From Bacteroides sp. (lineage in GTDB: Bacteria > Bacteroidota > Bacteroidia > Bacteroidales > Muribaculaceae): a stretch of DNA of 46,873 nucleotides. The translations under genes were made by a program, and so were the position numbers. Shown piece after piece: positions 1 to 46,873 of the stretch (within the stretch, counting starts at the first letter, position 1; each line of letters begins with the position of its first letter). Under the pieces are notes generated by a model, which worked only from the letters and a program-made list of their open reading frames with translations, had not been told where the DNA came from and did no database searches. The stretch spans positions 1 through 46,873 of the forward strand of contig JAAVDJ010000009.1 of assembly GCA_014801875.1 (NCBI GenBank), read 5' to 3'.

Positions 1-1
1 A

Positions 2-745
2 CTTGCCCTACACTACGAACGGCGCGACTCCATGCAAAGTCTTCACCAATTGTCTCTCTATAATTACGACCTTCATGACCGTAATAGAATTAAGGCTGAG
101 AATAAAATGATGAAATGGAGATCAGGGGTGGTAATTGCAATTATAGTCTTACTTATCGTAACCATCGTCTTTCTCATTCGTGAACGGAATAAGAGTCGCA
201 GGATTATCCTCCTTCAAAAAGACATTCTTGACTTGACCGAGCGTTTGTCGCAAGCGGAGATTGCCAACAACAGAATAGATGAGACTATTCCAACTGAAGA
301 GAATAATACACCTCAGGAAAATCCGGATTCATCCGAAAATAAGGGAAAGATACTCCTTTCTCGCCTTATGCCCATTATCAACGGAGAGGAGCCGAATCCT
401 CAACTTGAGATTCAGTTGGCATCATCTGATATCCTGAAAAAATTCAGAGATTGTATCTTGCAAAATGAGATTTCCACTGACGACTGGCTTGTTCTGGAAA
501 AGGAGGTGTTGAAACAATCACCCCATTTTCGGGAGAATCTGCGATTGCTCTCCAACAATTCCCTTGAGGACGCCGAATACCGGATTGCTTTGTTGATAAG
601 ATGTCACTTCCGACCCTCTGAGATTGGATATATTCTGGACATAAAACCGGGTACTGTCTCCCGACATCGGGGTAACATATCTAAAAAGATATTCAAACGG
701 AATATCGGCACACGCCTCATAGATCGTGTCATAAAATCACTTTGA
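2..745 (+). CDS. Membrane-anchored HTH (LuxR-like) regulator, 5' end cut by window
   Basis: The frame is open to the left edge, so the Met at 32 is probably internal and the N-terminal part is missing. Counting from that Met, a hydrophobic segment at about 32-50 is followed by a charged, probably coiled-coil stretch (51-85), an acidic Asn/Pro/Glu linker (86-105) and a C-terminal helical domain. Residues about 183-222 (SEIGYILDIKPGTVSRHR) look like a LuxR/GerE-type helix-turn-helix. In Bacteroidota this TM-HTH arrangement normally follows TPR repeats, which would lie off-window. Such proteins often sit upstream of peptide or polysaccharide loci; here the RiPP-type locus begins right after it. 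That it controls the locus is inference from position. No catalytic motifs are visible. Confidence 0.7.
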   Translation, partial: LALHYERRDSMQSLHQLSLYNYDLHDRNRIKAENKMMKWRSGVVIAIIVLLIVTIVFLIRERNKSRRIILLQKDILDLTERLSQAEIANNRIDETIPTEENNTPQENPDSSENKGKILLSRLMPIINGEEPNPQLEIQLASSDILKKFRDCILQNEISTDDWLVLEKEVLKQSPHFRENLRLLSNNSLEDAEYRIALLIRCHFRPSEIGYILDIKPGTVSRHRGNISKKIFKRNIGTRLIDRVIKSL

Positions 746-784
746 GAACAGAAAAATCTCTGCGGAAGCCTAAATCGAATATGA

Positions 785-862
785 GAAAAAGTGAGATTAA
801 TTGAGATTAAGGAGAAAAAAGTGAGATTTTCAGGCTCCAGTCTCAATTAATCTCACTTTTTC
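785..862. repeat. 22-bp perfect inverted repeat between regulator and peptide locus
   Basis: Positions 785-806 and 841-862 are exact reverse complements (22 nt arms, 34 nt spacer). The spacer holds a second, direct copy of the AAAAAGTGAGATT part of the left arm (816-828). The element starts 40 bp after the regulator stop and ends just before the next promoter. It can act as a terminator-like hairpin, and the left arm could alternatively pair within a leader. The repeated GTGAGATT half-sites would also suit an operator. Confidence 0.6.
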
Positions 863-874
863 TTTAGCCTACTT

Positions 875-906
875 ATTGTTTATCAACCATTTTTATTCTA
901 ACTTTG
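875..906 (+). promoter_or_regulatory. Bacteroidota-type promoter for the DUF3244-like gene
   Basis: A -7 box TAACTTTG (899-906) matches the TAnnTTTG consensus. An ATTG at 875-878 sits 20 bp upstream at the -33 position. Transcription would start near 912, about 25 nt before the ATG at 936. This placement argues against the upstream TTG start at 876. Confidence 0.65.
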
Positions 907-935
907 CCGACAACACAAAACAAATCATTGCCCAC

Positions 936-1346
936 ATGAAACAAAAATTCTTCATTATCCTCCTGGCTTTTCTTTTTGTCGTAGGCTCTTTTGAATGTGC
1001 CTCAGCAGATGATAATATGGAGTTTGAAACCTACCTTGTGGATATTACAACCACAGGACCGGATGATTCCGATGAAGAACCGAAACTCACCCCTTTTTTC
1101 CCTAGGAAGGAAAGATGCCCCGCTGTTCCTCTATTCTGCTCCATAAGCAGAGTGGGTGGAATCCAAATCTCAGGAGTAGACAACGCCGAGATTGTGAGCT
1201 TCGAGATTCTCGATGCCTACGGAAATACTGTCGCCGAACTCGCCGACGAAGCCGCTTTCATTGATACCCTTTTCTCTCTAAAAGGAGATTTCCGTATCGT
1301 GTTCCGGTTCAGCGACCATTCGCTCGCCGGCTGGATAAAAGCATAA
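936..1346 (+). CDS. Small secreted DUF3244-like protein
   Basis: 136 residues starting at the ATG at 936; the longer frame from TTG at 876 would lie inside the promoter. Residues 1-25 form a clear Sec signal peptide (charged start, hydrophobic core FFIILLAFLFVVGSF, likely cleavage after CASA). The mature part has the character of the DUF3244 family: a short beta-rich domain with an ILDAYGNTV segment resembling T9SS-like or Ig-like repeats. It contains Cys at the RCPAVPLFC segment. It is the first gene downstream of the regulator and directly precedes the RiPP precursor, so it may be an accessory periplasmic factor of the peptide system. The family call rests on overall shape and recall, so function is unassigned. 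Confidence 0.6.
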   Translation: MKQKFFIILLAFLFVVGSFECASADDNMEFETYLVDITTTGPDDSDEEPKLTPFFPRKERCPAVPLFCSISRVGGIQISGVDNAEIVSFEILDAYGNTVAELADEAAFIDTLFSLKGDFRIVFRFSDHSLAGWIKA

Positions 1347-1403
1347 TAATTAGATACCCTTTCCAAAAGGCTATTTTGCATTAATAATTTATAATTTTTA
1401 ACT

Positions 1404-1631
1404 ATGGAGTTTTCTATCTTAAAAGTGGAGGAATACGAAAATATGTTCCTCTCTGATGATGAAATGCTACTAATTGCAGGAGGAGAAACTGCAGTTTTAT
1501 GTGGCCAAGGTTGTGGAGTTGGTTGTGGCAACCAATGTGGACTTAATTGCTCCGGCGATTGTGGAGGCAATAGTAGTGAAGATGGTGATGATAATGGAAT
1601 CGAGACTCCTCCTGAAGGTAGACCTGTGTAA
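1404..1631 (+). CDS. RiPP precursor: Gly-Gly leader, six-Cys C-x3 periodic core
   Basis: 75 residues. Residues 1-27 form a leader rich in acidic and hydrophobic residues (LSDDEMLLIAGG) ending in the double-glycine site recognised by C39 peptidases. The core has Cys at 33, 37, 41, 45, 49 and 53, exactly every fourth residue, in CGQG-CGVG-CGNQ-CGLN-CSGD-CGG units. An acidic/polar tail ends in PPEGRPV. The next gene is a radical SAM/SPASM peptide maturase, and a C39 exporter lies 6.5 kb downstream, so three parts of a standard pathway are present. The family precedents are GG-leader, rSAM-modified peptides of Bacteroidales and Cys-x3 thioether peptides (ranthipeptides). The cross-link type cannot be read from sequence. 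Low GC compared with the flanking genes. Confidence 0.88.
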   Translation: MEFSILKVEEYENMFLSDDEMLLIAGGETAVLCGQGCGVGCGNQCGLNCSGDCGGNSSEDGDDNGIETPPEGRPV

Positions 1632-1679
1632 ATCCACTATCACATCCGAACATACTCTCCCTCATCCTTACAACTTAAA

Positions 1680-1721
1680 TTTTCTATATGGTAATCAAAA
1701 AATTGATTACCATATAGAAAA
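1680..1721 (+). promoter_or_regulatory. 19-bp perfect hairpin between precursor and maturase
   Basis: Arms 1680-1698 and 1703-1721 are perfectly complementary with a 4-nt AAAA loop. It lies 48 nt after the precursor stop and 24 nt before the maturase ATG. There is no U-run directly after it, so it is more likely an mRNA-stabilising or partial attenuation element than a full terminator. That would favour precursor transcript over maturase transcript. Confidence 0.75.
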
Positions 1722-1744
1722 CAAATCTTAACAAGGTAACAATC

Positions 1745-3079
1745 ATGAAACTTAGCCGATACAATATTATCTTACCTTTTGAAAAATACAAGATCTACTA
1801 CAATTCTTTTACCGATCAATATATCGGACTTCCAGAAAAGATACATTCAATTTTAAATTCAGTAAGTGGCATTGAAATTTTAAAGGAGCAATTCCCTTAT
1901 CAATTTCAACATCTTGTTGAATTAGGGTTTATAATTGATAAAAATAGGGACGAATTAGATGAAATAAGATTTCAAAATAAAGTAGAGGCATTCGCTCCCA
2001 ATCAATTAACGTTGATGGTATATCCTACCCAAGATTGTAATCTGAAATGTTGGTATTGTTATGAATCACATATTCCAAATACAAGAATGTCTGCCGATAT
2101 ACAAGAGAGAGTGGTAAAGTACGTTGCGAAGAACATAAAAAATTATGAAAAGATTATTTTATCTTTTTTTGGAGGAGAACCTTTGACAGATTTCGCCTCT
2201 ATCGCCTATCCGTTATCATTAAAGATTAAGGAAATTGCACAATCTCATAATAAGAAATTCAATACATTCTTTATTACAAATGCAACTCTTATAGATGATG
2301 ACACAGTAAGGTTTCTAAAAGAGATTAATCCCTATTTTCAAATTACTTTGGACGGAGATAGGACAAAACATAATACCGTCCGTATACGTAAAGAGGGTGC
2401 TAAGGAAACATACGATGACATTATTTGTGCTATTAAAAAAATCACGAGAGACATTTACAATCCGGAAACTTACACCAATCCTATAATTACAATTCGTATT
2501 AATTACGATAATACTACACTAAAAAACATATCATCATTATTGACAGATTTAAATGACATAGACAGAAAAGCTATTCATTTTCATCTTGAACGTGTGTGGC
2601 AAACACGACACTTGATCAACTCTGAACAACGTATACTTCTAAATCAGACAATAAGAAATCTGATTAATCTAGGTTTCTCCGTAGGTCATGGTTCTTTTAG
2701 CAGAAAAAGAGTTTCATGCCCTGCTGAGGTTAAAAGCCACATGATTGTAAACTATGATGGCGATTTATTCCGTTGTAATGGAAGAACTCTATCTAAATCT
2801 ACAAGAGAAGGTTATCTATCACAAGAAGGTGATCCCGTTTGGGATCCAATCATACAGGCAAAAAGACAGGGAAAGGCAACATTTGAAAATTCTGAATGTC
2901 TTGATTGTGTTATGCTTCCCCAATGTATGGGGCCGTGTAGTCAAAAGATTATTGAACAAAATGGCTTTAATAAGAAAATATGCAACCTAAACTCAATAGA
3001 TGTGTCTTTAAAAGATTATCTAAAAGGGGAGTTAGAACTTCGCCTCCTTGTGAGAGGTGGGAAAAAAATTAAAAGCTGA
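1745..3079 (+). CDS. Radical SAM/SPASM peptide maturase
   Basis: 444 residues. The N-terminal ~80 residues precede the SAM domain and could hold a leader-binding (RRE-like) domain. The radical SAM CX3CX2C motif CNLKCWYC has Cys near 98, 102 and 105, followed by the SAM-binding FFGGEP motif (~141-146). The C-terminus carries a complete SPASM pattern: a Cys near 324, GDLFRC, then ECLDC, a CX5C and CMGPC (~384-397), and a last Cys near 412. SPASM enzymes bind auxiliary 4Fe-4S clusters and install thioether or C-C bonds in peptides. The adjacent Cys-periodic precursor is the evident substrate. The gene is strikingly AT-rich compared with the downstream transporter, suggesting that precursor and maturase were acquired together. 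Confidence 0.92.
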   Translation: MKLSRYNIILPFEKYKIYYNSFTDQYIGLPEKIHSILNSVSGIEILKEQFPYQFQHLVELGFIIDKNRDELDEIRFQNKVEAFAPNQLTLMVYPTQDCNLKCWYCYESHIPNTRMSADIQERVVKYVAKNIKNYEKIILSFFGGEPLTDFASIAYPLSLKIKEIAQSHNKKFNTFFITNATLIDDDTVRFLKEINPYFQITLDGDRTKHNTVRIRKEGAKETYDDIICAIKKITRDIYNPETYTNPIITIRINYDNTTLKNISSLLTDLNDIDRKAIHFHLERVWQTRHLINSEQRILLNQTIRNLINLGFSVGHGSFSRKRVSCPAEVKSHMIVNYDGDLFRCNGRTLSKSTREGYLSQEGDPVWDPIIQAKRQGKATFENSECLDCVMLPQCMGPCSQKIIEQNGFNKKICNLNSIDVSLKDYLKGELELRLLVRGGKKIKS

Positions 3080-3105
3080 TCAGGCTACATTAGCTCTCTA
3101 TAATT

Positions 3106-5256
3106 ATGAAAATACTAAACTCCAAATTACGGCATATGCCGGAGCTATTTCCTTTAGGATTATTCCTATGGGCATATTTTTGTGGCTCTCTTTACGGTCT
3201 ATCCCGGACAACAGCACCTGAACTGAAAGATACTGTCGCAAATAGGCTCAATGAGGTCGTGATTGAAGGGAAGTCGGAATTGATGACTGACCAAGGTCTG
3301 AGATACACACCTGACAGGAAACAGAAATCCGCTGCCATGACCGGTGCTGACCTCATAAACAGAATGGGAATCCCTCAGCTCTCAGTCAATATGGCTACGG
3401 AGAGTATAAGCTCTACTGACGGAGGGCAAATAGCAATTTTCATAAACAAAGTACCCGCTTCCAACGAGGAACTAAGGGCAATGCGTCCCGAAGACGTGAA
3501 ATATATAGAAGTTCTTGACAATCCCTCCGACCCAAAGTTTATGGGACAACGGAGGGTAGTAAACTTTGTTATGTTGCAATATCAATATGGGGGATATATC
3601 AAAATAAACCCTAAAGGCACTCTCATTACTGATGAGGGTTCGATAAGGGCTAACATGAAATTGAAGTTTAAGGCAATGACCTTCGACCTTATGGGAATTG
3701 GGAGTTATGATGAATCCAACCATACATATACCACTCTTTCTGAGTCCCTCTCCTTCCCCTCAAATTATCCCGTTAATAGTTTCGTTGCCGAATCCGGAGT
3801 CTCCAAAGCGAAAAAGAAAGATAGGAATGGTACGATCTCTTTCCGTGCGCTCTATTCCTCAGATAAGATTTCTGCCAACTCCACTTTGTCCGCTAAAATT
3901 GACAGACAACCGATTGCCCGCTATTCCGGAGATGTCAGCTACACTCCATCCGTCCTCCCCGGCTCAAATTATAGTTCAGAGTCTGACTACATCAAACGAT
4001 ATATCTCTTATTCCGGAAACTATTTCTTCTCCCTGCCTAAAGGAAATAGCCTCAATATGATGCTTCAATCTGTCGTCTCTAACACCTCCCAAAACTCATC
4101 TTACGCAGAATCATCCATATCATCAATCATCAACGGAGCGAAAGATGTCTCATCTGATCTGAGGGGGGTGGTATACTATTCTCATTCTTTTTCTCCATAC
4201 AGTTCTTTAGGAGTTACCTTGAGCACAATATATTCCTTTAACAATACCTCATACAACGGATCTACCTTGGCTGACGACCGTTCTCACTCCTTTTTTCTTC
4301 TTGGAGGAGCAAGCTATTATTTCAGGCGGGGCAAATGGGATACCAACATCGGGATGGGATGGACTCGGACTCTTTCCAGACTCAACGCTCGCCATGTGAT
4401 AAGCTACGGTCCATACGCTGACCTGAATGTGAACTTTAGAATAGACAATAAGCAAAAAATATCGGCTGAAGGACACCTGAGTGTGTGGACACCGCCGGCC
4501 AATCAAAAGAGTGACATCATAATATATTCGCGTCCTTTCTTGTGGATTACCGGTAATCCGGATTTGAAACAATACGGAGCCCTTGATCTCGCATTGAGAT
4601 ATTCTTTGATGCTTTCTAAGAAAATATCCTTTTCCTCTTACATCTCTCTTATGGGACTAAACAGAAGGTGTGCTTACGACTATATCCCTTATGACGACGA
4701 GGAGGGATTGTTGCGTACAATCATACAGCCCGCCGGCAAATATATAAACCAAAAAATGGGGGCCACCCTGACGCTCCGTCTGCTCGAAAGAAGCCTGATG
4801 CTGAAAGGATCAATTACTGAGAACCATATCCATGATAACGGTCCGGCAGGCTGGAACCATACATTTTTCAATTACAGTATTCAGGCTTTTTATTATCTCG
4901 GCAAATTCAGTTTCGGTCTCTATTATCAGTCGCCAAATGAGTTTTCTGACAACCATATGTCAAGCGGACTGAAGAAAACCAAATCAACATGGAATTTTAA
5001 TATCGGGTGGAGCAAGGGTGGTTTCAATGTGCGGCTGACAGCTTACGATCTGACCAGATGGAACTGGGAATCCGGTTCGTTGAAGATGTCTTCCAAATAT
5101 TATTCCTATCATCAGGGAATATATGGTGACACCCGACATGCCTCTATAGAATTGACCGCGTCATATTTCATTGATTTCGGGAAAAAAGTCAAAAAAGGGA
5201 ACGAGCTGAATGATACCGACCTCCATACCTCAGGAATCCTTGCGTGGCAGCCATGA
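3106..5256 (+). CDS. TonB-receptor-like outer-membrane beta-barrel protein
   Basis: 716 residues, starting 27 bp after the maturase. An N-terminal hydrophobic export segment (Met at 1 or at 11) is followed by a plug-like region (LNEVVIEGK ... DLINRMGIPQLSVN ... VKYIEVL, ~50-145). The remaining ~550 residues show alternating aromatic strands of an outer-membrane barrel (OMP_b-brl_3 type), with the terminal strand in SIELTASYFIDFG. It lacks the N-terminal carboxypeptidase-regulatory domain found in the next barrel. It is very probably part of the peptide locus, as an outer-membrane exit, uptake or immunity partner; the sequence does not say which. Confidence 0.78.
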   Translation: MKILNSKLRHMPELFPLGLFLWAYFCGSLYGLSRTTAPELKDTVANRLNEVVIEGKSELMTDQGLRYTPDRKQKSAAMTGADLINRMGIPQLSVNMATESISSTDGGQIAIFINKVPASNEELRAMRPEDVKYIEVLDNPSDPKFMGQRRVVNFVMLQYQYGGYIKINPKGTLITDEGSIRANMKLKFKAMTFDLMGIGSYDESNHTYTTLSESLSFPSNYPVNSFVAESGVSKAKKKDRNGTISFRALYSSDKISANSTLSAKIDRQPIARYSGDVSYTPSVLPGSNYSSESDYIKRYISYSGNYFFSLPKGNSLNMMLQSVVSNTSQNSSYAESSISSIINGAKDVSSDLRGVVYYSHSFSPYSSLGVTLSTIYSFNNTSYNGSTLADDRSHSFFLLGGASYYFRRGKWDTNIGMGWTRTLSRLNARHVISYGPYADLNVNFRIDNKQKISAEGHLSVWTPPANQKSDIIIYSRPFLWITGNPDLKQYGALDLALRYSLMLSKKISFSSYISLMGLNRRCAYDYIPYDDEEGLLRTIIQPAGKYINQKMGATLTLRLLERSLMLKGSITENHIHDNGPAGWNHTFFNYSIQAFYYLGKFSFGLYYQSPNEFSDNHMSSGLKKTKSTWNFNIGWSKGGFNVRLTAYDLTRWNWESGSLKMSSKYYSYHQGIYGDTRHASIELTASYFIDFGKKVKKGNELNDTDLHTSGILAWQP

Positions 5257-5318
5257 ATACAATGAAATTCTTCGAGGCAATTGTGCCTCGGCTTATCAAT
5301 TGGAGCGAAACCTGTGCA

Positions 5319-5381
5319 TTCATTATCCTCCCGGCTTTTCCTTTTGTCGAACGCGCTTTTGAATGTGACGAAGCAAAAGAT
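5319..5381 (+). pseudogene. Remnant duplicate of the DUF3244-like signal-peptide region
   Basis: 63 nt align without gaps to 951-1013 in the DUF3244-like gene, with about 10 mismatches by hand count. The shared words include TTCATTATCCTCC, GGCTTTTC and CTTTTGAATGTG. The alignment does not extend on either side. In this copy the hydrophobic core is broken by charged residues (PFVERAFEC), and the surrounding 80-codon frame does not resemble the parent. It looks like the scar of a decayed paralogue. Confidence 0.6.
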
Positions 5382-5411
5382 ACATACCGAGACGGTAAAG
5401 ATTCCGTAAAG

Positions 5412-5438
5412 ATGAGTAAACTTTTTTCGTTTACTCAT
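5412..5438. terminator. Hairpin downstream of the first barrel gene
   Basis: Perfect 10-bp inverted repeat (5412-5421 / 5429-5438) with a T-rich 7-nt loop. A second, weaker 7-bp hairpin lies at 5478-5498. No classical U-run follows either one, so they may end or stabilise the upstream transcript. Confidence 0.45.
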
Positions 5439-5519
5439 ATTAAAAGCATCATTTTACACCCTCATAAATATCAATGCACCAAATAATTGTAATTTGGTAC
5501 AAAAACGGTACTCATTTCC

Positions 5520-5552
5520 TTGACAAACGGGGGGAACAACTTTGTAACTTTG
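5520..5552 (+). promoter_or_regulatory. Promoter inside the 600-bp gap between barrel genes
   Basis: A perfect -7 box TAACTTTG (5545-5552) has TTG (5520-5522) about 22 bp upstream. It sits 17 bp before the ATG of a 39-codon frame and 300 bp before the second barrel gene. Confidence 0.55.
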
Positions 5553-5568
5553 CCAAAAAAATTTGAAC

Positions 5569-5688
5569 ATGAAGACGATTTCCAAAACTATCCTCATCAA
5601 TAACTCCGGAAAATTTCGGATCCGGAACGCGGACAGCGTATCGCAAGAATTCCAAACAGCTTTTTCTCTCCATATATTAGAATACTGA
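5569..5688 (+). CDS. Possible 39-residue peptide behind a consensus promoter
   Basis: ATG at 5569, stop at 5686-5688. The product begins MKTISKTILINNSGKFR and ends HILEY. It has no signal peptide, Cys cluster or Gly-Gly site, so it does not look like a second RiPP precursor. It could be a leader peptide, the truncated start of a lost gene, or chance. The only support is the strong -7 box 17 bp upstream. Confidence 0.25.
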   Translation: MKTISKTILINNSGKFRIRNADSVSQEFQTAFSLHILEY

Positions 5689-5726
5689 CTATAAACCGTT
5701 TACCCTCAGAATTCAGTTCTAAATCG

Positions 5727-5801
5727 AATTCCAAACCACCATTTTGGAATTAAATTGGAACTGTCTTGTAGTCATTATTCAGAGAGACCTGCGTAACTTT
5801 A
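5727..5801 (+). promoter_or_regulatory. Inverted repeat and -7-like box before second barrel gene
   Basis: A 9-bp perfect inverted repeat AATTCCAAA / TTTGGAATT (5727-5735 / 5743-5751) lies upstream of TAACTTTA (5794-5801), one base off the -7 consensus. A start near 5807 would leave a ~45-nt leader before the ATG at 5853. The repeat is placed like an operator. Confidence 0.4.
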
Positions 5802-5852
5802 CGCCATACACATAAAACCGAAAACCAATTATACTCTCTCCTTCTTCATAAC

Positions 5853-8126
5853 ATGTTTTCACGTATATTATTCCTCATCTCCCTGTTGGTCTTTACTTCT
5901 TCAATTATGGCGGACAGGACACTTGTGGTAAAAGTGGAGCAACCTAACGGCGAAGCTATTCCCGGGGCTACTGTCTACGGTTTGCGCAACGACAGCACCC
6001 TGATTGGAGCCTCACTCTCTGAATCTGACGGAATCGCAAGACTTATATTGGCTGAAACTCCATTCCTGATAAAAGGCACTTCTACGGGATATGCCCCGTC
6101 TGTGGTTCCTTTCAAAGAAGGAACCGATTCAATTCTACTTCGACTCTCTCCTGAAGAAACACGTCTTGAGGGAATCGAAGTGACCGCATCCATCCAAAGA
6201 GATGCGGAGGGAAAAGAGATTTTCACCATTACTGACGAAATGCGAAAAAATACCAATAACGCAGCCAACCTGATTGCCAAACTTCCCGGAGTGAGCGTAA
6301 ATCAAGCTACGGAAACTATCCGCATCGGCACGGAATCCGACATAAAGGTAATAGTAGACGGGCAGGAAGTATCCCGCCAATATGCCATGAGCCTCAACTC
6401 GAAGCGAATAAAATCTATTGAGATTGAAAGAAATCCTTCCGGAAGATATGCCGGCTCTAATATAGTGGTCAATATAATCCTGAATAAGAGTTATCAGGGC
6501 ATCGACCTCAGTCTTCAGGGGAAATACACTCAATTCCTGCAGAATGGTTTCTCCAACAACGAGGGGGAAGCATTTAATGTTACCTCCACTTTCGGAAAAT
6601 GGAATTTATATGCCTCAGAGGAATTTTCTCGCTCTTTATGGAAAGAGGCGGAGGGGTATTCCATACATTCGGAAGGTTTCTCGCCGACTGTGGCTGACAC
6701 GCCCCCTGCGTCCGACCCTAATATCTCACAACGTACACTTTCATGGAAGACCCTGATTGGAATCGACTGCAACCTCTCTTCTTCACACGTCATATCAGCC
6801 CAGTTCAGCTATGACCACACAAATGCACGCAAAAGCGAAGATCAGCTAATGTCAGACCCCGCCGGCAACTTCACTTCATACTATCTTCAGAAATATCGCA
6901 ACAATAACTTCGTTGGAGGAATTTTCTATCATGGAGCCCTCGGTGATAACTGGAATCTCTCTGCCGACTTCATCTATAACCGATATGGAATCAGGGAAAA
7001 CCGTGATTTCTCCCAACCCCTCTCCTCTTCATTTTCCTCTACCGACGGAGACAAGGATTATATCCAGACATATCTCACCGCCTCATGGCGTCCTTCAAAA
7101 AAATGGAGAATCTCCCTGAAATATAACCTTACCTGGCGCGACTATAATACTGTCAGCCAAGCGGAAGTGAGAACCAATCTTTCCGAGACACGCAATCTTC
7201 CCAACGTAGACATTTATTTCCGTCCTGTCTCAAACTTCAATATTCGCCTTGGAGGAAGCTGGCAGCATATTTCCAAGAGTAACGACGACATGAAACTCTC
7301 GGAATCATCCTTCATGCCTGATGCCCGAATCTACTGGCGTCCCTTCAAATGGATGAAAATAATAGCTCTATACTACTGTGATGTGGAATATCCGAATCTC
7401 GACCTGCTCTCCCCTCAGCAATGGAAAGTGGCTGACGGTGTGCTCCATGTCGGCAATCCGGAACTGAAAGCAAAAGTGATGCACTATGCCAATCCACAGA
7501 TAACATTTCTTAACTGCCTGAAGATCGAATATATGTACAGACGGGCTGCCAATGACATCTCGACCGTATATCTTCCTTCTGAGGATTATCGTAACGGAGT
7601 CATACAGACTTACGCCAACAGCACTATCATCCACCAGTATGCGGGCATACAGTTTTTCCGCAATCTCCATCGCGATTTCAAAATAGACATTCTCGGCAAC
7701 TACCAGTGGTATCAGCGCAAATATGATGCCTCGAAAGGATATGGGCGCACATGGTATCTCGATGCTTCCGCAGAGTGGAATATAATGGGGAAAGGATATG
7801 TGGCACAAGCTGAATATTTCCTGCGCGATGACAGAATACCTGTTCCAATGGGTCGGGAGATCGCGCGGCAGGAGGGTCTGAATCTTTCAGTTTTCAAACT
7901 ATTTCTAAAGAATCGTCTCTCTGTAGCCCTTTTCGGAATAATACCTACCCGCCTGCTCCCTGCCGTAAATCATACCTTCATCTCAGCTCCGGGATTCTCT
8001 TTTTCTCAGACTCAAAATCTCACAAACACAGGGTCATGGTGCGCAGGCATCAACATACGTTTCCGCTTCGGAAACGGGAAAGTGCGCAACGCGGAAGACT
8101 ATATCCGTTTCGAGAAGGAGAAATAA
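5853..8126 (+). CDS. CarboxypepD_reg plus TonB-type outer-membrane barrel
   Basis: 757 residues. Signal peptide ~1-20 (FLISLLVFTSSIMA), then a carboxypeptidase-regulatory-like beta-sandwich (~22-100; GEAIPGATVYGL). A plug-like domain follows (~105-215; NLIAKLPGVSVN ... IKVIVDGQEV ... IKSIEIERNPSGRYAG), then a barrel of the OMP_b-brl_3 family. This domain order is typical of Bacteroidota outer-membrane proteins of unknown cargo. It lies only 23 bp upstream of the C39 exporter, so the two are probably co-transcribed and the barrel may act with the exporter. I found no TonB box I could name with confidence. Confidence 0.82.
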   Translation: MFSRILFLISLLVFTSSIMADRTLVVKVEQPNGEAIPGATVYGLRNDSTLIGASLSESDGIARLILAETPFLIKGTSTGYAPSVVPFKEGTDSILLRLSPEETRLEGIEVTASIQRDAEGKEIFTITDEMRKNTNNAANLIAKLPGVSVNQATETIRIGTESDIKVIVDGQEVSRQYAMSLNSKRIKSIEIERNPSGRYAGSNIVVNIILNKSYQGIDLSLQGKYTQFLQNGFSNNEGEAFNVTSTFGKWNLYASEEFSRSLWKEAEGYSIHSEGFSPTVADTPPASDPNISQRTLSWKTLIGIDCNLSSSHVISAQFSYDHTNARKSEDQLMSDPAGNFTSYYLQKYRNNNFVGGIFYHGALGDNWNLSADFIYNRYGIRENRDFSQPLSSSFSSTDGDKDYIQTYLTASWRPSKKWRISLKYNLTWRDYNTVSQAEVRTNLSETRNLPNVDIYFRPVSNFNIRLGGSWQHISKSNDDMKLSESSFMPDARIYWRPFKWMKIIALYYCDVEYPNLDLLSPQQWKVADGVLHVGNPELKAKVMHYANPQITFLNCLKIEYMYRRAANDISTVYLPSEDYRNGVIQTYANSTIIHQYAGIQFFRNLHRDFKIDILGNYQWYQRKYDASKGYGRTWYLDASAEWNIMGKGYVAQAEYFLRDDRIPVPMGREIARQEGLNLSVFKLFLKNRLSVALFGIIPTRLLPAVNHTFISAPGFSFSQTQNLTNTGSWCAGINIRFRFGNGKVRNAEDYIRFEKEK

Positions 8127-8149
8127 AGGAACACTGACAACTATAGGGA

Positions 8150-10354
8150 ATGAAAGATAAGGATTTTGTAAAGCAGAGAGATGCCATGCAGTGTGGAGTG
8201 GCGGCCCTGACCATGGTGTGCCGCCACTTCGGAGCCCGATATTCCCTCGATTTCGTGTCGAAATTCTGTCATGCCACCACCGAGGGAGTCTCGCTCAAGG
8301 GAATAAGCGATGCCGCCGAACGATTGGGGCTCGAAACCTGCGGCGCGCGGGTCAGCCCTTCCCAGCTCGCAGCGGCTCCCCTCCCGGCAATACTCCACTG
8401 GAACCAGAACCATTTCGTGGTGCTCCGTAAGGTCAGTCGCAGCGGGCGCCGGTTCCATATCGCCGACCCGGGGAAAGGGCTCTATTCCCTCTCGGAATCG
8501 GAATTCAGACAGCACTGGATAAGCACCTCGCGCGACGGAAAGGAGATGGGAGTGGCACTGTTTCTCGAACCCACCGAGAAATTCGGGGAGATGGAAGACG
8601 ACGTCTGGAGCGGCGAGGAGCAACGTTCATTCCGCTTCCTGTTCGGCTACGTCAGGCAATACCGTAAATATTTCCTGCAGATCACCCTCGGTCTGCTCCT
8701 CGCCTGCATCCTGCAGCTCATCCTCCCCTTCCTCACGCAATCGATTGTCGATGTCGGAATACGTCATGAGAATGTAGGTTTCATCTGGCTCATCCTGCTC
8801 GGCGAACTGATGATAGTGGCCGGACGCACAGCCACCGACTTCATACGCCGATGGCTTCTGCTCCACATTTCCATGCGGATAAACATCTCCCTGCTGAGTG
8901 ATTTCTTCATAAAGCTTCTGAAGCTCCCGATGTCGTTTTTCGACACAAAGCTGACAGGCGATCTCCTCCAGCGCATGGGCGACCACAACCGGGTGCAGTC
9001 GTTCCTTACCTCCCAGCTCCTGAATGTGGTCTTCACCGTCTTCAGTTTCCTCATTTTCGGAGTGGTGTTGTTCATATACGACGGACTGATATTCCTCATC
9101 TTCCTCCTCGGGAGCGTGGCCTACGGCGCGTGGATAGCCACTTTCCTGCGCCGGCGCAAGGTCATTGACTACGAACTCTTCGAGCAACAGGCGATAAACC
9201 AGAACCGCACTTTCCAGTTCATAACCTCCATGCAGGAGATAAAACTTCAGGACTGCGAGCGCCGCAGGCGTTGGGAATGGGAAGATTGCCAGGCGGATCT
9301 CTTTGCCGTGCAGATGAAATCTCTCCGTCTGCAGCAGACTCAGGAAGCGGGAAGCATATTCATCAACGAAGTGAAGAATATCCTGATTACTGTCTTCGCC
9401 GCGACCGCGGTCATACACGGAGAAATCACATTGGGCGCGATGCTCGCGATACAGTATATTGTCGGGCAGCTCAATTCCCCGGTGGCGCAGCTGATGCAGT
9501 TTGTCTTTTCCCTTCAGGACGTTAAGATTTCTCTGGAGCGCATCAACGAGATTCACGGCGGACGTAACGAGGAGCCGGAAAGGGAACGGCTTACGGATTT
9601 TCCTGCCGGAGAGCCTCGGGGGATAGCATTCAGGAATGTCTCATTCCGCTATGACCCTCACGCGCTGCGGAAGACAATCGACGGCGTGTCGATCGATATT
9701 CAGGAGGGGAAAGTGACGGCTATAGTCGGGGCGAGCGGAAGCGGAAAGACAACCTTGCTGAAACTCATGCTGGGATATTATCCCTTGGAGGAGGGGGCTG
9801 TCGAGGTGGCCGGGAAGCCTCTTTCCGATTATAATATGAAGTGGTGGCGCCGACATTGCGGAGTGGTGATGCAAGACGGGGTGATCTTCTCCGAATCCAT
9901 CGCCAGGAATATTGCCGTAGATGATAATGAGATTGACCCGGAACGTTTGGAACGGGCGGCTCGCATCGCCTGTATCCATGATTATGTGATGTCTCTTCCG
10001 TTGAGATACGACACTAAAGTGGGGAAAGACGGACGCGGATTAAGCCAAGGACAACGGCAGCGTATTCTGATAGCGAGGGCGGTCTATCGTAACCCTGATT
10101 TCATCTTCCTTGACGAGGCCACAAACTCACTGGATGCCAAAAACGAGCGCGTGATTGTGGAGAACCTCGCGGATTTTTACAAGGGGAAGACCGTAGTGGT
10201 GGTTGCCCACCGCCTTTCGACGGTGAGCAATGCCGACAATATCATTGTGCTTGACGATGGCAAAGTGGTGGAGACCGGGACTCATGATGAACTCACGGCT
10301 AAACGAGGGGCATATTATAACCTCGTGCGCAATCAGCTGGAGCTGGGGAGTTAG
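8150..10354 (+). CDS. Peptidase-containing ABC exporter (C39 protease, bacteriocin type)
   Basis: 734 residues with the full PCAT order. The N-terminal C39 cysteine protease has catalytic Cys15 in QRDAMQCGVAAL, His88 in HWNQNHFVVL and Asp106 in IADPGKG. A six-helix ABC membrane domain spans about 165-450. The nucleotide-binding domain has Walker A GASGSGKTT (~526), signature LSQGQ (~630), Walker B FIFLDEA (~650) and the H-loop His in VVAHRLST (~687). Such exporters cut after a Gly-Gly leader and push the core through the inner membrane, matching the precursor upstream. GC is much higher than in the precursor/maturase pair. An HlyD-type adaptor normally accompanies it; only an anchor-sized relative follows. 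Confidence 0.95.
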   Translation: MKDKDFVKQRDAMQCGVAALTMVCRHFGARYSLDFVSKFCHATTEGVSLKGISDAAERLGLETCGARVSPSQLAAAPLPAILHWNQNHFVVLRKVSRSGRRFHIADPGKGLYSLSESEFRQHWISTSRDGKEMGVALFLEPTEKFGEMEDDVWSGEEQRSFRFLFGYVRQYRKYFLQITLGLLLACILQLILPFLTQSIVDVGIRHENVGFIWLILLGELMIVAGRTATDFIRRWLLLHISMRINISLLSDFFIKLLKLPMSFFDTKLTGDLLQRMGDHNRVQSFLTSQLLNVVFTVFSFLIFGVVLFIYDGLIFLIFLLGSVAYGAWIATFLRRRKVIDYELFEQQAINQNRTFQFITSMQEIKLQDCERRRRWEWEDCQADLFAVQMKSLRLQQTQEAGSIFINEVKNILITVFAATAVIHGEITLGAMLAIQYIVGQLNSPVAQLMQFVFSLQDVKISLERINEIHGGRNEEPERERLTDFPAGEPRGIAFRNVSFRYDPHALRKTIDGVSIDIQEGKVTAIVGASGSGKTTLLKLMLGYYPLEEGAVEVAGKPLSDYNMKWWRRHCGVVMQDGVIFSESIARNIAVDDNEIDPERLERAARIACIHDYVMSLPLRYDTKVGKDGRGLSQGQRQRILIARAVYRNPDFIFLDEATNSLDAKNERVIVENLADFYKGKTVVVVAHRLSTVSNADNIIVLDDGKVVETGTHDELTAKRGAYYNLVRNQLELGS

Positions 10355-10402
10355 GGAGAAGGGAGAAGGGAGAAGGGAGAAGGGAGAAGGGAGAAGGGAG
10401 AA
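10354..10402 (+). repeat. Seven perfect copies of heptamer GGGAGAA
   Basis: Exactly 7 x 7 bp, beginning on the last base of the exporter's TAG stop codon and ending 66 bp before the next small gene. It is all purine on this strand. Tandem repeats like this can change copy number by slippage and so alter spacing or mRNA structure. Confidence 0.9.
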
Positions 10403-10470
10403 GGAATTGCGACGAAGCGTGTGCTGGAGGTATTAACCCCCTCAAACCTCGAACCTTAAAGAATAGAAAC

Positions 10471-10656
10471 ATGGATGAACGTTCGGAAAAAGTAAAGAAA
10501 CTGCTCGGAGACATTCCTCCCTCTCTGGTGAGATGGGGGAATCTTGTGCTGCTCCTGGTATTCCTCGCTCTCTTGATCGGCATTGGAGCAATTATATATC
10601 TTTCCCCGGAGGAACTGCGAAATTATCTCTTCTCTATCCTTCACATAAGAATCTGA
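10471..10656 (+). CDS. 61-residue HlyD-anchor-like membrane protein
   Basis: The product has a charged N-terminus (SEKVKKLLGDIPPSLVRWG), one hydrophobic helix (~25-45) and a short tail ending HILHIRI-like (ILHIRI). In Bacteroidota HlyD/membrane-fusion proteins the N-terminus commonly has this layout: an acidic start, a 'P-x-W/L-x-R-W/G' turn, a single TM helix, then the periplasmic hairpin and barrel. Here the chain stops right after the helix. I see no continuing HlyD frame in the 195 bp downstream. It follows the C39 exporter, exactly where the adaptor gene is expected. It is either a truncated adaptor or a true mini-subunit of the exporter. Confidence 0.6.
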   Translation: MDERSEKVKKLLGDIPPSLVRWGNLVLLLVFLALLIGIGAIIYLSPEELRNYLFSILHIRI

Positions 10657-10851
10657 TATATTTTTCAGTAAGTATCTAAGATTTAAAATGAAATAATTTT
10701 GGAAGTTGTTTAAACACCTTCATTATAATCCTCTTTCCCTCGTTTAGTTATTAATGGCAAATTGTTTCCTCCTATCTACGAACCTGAAGATTTGGAGTAT
10801 CTGATTTTAGATTCACAATTATAACACTTAAAAATATAAATATTTATAGAT
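10657..10851 (+). other. AT-rich leader region before GLPGLI gene, no gene recognised
   Basis: 195 bp with no convincing reading frame or strong consensus promoter. It contains a GTTTAAAC word (10708-10715), also present at 18784-18880. It probably carries the promoter of the GLPGLI/barrel pair. Confidence 0.4.
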
Positions 10852-11697
10852 ATGAAAAGACAGATTTTTCTTTTGCTCGCTCTTGCCTCACTGTGCTCCG
10901 CTCTCGGGTCAATCATTGAACCGAAAGAACCGGCCATTCTTGAAGTGACTTATGATAAAGTGACAAATCTTGACACGCTGAACCGTGCAAAAAAAACTAT
11001 TATTTCAGAAGAGATGAGACTGAGAATAGGGAAAACATCCTCTATGTTCTATCCCCCTAAAAGTTTGTGGTATGACTCTTTACGGACAAATAATTTCGAA
11101 CTGTCTGAACAGATTTATCGCGCAGCAAACCCTCCCGGTCAAAAACGCTTCGTAAGCATAGGGGGTCTTGAAAGGGAGTTTGTCTTCAGGAATGTCAGGG
11201 AAAACCAGACACTCGTGTATCAATCCAGTGCGGATAATGAGTATTATATCGAAGATACTGAACTACCTGAATGGACAATTGAATCGGACACTAAGGAGAT
11301 TCTCGGGTACGAGTGTCTTAAAGCCACCTGTGATTATCGTGGTCGACATTGGACTGCCTGGTTTGCCCCCGAACTCCCCTTCAAGGAGGGTCCGTGGAAA
11401 CTTGCCGGGCTCCCGGGGCTGGTGCTCGAAGCTTACGACACCCACTCCGACTATCATTTCCTCGCTTCAGCAATCACAGATTCAGGTCTCCAGCCTGTAG
11501 GAATATATATTTATTCAAGCCAAGATCCCTTCGTCTATAAATCCCGGTTGAAAGTCCTTTCCCGTCTTTGGAGAGAGAAATTGCAAGGCAATTCAACTTA
11601 TCGCATTCAGTCAATATTGGCCAAACAGGGGGCGGCTGCCCGACCTCCTCGTAAAAGCAAATATGATTTCCTTGAAACGGATTATCCACATGAATGA
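10852..11697 (+). CDS. GLPGLI family secreted protein
   Basis: 281 residues. Signal peptide ~1-18 (FLLLALASLCSALG). The family-defining motif appears as GPWKLAGLPGLVLEA (~181-195), preceded by the usual ILGYECLKATCDYRGRHWTAWFAPELPF segment, with two conserved Cys near 156 and 161. GLPGLI proteins are a Bacteroidota family of unknown biochemical role, often encoded beside a CarboxypepD_reg outer-membrane barrel, as here. The gene lies 23 bp upstream of that barrel. Whether the pair belongs functionally to the RiPP locus or is an independent module is not decided by the sequence. Confidence 0.9.
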   Translation: MKRQIFLLLALASLCSALGSIIEPKEPAILEVTYDKVTNLDTLNRAKKTIISEEMRLRIGKTSSMFYPPKSLWYDSLRTNNFELSEQIYRAANPPGQKRFVSIGGLEREFVFRNVRENQTLVYQSSADNEYYIEDTELPEWTIESDTKEILGYECLKATCDYRGRHWTAWFAPELPFKEGPWKLAGLPGLVLEAYDTHSDYHFLASAITDSGLQPVGIYIYSSQDPFVYKSRLKVLSRLWREKLQGNSTYRIQSILAKQGAAARPPRKSKYDFLETDYPHE

Positions 11698-11720
11698 ATT
11701 ATCCTGACTAAATATCTGAT

Positions 11721-14309
11721 ATGAGAACTTTCATCCTCGCTTTTCTCCTGCTGTGTCCTCTCTCTTTGCTCTACGGTCAGCCGGAAGAGACAGCCACTTT
11801 TGCAGGAACAATCATAGAGGAGACCTCCGGCTCTCCTGTGCCCGGAGCAAATGTCGTTGTCAAAAGCAACGGCAAGATGAAAGCATTCGCATCTTCAGAG
11901 GCGGATGGGAAATTCTTATTGACCATACAAAAAAATCTCCCGGACCTGTCCATAACTGTCTCCGCCACGGGCTACAAAACTTATACAAGTCCTTTGGATT
12001 ACGCCGATTCCCCCCTTACCGTCATTCTTGCGGATGGCGCGCTGCAGCTCAAGGAAGTGGTAGTGAAAAGCAAGCCCATTACTGCCGAGGGAGACACACT
12101 GACCTATACCGTCAGCAGTTTCGCACAGAGCCAGGACCGCTCGATTGGTGACGTGCTGAGACATATGCCCGGAATCGACGTTGCAGAAAGCGGAAAAATT
12201 AAATATCAGGGTTCTGAAATAAATAAGTTCTACATCGAGGGGAGCGACCTCCTTGAGGGGAAATATGGAATCGCCACCAACGGAATCGACCATAGAGACG
12301 TGGGGGCGGTGGAGGTGATGGAGAATCATCAGCCGATACGTGTGCTTCAAGGATACAGCATATCCGATCAGGCTGCCATAAACCTGAAACTGAAGGATAG
12401 GGCAAAGGCTAAGCTGACCGGGCATGGCATGATAGGCGCCGGAGCGGCGACACAGCCGCATGGATTCGTATGGGACACGGATCTCTTCGGAATGATGATT
12501 ATGGGGAAATATCAGAACATAACCACATTCAAGGCCAATAACACCGGGGTCAGGTTAGCCGACCAACTGACCAGATTCTATGCCGATCATAGCGACGAGA
12601 CAATTACACCTTACCTTTCCCTGTCACTTCCGTCTCCTCCACAGCTTCGCTTGAAATCCACTTTCCTCAACCGCTCATGGATGGCGTCGACAAACAATCT
12701 TTGGAAAACAGGAGACGGAAGCGATGTAAAACTACAGATAGACTACCTAAATGACCGAGCAACCGCCGCCGCCTCCTCCATTACATCATATATCCTTCCG
12801 GAGGGTGAGAAGGTAATCTCCGAAGACCGCTCCTCCGTAAGCCACAGAAATGCCCTGACAGCGAAAGTCTCTACTGAAATCAACCGCAAGACATTCTATC
12901 TCACCAATGTGCTTGACGCTGATCTTTCCTGGAACGACCTGCGCCTGAACACCACAGGCACTCTCGACAACAGGCAGACGGCTCACTCCCCTGAATTTCA
13001 TGTCAGCAACCGCTTTAAAGTGATGAGACGCATTCATGGTTCCCGACTCGTGACTTTCAAAAGCATAAATGAATGGGTCTCTCTTCCTGAGCGGCTTTCT
13101 GTGGCATTGCCCGACGGGACATATTCCGAAAAGATACGCCAGCATTCGTTCTATACTGACGAGAGAATCTCTTTCGGGATGGCAATCAGGCGCGTGCATA
13201 TCGAGATGGAGGGAGGAGTGGCAGGTTTCTTCCGCTCATTCTCAACTGACATCTCCGACACACTTTTCCCGGACCAAAACATCTTCAAATCTCTCTCGAC
13301 CAATTATCTCCGCATCTTCATCAAACCCTCCTTCAAATGGGCACACCGCCGTGTGGAAGCGCATCTGAATGTTCCTCTTAATCTTTACTCCTATTTCCTC
13401 TCCCCCAATCTTGCCGACCGGACTGAATTCCTGTTTAATCCAGGCCTGACACTCAGCTGGAAGCCCTATCCCGGAGTGTCAGTCGCTGTCAATGGCAGTA
13501 TCAGCCGTTCTCCCGCCTCCCTTCATACCCTTCACCCTTTCCCCGTATTGACCGATTACAGGCATGTCAGCACAGGCACCACCGACTATCTCTCCCCATC
13601 TGCCGAGAGCGTAGGTTTCAGCCTACGCTGGCGCCACGTCCCCTCCGGAATATTTCTGAATGCCTACGCCTCTCGAATATGGAACCACACGGGATATGAG
13701 ACAGTGCGCAACGTTGAGGATGATTTCGTGTTTTCCTCCTATAGAAAATCTGACACATCGAGCGAAATGACCATCGTGAGGGGAGATTTAAGCACAAACA
13801 TAGGTTTCATAAACGGAGTGGCAGGAATCAGGGGCAACTATATAATCAATGACAACCATATGATTTCCCAGGGCTTGCCTTCAGTCATCGGAACACGCAT
13901 GATTTATGTCGGTCCGTTCATAAACGGAGCTGCAGGAGGAATTGTCAACTGGAGCCTTCGTTTCGGCTGGGACAGAAACGTCATGAGGGTGGGCTCGCTT
14001 TCAAACCGCTCCACGGACAGTTTCATCTGGAACGCGACCCTGACCCTTACACCCTTCACCCGGCTTGTATGGCATTCCTCGCTCGACCATTACAGGATAC
14101 AGACAGCAGGAGGATTCGTAAACATGGCAATGCTTGACTCCCGGATTACATTCCATCTCAGCAAACGAATCGACATTACCGCCGGAGTGAGCAATATCCT
14201 TGACAAGAAAGATTTCTCCTACACCTCCTACGGAACAGCATCAGAGATGGAAACCCACTCCATGCTGCGCGGACGAGAGTTCTTAATATCCCTTATGCTG
14301 AAAAAATAA
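11721..14309 (+). CDS. CarboxypepD_reg outer-membrane barrel, partner of GLPGLI protein
   Basis: 862 residues. Signal peptide ~1-19, then a carboxypeptidase-regulatory-like domain (~25-110; TIIEETSGSPVPGANVVVKS). A plug-like region follows (~115-235; LKEVVVKSKPI ... IGDVLRHMPGIDV ... INKFYIEGSDLL ... VEVMENHQPI), then a long beta-barrel. The last strand lies near REFLISLMLKK. It is the standard neighbour of GLPGLI proteins and the third barrel in this 11-kb block. The ~175-bp gap to acpP and a hairpin there mark the end of the accessory block. Confidence 0.88.
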   Translation: MRTFILAFLLLCPLSLLYGQPEETATFAGTIIEETSGSPVPGANVVVKSNGKMKAFASSEADGKFLLTIQKNLPDLSITVSATGYKTYTSPLDYADSPLTVILADGALQLKEVVVKSKPITAEGDTLTYTVSSFAQSQDRSIGDVLRHMPGIDVAESGKIKYQGSEINKFYIEGSDLLEGKYGIATNGIDHRDVGAVEVMENHQPIRVLQGYSISDQAAINLKLKDRAKAKLTGHGMIGAGAATQPHGFVWDTDLFGMMIMGKYQNITTFKANNTGVRLADQLTRFYADHSDETITPYLSLSLPSPPQLRLKSTFLNRSWMASTNNLWKTGDGSDVKLQIDYLNDRATAAASSITSYILPEGEKVISEDRSSVSHRNALTAKVSTEINRKTFYLTNVLDADLSWNDLRLNTTGTLDNRQTAHSPEFHVSNRFKVMRRIHGSRLVTFKSINEWVSLPERLSVALPDGTYSEKIRQHSFYTDERISFGMAIRRVHIEMEGGVAGFFRSFSTDISDTLFPDQNIFKSLSTNYLRIFIKPSFKWAHRRVEAHLNVPLNLYSYFLSPNLADRTEFLFNPGLTLSWKPYPGVSVAVNGSISRSPASLHTLHPFPVLTDYRHVSTGTTDYLSPSAESVGFSLRWRHVPSGIFLNAYASRIWNHTGYETVRNVEDDFVFSSYRKSDTSSEMTIVRGDLSTNIGFINGVAGIRGNYIINDNHMISQGLPSVIGTRMIYVGPFINGAAGGIVNWSLRFGWDRNVMRVGSLSNRSTDSFIWNATLTLTPFTRLVWHSSLDHYRIQTAGGFVNMAMLDSRITFHLSKRIDITAGVSNILDKKDFSYTSYGTASEMETHSMLRGREFLISLMLKK

Positions 14310-14354
14310 AAGTCAAAAAAAATTATTTGCTGAATTTTGGGCAGAGAGAGGATG

Positions 14355-14391
14355 AAATTTTGCACAGAAAATGTTTTTTCGTGCAAAATTT
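14355..14391. terminator. 11-bp perfect hairpin between barrel gene and acpP
   Basis: Arms 14355-14365 (AAATTTTGCAC) and 14381-14391 (GTGCAAAATTT) enclose a 15-nt T-rich loop. It lies 46 bp after the barrel stop and ~34 bp before the acpP -7-like box. It suits either a terminator for the accessory block or an operator for the fatty-acid genes. Confidence 0.5.
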
Positions 14392-14424
14392 GCTGAAAAA
14401 TTTCCTCAATTGGAATTTTTTGAT

Positions 14425-14432
14425 TTACTTTG
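14425..14432 (+). promoter_or_regulatory. -7-like box of acpP-fabF
   Basis: TTACTTTG differs by one base from TAnnTTTG and lies 52 bp before the acpP ATG. I see no clear -33 TTTG at the expected spacing. Confidence 0.4.
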
Positions 14433-14484
14433 CAGCCTGAAAACAACGCAAAAGTAATTATTAACACCAAATCAGTTTAGACTT

Positions 14485-14721
14485 ATGGAAGATATCGCAT
14501 CCAAAGTGAAAGCAATCATCGTTGACAAACTGACTGTCGATGAGAACGAAGTAACTCCCAACGCTGAATTCAGCAAGGACCTCGGCGCAGACTCTCTCGA
14601 CACTGTAGAGCTCATCATGGAGTTTGAGAAGGAATTCGGCATCTCAATTCCTGACGAGGACGCAGAGAAGATCACAACTGTAGGCGACGCTATCTCTTAC
14701 ATCGAGGAGCACTCAAAATAA
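14485..14721 (+). CDS. acpP: Acyl carrier protein
   Basis: 78 residues, the usual length. Ser37 in the GADSLD motif is the 4'-phosphopantetheine attachment site. The strongly acidic four-helix composition is typical ([20 protein letters not shown]). It carries growing acyl chains in type II fatty-acid synthesis in the cytoplasm. fabF follows 31 bp downstream, the common acpP-fabF pair, so they are very likely one operon. Confidence 0.98.
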
Positions 14722-14752
14722 TATAATCCGCAATCAACCCCAATTTCCCGAT

Positions 14753-16018
14753 ATGGAATTAAAAAGAGTTGTAGTAACCGGCCTCGGCGCGCTCACTCCT
14801 ATTGGCAACGACGTTGCTTCAGCATGGGAAAATGCCGTCAACGGTGTCAGCGGAGCGGGGCCTATCACGCATTTTGATGCGTCTAAATTCAAGACTCAGT
14901 TTGCCTGCGAGGTGAAAGACTTCGACGCAGCCGCGCATTTCGACCGCAAGAAGCTTCGCCAGCTTGACCTCTACGCACAGTATGCCCTCGTGGCTGCCAA
15001 AGAGGCTATCAACGATGCTGACCTTGAAAATGAGAACATTGACAAAAATCGCGTGGGTGTGGTGTTCGCTGCCGGCATCGGCGGTCTTCACACTTTCGAG
15101 GAGGAAGCAGGCTATTTTGCCCTCCACGGCGAGGAGCAAGGGCCTAAATACAACCCTTTCTTCATTCCCAAAATGATTGCCGACATCGCTGCCGGACATA
15201 TCTCCATCGACCATGGTTTCCGTGGTCCTAACTACGGCACGGTCTCTGCGTGCGCTTCCTCTACCAACGCCCTTATCGATGCCTTCAACATCATCCGCCT
15301 CGGCCAGGCTGACGCAATCGTGGCCGGCGGCGCTGAAGCAGCCGTTTTCCCCGCAGGTGTCGGCGGCTTCAATTCCATGAAGGCTCTCTCTACACGCAAC
15401 GATGATCCTAAACGGGCCTCTCGTCCGTTCTCCGGATCTCGCGACGGTTTCGTAGTAGGCGAAGGTGCGGCTGCAATCGTGCTCGAGGAGCTCGAACACG
15501 CCAAAGCTCGCGGTGCCAAAATTTATGCCGAAGTGGCCGGCGGAGGTATGAGTGCGGATGCTTATCACATCACCGCCACTCACCCTGAAGGGCTCGGCGC
15601 TCGCCTCGTGATGGAAAATGCCCTCAAGGATGCCGGAATGAAACCTGAGGAAATTGACTACATCAACCTCCACGGCACATCTACCCCGGTGGGCGACCTT
15701 GGCGAAGCCAAAGCCGTGAAGCAGGTATTCGGCGACCATGCCTATGAGATGAACCTCAGCTCCACAAAATCCATGACCGGACACCTTCTCGGTGCCGCCG
15801 GTGCGCTCGAGGCTCTTTTCAGCATAAAGGCTATTACCGACGGAATCATTCCTCCGACAATCAACCATGAGGAGGGTGACAATGATGAGAATGTGGATTA
15901 TAACCTCAACTTCACCTTCAACAAGGCTCAGAAGAAGGAGATAAACGCTGCTCTATCCAATACCTTCGGTTTCGGCGGACACAACGCCTCAATCATTTTC
16001 AAAAAGTATAAAGATTAA
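14753..16018 (+). CDS. fabF: Beta-ketoacyl-ACP synthase II
   Basis: 421 residues, full family length. Thiolase-fold condensing enzyme with nucleophile Cys167 in VSACASSTNA. The two catalytic His lie in NLHGTSTPVGD (~304-313) and KSMTGHLLGAAGA (~340-350), and a glycine-rich C-terminal loop NTFGFGGHN is present. It elongates acyl-ACP with malonyl-ACP in the cytoplasm. Paired with acpP upstream; a strong terminator follows 20 bp after its stop. GC and codon use are typical of highly expressed core genes here. Confidence 0.98.
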   Translation: MELKRVVVTGLGALTPIGNDVASAWENAVNGVSGAGPITHFDASKFKTQFACEVKDFDAAAHFDRKKLRQLDLYAQYALVAAKEAINDADLENENIDKNRVGVVFAAGIGGLHTFEEEAGYFALHGEEQGPKYNPFFIPKMIADIAAGHISIDHGFRGPNYGTVSACASSTNALIDAFNIIRLGQADAIVAGGAEAAVFPAGVGGFNSMKALSTRNDDPKRASRPFSGSRDGFVVGEGAAAIVLEELEHAKARGAKIYAEVAGGGMSADAYHITATHPEGLGARLVMENALKDAGMKPEEIDYINLHGTSTPVGDLGEAKAVKQVFGDHAYEMNLSSTKSMTGHLLGAAGALEALFSIKAITDGIIPPTINHEEGDNDENVDYNLNFTFNKAQKKEINAALSNTFGFGGHNASIIFKKYKD

Positions 16019-16038
16019 GCCCTTGGCCTCTTTATAAC

Positions 16039-16074
16039 GAAAGGCGCTTCCTTCTCGAAGCGCCTTTCTCTTTT
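16039..16074 (+). terminator. Intrinsic terminator after fabF
   Basis: Perfect 12-bp stem GAAAGGCGCTTC / GAAGCGCCTTTC (16039-16050 / 16057-16068), 6-nt loop, followed by TCTTTT. Confidence 0.9.
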
Positions 16075-16088
16075 ATCAATCCCTTTTT

Positions 16089-16670
16089 ATGATGATTAAT
16101 AAATTTCTTTATCTTACACTTATTCTTATCTCCTTCATCTCTCTCTCTTCCTGCTCTTCTTCCGATGAACCTGCTCCCCGGGATGAAAAGGATATTCTGG
16201 GCGTATGGACCGACGGAAACGGTCGATATCTCTATTTCATGAGCGAGACTGTGGCTTTCGATCTTATCCTCGACGATTCCAACGGTGTGAAGAGCTATTC
16301 TCTGATGGACGACAGCTATTTCTATGAGCCGGGTTATAATTTCGTCATACTTATGGATTTCCGAAAAGGTCTGGAAAGCGAGAATCCTGACTCAAACAAC
16401 TGGGAGGAGATGGTCAGCCCGGAGGTGTTTGAGGTCACACGCCTTGACAGCTCGACCCTGACATGGTGTTGGGTCGACAACCTTACTGATGATAAATATG
16501 AAGGGTTGTCGAAAAAAGAGATCATCGGCAAAGTGATACAGGAAGCCGACAAGGGTTTCACCCTTCTTCCGGAAAATTACCGGACTTTCACTTCCGTCAG
16601 CATGGATGAATTCAATCAAATCCTGATCGACTATGAGGTGTGGGAACTAATAGATGAAGAAGAGGAATAA
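16089..16670 (+). CDS. Small lipoprotein, function unknown
   Basis: 193 residues. Signal peptide II with lipobox SLSSC (Cys ~22), then an acidic, Ser-rich spacer and a globular domain. That domain opens with ILGVWTDGNGRYLYF, a pattern seen in lipocalin-like Bacteroidota lipoproteins that begin I-x-G-x-W. It has the very acidic C-terminus LIDEEEE. It is probably anchored in the outer or inner membrane facing the periplasm. Either of the two leading Met residues could be the start. It sits alone between a terminator and a convergent terminator, so it is transcribed independently. I do not recognise a specific family. Confidence 0.75.
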   Translation: MMINKFLYLTLILISFISLSSCSSSDEPAPRDEKDILGVWTDGNGRYLYFMSETVAFDLILDDSNGVKSYSLMDDSYFYEPGYNFVILMDFRKGLESENPDSNNWEEMVSPEVFEVTRLDSSTLTWCWVDNLTDDKYEGLSKKEIIGKVIQEADKGFTLLPENYRTFTSVSMDEFNQILIDYEVWELIDEEEE

Positions 16671-16681
16671 AGACTTACTCC

Positions 16682-16728
16682 ATAACGACAAATGGCGGAC
16701 CCATCGCGGGTCCGCCATTTGTCGTTAT
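16682..16728. terminator. Bidirectional terminator between lipoprotein and deoC
   Basis: A 21-bp perfect stem (16682-16702 / 16708-16728) with a 5-nt loop, GC-rich at its top and AT-rich at its base. It lies between convergent genes and serves both. Confidence 0.92.
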
Positions 16729-16747
16729 ATAGTATTTATCGGGATGT

Positions 16748-17623
16748 TCAGAATTTGAAATCCGTGACGCCGAGAGCCGCAAGCAGATTGTTGGCCAGGC
16801 TGCTCGCACCGATGCGGAAAAGCTCCGGGGTGAGCCATTCCTCTCCGAGAATCTCCTTGACCAGTGTGTAATAGCCCACCGCTTCCTCTGCCGTGCGGAT
16901 TCCTCCGGCTGCCTTGAAGCCAACCTTACGCCCCGTCTTGGAATGATATTCCTTGATGCACTGACACATCACCCATGCGGCCTCAAGCGAGGCGCCGGGA
17001 TAGATTTTCCCGGTGGAGGTCTTGATGAAGTCGGCGTCGCTATACATTGCAAGAATGGAGGCGGTCTTTATCGCCTCTGCCGTCTTCAATGCGCCTGTCT
17101 CCAGAATCACCTTCATCCTGGCTCCTTTTGCCGTGTGTTTGATTTCTATGAGTTCGTCGCAGAGATCTTCATAGTTCTTATCGCGCAGATAGCCGAGATT
17201 CATCACGACATCCACCTCATTGGCACCTCCGGCCACAGCAAGCGCGACGTCCGCCACTTTGACAGCCGTGAAGGTCTGGCTCGAAGGGAATCCTCCGGCA
17301 ACTACCGCGACATCCACTCCTGAGACCTCCAGAACCGAACGTACCACCTCCGCGAAATTGCTGTAGACGCAGATTGCGGCCACATGGCCAAGTTCCGGGT
17401 GCTCCTCATCGAATTCGTTGACAGCCTCCGTGAAATGAGTCACACTCTCCTGGCTGTCCTCAGTGCTGAGGGTCGTGAGGTCGATTGAATTGAGAAGAAA
17501 TTTATATACGTCCGGATTGGCATTTTCAGGAGCCTTTTCCATAATCTCAGCCACTTTCGCCGCTACGACCGTGTCGTCGGTAGTGACCATGCTTTCGGCA
17601 ATTGCCTTCTGATATCTATCCAT
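16748..17623 (-). CDS. deoC: Deoxyribose-phosphate aldolase
   Basis: 291 residues. Class I aldolase of the DERA family: the Schiff-base lysine is Lys201 in DFIKTSTGK, with the second active-site lysine Lys237 in GFKAAGGIR and Asp138 in EVDVVMNLG. It splits 2-deoxyribose-5-phosphate into acetaldehyde and glyceraldehyde-3-phosphate in deoxynucleoside catabolism. At ~290 residues it belongs to the longer DERA form with an N-terminal helical extension. It is separated from ruvC upstream by two heptanucleotide arrays. Confidence 0.97.
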   Translation of the reverse strand: MDRYQKAIAESMVTTDDTVVAAKVAEIMEKAPENANPDVYKFLLNSIDLTTLSTEDSQESVTHFTEAVNEFDEEHPELGHVAAICVYSNFAEVVRSVLEVSGVDVAVVAGGFPSSQTFTAVKVADVALAVAGGANEVDVVMNLGYLRDKNYEDLCDELIEIKHTAKGARMKVILETGALKTAEAIKTASILAMYSDADFIKTSTGKIYPGASLEAAWVMCQCIKEYHSKTGRKVGFKAAGGIRTAEEAVGYYTLVKEILGEEWLTPELFRIGASSLANNLLAALGVTDFKF

Positions 17624-17636
17624 ATTTAAATTGAAA

Positions 17637-17664
17637 ATTGAAAAATGAAAAATGAAAAATGAAA
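17637..17664 (+). repeat. Heptamer array GAAAAAT, ~3-4 copies
   Basis: A short 7-bp-period array just upstream (on the - strand) of the deoC start. It is the second of several heptamer arrays in the window, each with a different unit. Confidence 0.75.
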
Positions 17665-17682
17665 ATTTGGTTTTTGGTGTTA

Positions 17683-17794
17683 GCCTTGAGCCCCGAGCCT
17701 TGAGCCTCCAGCCTCCAGCCTCCAGCCTCCAGCCTTGAGCCTTGAGCCTCGAGCCTTGAGCCTCGAGCCTCCAGCCTCCAGCCTCGAGCCTAAC
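17683..17794 (+). repeat. Degenerate heptamer array GCCTYSA, 16 copies
   Basis: Sixteen consecutive 7-bp units of GCCTTGA, GCCTCCA, GCCTCGA and near variants, without indels. The array runs into the ruvC stop codon (complement of CTA at 17790-17792). Confidence 0.9.
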
Positions 17795-18401
17795 GCCTCC
17801 TACCTGCTATCCTGTCGGGATTCTGCTTCAGGAATTGCTCCCAGGATTTCGCGCCCTTGTCTACTTTCGGTTTTCCCGTCTCGTAGAAATGGGTCAGAGC
17901 CGCTGCGAGGGCATCCGTGGCGTCAAGGAGGTGGGGCATCCTTTCCGGTGGAATCTTGAGAATATATTTCAGCATATTCGCCACCTGCTCCTTTGAGGCC
18001 GCTCCGCTTCCTGTGACAGCCTGTTTTATCGAAAGAGGAGCATACTCAGCTATCGGTATGTCGCGCGCCAGAGCGGCCGCCATAGCCACTCCCTGAGCCC
18101 TTCCCAACTTCAGCATCGACTGAACGTTCTTTCCGAAAAAGGGAGCCTCGATTGCAAGCTCATCCGGAAGATATTGCTCCACAAGGCCCGTGACCCTCTC
18201 GAATATCTTTCCGAGACGCAGATAATGGCTCTCGAATTTCTTGAGCTCTATCACTCCCATCACTATCACTTCCGGCTTTTTCCCGTTTATTCCCAAGACA
18301 CCGTAACCCATGATGTTTGTGCCGGGGTCAATTCCCATTATGACCCTCTCATACTGCAGAGGGGGATAGGATTCATGGCGCTCTTTGCCGTTTCCTATCA
18401 T
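17790..18401 (-). CDS. ruvC: Crossover junction endodeoxyribonuclease RuvC
   Basis: 203 residues. The RNase H-like fold is recognised from the four acidic positions: Asp in [14 protein letters not shown] (~25), Glu in [11 protein letters not shown] and two Asp in [14 protein letters not shown]. It resolves Holliday junctions with RuvAB. The ATG overlaps the stop of the upstream DUF4286 gene by four bases (ATGA), supporting a start at 18401 although the family core begins near residue 20. The C-terminal ~30 basic residues end in RIAGRRR, and the stop codon sits inside a heptamer array. Confidence 0.97.
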
Positions 18402-18724
18402 AGGGGAATGACAGTCAGGAGAGTGGCGAAAAACGCGCAGTGCGGACCGAATTTTTGGGTAAAATCACCGAGCACCGGGGGGAGTGTGGTGGAATCCCAT
18501 TCATGGGCTGAGGCCTCCGTGTCGAATTCAGCTTGCAGGGCGATGCTCAGGCCATGCTCCGGCAAAGGTTTTTCTCCTCCGGTCTCAACCACTGTCTGAA
18601 GACGCGGGTTCCGCGCAAGACTGTTCTCATTAAACAACGCCGCTATGGCTTCTCCTCTCATCCAGGTCAGAAATTCATCCTCACGAGCCGGATCTATGAC
18701 GAATGTTATATTGTAGATATACAT
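18398..18724 (-). CDS. DUF4286 family protein
   Basis: 108 residues. The start [22 protein letters not shown] and the end [17 protein letters not shown] fit the DUF4286 family, a ferredoxin-like (dimeric alpha/beta barrel-type) small protein of unknown role in Bacteroidota. It overlaps ruvC by 4 bp and is therefore translationally coupled to it. It is the first gene of this - strand unit. Confidence 0.85.
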
Positions 18725-18783
18725 ATCGAGCTTTAATTTTATTCAGAAAAAATTTATTTTGTCAAATCTCCTCCATTGAAGGC

Positions 18784-18880
18784 GTTTAAACTTTTTCTTT
18801 GTCTGGATTTAGCCGGGCAAAGAAGACTCCACATTACAGAAATATTTAATAAAATAAATAAGCCCGCAAAAAGTTTAAAC
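18784..18880. repeat. 13-bp inverted repeat in AT-rich intergenic DNA
   Basis: GTTTAAACTTTTT (18784-18796) and its exact complement (18868-18880) frame a ~70-bp segment that contains a smaller CTTTG...CAAAG pair. It is upstream of the DUF4286/ruvC unit. No gene is recognised between 18725 and 19032. Confidence 0.6.
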
Positions 18881-19032
18881 AACCTCATTAGTTAAACAAT
18901 CGAAAACGGAATATATTTTTCATTTTTCCATCTAAATTCAAGCTTTTTCAGGTCCGGATATATTTTTTTTGAAAAAAATGCATTCCTGACCAAACCTTTT
19001 TCCCGTCGCCGTGTTATATAAGTGTAAATCGT

Positions 19033-19100
19033 TTCATGATGTTAGGTTAGTTATTAAAAAAATTCGTTAAAGCGGTCGATGTGAATCGGTCGCTTTTTTT
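19033..19100 (+). ncRNA. Structured RNA-like element, copy 1
   Basis: It begins with the 20-nt box TTCATGATGTTAGGTTAGTT (19033-19052), has an A-rich linker, then a hairpin of 10-12 bp including two G-U pairs (19069-19080 / 19085-19096). The hairpin closes on a GTGA (GNRA) tetraloop and runs into seven or more T's. Copy 2 lies 3.4 kb away with the same box, the same GAT-GTGA-ATC apex and a different but still paired stem. TTATATAAG ~10 nt upstream of the box resembles a shared promoter element. Confidence 0.65.
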
Positions 19101-19124
19101 CTGCATTCATATTTCCGCCCGGGG

Positions 19125-19413
19125 GAAGGAAATAAGGAATAAGAAATAAGGAATAAGGAATAAGAAATAAGGAATAAGAAATAAGGAATAAGAAATAAGG
19201 AATAAGAAATAAGAAATAAGAAATAAGAAATAAGGAATAAGAAATAAGGAATAAGGAATAAGAAATAAGAAATAGGAAATAAGAAATAAGAAATAAGGAA
19301 TAAGAAATAAGAAATAAGGAATAAGGAATAAGGAATAAGAAATAAGAAATAAGAAAGAGGAAATAAGAAAGGAAGAGGAAATAAGAAATAAGAAATAAGA
19401 AATAAGAAAGAGG
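19125..19413 (+). repeat. Long heptamer array of GGAATAA/GAAATAA units, ~40 copies
   Basis: Almost 290 bp of 7-bp units alternating irregularly between GGAATAA and GAAATAA, with a few G/A variants and small disruptions near the right end. It has no coding potential. It abuts the 54-bp palindrome. Confidence 0.93.
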
Positions 19414-19415
19414 AA

Positions 19416-19469
19416 AAAATTATGTCAGTGTGTATAAAGCCATGGCTTTATACACACTGACATAATTTT
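19416..19469. terminator. 54-bp perfect palindrome, probable terminator of amylase gene
   Basis: 27-nt arms without a loop, centred on CCATGG at 19442/19443; A4 and T4 runs close the ends. It lies 113 bp downstream of the amylase stop on the - strand. It would form a very stable transcript hairpin in either direction. Perfect symmetry of this length is unusual for an ordinary terminator. Confidence 0.75.
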
Positions 19470-19581
19470 GCAAGGGCGCTCAAAATTTTTTGCGCCTCAA
19501 TTTTGCTCGGGCGCGCATTCCTTTTCGGGCGCTTCCGATTCCTTTTCGGGCGCGCAGTCTTTTCTGACCGCCCCCCTATCT
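19470..19581. repeat. GGGCGC-rich short repeats after amylase stop
   Basis: The segment carries GGGCGC five times in spaced words such as CCTTTTCGGGCGC (twice). No gene is recognised. Confidence 0.5.
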
Positions 19582-22293
19582 TCAAAGCTTTATCTTCTCA
19601 GCCCGGCCGTTTCTGATGCGGATATATATTCCATTCTTCAAAGGTTCTGCCACACGCACTCCCTGAAGGTTGAAATATATTGTCTCCTCTCCGGCAGGAT
19701 AGACTGTCATGGAGCCTACACCACTTTCACCAACCTTCTTAACGGCGATGGTCTTCCCTGCCCAATCCACTTTCACATCATATTTCCCCGGGAGAATACG
19801 GTAGGCCTTGGCCTGTGCGGGAGCGGCGCTCGCTTCGAGAGCGAAGGTATCCCCTTCCGGATTTACGGTGAAGTCAGCTGCAGGAGCGAAACGGTTTCCG
19901 GCCACGTTTATCTCATCCCAGGAAGCACCGAGACTCTTGGCAAACGAGAAATATGCATAGGGATCTTCCTCTGCCTTAGTGAGCGCAGGCTGCACGAAAT
20001 CAACAGTAGCGGTGAAGAAGCCTTCGGTCTTGGTCATCTCCACGCCTGTGGCATAATCCCAGTCGTTGCCGTTGGCATGACCAAGGATATAGAAAGCCTC
20101 AGGCATATCGGATAAATCGTTGTTGTCATCCCCGTTGTTGTCATCGCCATTGTCATCTACTTTCTTGACTGCGAGAGTCATGTCGGAGAAGTCAACCGTA
20201 AGGGTATAGGTGCCGGGGAGGATTTGCCAGGATGTGCAGAGCCATGCATCATCACCTTTAGGGAATTTCACTATCGGAGAAGTAACCCCTTCTGTCATCT
20301 CCATATCCTTTGTCTCGGGACCATAGCGGTTGGCACTTCCGTTAAGAATATCCCAGTCTGCTCCCAAAGCCTCGGTGAAGCTGAACGAGCAATGAGTATT
20401 GATGCCTGAAGGCTCAAACGTAGCGGTAATTGTAAATGTGTTTCCGTTCTTGATCATGGGAAGACTGGCAGCAGGATTCCAGTGATTATCGTTTTCCAGG
20501 TCTCCAATCAGATAGAGAGCCGCAGGAGCCGATTCGCTGTTGTTGTTGTTATCGTCGCCGTTGTTGTCATCCCCGTTATTATCGTTGCCGTTATTGTCGT
20601 CGCCGTTATTGTCGTCGCCCTCTCCGATGGCAAGCTTCATCGTCGCGAAATCGACAGTAAGGGTATAGGTGCCCGGAAGTATCATCCACGATTTGCAATT
20701 GGATGCATCCACTCCATTGGCATAACGGGTGATATTGACGGTAGAGTTGTTTTCCACAAGCACACCCTCTTCAGCCGCGCCATAGCGGTTTGCGGTGCTA
20801 TTCAGCTCCTTCCAGTCCGCGCCGAGGGCATCCGTGAGATTGAAATAGCAATAGGTCTCCCCTTCGACTGCCTCAAAAGTGGCAGTGATGGTGAAAGTAT
20901 CCCCCTTCTTTGTCATTGCGGGGCTATCTGAAGTATTCCAAAGGGCACCCTCGATGTCTCCCATAAGGTAAAGGGATGCGGGGGTAGATACGTTTATGTC
21001 GTCACCACCTTCTTCCTGTCCGCCACCCTGCACGTCAGACTTTGTCCAGACACAATAATCATTGCCGACAGCCTTTATGTCTTCATCGGAATAACCGTCG
21101 GGAGACGCCATCGCACCGCCCACTTTCACCACAGCCTTGCCGTTCTTCCCTGTCACCTCAGCCATATAGCAATCGCGTGAGGAACGAAGCACTTTCACAG
21201 CCGATTCATTGTGGATTCCGACAGAATTACGGATATTGACCAGCTCCTGAATCTCCTTCTTGTATTCCTGATAATGGGGAAGGAACACGCAGGGAGTGCC
21301 CGGGCTCATAAGGATGAAGGCATTCGCCGCAATGACATTGCCGGTAAATTTGGAGCCGTCGCGATATGTGTCGTGGTTGTCGACGAATGTCACCGAATAT
21401 CTATTATACCCGAAATGAATCATTCCGGCGGGTTGGTCTGTCGTGCCGTTGGCTTTCCAGACGAGCTTGGTCATATCATTTGAAGAGAAAGCTTCGTTGA
21501 GGGCATATTTGCAAGGGAAGTCGAAAGCTGCGGAAGTCTTTCCCGTGGCGTTTATCCAGCCGGCCACAGCGTCATAATTCGAATCCCAGTATTCACCTAC
21601 GGAATATTCGACATCGGCATATTCGTTATATATTTTGTTATATTGCCCGCCATACCCTTTCACCATATCGTAGCGAGTACCTACGTAGCCATATTTCTCC
21701 TTGAGACATTTGACGTAGTTCTTGCAATTGTCCTGCACATTGGCGTTGGTGTGGTCAAGGTCGCGGCAGCCGTCGAAATTATCGCCCGTGTCAGGATTTC
21801 CGGTAGGTTTAGGCTGTCCGGATGCATACGCCATTTCGTCGTTGCTGCATATCCCTTCAAGACCTATGCTCCACGTCTTGCCGTTCCATTCCTCCACCGG
21901 GAAATCATACCAGTTGGTGACGCCGTTACGGTGGTTTATGACCACATCGGCGATAAATCCCGTCCCTTTGCTCTTGAAGGTCTGAATCATCGAGAGAAGC
22001 TCCTCCTCTGTTCCGAAAGCGGAATTATGGTTTGTAAACCAATACTGGGGCATATAACCCATCCAGTCGCATTTGCCGGAATTTGGAATCCAGATAAGTT
22101 TGAAATATTTTGACAGTTCGTCAGACTGCGCCTCAAGGTTGGTCCATTTCGTATCGTCGTATGAATCCCAGTAGAACCCCTGGAGCATCACCCCCTGATA
22201 GTTGGAAGGCCAGCCGATAGCTGATGCCGTAGGAGTGGCTAAAGCAGCTGTGCCCAACACTCCGGCGGCAATCATAGAGTAAAATCTATTCAT
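19582..22293 (-). CDS. Secreted GH13 alpha-amylase with three starch-binding-like modules
   Basis: 903 residues. Signal peptide ~1-25 (AALATPTASA). The GH13 catalytic domain (~28-430) has nucleophile Asp209 in GTRYDMVKGY, acid/base Glu234 in YSVGEYWD and the transition-state Asp308 in FVDNHDT, so it should cleave alpha-1,4-glucan internally. Three similar beta-sandwich modules follow (~438-555, ~595-715, ~735-845), each starting LYLMGDIEG-like and ending ILPGTYTLTVDF, resembling SusE/SusF starch-binding repeats. They are joined by Asp/Asn/Gly linkers (DDNNGDDNN). The C-terminal ~35 residues (FNLQGVRVAEPLKNGIYI) look like a T9SS-type tail. No lipobox is visible, so it is secreted or surface-attached through the tail. 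Confidence 0.92.
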   Translation of the reverse strand: MNRFYSMIAAGVLGTAALATPTASAIGWPSNYQGVMLQGFYWDSYDDTKWTNLEAQSDELSKYFKLIWIPNSGKCDWMGYMPQYWFTNHNSAFGTEEELLSMIQTFKSKGTGFIADVVINHRNGVTNWYDFPVEEWNGKTWSIGLEGICSNDEMAYASGQPKPTGNPDTGDNFDGCRDLDHTNANVQDNCKNYVKCLKEKYGYVGTRYDMVKGYGGQYNKIYNEYADVEYSVGEYWDSNYDAVAGWINATGKTSAAFDFPCKYALNEAFSSNDMTKLVWKANGTTDQPAGMIHFGYNRYSVTFVDNHDTYRDGSKFTGNVIAANAFILMSPGTPCVFLPHYQEYKKEIQELVNIRNSVGIHNESAVKVLRSSRDCYMAEVTGKNGKAVVKVGGAMASPDGYSDEDIKAVGNDYCVWTKSDVQGGGQEEGGDDINVSTPASLYLMGDIEGALWNTSDSPAMTKKGDTFTITATFEAVEGETYCYFNLTDALGADWKELNSTANRYGAAEEGVLVENNSTVNITRYANGVDASNCKSWMILPGTYTLTVDFATMKLAIGEGDDNNGDDNNGNDNNGDDNNGDDNNNNSESAPAALYLIGDLENDNHWNPAASLPMIKNGNTFTITATFEPSGINTHCSFSFTEALGADWDILNGSANRYGPETKDMEMTEGVTSPIVKFPKGDDAWLCTSWQILPGTYTLTVDFSDMTLAVKKVDDNGDDNNGDDNNDLSDMPEAFYILGHANGNDWDYATGVEMTKTEGFFTATVDFVQPALTKAEEDPYAYFSFAKSLGASWDEINVAGNRFAPAADFTVNPEGDTFALEASAAPAQAKAYRILPGKYDVKVDWAGKTIAVKKVGESGVGSMTVYPAGEETIYFNLQGVRVAEPLKNGIYIRIRNGRAEKIKL

Positions 22294-22328
22294 GTGTGAG
22301 TTTTATAAGGTTAATTGTTTTCTGACCG

Positions 22329-22336
22329 CAAAATTA
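22329..22336 (-). promoter_or_regulatory. -7 box of the amylase gene
   Basis: On the - strand TAATTTTG matches TAnnTTTG and lies 36 bp upstream of the ATG at 22293. No clear -33 TTTG is visible. Confidence 0.5.
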
Positions 22337-22439
22337 ATCATAATCGCATAAAAAAGACCCTACAGAAAATAATTTTTAGAAAAAAAACACACGGGCATCA
22401 AACCAAAATCCATCTATGGCGTTATAAAGACAGAAACAA

Positions 22440-22515
22440 TTCATGATGTTAGGTTAGTTTGAAAAAGAATCAAAAGCCGCAGCCGATGTGAATCAGCTGC
22501 GGCTTTGCTTTATTC
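22440..22515 (+). ncRNA. Structured RNA-like element, copy 2
   Basis: It repeats the 20-nt box of copy 1 exactly (22440-22459). A 15-bp stem with one C-A mismatch follows (22473-22487 / 22492-22506), capped by the same GTGA tetraloop and ending in a T-rich stretch. TTATAAAG upstream (22422-22429) corresponds to TTATATAAG in copy 1. The stem sequence differs from copy 1 but stays paired, which points to selection on structure. Confidence 0.65.
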
Positions 22516-22703
22516 TCCATTAAGAAATTTTAGAGGGGAGCTTTATTGAAGAAACAATATTCACGAGCTTGCCGGAATAGAGATGAGCCACTAATTATTT
22601 GCTACCTGAGAGCGGGACATAAAAAAACGGCATGCTTTCACAAACACGCCGCCAAAACAAAATTATGAAAAACATTCAACGCTATGCTGCAAGCAGCATT
22701 TCG

Positions 22704-22777
22704 AGCCTCTTGTCGGATTCGAACCAACGACCCCGAGATTACAAATCACGTGCTCTGGCCAACTGAGCTAAAGAGGC
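22704..22777 (-). tRNA. tRNA-Thr (anticodon TGT)
   Basis: Read on the - strand: acceptor GCCTCTT pairs with AAGAGGC; the D-arm has AGCTCAGTTGG; the anticodon loop TTTGTAA gives TGT (Thr, ACA codons); the T-arm is GGTTCGAATCC. Discriminator base T; CCA is not encoded. Confidence 0.96.
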
Positions 22778-22881
22778 AGGTGGGCGAGCGATCTACATCG
22801 CACCGCTCAACCCACTACCCTTGCTTCGGTCAAGACCTGGGGGATTAATGGGGAGCTGGTCGTGTAGGACTCACCCGACTG

Positions 22882-22912
22882 CAAAGTTACGCATTTTTTC
22901 CAAACTGACAAA
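22882..22912 (-). promoter_or_regulatory. Consensus promoter of tRNA-Thr
   Basis: On the - strand TTTG (22912-22909) is followed by a 19-bp spacer and TAACTTTG (22889-22882), a complete -33/-7 match. Transcription would start about 100 nt before the tRNA. Confidence 0.8.
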
Positions 22913-22945
22913 ATATTTTCCCTTTTTTCTATTGAAAAAATTAAT

Positions 22946-22990
22946 ACCGGAGAGCAAATCCTTTTATTTTTCAAGCATTTGCCCTCCGGT
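22946..22990 (-). terminator. Terminator after the (alpha/alpha)6 glycosidase gene
   Basis: ACCGGAGAGCAAAT (22946-22959) pairs with 22977-22990 with one mismatch. T-rich runs lie on both sides, and the gene's stop is 23 bp away. Confidence 0.75.
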
Positions 22991-23012
22991 TTTTTTTACA
23001 ATATTTCTATTG

Positions 23013-25340
23013 TCATTTCCCTGTGCGAACCACTTTCACACCATCTATAAGCGCATGGTTCGTCTTCAGGTTCATATTCGCGTCTTCAGGATTGTAGACC
23101 AACCTCACTATGTGCTGACCGGGTGCGAGTCGCACTTTCACACTGTTAGACATCCCCCAGTCGTCCCAATTACCGACGCCGCGTTGCGGAAGCACCACCG
23201 TGCCGACATCTACTCCGTCTACATACACGCTGCGGATCGCGGCCTTGTTCTCGGTATTGACCGGGCCATTGCCATTGGCATAGCGGAAACTGATCGCATA
23301 TTCCCCTTCAGGCATTGCCTCCCCTTTATTCTCGAACACAGCGCTGACAGGACCGGAAGTCATATCCGTCTCCGCGAATCCGGAGCCGTAATACCCTTTC
23401 ACACCCTCTTTGGGCGCGTATGACACTTCCGGTGATGACACTGCGGTCACAGTCTTATCCATCTCCCAGAACCGCTCCGCACGGTTGCTGCGGGGCTCTG
23501 AGGCGAAGCTTTGAGTGCCGTCGCCGGCTACTCCTATCACCTGCCATTCTCCCTCCTCGATAGCTGGCCAGGAGGTCTGATGGGTGCGTCCCACCTCCTT
23601 ACCATCCTTCAGCACGATATACTCACCGATATACTCTATCGGGTTCCACTGAAGAAGATTGTTGACCGGCACACCCGGTGCGTTCACCTCGGCGTCGAAG
23701 CTAAGCCATGTGATTGGTGTCAGCGGAGCCTTAACGTTGGCGGTATGATTAAGCTTCATCGGAGCAATCGGTTCGTTGTTCATCTCAACCACGATGTCGC
23801 CACCCTTGGCAAGAAGTTTAGCCGGAATCACCTTCCCCTGCTCAGGCTTGAGAGCCTTTCCGTTTACAGAAAGTGTCTTCACCTTGTCGCCGTAACCCTT
23901 GACAGTGATGTTGAGGCGTGCGCCACGATACGGGAAGTTGGAAAGAGTGCGGTCTCCTCCCAAAGCTTCGGGCACGAACGGCTCTATCCTAAGTCCGTCT
24001 TTCTCGAAATGGATGCCAAACAGAATCTGATTGGTAAGGGCGATATTTCCCGAAAGGCTCCAGAGCATGTTGGAGGAGTTGAGCTCGGTGAAATAGTCGC
24101 CGTTGTCGAGGTTGAAATTCTCCTTGTTTGTGGCGAAGAGAGCTGCCGGACGCACCACGCTTCCGATACCCTCCAACACACCTTGCTCGTTGCCGGTCTT
24201 TGCCTGCGCGAGCGCCCAATAAGAAGCCACGAAAGGCCAGAGGGCGTTGTTGTGATAGTTCGGCATATCGGCGATTTGCGGGAAGAATATGGCCGGCCCG
24301 TATTTGGTGATAGGGTTACTCTGTGAAACTGTCTGCTGCTTATCCGCGGGAGTGACGTCATAGAGGATACCCAGCGACTCTCCGAGGGTCTCGGCCCGGG
24401 GATTCAGGATAAGATTGTCGCGACCGTAGGTGTACATTGCATGATACCCTTTGTCGTCCATCCAGAATGTCTTGTCGATTGCGGCGGCAAGGTGTTCTGA
24501 CCCTTTGGCGAGCATCTCCGCCTCTTTCTTCTTGCCGAGCACTTCCGCCATCTCCGAGGCGCATTTCAGGGCAGCAGCATAAAGCACGTTGGTGCCGTAA
24601 GCCTCGCTCTGGGAGATGTCGGCGGTCTGCATCCATTTCGGATAGCTCTGCTCACGCCAGTCGATGAAGGAGGTCTCCCCCTTCACGAGATTGTTCTCGC
24701 TGAAGACAGTCTTCGAATCCTTGACAATTGAATTGATGACGACCGGATAGACTGTCTCAAGCCATTTCTTGTCTCCCGTGACCTTATAGATTTCCCATGC
24801 AGCGACAGTCCATATCATGCGGTCGGTAGAAATAGGCCATGCGCCGCCGGAGCCTGTGTCCTGGATAATCTGTCCCTCCGGATTGATTTTCTTGAGCAAT
24901 GAAATCATGGAAGCCTCCGGCTGGAGGGCTGCCATGGAAAGGATGATGGAATAGCTGACATCGCGGGTCCAGACTCCGGCCCATTCCTTGCCGGTGCGCA
25001 AGGTGGTGTCCGGTTCCACGGCGTTCACCATCTCGTCGAGACCCATGTTGTAGACAGCCTCGAGGAGAGGATTCCCTCCCGCCACTTTCGGATAAGCTGA
25101 AAGATCGTTCTTGCGTTGCCACACCTGGTCTACGGGCATGAAATACCCCGGGCGCCCCTTGTAGGTGCTTCTGATTTCTTCGGGGCTTACCGCCCAGGCC
25201 TTGAACTCATCCTGATACAGCGTGTCACCCTGCCAGCGGTAGGCATCGGTCGCGACTACGACCTTGTCCTGCGCATTGGCCGTCGCGCCACAGAGGAGTG
25301 CCGCGCCGCCAATTATAACTGCGATTGTGTTACGATTCAT
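23013..25340 (-). CDS. Secreted (alpha/alpha)6-barrel glycosidase with C-terminal CBM
   Basis: 775 residues. Signal peptide ~1-23 (GGAALLCGATANA). The central region (~85-480) has helix-loop signatures of six-hairpin glycosidases (WAGVWTRDVSYSI, DTGSGGAWPISTDRMIWTVAAWEIY, NNALWPFVASYWALA, SSNMLWSLSGN), close to the MGH1-like/amylo-alpha-1,6-glucosidase and trehalase clan. A beta-sandwich (~485-640) and a CBM6/CBM35-like domain (~645-775) follow. It is a periplasmic or surface exo-acting glycosidase; which linkage it cuts is not decidable here, though the amylase next door makes alpha-glucan a reasonable guess. Catalytic acids probably include Asp in WTRD. It is separated from the amylase by the tRNA and an RNA element. 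Confidence 0.8.
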   Translation of the reverse strand: MNRNTIAVIIGGAALLCGATANAQDKVVVATDAYRWQGDTLYQDEFKAWAVSPEEIRSTYKGRPGYFMPVDQVWQRKNDLSAYPKVAGGNPLLEAVYNMGLDEMVNAVEPDTTLRTGKEWAGVWTRDVSYSIILSMAALQPEASMISLLKKINPEGQIIQDTGSGGAWPISTDRMIWTVAAWEIYKVTGDKKWLETVYPVVINSIVKDSKTVFSENNLVKGETSFIDWREQSYPKWMQTADISQSEAYGTNVLYAAALKCASEMAEVLGKKKEAEMLAKGSEHLAAAIDKTFWMDDKGYHAMYTYGRDNLILNPRAETLGESLGILYDVTPADKQQTVSQSNPITKYGPAIFFPQIADMPNYHNNALWPFVASYWALAQAKTGNEQGVLEGIGSVVRPAALFATNKENFNLDNGDYFTELNSSNMLWSLSGNIALTNQILFGIHFEKDGLRIEPFVPEALGGDRTLSNFPYRGARLNITVKGYGDKVKTLSVNGKALKPEQGKVIPAKLLAKGGDIVVEMNNEPIAPMKLNHTANVKAPLTPITWLSFDAEVNAPGVPVNNLLQWNPIEYIGEYIVLKDGKEVGRTHQTSWPAIEEGEWQVIGVAGDGTQSFASEPRSNRAERFWEMDKTVTAVSSPEVSYAPKEGVKGYYGSGFAETDMTSGPVSAVFENKGEAMPEGEYAISFRYANGNGPVNTENKAAIRSVYVDGVDVGTVVLPQRGVGNWDDWGMSNSVKVRLAPGQHIVRLVYNPEDANMNLKTNHALIDGVKVVRTGK

Positions 25341-25366
25341 TTTGTACAGGTTTTATAAATATATTT

Positions 25367-27673
25367 TCAATTCTTATTTTCGTTCTGTTCTCCTTGAGCT
25401 GTGCGCCGGCGTTGATTTCCGCCGTGGGAGCGATGTTTCCCTTTGTCACGCCCCTTCCCTTTGGGGTCATGGCGCGGGTTACGTCTCTTCTGTTCAGGGA
25501 GAGGACGGTTTGGATTGCCATCGTCTGAGACGAGGGCAAAGTCGAGCTGCTTGCGGTCGAGGTCAGCACGCGCGACCTGCACTTTCACCTCATCACCGAG
25601 GGTATATTTATTATGATGTTTGCGACCGATAAGGCAGAAGTTCTTCTCATCGTAGTCGTAATAATCGTCTGCCAAATCGCGCACAGGCACGAGCCCCTCA
25701 CATTTATTATCATTCAGCTCGACATAGAAACCCCATTCGGTGACCCCGGAAATCACACCGTCGTAGACCTCTCCGAGGCGCTCCTGCATATACTCCACCT
25801 GCTTGTAGCGTATGGAGGCACGCTCGGCATTGGAGGCGAGCTGCTCCATGTCGGAAGAGTGTTTGCATTGGTCTTCGAGTTTCATCTTGTCGACACTCCT
25901 TGTGCCGTCGGCATACTTCGCGAGAAGACGATGCACCATCATGTCCGGATAGCGGCGTATGGGGGATGTGAAGTGGGTGTAGTAGTCAAGGGCAAGTCCA
26001 TAGTGACCCACATTGTCGGTGGTGTAGACAGCCTTGGCCATGCTTCGTATGGCGAGCATGGCGAGCATATTCTCCTCCCCTTTCCCCTTTACGTTTTTGA
26101 GGAGTTTGTTGACGCTTTGGTTAACCACCTTCGCAGAACCTTCCGTCTTCACCTTATATCCGAAGCGGAGGGCTATCTGGGAGAAGTTGGAGATTTTCTC
26201 AGGGTCCGGATTGTCATGGACGCGGTAGACAAACGACTTCGCCTTTTTCCCTTTGGGCACTTTCCCGATGCTCTCGGCAACGGTCAGGTTGGCGAGGAGC
26301 ATGAATTCCTCGATGAGTTTGTTGGCGTCTTTCGATTCCTTGAAATAGACACTGACCGGTTTTCCGTCTTTATCGATTTCAAAGCGCACTTCCGCGCGGT
26401 CAAACTCCAATGCGCCCTCTTCATAGCGGCGTTCGCGGAGTTGCTTGGCAAGGCTGTTAAGCGTGAGCACCTCGCGTGCGAAATCACCCTCGCCGGTCTC
26501 TATTATCTGCTGCGCCTCCTCATACGTGAAGCGGCGGTCGGATTTTATGACGGTGCGTCCGATGCGGTAGTTTATCACGTTGGCCTTGTTGTCGAGCTCG
26601 AAGATTGCGGAGAATGTCAGCTTCTCCTCGTTTGGCCGCAGGGAGCATATTCCGTTTGAAAGATGTTCCGGAAGCATCGGAATCGTGCGGTCCACGAGAT
26701 AGACACTCGTGGCTCGCTGCTGAGCTTCACGATCGATGATGGTGTTGGGTGTGACGTAATGAGTGACGTCGGCGATATGCACTCCCACTTCCCAATTGCC
26801 GTTGGCAAGCTGGCGGATGGAGAGGGCGTCGTCAAAGTCTTTGGCGTCGCGCGGGTCGATGGTGAAGGTGGTGACGCCTCGGAAATCCTCACGCTTCGCC
26901 ACTTCTTCCGGAGTGATTCCGGCATCAATTATCTCGGCTGCCTTCTCCACATTTTCGGGATATTTGTAGGGAAGTCCAAACTCGGCGAGAATGGCATGCA
27001 TCTCGGCGGTGTTCTCCCCTTTTCGTCCGAGGATATCCACAACCTCTCCGCGTGGATTCATCTCCTCGTCGCGCCATTGTGTGATTCGCGCTATGGCCTT
27101 GTCGCCTGTCTTACCCCCTTTGAGTTTGGAGCGGGGAATGATTATGTCGGCTGCGAGGAATTTGGAATCGGGAATAAGCGAAGCATAGTTTTTCTCTACA
27201 TTGAGAGTCCCGATGAACACCTGGTCTTTCGGCTCGATAATTTCAATCACCTTGGCCTCCTGCTCGGCTCCCTGGCGATTTGCGGAAATCTCCACTCTGA
27301 CCTTGTCGCCGTTGAGCGCGTGCATGGAGTTACGCTCGGCGACCATAATCAATTCCTCGTCAATCATGACTCCATTCTTGCCGTTGCTTCGACGCACGAA
27401 TGTGCCGACATTATCGGCTGCATGCTCCGTGTTCGCTTTGTAGCGTCCAAGCTCAACCTCGATGATTATATCGGCTGCCACCATTTCATCGAGGAGATTT
27501 ATCACGTCGTTTCGGTTGGAGGGATGGGTCGCCCCGACGCCGAAGGCCACCTGCTTATAATTGAACGCCTGTCTTTTCTCTTTCTGGAGAAATTCCAGTA
27601 TCTTCTGCTGAAGTTCTTCCCTTTTCATTCGGGGCGATCTTCCCCCTTTGTTATCTTTTTCTTTCTTTGCCAT
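25367..27673 (-). CDS. rnr: Ribonuclease R
   Basis: About 768 residues from the Met that begins MAKKEKDNKGG; an in-frame ATG 45 bp upstream (27718) is possible. Order: basic N-terminus, winged-helix and cold-shock-type domains, an RNB catalytic domain with the metal-binding motif TIDPRDAKDFDDAL, an S1 domain near the end (YDGVISGVTEWGFYVEL), and a Lys/Arg/Asn-rich tail. It is a processive 3'-5' exoribonuclease that degrades structured RNA. It lies 260 bp downstream of uvrC in the same direction. Confidence 0.96.
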   Translation of the reverse strand: MAKKEKDNKGGRSPRMKREELQQKILEFLQKEKRQAFNYKQVAFGVGATHPSNRNDVINLLDEMVAADIIIEVELGRYKANTEHAADNVGTFVRRSNGKNGVMIDEELIMVAERNSMHALNGDKVRVEISANRQGAEQEAKVIEIIEPKDQVFIGTLNVEKNYASLIPDSKFLAADIIIPRSKLKGGKTGDKAIARITQWRDEEMNPRGEVVDILGRKGENTAEMHAILAEFGLPYKYPENVEKAAEIIDAGITPEEVAKREDFRGVTTFTIDPRDAKDFDDALSIRQLANGNWEVGVHIADVTHYVTPNTIIDREAQQRATSVYLVDRTIPMLPEHLSNGICSLRPNEEKLTFSAIFELDNKANVINYRIGRTVIKSDRRFTYEEAQQIIETGEGDFAREVLTLNSLAKQLRERRYEEGALEFDRAEVRFEIDKDGKPVSVYFKESKDANKLIEEFMLLANLTVAESIGKVPKGKKAKSFVYRVHDNPDPEKISNFSQIALRFGYKVKTEGSAKVVNQSVNKLLKNVKGKGEENMLAMLAIRSMAKAVYTTDNVGHYGLALDYYTHFTSPIRRYPDMMVHRLLAKYADGTRSVDKMKLEDQCKHSSDMEQLASNAERASIRYKQVEYMQERLGEVYDGVISGVTEWGFYVELNDNKCEGLVPVRDLADDYYDYDEKNFCLIGRKHHNKYTLGDEVKVQVARADLDRKQLDFALVSDDGNPNRPLPEQKRRNPRHDPKGKGRDKGKHRSHGGNQRRRTAQGEQNENKN

Positions 27674-27774
27674 ATCAAATGGGTTTTCTTTTCGTAATTC
27701 CTGATTTGATCCTATCATCCGTATGGTCGTCTCCGGCCTCTAAACTGTCGTGACCACCGAGGATTGGATAAAGC

Positions 27775-27811
27775 ATATGTCCGGAATTGGGATCGAATAC
27801 TCCGGACATAT
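27775..27811 (-). terminator. Hairpin downstream of uvrC
   Basis: Perfect 11-bp arms ATATGTCCGGA (27775-27785) and TCCGGACATAT (27801-27811), in the gap between uvrC and rnr. A modest U-stretch follows on the - strand (GCTTTAT). Confidence 0.6.
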
Positions 27812-27932
27812 ATTTATTATAACGTGAAAGAAGGGGTTTGTTCTTTTCCCTTTTCTGTTTTTTATCCTTTCCTGCCCTCTTGTGCCCTGACTTTCCCTAC
27901 CAACATGAATTTATCAGCACACTCCGGCTCCT

Positions 27933-29927
27933 TTATCCCTTGGTTTCTTCCGGATGAAAATGAGAGTAGACAATTCCTCCTTTGGATTTCCCTATGGCGG
28001 CTTCGAGGTCGTCGAGGGTTGCCTCCTTTATTCTTTTCACGCTTTTAAAAGTTTTCATAAGGGTTCCTGCCGTTGCTTCCCCGACCCCTTTTATTCCATC
28101 GAGCTCACTCACCACCTGCCCTTTCGAACGGCGAAGACGGTGGTGGGTTATCCCGAATCGGTGGGCTTCATCGCGCAGCGCCTGCACCACCTGAAGGCTC
28201 CGGCTCTTCTTGTCGATATATAGAGGATATTGGTCGCCGGGGAAATAAATTTCCTCAAGACGCTTCGCAATCCCGACGAGAGCCACCTCTCCCCTTATCC
28301 CCATTTCATCGAAAGCTTCCACGGCTGCACTCAGCTGCCCCTTACCGCCATCCACCACCACAAGCTGCGGCAATGGTTCCCCTTCGGCAATCATCCTTGA
28401 ATAGCGTCTGTGGAGCACCTCTTTCATGGAGGCGAAATCATCGGGTCCTTCAACTGTTTTTATTATGAAATGGCGATAGTCTCGCTTCGAGGGTTTGCCG
28501 TTGCGAAACACCACACAGCTCGCGACAGGATTTGTGCCTTGAATATTGGAGTTATCGAAACACTCTATATGACGTGGCTGCACGTTAAGACGGAAATCTG
28601 ATTTCATCTGCTCCATCAGTTTCTCGACCCCTTTCTCCGGGTCAAGTTTCTCCGCCATCTTCTCCTTGTCCGTCATATATTGCCTTACGTTTTTAAGACC
28701 GACATCAAGAATCTTTTTCTTGTCGCCGCGCTTCGGAACAATGAACTCTACCCCCTCAAATTCCACATCCGGCTCAAAAGGAACGATTACCTTCCGGAAC
28801 GTGCGCTCAAAGCGCCGTCCTATTTCCGCTATTGCCATGGAGAGAATCTCCTCGCGGGTCTCTGCCAGTTTCCTCCGGAACTCCATATTCAGACTCTGCA
28901 CCACTGCCCCGTTATGAAGATGCATGAAGTTGACGTAAGCGGAATCCCCGTTTTCATCGTAAGCGAACATATCCGCATCCTCCTCTTCCGTCAGGGCGAT
29001 GACGGATTTGGCATTGTATCGCTTCACAATCTCATATTTCTCCTTCACTCCCTGCGCCTCCTCAAATTTCCATTCCTCGCTGAGGCGCGTCATCTCATCC
29101 TTCAGATATTTCTCCAGAATCACTGTCTCGCCATTCAGAATCTGACGCACCTGCTGCACAAATTTTCCGTATTCATCGGGGGAGATAAGTCCGCGACAAC
29201 ATCCGCTGCACTTCTTTATATGATAATCCAGACACAGGCTGAACTTTCCCCGAGCGATATTTTTCTCATCCAGAAGATGCCGGCAGCTCCGCAAAGGGAA
29301 GACATCTCGAATGAGCTGAAGCACCACTTTCGCCGACTGCTGATTGCTGTAAGGTCCGTAATATTTCCCTTCAATTCCCTTCTCCCTTGTCATGAAGACA
29401 CGTGGATACAGCTCCTTCGTCACTACTATCCAGGGATAGGATTTATCGTCTTTGAGCAGCACATTGTAGTGGGGCTGATAAGCCTTTATCATGGCGTTCT
29501 CAAGATGAAGGGCATCCTCCTCGCTCCCTACGACAATGAATCGCATATCGACAATATTCCGCACCAGCAGGTTTGTCTTTATCGAATCATGGCGACGGTT
29601 GAAATAGGAAGACACTCTCCTTTTAAGACGCTTCGCCTTCCCGACGTATATCACCCTCCCATGTTTGTCGATATACATATAGACGCCGGGTGCCTCAGGA
29701 AGCCCCAGGATTTTTTCTCTCAGATGTACGCCCGGGCGATTGTTGCGCAAATCATCAGCCGTGCGGTCAGGAGTTATTTCAATATCAAATTTACCGGTTT
29801 CATCGATATTTCTCCCGACATCAGACAGAATGCGGTCAATCTCCGTCTTCACCTCCTCCGGCCCGGCAACAGGATGTGAAATCCATTCTCCGGATATTTT
29901 CCCCTCATCAGACATTCCTTTATCCAT
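27933..29927 (-). CDS. uvrC: Excinuclease ABC subunit C with N-terminal extension
   Basis: About 664 residues from MDKGMSDEG; an ATG four codons further in and one 51 bp upstream are alternatives. The GIY-YIG nuclease domain begins near residue 70 (LREKILGLPEAPGVYMY ... VIYVGKAK). A UVR motif follows (WKFEEAQGVKEKYE), then the RNase H-like second nuclease (HIECFDNSNIQG, VVVDGGKGQLSAA) and two C-terminal HhH motifs (IKGVGEATAGTLMKTF). With UvrA/B it makes the dual incisions of nucleotide excision repair. UvrC usually starts a few residues before the LREK segment, so ~65 acidic residues here are extra. apt lies upstream in the same direction. Confidence 0.95.
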   Translation of the reverse strand: MDKGMSDEGKISGEWISHPVAGPEEVKTEIDRILSDVGRNIDETGKFDIEITPDRTADDLRNNRPGVHLREKILGLPEAPGVYMYIDKHGRVIYVGKAKRLKRRVSSYFNRRHDSIKTNLLVRNIVDMRFIVVGSEEDALHLENAMIKAYQPHYNVLLKDDKSYPWIVVTKELYPRVFMTREKGIEGKYYGPYSNQQSAKVVLQLIRDVFPLRSCRHLLDEKNIARGKFSLCLDYHIKKCSGCCRGLISPDEYGKFVQQVRQILNGETVILEKYLKDEMTRLSEEWKFEEAQGVKEKYEIVKRYNAKSVIALTEEEDADMFAYDENGDSAYVNFMHLHNGAVVQSLNMEFRRKLAETREEILSMAIAEIGRRFERTFRKVIVPFEPDVEFEGVEFIVPKRGDKKKILDVGLKNVRQYMTDKEKMAEKLDPEKGVEKLMEQMKSDFRLNVQPRHIECFDNSNIQGTNPVASCVVFRNGKPSKRDYRHFIIKTVEGPDDFASMKEVLHRRYSRMIAEGEPLPQLVVVDGGKGQLSAAVEAFDEMGIRGEVALVGIAKRLEEIYFPGDQYPLYIDKKSRSLQVVQALRDEAHRFGITHHRLRRSKGQVVSELDGIKGVGEATAGTLMKTFKSVKRIKEATLDDLEAAIGKSKGGIVYSHFHPEETKG

Positions 29928-30010
29928 AAAATAAGATTTTAAATAAACAGACAGGGCGGCACGCCATTGACGCCCCACCCTGCCCTGTCATGTCAGCAGT
30001 CTCCCCAAGT

Positions 30011-30535
30011 TTAATACTTGAGAAGGGAAGTCACCTCGCAGTCTTTCGGAAGGACATCCCGCCCATTGAGCGCTGTCAATTCTACAATAAAATTTATATA
30101 GATCTTTTTCGGGTTCATGCTCTTCACAAGTTCATAAGCAGCCAGCATTGTTCCGCCCGTTGCGAGAAGGTCGTCGTGGAGCACCACCACGTCATCGCTG
30201 TTTATCGCATCGCTATGGAGCTCTATTGTGTCCACCCCATACTCTTTGGCATATGCTTTCTTTATCGTCACCGACGGGAGCTTCCCGGGTTTACGAGCCG
30301 GCACAAAACCACTCTTCAACTCATAAGCCAGAATGCTTCCCCCTATAAAACCACGCGATTCTATTCCGACCACCTTTGTGACCCCCTTGTCACGATAAAG
30401 GTCTGCCAGCTCCTTGCTGACCACCTGGAGCGCCTCTCCATCTTTGAGCATCGTTGTCAGATCGCGAAATACAATCCCCTTCGAGGGAAAGTCAGGCACA
30501 TCACGTATCAAGGTCTTCAATTCTTCGAGTTTCAT
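30011..30535 (-). CDS. apt: Adenine phosphoribosyltransferase
   Basis: 174 residues, the normal length. The type I PRTase fold shows the N-terminal IRDVPDFPSKGIVFRDLTTML segment and the PRPP-binding loop VVVLHDDLLATGGTMLAA (~117-134). It converts adenine and PRPP to AMP (purine salvage, cytoplasm). It lies between mnmG and uvrC on the same strand; a parS-like site lies 36 bp upstream of its start. Confidence 0.97.
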   Translation of the reverse strand: MKLEELKTLIRDVPDFPSKGIVFRDLTTMLKDGEALQVVSKELADLYRDKGVTKVVGIESRGFIGGSILAYELKSGFVPARKPGKLPSVTIKKAYAKEYGVDTIELHSDAINSDDVVVLHDDLLATGGTMLAAYELVKSMNPKKIYINFIVELTALNGRDVLPKDCEVTSLLKY

Positions 30536-30570
30536 GTCTCTTTAATTTTATGATTATATATTTTTAAAAT

Positions 30571-30586
30571 TGTTCCACGTGAAACA
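30571..30586. promoter_or_regulatory. parS-like ParB-binding site
   Basis: TGTTCCACGTGAAACA matches the bacterial parS consensus TGTTNCACGTGAAACA at every fixed position. Flanking bases extend the near-palindrome to about 24 bp (AAATTGTT...AACAATTT). It lies between apt and mnmG; mnmG (gidA) is a classical near-origin gene. Confidence 0.85.
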
Positions 30587-30670
30587 ATTTCTCTCTATTT
30601 CTTTTATTCTCACTTAGTTCTCCACATTTCTCTTTTTATGTTTCAAAAAAATTTCTGCGGGAAACATTCA

Positions 30671-32626
30671 TCATCTCTTGAGCAACACAAGGAGGATATT
30701 GATATCGGCCGGAGACACCCCCGGTATGCGCGAGGCCTGTCCTATGGTCGCGGGGCGGATACGGCTCAACTTCTGGCGTGCCTCGGTGGAGAGGGAAAGA
30801 AGAGTGTTATAGTCGAGATGATGCGGGAGCTTGACATATTCGAGTCTTCTTGCCTTCTCCGCCTGCTCCTTCTCTCTGTCGATATATCCTCCGTATTTTA
30901 TCAATATCTCAGCAGCCTCAATAATCTCTTCTCGTCTCGCCTCTTCTATCGAATCAAGTCGTTTCCTCAATTTGGGGATGATATCCGAAAGATTACGGAA
31001 ATTAAGCTGCGGACGTTTCAATAGTTCCGTCAGGCGCACGGATGCGGTCAATGGTGCTGTCCCGAGTGCTGTCAGCTTCTCATTGATTCCGTCTCCCATC
31101 TTCACAAGAAATGTGCCGCACCATTCAATCAATGAATCCCGGGCTTCTTTCTTCCGGAGCATAGCCTCATGACGGTGGGCATCTGCAAGTCCTATTCTGT
31201 AACCTATCGGCGTGAGTCGCATATCAGCATCATCCTGACGGAGCAGAATCCTGTATTCCGCCCGGGAGGTAAACATTCGGTAAGGTTCGTCTACTCCTTT
31301 CGTGACAAGGTCATCTATAAGAACACCTATGTAGGCTTCATCACGCCCGAGAACCAAAGGCAACTCCCCTTTCACACTCAAGGCTGCATTGATGCCGGCA
31401 ATTAGCCCTTGGGCTCCGGCCTCCTCATATCCGGTGGTGCCGTTGACCTGACCTGCCATATAGAGGTGTCCGATTAGTTTTGACGACAGGTCATGAGTGA
31501 GCTGCGTAGGATCAAAATAATCGTATTCTATCGCATAACCGGGACGGTAGAAGTGGACATCCCGCAAAGCGGGAACTTTCCTCAGGGCCTCGAGCTGAAC
31601 TTCCCAGGGGAGCGAACTTGAGAATCCGTTTATATAAAATTCAGATGTGGTTTCACCCTCCGGTTCAAGGAATAACTGATGACTATCTTTGTCGGAGAAG
31701 GTCACTATCTTCGTTTCTATCGAAGGACAATAGCGCGGGCCGATGCTCTGAATCTGTCCGTTATATAGAGGTGAGGAGGCGAGATTATCATGCAGGATTT
31801 CATGCACTTCCGGGTTTGTATGCACAATATAGCAGCTGCGTGGGGAAAGGGTTCGGCCGATTTCCGGCAAGAATGAAAACTTATGGAAATCACGTTCCAC
31901 AAGCGTCACCTTCTCCTCTTCTCCGGCGGAAACTGTCTCTATTGTCTCAACTTTGTCATCTCCATCCTGACGCTGGGCAAGTGAAAAATCTATGCTGTGG
32001 GCATCTATTCTTGCGGGAGTGCCCGTTTTCATCCGCAAGGTGCTTACTCCTAAGCTCTTGAGTTGATCGGAGAGTCCGATGGATGATGGTTCTGAAATTC
32101 GTCCTCCGGCAATTTGGGTGGCTCCGAAATGCATCAGGCCGTTCAGAAAAGTGCCCGCTGTCAAAATTATCCTTTTCCCCTTGAATTCAAATCCGAGAGC
32201 TGTGCGAATCCCCTTCACGGTTGGTGTGCCATCCTCATTTTCTATCAGAAATGAGACGACCATATCCTGAAAAAGTCGCAGATTAGGAATATTTTCAAGG
32301 GTTTTCCTCCACTCATCTATAAATCGGGTGCGGTCTGACTGAACACGCGGTGACCACACGGCAGGACCTTTGGAGCAGTTGAGCATCCTGAACTGGATTG
32401 CGGTCTTGTCTGCAATTATACCCATCTCCCCTCCGAGCGCGTCAATCTCACGCACAATCTGGCCTTTCGCTATACCCCCTACAGCGGGGTTGCACGACAT
32501 CTGGGCAAGGCGGTTGAGATCAGCTGTGACAAGCAATGTGGAAACTCCGAGACGTGCAGCCGCCGCAGCAGCCTCACATCCGGCATGACCACCCCCTATC
32601 ACTATTACATCATAATCAAATTTCAT
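30671..32626 (-). CDS. mnmG: tRNA uridine-5-carboxymethylaminomethyl modification enzyme MnmG
   Basis: 651 residues. The FAD-binding Rossmann motif VIVIGGGHAGCEAAAAAARLG lies at the N-terminus. The GidA signatures GGIAKGQIVREIDALGG and GPAVWSPRVQSDR follow, with PGYAIEYDYFDP mid-chain and the C-terminal helical tRNA/MnmE-binding domain. With MnmE it installs the cmnm5 group on wobble U34. ybeY lies 26 bp upstream in the same direction, so they are probably co-transcribed. Confidence 0.98.
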   Translation of the reverse strand: MKFDYDVIVIGGGHAGCEAAAAAARLGVSTLLVTADLNRLAQMSCNPAVGGIAKGQIVREIDALGGEMGIIADKTAIQFRMLNCSKGPAVWSPRVQSDRTRFIDEWRKTLENIPNLRLFQDMVVSFLIENEDGTPTVKGIRTALGFEFKGKRIILTAGTFLNGLMHFGATQIAGGRISEPSSIGLSDQLKSLGVSTLRMKTGTPARIDAHSIDFSLAQRQDGDDKVETIETVSAGEEEKVTLVERDFHKFSFLPEIGRTLSPRSCYIVHTNPEVHEILHDNLASSPLYNGQIQSIGPRYCPSIETKIVTFSDKDSHQLFLEPEGETTSEFYINGFSSSLPWEVQLEALRKVPALRDVHFYRPGYAIEYDYFDPTQLTHDLSSKLIGHLYMAGQVNGTTGYEEAGAQGLIAGINAALSVKGELPLVLGRDEAYIGVLIDDLVTKGVDEPYRMFTSRAEYRILLRQDDADMRLTPIGYRIGLADAHRHEAMLRKKEARDSLIEWCGTFLVKMGDGINEKLTALGTAPLTASVRLTELLKRPQLNFRNLSDIIPKLRKRLDSIEEARREEIIEAAEILIKYGGYIDREKEQAEKARRLEYVKLPHHLDYNTLLSLSTEARQKLSRIRPATIGQASRIPGVSPADINILLVLLKR

Positions 32627-32652
32627 TCTTTATCATATTGATTATAAGTTAT

Positions 32653-33087
32653 TTAATCTTTCTTTATCTCCGTGTCGGGCCAAAGTTGCAAAGCTGAGTT
32701 CTCGTGTGCCTCCATCACTTCGCGCTCCCCGGGACCTTTATCATCTATTCCGCACAAATGAAGCACACCGTGCGCTATGACCCTGAGGAGTTCTCTTTCG
32801 TAAGGCTCTCCAATTTCCTCGGCATTGCTTCGCACAGTGTCGAGTGAAAGAAATATATCCCCACCTATCTTGTCGCGCCGGGAATAATCAAAAGTGATTA
32901 TATCCGTATAATAGTCATGACGGAGATATTCACGGTTAGCCCGTAATATCTCCTCATCATCGCAAAATAAATAATTTATATTACCTATTCTTCGATCATG
33001 AGCCGCAGCGACCTCTCCTAACCAGCGCCCTACCCTTTCCAGGTCGAGACGCGGCATTTCCACATTCTTTGTGTCAAAAGATACCAT
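32653..33087 (-). CDS. ybeY: Endoribonuclease YbeY (rRNA maturation)
   Basis: 144 residues. The metal-binding signature is HGVLHLCGIDD (His106, His110, then Asp116 at the position where many homologues have the third His). The preceding GGDIFLSLDTV strand is also typical. YbeY acts in 16S rRNA 3' maturation and ribosome quality control. Start at 33087; the first gene before mnmG in this unit. Confidence 0.93.
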   Translation of the reverse strand: MVSFDTKNVEMPRLDLERVGRWLGEVAAAHDRRIGNINYLFCDDEEILRANREYLRHDYYTDIITFDYSRRDKIGGDIFLSLDTVRSNAEEIGEPYERELLRVIAHGVLHLCGIDDKGPGEREVMEAHENSALQLWPDTEIKKD

Positions 33088-33299
33088 GTATGATTATTTG
33101 ATGTAAACGGTAGAATTGATTTCTCCCGACTTGCAAAAATACAAAAAAAATCGACATCTACAACATAAACATCGGGCTCAAAGCGGAATTGGAGAAAAAA
33201 GCGTATTCTTGCAATTTTCCGCTTTTATTTTGCCGCGCATATCAAAAATAAATAAAACTCTAATTATTAACACATTACACAAACAACCAAATAAATTAA

Positions 33300-33331
33300 A
33301 GCCTTTCAGAATCCGACGTATCTGAAAGGCT
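33300..33331 (-). terminator. Terminator after dtd
   Basis: Perfect 11-bp arms AGCCTTTCAGA (33300-33310) and TCTGAAAGGCT (33321-33331). On the - strand a T/A-rich run follows. It lies 38 bp beyond the dtd stop. The stretch 33088-33299 otherwise holds only AT-rich DNA, with a possible ybeY -7 box near 33134-33141. Confidence 0.8.
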
Positions 33332-33368
33332 GATAAGATGGAAAGGAAAATTAAAACCTCAAATGTGA

Positions 33369-33821
33369 TTATTCCCGCAGTCGTGAATCTATTATTATGG
33401 TCACCGGGCCGTCGTTGATTAGAGACACCTTCATGTCGGCTCCAAACACACCTTTCTCTATATTTTTCCCGGTTATTGATTTCAGACAGGCACAGAAATA
33501 ATCATAGAGTTCTTTTGCCTCTTCCCCTTTAGCTGCCCTAATGTAGCTCGGGCGATTTCCTTTGTTGGTGGAAGCAGTGAGAGTGAATTGGCTTATGGCA
33601 AGAATCTCCCCTCCCGCATCCATCACGGATTTGTTCATGACTTCATTCTCGTCTGGGAAGATACGCATCTTGGCCGCTTTTGCAGCCAGCCATTCCGCCT
33701 CCACCTTTGTGTCCCCGTTTTCTACCCCTACAAGGATCATCAATCCTTTCCCAATCTCTCCCTTTATCTCACCATCCACCTTTACGTATGCTTCGGAAAC
33801 ACGTTGTATAACTAATCTCAT
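33369..33821 (-). CDS. dtd: D-aminoacyl-tRNA deacylase
   Basis: 150 residues, family length. It has the two diagnostic motifs SQFTL (~77-81) and NDGPVT (~136-141, the cis Gly-Pro pair that reads chirality). It removes D-amino acids mischarged on tRNA. Its start lies 6 bp from the stop of the low-GC segment upstream, so it marks the edge of that island. Confidence 0.97.
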   Translation of the reverse strand: MRLVIQRVSEAYVKVDGEIKGEIGKGLMILVGVENGDTKVEAEWLAAKAAKMRIFPDENEVMNKSVMDAGGEILAISQFTLTASTNKGNRPSYIRAAKGEEAKELYDYFCACLKSITGKNIEKGVFGADMKVSLINDGPVTIIIDSRLRE

Positions 33822-33826
33822 AATTC

Positions 33827-34048
33827 CTACTCAGTTTTAAATTTCTCTAACTCATCCAGCAGATCAAGCTTAATCATATCCCAAAATTTACCCAAATTAC
33901 AAATCGGGTCTGGCTCATCATCTGCTTTAGAAAAATCAGAAAGGCTTTTTAATAGTTGATTAGTATCATGTTCATAAGTAAAACGCCGTGCATGCAGATC
34001 TATGAGTTCAGCCAACTTGAGATTCTTATCTATCAGCATATAATGCAA
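33827..34048 (-). pseudogene. Fragment resembling the C-terminus of an AbiEii-type nucleotidyltransferase toxin
   Basis: The frame gives 73 residues from a TTG, and stays open a further ~45 nt upstream inside the preceding gene. The pattern LAELIDLHARRF ... LLKSLSDFSKADDEPDP ... FWDMIKLDLLDEL resembles the tail of AbiEii/DUF1814 toxins, where a 'LL-SL-YF-DAE--P-P' block precedes a 'W--VK' block. The nucleotidyltransferase core and its catalytic acidic residues are absent. It overlaps the antitoxin-like gene in another frame. I read it as the remnant of a toxin whose 5' part was deleted. Strongly AT-rich. Confidence 0.45.
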
Positions 34049-34536
34049 GTCCCAAGATTTAAGCTTGAATAAAAATTTTCCACATTCTCTCTCTCCTCAT
34101 AATTACCATATTGACTTACCCTGTTTATAATGAATTGTCGGTGTTTTATCCAATCTAATTTACCCAAATCTATATCCCAAAACACACAAGCTCGTATATA
34201 AGGGGGAATGATGGTCTCATTTGAAATATTTTTTTTATTATCTTTTTCTAAAAAATAACTTTGCATCTGTTTAGTAAATGATTCCTCATATCCCATAATT
34301 GCATCTATACAGGAAGCCTCTTCATCACTGAGAACCCTTTTACCATTTAGTGCTCTGTTCATAGAACTATACGATATGCCAACCTTATCAGCCAAAACTT
34401 TCTGACTAATACTATTCCGCTTTAAATCTTTTTTTATTATTAGACCCAAAGGGATACCTTTATATACGGAAAACCTACGTATCATCATTTTTTCATTATA
34501 GTCTACAAATTTAACACTTTGATTCGGTTCTTCCAA
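34033..34536 (-). CDS. XRE-family antitoxin-like protein with partial DUF6922-like domain
   Basis: 167 residues. An N-terminal HTH (~28-90; ISQKVLADKVGISYSSMNRALNGKR) is followed by IPPYIRACVFWDIDLGKLDWIKHRQFIINRVSQYG (~110-145), the start of a DUF6922-like domain found next to AbiEii-type toxins in Bacteroidota. The rest of that domain is missing: after about residue 155 the chain runs into unrelated LNLGTCIIC, where the toxin-tail frame begins. The gene is probably truncated by the deletion that fused it to the toxin remnant. Low GC compared with dtd and mnmG. Confidence 0.6.
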   Translation of the reverse strand: MEEPNQSVKFVDYNEKMMIRRFSVYKGIPLGLIIKKDLKRNSISQKVLADKVGISYSSMNRALNGKRVLSDEEASCIDAIMGYEESFTKQMQSYFLEKDNKKNISNETIIPPYIRACVFWDIDLGKLDWIKHRQFIINRVSQYGNYEERENVENFYSSLNLGTCIIC

Positions 34537-35097
34537 ATGCTGTCCATTAATTAATTATAGCTGCCATATCTTAATTTTATAACATCAAAACTTTTTATGA
34601 TGTTGAGAAGATAGTCATTGTCTCTTCTAACCACAAGTCGTTATTTGTCGTTTAAATATAAAATTAGAGCCAATCGAGGTGTTTAATTCAATAATCCCGC
34701 TCTAATAGCAGTGGATTATTATATCCTTCTAAAATACCACACATAAATATGCGGCTAATCCGGATAAATACCATAACTTTGTGCAACCTTAATGCGAAGC
34801 AAAATCCCCTTATAAATATTATAAATAGAAAACTTCCGAGCCATAAAGAGATTATATTTTCACTCACATCTATAACACTTGCAAAATTAATCCATTCACA
34901 ATTATCAAACAACTTAATTAGGTTTTATTGGCTCTTTTTATGGAGATTATTATCATTCCATAAAAAATTTCGGTCTGACAGGAAATGACAAGACTTCAAA
35001 ATATTGTATAAACATATATTAATTTTAGATTTACATCCCCAATAAATAAACAATAACATGCTAAATTATAACTTTTCGCACATTTTTCGCACAATAA
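34537..35097. other. Low-GC stretch, no convincing gene
   Basis: About 560 bp of AT-rich DNA. Short frames of 70-80 codons exist on both strands (for example 34688-34912 on the - strand) but have no recognisable domain or start context and overlap one another. No inverted terminal repeats or transposase fragments seen. Confidence 0.5.
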
Positions 35098-35682
35098 AAT
35101 TTTGATTATGATCCCGCCAGCCCCTTCTACGGCTTCTTCACAGAGATACCTGCCAATGGAAAAAGCTTCAGAAGTTATGGAACTGACTTTAATATCGGGG
35201 TATCCAATCTCTGGAAATTCCTCTCTTTCAAAGCATCCGGCGGCTGGGGACATAATCAACTGAAAACTCCGGATACGTTTACTTTTTGCTCTTGGTATCT
35301 GAATCTTGACATGGCTCTATATTGGAGAGGATGGCAGATAAATATGACTGCCGAAAATGTAATTCCATCATGGTCAATGTGGGGTATGACACAGAAAATC
35401 CGCAGATGGCCCTACACTTCCCTTGCCATATATAAGAATATCGGCAACTGGAATTTTAATTTTACATGGAGCAATCTTTTCAGCCGATATGGAGGTCGAT
35501 ACCGCTGCGAAACTCTGTCGCAGACAGTGGTGCGCTCCTCTGAATATCGCATGAACGACCAGGGCAACCTTCTTGAAATCGGCATACGCTACCAATTCAA
35601 TTCGGGAAAATTGCTCAACAAAAAGAGCCGCTCGATCAACTCTGCCGATAAAGGGGAGCACGGAATGCGGTGGGATTATTAA
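35098..35682 (+). pseudogene. C-terminal fragment of an outer-membrane beta-barrel protein
   Basis: An in-frame stop (35095-35097) precedes a frame of ~194 codons that reads as barrel from its first residues (NFDYDPASPFYGFFTEIP ... GTDFNIGVSNLWKF). The first Met is only at 35311. It continues with barrel strands (WRGWQINMTAENVIPSW, NWNFNFTWSNLF) and the typical terminal strand LLEIGIRYQFNSGKLL. No signal peptide or plug is present. It is the last quarter or third of a protein like the three barrels in the 3-14 kb block. It must have lost its 5' part when the low-GC segment arrived. Confidence 0.8.
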
Positions 35683-35687
35683 CAATT

Positions 35688-35719
35688 TATGGGTAGAGAG
35701 AAAGGGATTTTTACCCATT
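35688..35719 (+). terminator. Hairpin after the barrel fragment
   Basis: TATGGGTA (35688-35695) can pair with TACCCAT(TA) (35712-35720), with a 16-nt loop containing a T-run. It is directly upstream of the porin promoter. Confidence 0.45.
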
Positions 35720-35750
35720 AGTGTGTATTTCGGATGTTTTTAGCCGGTTG

Positions 35751-35758
35751 TAATTTTG
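35751..35758 (+). promoter_or_regulatory. -7 box of the porin-imelysin-cytochrome operon
   Basis: TAATTTTG matches TAnnTTTG. Transcription would start near 35765, which leaves too short a leader for the ATG at 35772 but ~40 nt for the ATG at 35805. Confidence 0.6.
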
Positions 35759-35804
35759 CATTGTCAAAACAATGTTGTCTCAACAACCCAAAAACATCTC
35801 AGAA

Positions 35805-37124
35805 ATGATTTCCACTAATCTAAAGAGAAGAATTCAGACAATCCTTCTGACGACCGCCGCAGGGTGCTTCACGACGTTTGCCCAGGAGCTTGCCGACACT
35901 GCCGGCTACGATCGTTTCCGGGTTGGTAGTTATGCCGAAATTGTTGCCTCTTTCAAAGATTATGGCATTAACCGTTTTCAGGCGGAAGGAAGCAGCAAAG
36001 AGCATCGCAATACTATCGCAATTCCCCGCTTCACTCTCGGATTCGATTTCAAATTCAATAAGAAATGGATTCTCGGAGCTGAAATTGAGTTTGAAGCCGG
36101 TGGCACCGGAACCGCCGTCGAACTTGAAAACAATGAGAACGGAGAATATGAGACAGAGATTGAAAAGGGTGGAGAGGTGGCTCTCGAACAACTTCACATC
36201 ACCCGTCTGATTGTTCCCGCATTTAATATACGCGCCGGACATCAGGTTGTCCCTATCGGACTCACTAACGCTCACCACGAGCCTATCAATTTCTTCGGTA
36301 CTGTTCGTCCGGAAAGCCAGACGGCCATGCTCCCGTCAACATGGCATGAGACCGGAATCACCCTCTTCGGAACATTTGGGAAAGGATATGCCCTGTTTGA
36401 TTACGAGGCAATGATTGTGGCCGGTCTTAATGCTAACGGTTTTGACCGTGACACATGGATAGCCGCCGGCAAACAAGGATTCTTTGAGACTGATAATTTC
36501 ACATCTCCCGGGTATGTAGCCCGTATTGACTGGCGAGGTGTGAAAGGGCTAAGAACAGGCGTTTCCTTCTATTATTGTCGCGACACGGGCGCTAACTCCG
36601 ACAAATCGCAGACATACTCCTCCTACGGCAGAATACCTTTGGAGATATTCTCATTCGATGCTCAATACCGCAACAAAATCGTCACCTTTCGAGGGGATAT
36701 AACTTACGGGCACCTCGGCAACAGTCGCGCTGTCAATGAACGCAACAACCGCCTCCCCGGAGCTTCCCCTTACAGCCGCCTGACCCCGGTGGCCAAAAAC
36801 ACGTTGAGCTATGGAGCGGAAGTAGGTTTTAATTTCGGCAATCTATTCTCTATCAAGGGGTGTCCCACCCTATACCCCTATGCACGCTACGAGTATTTCA
36901 ATCCGCAGAAAGTCGTGGAAAAGCCCTATACTGCCGATAAGAGGCTTGAAGTAAGCAAATGGAGTGCAGGCCTCAACTGGTTTCCTCTTCCCAACCTCAT
37001 CGTAAAAGCCGACTACTCCAACCGTCAGATAGGCACCTCAAAAGTGTTCGGAAAGGGGCCCTACAACAGTGAGAACGAAATCTCGATAGGGATTGCCTAC
37101 ATAGGCTGGTTTTTTAAGAAATAA
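35805..37124 (+). CDS. Porin-like outer-membrane protein, operon gene 1
   Basis: 439 residues from the ATG at 35805, chosen because the promoter and the signal peptide (LKRRIQTILLTTAAGCFTTFAQ) fit better than at 35772. The rest is a 16-18-strand-type porin with repeated aromatic strands (FTLGFDFKFNKKWILGAEIEFEAG, LHITRLIVPAFNIRAGHQVVPIG), ending SIGIAYIGWFFKK. It resembles phosphate-selective porin/OprP-like or DUF-type porins encoded before imelysin genes. It is first in a same-strand series that ends with ccsBA. A 9-bp-period array lies after its stop. Confidence 0.8.
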   Translation: MISTNLKRRIQTILLTTAAGCFTTFAQELADTAGYDRFRVGSYAEIVASFKDYGINRFQAEGSSKEHRNTIAIPRFTLGFDFKFNKKWILGAEIEFEAGGTGTAVELENNENGEYETEIEKGGEVALEQLHITRLIVPAFNIRAGHQVVPIGLTNAHHEPINFFGTVRPESQTAMLPSTWHETGITLFGTFGKGYALFDYEAMIVAGLNANGFDRDTWIAAGKQGFFETDNFTSPGYVARIDWRGVKGLRTGVSFYYCRDTGANSDKSQTYSSYGRIPLEIFSFDAQYRNKIVTFRGDITYGHLGNSRAVNERNNRLPGASPYSRLTPVAKNTLSYGAEVGFNFGNLFSIKGCPTLYPYARYEYFNPQKVVEKPYTADKRLEVSKWSAGLNWFPLPNLIVKADYSNRQIGTSKVFGKGPYNSENEISIGIAYIGWFFKK

Positions 37125-37132
37125 GGAGAAAA

Positions 37133-37195
37133 GCCTCCCAAAGCTCCCAACGCTCCCAGCCCTCCCAACTCTCCCAAAGCTCCCAGCCCTCCCAG
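37133..37195 (+). repeat. Nonamer array CTCCCAAAG/CTCCCAGCC, 7 copies
   Basis: Seven consecutive 9-bp units starting CTCCCA with a variable last three bases, in the gap between the porin stop and the imelysin ATG. Confidence 0.88.
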
Positions 37196-37221
37196 AAATT
37201 ACCAACTAAAAACATACCTTC

Positions 37222-38394
37222 ATGAATTTCAACAAATTATTCATTTCCGCCATTTTGGCGGGAGGCTCTCTTATTGCCCTTACCTCACTCTCAGCCTGCA
37301 GCAGTGATGACAACGAACCTAAAAAGGAACAGGAAATTGTCGAATCAAAAGACATCGACTACTCTGCTCAAAATGCCGACAGCTGGCACAACTATTCGGT
37401 TAAGGTTGCAGAGCTCCTTGCTCGCGATTCCGAAGACCTTTATAACTCCTGGGCTAATTCCTACGAGGGTGGCCAAGCCTACTCCGTAATCTTCAAGAAC
37501 GCTACATCCCCTTACACAAGTCCACTCAACTGTATCGAGGAAATACTCGACGGATGCTCCGACATAGCAAATGAGGTAGGCGAGGCGAAAATCGGCGATC
37601 CTTTCGACCTTTATAACGCCGGACGCACTGAAGAGGCTCTTTATGCTGTGGAATCATGGTATAGCTGGCATTCCCGTGATGACTATTCAAACAATATCCT
37701 CTCCATACGCAATTCTTACCTCGGTTCTCTTGACGGCTCGGAAAATGAGAAGTCGATGGCTGCTCTCGTAAAAAGCGAGGACCCTTCTCTCGATACAGAC
37801 ACCCGCGCAGCCATCACAGCCGCCTATGACGCTATCCTCGCGATTCCGCAACCTTTCCGCAACAATATCAATTGCAGTGAGGCCCGCGCAGCAATGGATG
37901 CCTGCGCTGATCTTGACAACCTCATCACCAGACGCCTGAAACCTTTCTTCCAGAATCTTGATGTGGAATTTGACCCTCAGTTGAAGGAGATTGTGGAGAA
38001 CTATACTGACAATGTTGTACTCCCGACCTACAACACCCTCCGCGAACGTAACGCCGCTCTCCTTCAGGCTGTCAAGAATCTTGCTTCATCCCGCACCGAT
38101 GACAACTTCCGAAAGGCTGCAAACGCCTGGCTTTTGGCACGCGAACCATGGGAGAAAAGTGAGGCTTTCCTTTTCGGTCCTGTGGATGCCCTCGGACTCG
38201 ACCCGAACATGGACAGCTGGCCTCTTGACCAGGATGCTATCGTAAACCATCTCAAGAGCGGCAATTTCTCCGACCTCGAATGGGGCGAAGGCGACGATGA
38301 TAACAAAGTAGAAGCCGCTCAGAACATTCGCGGATTCCACACTCTTGAGTTCCTTCTCTTCAAAGATGGAGAACCGAGAAAAGTAACCAACTGA
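37222..38394 (+). CDS. Imelysin-family (M75, EfeO/IrpA-like) lipoprotein
   Basis: 390 residues. Lipobox ALTSLSAC with Cys ~26, then an acidic linker. A two-repeat helical bundle follows (~45-200 and ~210-390). The family metal-site motif GxHxxE appears as GFHTLEFLLF (~369-378), and IGDPFDLYNAG is also characteristic. Imelysin proteins are periplasmic/outer-membrane iron- or haem-related binding proteins; the proposed peptidase activity is doubtful. The gene is 8 bp upstream of the di-heme oxidoreductase, a pairing known from other bacteria. Confidence 0.9.
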   Translation: MNFNKLFISAILAGGSLIALTSLSACSSDDNEPKKEQEIVESKDIDYSAQNADSWHNYSVKVAELLARDSEDLYNSWANSYEGGQAYSVIFKNATSPYTSPLNCIEEILDGCSDIANEVGEAKIGDPFDLYNAGRTEEALYAVESWYSWHSRDDYSNNILSIRNSYLGSLDGSENEKSMAALVKSEDPSLDTDTRAAITAAYDAILAIPQPFRNNINCSEARAAMDACADLDNLITRRLKPFFQNLDVEFDPQLKEIVENYTDNVVLPTYNTLRERNAALLQAVKNLASSRTDDNFRKAANAWLLAREPWEKSEAFLFGPVDALGLDPNMDSWPLDQDAIVNHLKSGNFSDLEWGEGDDDNKVEAAQNIRGFHTLEFLLFKDGEPRKVTN

Positions 38395-38401
38395 TCATCT
38401 G

Positions 38402-39826
38402 ATGAAAAGACTGTATATTTATATCACAGCTCTTGTTTCCCTCTTCACTGCCTGCAGTGAAGAGGGTCTTGACGTGTTGGATGTGGAGGTGCCGGAGGGG
38501 TATGCCCTCTCGGCAGGCACCTCCACAATCTTCCTTAATTCATCAAAAGCCTACGATTCTCCCGCCGATTGGGTGACTGAGACCTACAACACGCGGTTCA
38601 ACCGTGGTGACAAGCTCTATGACGATATGCGCACAAGCTCTAACGGATATGGAGGAGGGCTCGGACCGGTATATGCCGGTTATTCATGCGGAAGCTGCCA
38701 TAGCAACGCAGGGCGCACCAAACCGGCCGGATGGGCCGACCACGGTTCCGGCCCTTACGGTTTCACATCTGCCCTCATCTATGTCACACGTAAGAATGGA
38801 GCTTTCTTTCAGGGGTATGGGCGTGTGATTCATGACCAGTCGATCTACGGTGTCTCGGCCGAGGGAAAATTGAAAGTGGAGTGGAAATACGAAACTTTCA
38901 GCTTCCCTGACGGTGAAACCTACGAACTGGCTGCGCCGACATATACCATCACAGACTGGTATAAGGGAGACATCTCCCCGGATGATCTTTTCTGCACTGT
39001 CCGCATACCCCTCAGACACGTTGGAATGGGACAAATAATGGCGCTCGATCCTAACGAAATAGAGGCGCTTGCCCGACGCAGCAACTACCCTGAATACGGC
39101 ATATCCGGACGCTGCAACTATATCTCCGAAAGGGGGGTGAAATGTCTTGGTGTCTCGGGGAATAAAGCCCAGCATGCCGATCTTACGGTTGAGTTAGGTT
39201 TTTCCTCCGATATGGGGGTGACCAACAGCCGTTATCCTGAAGAGATTTGCGAGGGACAGCTTCAGATGTCGGAAGGTTCTATGATGGGACTTCTTTATGA
39301 CCGCCTTGACGTCTCTACGGAAGATATGGAGAATGTTGACCTCTATATGCAGAGTCTTGGAGTGCCTGCGCGTCGTGATGTCAACGATCCTGTCGTGAAA
39401 AGGGGGGAAAGTAAATTCTATGAGGCGAAATGTCATCTCTGTCATGTGACCACCCTTCATACACGACCCGGCGGCTCCACTCTTCTCAACGGCACCCGCC
39501 TCCCCTGGCTCGGGTCGCAGACAATCCATCCTTACAGCGACTTCCTGCTTCACGACATGGGGTCGGAAATCATGGGGGTAGGTCTTAACGACAACTATGT
39601 CTCCGGGTTGGCGGCCGGAAATGAATGGCGAACGACTCCCCTATGGGGAATAGGTCTTCAGGAAAGAGTGAACGGTCACACCTACTTCCTTCACGATGGT
39701 AGAGCCAGAAATTTTGTGGAAGCCATAATGTGGCATGGCGGCGAGGGGGAAGCATCTAAAAACCTATTCAGAAATATGCCTAAGGAAGACCGCGACGCCA
39801 TTGTGACATTCCTGAAAAGCCTCTGA
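38402..39826 (+). CDS. Di-heme oxidoreductase (DHOR/DUF1111-like) lipoprotein
   Basis: 474 residues. Lipobox SLFTAC (Cys18). Two c-type haem motifs: CGSCH (Cys96/Cys99/His100) and CHLCH (~344-348). The surrounding segments NRGDKLYDDMRTSSNGYGGGLGPVY-like and WRTTPLWGIGLQERVNGHTYFLHDGRARNFVEAIMWHGGE are signatures of the di-heme 'thiol oxidoreductase' family, related to MauG/CcpA peroxidases. It acts in the periplasm or at the outer membrane as an electron-transfer or oxidoreductase partner of the imelysin protein. Haem attachment could be done by CcsBA encoded 3 kb downstream. Confidence 0.88.
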   Translation: MKRLYIYITALVSLFTACSEEGLDVLDVEVPEGYALSAGTSTIFLNSSKAYDSPADWVTETYNTRFNRGDKLYDDMRTSSNGYGGGLGPVYAGYSCGSCHSNAGRTKPAGWADHGSGPYGFTSALIYVTRKNGAFFQGYGRVIHDQSIYGVSAEGKLKVEWKYETFSFPDGETYELAAPTYTITDWYKGDISPDDLFCTVRIPLRHVGMGQIMALDPNEIEALARRSNYPEYGISGRCNYISERGVKCLGVSGNKAQHADLTVELGFSSDMGVTNSRYPEEICEGQLQMSEGSMMGLLYDRLDVSTEDMENVDLYMQSLGVPARRDVNDPVVKRGESKFYEAKCHLCHVTTLHTRPGGSTLLNGTRLPWLGSQTIHPYSDFLLHDMGSEIMGVGLNDNYVSGLAAGNEWRTTPLWGIGLQERVNGHTYFLHDGRARNFVEAIMWHGGEGEASKNLFRNMPKEDRDAIVTFLKSL

Positions 39827-39872
39827 CAATCATTTTTTTTTTGCAGAAAGAAAACACGACTAAACGAACATA

Positions 39873-41084
39873 ATGAAAAAGATATTTTCCATATTGCTTC
39901 TCGGAGCCTCCGTATTGTCAGCCTCGGCTCAGTATGACAGCGACACTGAAAACGGCGTTGTCTCCTTTGCCGGTCGGAAAGGTTTCGTCTGGGAGAGCGC
40001 CAACAAGAAATTCGAATTCAAGCCTTACCTTATGGTCCAGACTGCCGTAGATTACAACTATTATGACAGTGAGGGTCTCGACCCGGCCTATAATCAGGAC
40101 CATGTGCATAATTCAGGATTCTCCATTCCCTATGCGGTCTTGGGATTCACGGGGCGCGCTTTCGGATTTATCACTTATAATCTGTCGATCAACGCGGCGT
40201 CTTCGGGGGGCGGAATCCTTCAGCAGGCATGGGCAGACATGAAGGTGCGCGACGCTTTCTGCGTTCGAGTGGGTAAATTCAAGACCCCCTTCACCCACGC
40301 CACCCTCACCACATTGGGAGAAACCCTCTTCCCTACCCTTCCCGTTTCCCTGACAGCGCCCGTGATAATGCCTCATTCCCTCAATGCCGTCACCCCCTCG
40401 ATGATGACCGGATTTGACCTCGGAGTGGAGTTCCACGGTATGATTAAAGGGAAATGGGGGTATCAGGCCGGACTCTTCAACGGGACCGGGTCAAGCGTGA
40501 ACACTGCCGGGAAAACCTTCAGCGACGACTGGCATATACCCTCCCTCCTCTATGCGGCTCGTTTTACATTCCAGCCTTTCGGAGTGATGCCCGCTACTCA
40601 GGGCAACCCCTATCAGCTTGACATGAACCGTCTTCTCGTGGGAGTCTCCACCTCCCTGAATGTCGAAAGCGAGAACGAGAGCACCAACGATTTTCGTGCC
40701 GGTCTCGAGTTGGCCTGGATGCACAACCGCCTTTACCTCGCCGGAGAGGCCTACTATATGCACGTTGGCTTTACCAAACGTCAGAAAATCGACGATTCCT
40801 TCAATTATATGGGTGGTTATGTCCAGGGCGGTTACTTCTTCACAGACCGCCTCCAAGGGGCTCTCAGATATGATTTCTTCGATCGAAACGGACTCGATAA
40901 AGGGGGCTTGCTGAATATGCCGGCGGTCGGTGTTAACTATTATTTCAAGGGGGCGAACCTGAAGCTTCAGGGGATGTACCGATATATGGGGCGCACCGGA
41001 CACGCCACTCAGCTTGACCGCGACAATGATGATCTCGGGCTCGCACAACACAACGCGACCGTGCAAATACAATACACTTTCTAA
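39873..41084 (+). CDS. Phosphate-selective-porin-like (OprO/OprP) protein, operon gene 4
   Basis: 403 residues. Signal peptide ~1-19 (SILLLGASVLSASAQ). Porin O/P features: FEFKPYLMVQTAVDYNYY near the start, then YNLSINAASSGGGILQQAWADMKV and FCVRVGKFKTPFTH around 95-140. A last strand NATVQIQYTF ends in Phe, the outer-membrane insertion signal. It lies between two cytochrome genes, so it might form a channel for the redox system rather than for phosphate; the sequence does not show its substrate. Confidence 0.82.
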   Translation: MKKIFSILLLGASVLSASAQYDSDTENGVVSFAGRKGFVWESANKKFEFKPYLMVQTAVDYNYYDSEGLDPAYNQDHVHNSGFSIPYAVLGFTGRAFGFITYNLSINAASSGGGILQQAWADMKVRDAFCVRVGKFKTPFTHATLTTLGETLFPTLPVSLTAPVIMPHSLNAVTPSMMTGFDLGVEFHGMIKGKWGYQAGLFNGTGSSVNTAGKTFSDDWHIPSLLYAARFTFQPFGVMPATQGNPYQLDMNRLLVGVSTSLNVESENESTNDFRAGLELAWMHNRLYLAGEAYYMHVGFTKRQKIDDSFNYMGGYVQGGYFFTDRLQGALRYDFFDRNGLDKGGLLNMPAVGVNYYFKGANLKLQGMYRYMGRTGHATQLDRDNDDLGLAQHNATVQIQYTF

Positions 41085-41106
41085 CATATCACAGGAACGG
41101 ATAACT

Positions 41107-41817
41107 ATGAAAATTAGAGTTTGGTTCTTATCAACTCTCTCGGCGTGTGCAGCGCTTCTCTCCGCTTGCGACGACGGACGGATATACCCTTCTTCCGACA
41201 GTGACTCGGAAGGAAGCGGCCGCTCTGTCGTGATGAAAGGGTCCGTTGTGGGATGCAGTGACTTCTATGGTTCGGATTTTTCCGTAGTTCTGGCGGCTTT
41301 CAGTGAAGATAACCGCTTCGCAAGCGTCACGAAGACAGTAAAGAATGGTGATGACGACATCTTGCTCGCAAACATCCCGAAGGATGCCACCTCCGTGGAA
41401 TTGTGTGTCATCAACAGGCTGCGTGAGCGTATATTCACTCTCGCTTCCTTACCGCTTGACGGGGGTGATTCCGATGAAATCACATTTTCCATCGGAACAG
41501 TGGATGCCGACCCTTTCAAAGTTATGGAAAACGGGATATTCATGACAACGTGCAGCCAATGTCACGGCGCGACCGGCCATGCGGCTGCGGGGCTTGATCT
41601 TCTCCCGGAGGAGGCTTACGCAATGCTGGTCGACACCCCTTCCACTGTGATCGAGGGGGAAATGAGGGTAAAGCCGGGGGATGCCTCAGCTTCAACTCTC
41701 TGGCAAGCGCTGGCTACCGGTATATCCGATTCCTGGGCTTTCTCTCATTCGAACCTTCTCACTTTCGAAAAAACTGATTTCATAGAATCTTGGATTAACA
41801 AAGGAGCAGAAAAATGA
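41107..41817 (+). CDS. Mono-heme cytochrome c lipoprotein
   Basis: 236 residues from the ATG at 41107; a longer frame from 41014 lacks a signal peptide. Lipobox ALLSAC (Cys21). An N-terminal beta domain (~40-130) is followed by a cytochrome c-type domain with CSQCH (Cys149, Cys152, His153). A likely axial Met is in MRVKPGDASASTLW (~205). It ends TFEKTDFIESWINKGAEK, the typical last helix of small c-type domains. It overlaps the next gene by four bases (ATGA), so expression is coupled. A probable membrane-anchored electron carrier for the operon. Confidence 0.85.
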   Translation: MKIRVWFLSTLSACAALLSACDDGRIYPSSDSDSEGSGRSVVMKGSVVGCSDFYGSDFSVVLAAFSEDNRFASVTKTVKNGDDDILLANIPKDATSVELCVINRLRERIFTLASLPLDGGDSDEITFSIGTVDADPFKVMENGIFMTTCSQCHGATGHAAAGLDLLPEEAYAMLVDTPSTVIEGEMRVKPGDASASTLWQALATGISDSWAFSHSNLLTFEKTDFIESWINKGAEK

Positions 41818-42911
41818 CTCAATATAAGACACTTTCCTCCTCTACAGGAGCAAGGGAGATTCACGCCGTAATCACAGTGGAAGACTCCTCTCTCCCTTTC
41901 GCCAAGCAGGCAGAAGGGATAAAATGCGAGTTTGATACCCTCCGGGAAACTATAGGAGAAAGAATGCGCCCTGTCTTCATCAGGTGGTTTCTCAGTGATG
42001 CTGCCAACCAGGCAGCACAGCTTCCTCACCTCGCCGGATGTGCCGTGTCGATTGTGGAACAGCCTCCGTTGAATCTCACGAAGGGGGCGGTGTGGGTATG
42101 GTTTATCGAGGATGTGGAAGTAGAGGCTCTGAATGATGGGGCCTACGCTGTCAGCCACGGTGCATACCGTCATATCTTCAGCGGAGGCAACCACCGCCCG
42201 GGACTGGATTCCGACGCCGCGACCTACGACATTCTTAAATCCACAGATGAGAGTCTGAGAAAGATTGAAGCCTCGTTGCTGGAGAATTGCGTCCGGACTT
42301 GGTTTTTCGTGCAGAATGTGGATGTGAATTACGCCGGAGTTGTCTCCGGGCGTAACCGTGCCTTTTCGGAACTTGGACTCACACCCTCCACACGTTTCAT
42401 AGCCAGCACAGGAATTGGAGGACGACATGCCGACCGACGCTCCACTGTCCAGATGGATTCCTATTCCGTCAAAGGTCTTCTCCCGGGACAAATGCGCCAG
42501 ATCGGTGCTCCGGAATTCCTCAATCCGACTTTTGAATATGGCGTTGCTTTTGAAAGAGCCACCAGTGTGGACTATGGCGACCGACGCCATCTATTCATAT
42601 CCGGCACGGCCAGCATCGACTGTTTCGGTGAGGTGGTATGGCCCGGGGATGTGCGTAAGCAGACTCTCAGGATGTGGGAAAACGTTGAGGCTCTCCTCGC
42701 AGCTGCCGGATGTGGCTGGGAAGATGTCGGTCATATCATTGTCTATCTGCGTGATCCGGCCGATTATCAGGTAGTTTGCGACCTCTTCTCGAAATGTTTT
42801 CCTGACATCCCTTATGTCATAGTGCTCGCCCCTGTGTGCCGTCCCGGTTGGCTCATAGAGATGGAGTGTATGGCGATGCGTCCCGAGACTTCCGAATTTC
42901 CCGTTTTCTGA
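41814..42911 (+). CDS. Tandem Rid/YjgF-domain protein
   Basis: 365 residues, no signal peptide, so cytoplasmic. The C-terminal ~120 residues have the Rid (YjgF/YER057c/UK114) pattern: HLFISGTASIDCFGEVVWPGDVRKQTLRMWENVEALLAAAG, then IIVYLRDPADY and PVCRPGWLIEMECMA. The N-terminal half (RWFLSDAANQ, IVEQPPLNLTKGAVWVWFI) resembles a second, diverged Rid fold, the layout seen in chorismatase-like (FkbO/Hyg5) proteins. The family catalytic Arg appears in the R-P-G-W segment. Its place inside a cytochrome operon, coupled to the cytochrome gene, is odd and unexplained; it might make or clear a small aromatic or imine metabolite. Confidence 0.7.
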   Translation: MTQYKTLSSSTGAREIHAVITVEDSSLPFAKQAEGIKCEFDTLRETIGERMRPVFIRWFLSDAANQAAQLPHLAGCAVSIVEQPPLNLTKGAVWVWFIEDVEVEALNDGAYAVSHGAYRHIFSGGNHRPGLDSDAATYDILKSTDESLRKIEASLLENCVRTWFFVQNVDVNYAGVVSGRNRAFSELGLTPSTRFIASTGIGGRHADRRSTVQMDSYSVKGLLPGQMRQIGAPEFLNPTFEYGVAFERATSVDYGDRRHLFISGTASIDCFGEVVWPGDVRKQTLRMWENVEALLAAAGCGWEDVGHIIVYLRDPADYQVVCDLFSKCFPDIPYVIVLAPVCRPGWLIEMECMAMRPETSEFPVF

Positions 42912-42933
42912 AACCCTTATCAAACTATCCGGC

Positions 42934-44877
42934 ATGAACCCTCTTATCGGGCTTTATCTGCTTCTTACGGTCATCCTTGCCGCCTCGACGTTCTTCTCCC
43001 CCTCTTTCTATAACTCTCTCCCTTTCCTGATTCTATGGGGAGTGGCCGGGGGTGGGTTGACATTTGTCATTTTCAAATGCCGGATGTGGATAAAGCCCGG
43101 AAGATTCCTGCTTCATCTCTCTTTTCTCCTTATGTTGGCAGGGGGATTGGCCACCTGGAGTTTGAAGAAATCGGGGTATATGAGGCTTACCCAGGGAACG
43201 ACAGTCAATACCTTCATTAGTGAGGATGATGCCACCATCCATACTCTCCCTTTCCCTGTCTCTCTGCTCGATTTCAGGATTGATTATTATCCCGGGGGGG
43301 AGATTCCGATGGATTATCGCTCGAAGATAATAGCCGGCGATGACACTGTGACTGTCTCCATGAATACGATCCTCAGTCGGGATGGTTACCGTTTCATGCA
43401 GTCTTCTTATGATTCGGAGGGGGCCACAATCCTTGCAGTCAGCCATGATCCTTATGGAATTTTCCTTTCCTATTCGGGGTATCTGCTCTTTGCTGTCGGT
43501 GGTCTGCTGGTTCTCCTGAACCCTGAGGGGAGATTCCGCAGACTTCTGCGCGGTGCCTCATTATTGCTTCTCCTTGTAGTCGCCTCTGATTTCAGTGCAG
43601 CGGGTGCCACAGTGGTCGGTATATCGAGGCAGACAGCCGATTCCCTGTCAAGACAGCAGGTAATATATGAAGGGAGAGTGGTCACTTTCAACACCCTTTC
43701 ACGCGACATCTTGCTCAAGCTCTATGGCAAGACAAGCTATCGGGGACTTTCCTCCGAGCAAGTGGTTCTCTCGTTCTCTCTCTATCCGAAGGAATGGAAA
43801 GAGATTCCGTTGATGAAGATCAAGAACCGTGATTTGCAATCCGCACTCGGAATCAAAGGGCGCTACGCCTCGCTTTCTGACCTCTTCGACAATGAGGGTA
43901 GATACCGTGTGGAGAGTCTGAGAGGTAAAGATAATAGCCGCGATATCGAGCAACTTGATGAAAAAGCCGGAATACTCCTTGGATTGGTGCAGGGTTCTGT
44001 CATTCTCCCTATTCCTCCGGGGGAGCAACCGTTACCGGGATGGAGAGTGGAGCTTGAACTTCTCTATAATCGTATCCCCTTTACACTTATCCTTTTCATA
44101 ACCCTCTTTTGCGGAGCTTTCCTTAAATTCGTCGGGATTGTCGCAGGAAAAAGTGCCTTCGGAAGTATTCTCCGGAGCCTCGGTGGAATCTTTCTTCCTG
44201 TAGCGGCCGTAATAGCCCTCCTCAACATCTCCCTGATATGGATTCTTTCGGGACGCTTCCCCCTCTCCAACACGTTCGAGACTCTGGAATTTGTGGCGGC
44301 TGTCTTTATACTGCTGTCGATTGCGGGACGGTGGTTGACCCCGGCTTCGGAAGGGCGTGACACATTGGAGGGATTGGCGATGCTTGCCGCAGGAGCGGTG
44401 GCGCTCGTGGCACACCTGGTTGCCCGTAACCCTATGGTCACTCCCCTTATGCCTGTACTCCACTCCCCCTGGCTCTCAATCCATGTTTCTCTTGTCATGA
44501 CTGCCTATGCCCTTCTTTTGCTGACATCCGTAAACTCTCTGGCGGCTTTGTGTGGAGTCGCATCCCCCCTTGAAATGAGACGCCGCTCCCTATTGCTCTT
44601 ATATCCGGGGGTATGGCTGTTAGGACTCGGGATATTCACCGGAGCGATCTGGGCTAATGTTTCCTGGGGAAGTTATTGGAGCTGGGATCCCAAGGAGACA
44701 TGGGCTCTCGTGACGTTTTTAATCTATTCCCTCCCTCTCCACAACCATGTCTTCAATAAAAAAGATAGAGGCGGAAACCGGAATTTCCACCTCTACCTGC
44801 TTCTTGCCCTCCTATCTGTAGGAATGACTTATTTCGGGGTAAATTATCTTGACTCCATGCACGCCTATCAGGGATGA
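42934..44877 (+). CDS. ccsBA: System II cytochrome c biogenesis protein, fused CcsBA (ResBC)
   Basis: 647 residues. The ResB-like N-terminal half has TM helices (~1-90), a periplasmic region (~95-175) and further helices to ~380. The ResC/CcsA half carries the haem-handling tryptophan-rich WWD motif WGSYWSWDPKETWALVTFL (~575-593) and flanking His-containing helices (LHSPWLSIHVSLVM, LPLHNHVF). CcsBA exports haem and attaches it to CXXCH motifs. It follows two c-type cytochrome genes in the same operon, so a dedicated maturation role is natural. Its stop abuts that of the convergent amt gene. Confidence 0.95.
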   Translation: MNPLIGLYLLLTVILAASTFFSPSFYNSLPFLILWGVAGGGLTFVIFKCRMWIKPGRFLLHLSFLLMLAGGLATWSLKKSGYMRLTQGTTVNTFISEDDATIHTLPFPVSLLDFRIDYYPGGEIPMDYRSKIIAGDDTVTVSMNTILSRDGYRFMQSSYDSEGATILAVSHDPYGIFLSYSGYLLFAVGGLLVLLNPEGRFRRLLRGASLLLLLVVASDFSAAGATVVGISRQTADSLSRQQVIYEGRVVTFNTLSRDILLKLYGKTSYRGLSSEQVVLSFSLYPKEWKEIPLMKIKNRDLQSALGIKGRYASLSDLFDNEGRYRVESLRGKDNSRDIEQLDEKAGILLGLVQGSVILPIPPGEQPLPGWRVELELLYNRIPFTLILFITLFCGAFLKFVGIVAGKSAFGSILRSLGGIFLPVAAVIALLNISLIWILSGRFPLSNTFETLEFVAAVFILLSIAGRWLTPASEGRDTLEGLAMLAAGAVALVAHLVARNPMVTPLMPVLHSPWLSIHVSLVMTAYALLLLTSVNSLAALCGVASPLEMRRRSLLLLYPGVWLLGLGIFTGAIWANVSWGSYWSWDPKETWALVTFLIYSLPLHNHVFNKKDRGGNRNFHLYLLLALLSVGMTYFGVNYLDSMHAYQG

Positions 44878-46302
44878 TTATTCCTGCCTTCTGTACCAAT
44901 CATCAAGCGTAATCGAATCCTCCGCAAGGCCGGTCTCCCCCCCATATTCCTCATCGTGCTGGCTCTTGTCAAGACCTATTATCTCGCTTCTTCCGGACAC
45001 TCTCATGGGGATAATCTTGTCTGTGAACCAATAGAGCGCATAGCTCATCAGGAATGTATAGACCACAACCATTAGCAACACCAGGATATGATTCCAGAAA
45101 AATTCATTGCGTGAAATCATCTCGGGATCGGAAGAGGCAAAGAAATCATAAGCGAAAATTCCGGTCAGGACCGTCCCTATTATACCACCCAGACCGTGGG
45201 TTGGAAAGACGTCAAGAGCGTCATCAAGCATATTGCTGTACCCCTTCCAGCTGCAGGCGAGATTACAGCAGATGGTTATGATGAAGGAGATGCAGACGCT
45301 TTGTCCTACGCTGACCCAACCGGCACAGGGTGTGATGGCAACCAATCCCACGACAGCACCTATCGCTGCGCCCATTGCGGAGGGTTTATGGCCTCTCAGA
45401 CCGTCCATCGCAATCCAGACAACCATAGCGGTAGCGGCTGCTGTGTTCGTGTTGAGAAACGCGGAAATCGCGATTCCGTCTGCCGCCAGAGAGGAACCTC
45501 CGTTGAAACCGAACCATCCGAGCCAGAGGAGAGCCGCTCCGAGAAGCACGAAAGGGACATTGGCCGGCTTTGATTCCTTTTTCGTAGTGCGCTTCCCCAG
45601 ATACATAGCCCCTGTCAAGGCCGCTATGCCTGACGCTGCATGCACCACAATCCCTCCGGCATAGTCATGTACATGCATCATTCCGAAAAGGCCGTCAGGA
45701 TGCCATGTGCAGTGCGCCAAAGGGCAATAAACAAGGATTGTCCAGAGCACCATGAAAAGGAGATAACCCGCGAAATGCACCCTCTCTGCAAACGAACCAG
45801 TAATCAGCGAGGGGGTGATGATGGCGAATTTCATTTGGAAAAGTGCGAACAAAGCCAGCGGAATCGTAGTGGTGGCTATCCCTATCTGCGACCATTCATT
45901 GGATGCGTCAGTGACGTTGGTCACACCGACATTGTCAAACATGAAGAAAGTTGCCGGGTTTCCCAACACATGCCCTATATCCTGACCGAATGCAAGAGAG
46001 AAACCGAATACCACCCAGATAACACTCACGACACCCATCACGATGAAACTCTGGAGCATCGTCGAGATGACATTCTTCACCCTCACCATGCCGCCGTAGA
46101 AAAATGACAGTCCGGGAGTCATCATCAGAACGAAAATGGTGGCTGTTATCATCCACGCTACATTAGCGAAGAGACTCTCTCCCGGGAGATTGAATATCCC
46201 CTCTCGCGGGGTCACAAAACATCCGACTATACTTAGCCCTAACATCACCACAAACACCGTGAGCCATGCGGCGTTAATCTTTTTTACCTGTAGAATTTTC
46301 AT
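44878..46302 (-). CDS. amt: Ammonium transporter
   Basis: 474 residues with about 11-12 TM helices. Amt hallmarks: FFYGGMVRVKN near 68-78, then FAIITPSLITGSFAERVHFAGY, the pore-His regions (DYAGGIVVHAASGIAALTGAMYLG and DVFPTHGLGGIIGTVLTGIFA), and WLGWFGFNGGSSLAADG. The cytoplasmic tail (~435-474) is acidic and Asp/Glu rich. No glnB/glnK gene is visible beside it. The gene is convergent with ccsBA with zero intergenic bases. Confidence 0.97.
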   Translation of the reverse strand: MKILQVKKINAAWLTVFVVMLGLSIVGCFVTPREGIFNLPGESLFANVAWMITATIFVLMMTPGLSFFYGGMVRVKNVISTMLQSFIVMGVVSVIWVVFGFSLAFGQDIGHVLGNPATFFMFDNVGVTNVTDASNEWSQIGIATTTIPLALFALFQMKFAIITPSLITGSFAERVHFAGYLLFMVLWTILVYCPLAHCTWHPDGLFGMMHVHDYAGGIVVHAASGIAALTGAMYLGKRTTKKESKPANVPFVLLGAALLWLGWFGFNGGSSLAADGIAISAFLNTNTAAATAMVVWIAMDGLRGHKPSAMGAAIGAVVGLVAITPCAGWVSVGQSVCISFIITICCNLACSWKGYSNMLDDALDVFPTHGLGGIIGTVLTGIFAYDFFASSDPEMISRNEFFWNHILVLLMVVVYTFLMSYALYWFTDKIIPMRVSGRSEIIGLDKSQHDEEYGGETGLAEDSITLDDWYRRQE

Positions 46303-46359
46303 AGATAAGAGTATTATAATGGAACATCAACTCGACGGGGAGGGGAAGAGAGCAAATAG

Positions 46360-46448
46360 AATATTTCTACATTATCATTATTAATAATAGAAATATTTTA
46401 TGATATTTGCTTTTTAGATTGCAATTATCTAATTTTGGCGCAAAGTTA
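46360..46448 (-). promoter_or_regulatory. amt promoter and leader hairpin
   Basis: On the - strand, TAACTTTG (46448-46441) is a perfect -7 box; no good -33 was seen. The ~130-nt leader contains a 10-bp perfect hairpin AATATTTCTA / TAGAAATATT (46360-46369 / 46388-46397). Confidence 0.5.
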
Positions 46449-46494
46449 ATATTTTTTAATAAACTATACCCTATACCATATGTTAAAAAACGTA

Positions 46495-46522
46495 AAAAGG
46501 AAGGGTTGCCTCACGGCAACCC
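46495..46522 (-). terminator. Terminator after phosphoglycosyl transferase gene
   Basis: On the - strand GGGTTGCC (46522-46515), loop GTGA, GGCAACCC (46510-46503), then TTCCTTTTT. 40 bp beyond the gene's stop. Confidence 0.88.
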
Positions 46523-46561
46523 AACCCGAAATGTATATACCTAATTTAAAAAATTTTTGCG

Positions 46562-46873
46562 TTAATCGTAAAGTTGTTCCCCTGTCCGTCTCTCCCTCAG
46601 GCGGATAGCCTTGGTGAGAAGGATATTCCCGACAGTCCATAGAAGGACGTCGAAAAGAAGGATAAAATTGGGGTTGACCAAGGGGGACACCAGCACGTTC
46701 CACCCTATGAACACCAGCGAGCTCCCCAGAATGGTGAGCAGGGCTGACGCTTGATTCATCCCGAGTGCAAGAAGCTTGTGATGAATATGGCATTTATCCG
46801 GCAGAAAGGGATTCCTACCCTTACGCACTCTGTGAAGATACACCCTGAACACATCGAAGCAGGGTATAATCAA
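46562..46873 (-). CDS. MraY/WecA-type phosphoglycosyl transferase, 3' part
   Basis: Only the last ~103 residues are in the window; the gene continues beyond the right edge. The motif GRNPFLPDKCHIHHKLLALG is the carbohydrate-recognition HIHH region of WecA/TagO-type UDP-HexNAc:polyprenyl-P transferases, followed by two TM helices (LTILGSSLVFIGWNVLV and FILLFDVLLWTVGNILL). It would start a lipid-linked glycan in the inner membrane, such as O-antigen or capsule. The upstream genes that would tell which are not visible. Confidence 0.88.
   Translation of the reverse strand: MIIPCFDVFRVYLHRVRKGRNPFLPDKCHIHHKLLALGMNQASALLTILGSSLVFIGWNVLVSPLVNPNFILLFDVLLWTVGNILLTKAIRLRERRTGEQLYD

Follow-up and report, generated by a model that had tools for sequence, protein, structure and literature searches.

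What does a gene cluster make whose smallest gene specifies a ladder of regularly spaced cysteines, and by which route would the product leave the cell? We address these questions for a locus in a stretch of 46,873 nucleotides (hereafter the window), which belongs to a 2.1-Mb draft genome estimated to be 76% complete. A previous sequence-only reading of the window had proposed a new RiPP system. The ORF at 1404-1631 is followed by genes for a radical SAM/SPASM enzyme, two barrel-like proteins, a C39 exporter, a 61-aa membrane protein, a GLPGLI family protein and a receptor-like protein, all on the + strand. The features considered here are:

2..745, + strand, C-terminal part of a regulator with LuxR-type HTH (PF00196 20.9 bits, slightly under the cut-off of 23.5)
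936..1346, + strand, small protein, probably secreted (ORF 876-1346, internal ATG at 936)
1404..1631, + strand, RiPP precursor of 75 aa with GG leader and CGxx ladder core (ORF; 108 relatives found with alignment A2)
1479..1484, + strand, Gly-Gly leader cleavage site at residues 26-27 (from the sequence; invariant in eight aligned genome precursors)
1500..1562, + strand, core ladder from Cys33 to Cys53, CGQG CGVG CGNQ CGLN CSGD C (from the sequence)
1745..3079, + strand, radical SAM/SPASM peptide maturase of 444 aa with an N-terminal RRE-like (leader-binding) region
3106..5256, + strand, OMP1, plug and barrel with a TonB-dependent-transporter fold (fold match)
5853..8126, + strand, OMP2, plug/barrel-like, directly upstream of the exporter (Plug, Autotransporter and CarboxypepD_reg matches, all below cut-off)
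8150..10354, + strand, C39-peptidase ABC exporter of 734 aa (PF03412 103.6, PF00005 108.7 and PF00664 96 bits)
10471..10656, + strand, HlyD-type adaptor stub of 61 aa, N-terminal motif and one membrane helix (profile A4 match)
10852..11697, + strand, GLPGLI family protein, system membership uncertain (TIGR01200 161.1 bits, cut-off 50)
11721..14309, + strand, TonB-receptor-like protein, system membership uncertain (CarboxypepD_reg_2 above and Plug below cut-off)

Taken as a whole, we give roughly even chances to the explanation that these genes form an rSAM-modified RiPP system whose thioether-bridged ladder peptide is exported via a C39 route. The precursor ORF has the features that the sequence-only reading had described, namely Gly-Gly at residues 26-27, Cys at positions 33, 37, 41, 45, 49 and 53 with all intervals equal to four, and five Cys-Gly or Cys-Ser units; a CGG closes the ladder. 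For six Cys placed randomly in the 48-residue core, the probability of all spacings being four is P = 2.3e-6, and that of any equal spacing is P = 1.7e-5. Conservation among relatives is stronger evidence for a real ladder than these values. A single-sequence search with the window precursor retrieved no relatives, and a precursor search in 61 relatives yielded only the window's own copies as clear matches (next best E 0.002). The alignment search succeeded: a profile of eight genome precursors (alignment A2) applied at E ≤ 0.01 to 2095 candidates found 108 relatives. Together with the window, these represent 102 distinct cores after removal of duplicates, comprising 35 with all spacings of four, 36 with a final spacing of three, 16 of a 4,8,4 type and 15 others, some of which are truncated or contain extra Cys. 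The number of ladder Cys per peptide reaches nine in Leyella lascolaii.

Residue use within the ladders is highly constrained. The 102 cores contain 386 units of the form C-x1-x2-x3-C, and x1 is Gly in 385 of them, the sole exception (Ser) being in the window. Position x3 is mostly occupied by Gly (180 units), Asn (112), Asp (41) or Ser (20), and in 62 of the 72 distinct ladders the last Cys is followed by x-G. Among 38 ladders that follow the 4..43 pattern (4,4,4,4,3 spacing), Gly occupies x3 in 132 of 147 units, but the residue before Cys1 is Gly in 2 of 38. For the other 37 ladders with at least three Cys, x3 is Gly, Asn, Asp or Ser in 150 of 178 units, but the residue before Cys1 is one of these four in 11 of 37; this comparison covers ladders other than the window and the 4,8,4 cores, and its rows are related, so that P values are indicative only. 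Thus x3 seems to belong with the Cys preceding it. At its end (...CGLNCSGDCGG) the window core resembles the 4..43 type lengthened by a single Asp ahead of the final Cys, and the strict last interval therefore looks like a local variant.

The gene adjoining the precursor encodes a radical SAM/SPASM protein, as had been noted before (PF04055, 62.4 bits). Its CX3CX2C cysteines (C98, C102, C105) and the seven Cys of the SPASM domain (C325, C344, C385, C388, C394, C398, C413) are invariant across 26 aligned maturases, which places the enzyme among the rSAM/SPASM peptide maturases in the broad sense. When precursor and maturase were compared with NCBIfam, a check suggested by the sequence-only reading, no named family was recovered: neither the window precursor nor two relatives had a match, and the maturase stayed below every cut-off among its best 25 of 66 matches. 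The top model was CefB (NF038107; 162.4 bits, cut-off 600), and scores were also below cut-off for PapB (114.1 bits, cut-off 340), SCIFF (77.7 bits, cut-off 425) and the CXXX-repeat maturase model TIGR04115 (64.6 bits, cut-off 350). The enzyme likewise falls outside the anaerobic sulfatase maturase model (TIGR03942; 69.9 bits, cut-off 349.45), a grouping that the earlier proposal had counted, if joined to an unchanged peptide mass, as evidence against itself, although an anaerobic sulfatase maturase ties with the best fold match over residues 86-437. CteB, whose structure comes from a study of thioether formation, is the best structural match with the N-terminal region included and also the top match by sequence profile among solved structures.

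Maturase relatives are numerous (667 at E ≤ 0.001, of which 120 were listed and 26 aligned), and close ones are rare. Among 393 genomes of the order, a maturase match at 1e-80 was confined to the genome of the window itself; at 1e-60, four of 397 genomes of the family had a match, the other three being just 33-34% identical. Those three loci (L026, L027, L028) carry GCGCGC-type cores, a further Cys-rich type, behind a GG leader. A plasmid search returned seven records with a best identity of 34.9%. One scan of genome contigs gave 19 loci, and those with names below phylum level we take to be Bacteroidales. In the stretches examined, seven of the 19 contain a ladder-type precursor (L005, L006, L008, L009, L010, L012, L018); L007 lacks one there, and the same strain has the ladder precursor P0209. 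The remaining loci are more distant, truncated, or have other cores or none. Precursor and maturase appear to travel together, since 12 precursors could each be matched to a maturase among the 120 listed through an identical largest-contig size, compared to 0-2 pairings at ten shifted values.

A tree of 26 maturases of our choice, built without L003, L004 and L020 and without the broken maturases of L012 and L018, united the ladder-bearing maturases in one clade (support 99/97). Within it, the window maturase groups with six enzymes tied to 4,4,4,4,3-type precursors, one of them truncated (support 100/99). Hence the strict periodicity emphasised by the sequence-only reading, though true of the window peptide, looks like a local feature. 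Neither core type is monophyletic, with two changes each; L008, L010 and P0083 are of the 4..43 type and lie outside the window's group. Homologous loci without a Cys ladder, which that reading had named as evidence against its proposal, do exist, so that the objection holds in part: outside the ladder clade, maturases at about 30-40% identity accompany CxCxC, GCGCGC or other cores. Accordingly, the ladder marks one clade and not the whole enzyme family.

Several individual loci deserve mention. The window's genome encodes two more rSAM/SPASM maturases of 30-31% identity, L003 (G000:C11) and L004 (G000:C1), with small Cys-containing ORFs nearby (L003:1152-1448 and L004:2776-3003, the latter with a GG leader). 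In Prevotella ihumii (L012:8115-10903) the maturase reads as two separate parts, 8115-8558 and 9992-10903, which flank other ORFs, and is apparently interrupted. In Hallella mizrahii (L006:4836-5177) a single ORF, judged by eye, fuses the start of a C39 domain to a SPASM end, reflecting a deletion or a misassembly.

We infer the chemistry as follows. The maturase would bind the leader via its N-terminal RRE-like region and very probably joins core Cys thiols oxidatively to carbon, with a loss of 2 Da per bridge. The sequence-only reading had listed the Gly alpha carbon among the possible acceptors, and the Gly-rich units do suggest, by their residue use, an acceptor of this kind; sulfur-to-alpha-carbon (sactionine) bridges are thus somewhat favoured. 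Where each bridge ends is less certain. Each ladder Cys(i) may be joined to residue i+3, an arrangement to which we assign slightly less than an even chance and which would create successive four-residue rings, none nested within another, like streptosactin in many copies. The acceptor would mostly be Gly, Asn, Asp or Ser directly before the next Cys, the near-invariant Gly at i+1 would make so tight a ring possible, and the last Cys could be free or closed differently (C-x-G cap). The predicted core mass is 4616.757 Da with five bridges and 4614.742 Da with six.

The near-invariance of x1 could also be read as a sign that each Cys is linked to an adjacent residue, either the next Gly or the preceding residue. 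We regard this as rather unlikely. The preceding-residue (i-1) version is disfavoured, because the residue before Cys1 is unlike x3, and a link from Cys to the Gly that follows it has no precedent known to us. A link between neighbours as such is compatible with the enteropeptins, which according to the available text of PMC12395415 hold a six-membered thiomorpholine formed from Cys and N-methylornithine, adjacent in sequence.

The PapB and SCIFF scores and the CteB fold match would be in line with ranthipeptide-like beta or gamma thioethers, whose acceptors would vary by unit, or with Cys-to-Cys links. PapB, however, uses Cys-X3-Asp/Glu according to PMC9413430, whereas i+4 in the window is Cys. 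Moreover, 20 of the 386 units are CGGG and offer no beta carbon between their two Cys, and such all-Gly units argue against a fixed beta or gamma thioether. This makes links of the ranthipeptide kind improbable. Only marginally better are the prospects of a peptide without any thioethers, on which the enzyme performs epimerisation or forms C-C links while the ladder serves to bind metal or to form disulfides after export. Regular Cys spacing would suit metal binding too, and a fold does not reveal chemistry, but the ladder recurs together with a 7-Cys SPASM enzyme. We take this combination as a signature of thioether RiPPs. For the preferred alpha-thioether ladder, the residue rules of this well-defined, unnamed rSAM-RiPP family yield a sharp prediction: alpha carbon, i+3, and 2 Da per rung.

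Export of the peptide raises the second question. The locus includes the C39 exporter named by the sequence-only reading, and since its C39, ABC membrane and ATPase domains all exceed their cut-offs, it can be classified as a PCAT. The C39 domain would cut after Gly27, and the product would exit through the ABC exporter, with the short adaptor and an outer-membrane protein completing the path; a function as narrow-range antibacterial or signal is a guess. The 61-aa stub matched positions 5-51 of the 171 positions of profile A4, which was built without it, at E 4.3e-10. Unexpectedly, it is far shorter than a full HlyD-type adaptor (>400 aa), a length found in 106 of 148 listed frames. Stubs likewise occur in L005, L009 and L104, and C39 exporters with a short adaptor at their side are widespread. 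At L101:2636-4843, an exporter beside a short adaptor shows, by eye, DSG for the usual DCG near its start, and the peptidase Cys may be lost.

Two or three outer-membrane barrels had been proposed for the locus. OMP1 has the plug and barrel of the TonB fold, with no match to Pfam; OMP2 has only sub-cut-off plug and barrel matches, and the third candidate (11721-14309), a relative of which is carried by L008, exceeds the cut-off only for CarboxypepD_reg_2. A DUF3244-like neighbour was not confirmed, as the ORF at 876-1346 had no Pfam match at E 0.1. Of the short-adaptor loci that could be assessed, 13 of 19 have a TonB-type barrel immediately upstream of the exporter, a count produced by a rule that missed the L104 barrel detected by Pfam; among loci with full-length adaptors the figure is 1 of 23. 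Barrels are thus associated with short-adaptor exporters, and their role in export or immunity is a proposal. One of the two sequences used as TolC queries, the one labelled L017, proved to be an S41 peptidase, and we make no claim that TolC is absent from these loci.

One tentative explanation is that Bacteroidales have a separate export route for GG-leader RiPPs, in which a C39 exporter cooperates with a reduced adaptor and a plugged barrel of TonB fold replaces TolC, the ladder peptide with its row of at least five alpha-thioether rings being one cargo. Of the adaptor, the N-terminal motif and the membrane helix would remain, in some cases joined by a small C-terminal domain, leaving it too short for a hairpin that reaches TolC. 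We see a roughly even chance that the barrels are receptors or immunity parts, through which the peptide re-enters or is sensed, while export uses a TolC encoded elsewhere. OMP1 shares its fold with import receptors such as Cir and BtuB, a TolC-type (OEP) gene adjoins one of the short-adaptor loci, L102, and longer adaptor-like proteins are encoded elsewhere in the window genome, none of them over the type I HlyD cut-off. The preference of the barrels for short-adaptor loci (13/19 vs 1/23) is the point against a receptor role.

The assembly also contains contig C24 (L024), which repeats the precursor/maturase region including its neighbours at 99.4% identity. We rejected a duplication or second locus as the source of the identical maturase on C24; the region is a strain variant, and the assembly is a strain mixture. 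The variant contig holds a full copy of the regulator as a 576-aa ORF (L024:17-1747), and L005 and L009 have similar regulator genes upstream of their precursors. Between the exporter and the stub (10354-10402), GGGAGAA is repeated in tandem, with seven exact units in the window and three on the variant contig, and variation in the length of this repeat is possible.

How does the system compare with known ones? It is of the RiPP type, and its precursor family is unnamed; searching the literature for CGxx-type ladder core strings, with most subscription papers outside coverage, gave no paper. The family is new as such and ordinary in kind (rSAM RiPP with C39 export). The four-residue ladder, which the sequence-only reading had called unusual, has precedent, since the Cys in targets of CXXX-repeat maturases number from 7 to about 42 and mostly follow one another at intervals of four. 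The TIGR04115 cut-off was passed in seven of 344 genomes of the order, and in six of these seven loci an ORF shows Cys at predominantly four-residue steps; the wording "CXXX repeat" was not found among the literature matches listed, most subscription papers again lying outside coverage. Both families combine long Cys-every-four stretches with an rSAM/SPASM maturase in hosts of the same order, and x3 is G/S/T/N/D/A in 84% of 96 units from six CXXX-repeat loci and in 95% in the window family. They differ in x1, which is variable in the CXXX-repeat targets (entropy 3.47 bits vs 0 in 381 units of the window family), and at the N-terminus, which is of the RR..F type in five of six targets and a GG leader in none, whereas the window precursor has a GG leader.

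CefB (Cys-every-fifth) provides the best model for the window maturase, yet the window Cys are spaced by four, not five. No NF038107 match exceeded the cut-off in 345 genomes, and two sub-cut-off loci lacked such a precursor. The ranthipeptides (PapB, SCIFF/CteB) share the CteB likeness in profile and fold but differ in their model cut-offs, which the window maturase does not reach, and in the Asp/Glu at i+4, which in the window is Cys for Cys33 to Cys49. Streptosactin (GggA/GggB, streptococci) would share the proposed chemistry, with unnested Cys(i)-to-(i+3) alpha thioethers on Gly/Ser acceptors: the available parts of two reports give Cys25-Ser28 and Cys31-Gly34 alpha thioethers (PMC8172795) and four-residue rings (PMC13361665). 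It has two rings vs the five or six predicted here, and the GggB model (NF050038, cut-off 650) reached 42.4 bits on L005 and 41.3 on L011 and was absent from the best 25 of 66 matches of the window maturase. With regard to export, the Bacteroidales clusters BGC6-9 of a 2023 survey have, in the part of PMC10352776 available, a PCAT and an outer-membrane protein without MFP, and its authors raised the question whether such clusters use a different transport route or whether their adaptor had escaped notice. The window shares the C39 exporter and outer-membrane protein with these clusters, and its exporter is followed by the 61-aa stub, a possible point of difference; short adaptors beside C39 exporters may be the plain answer to the adaptor reported missing there.
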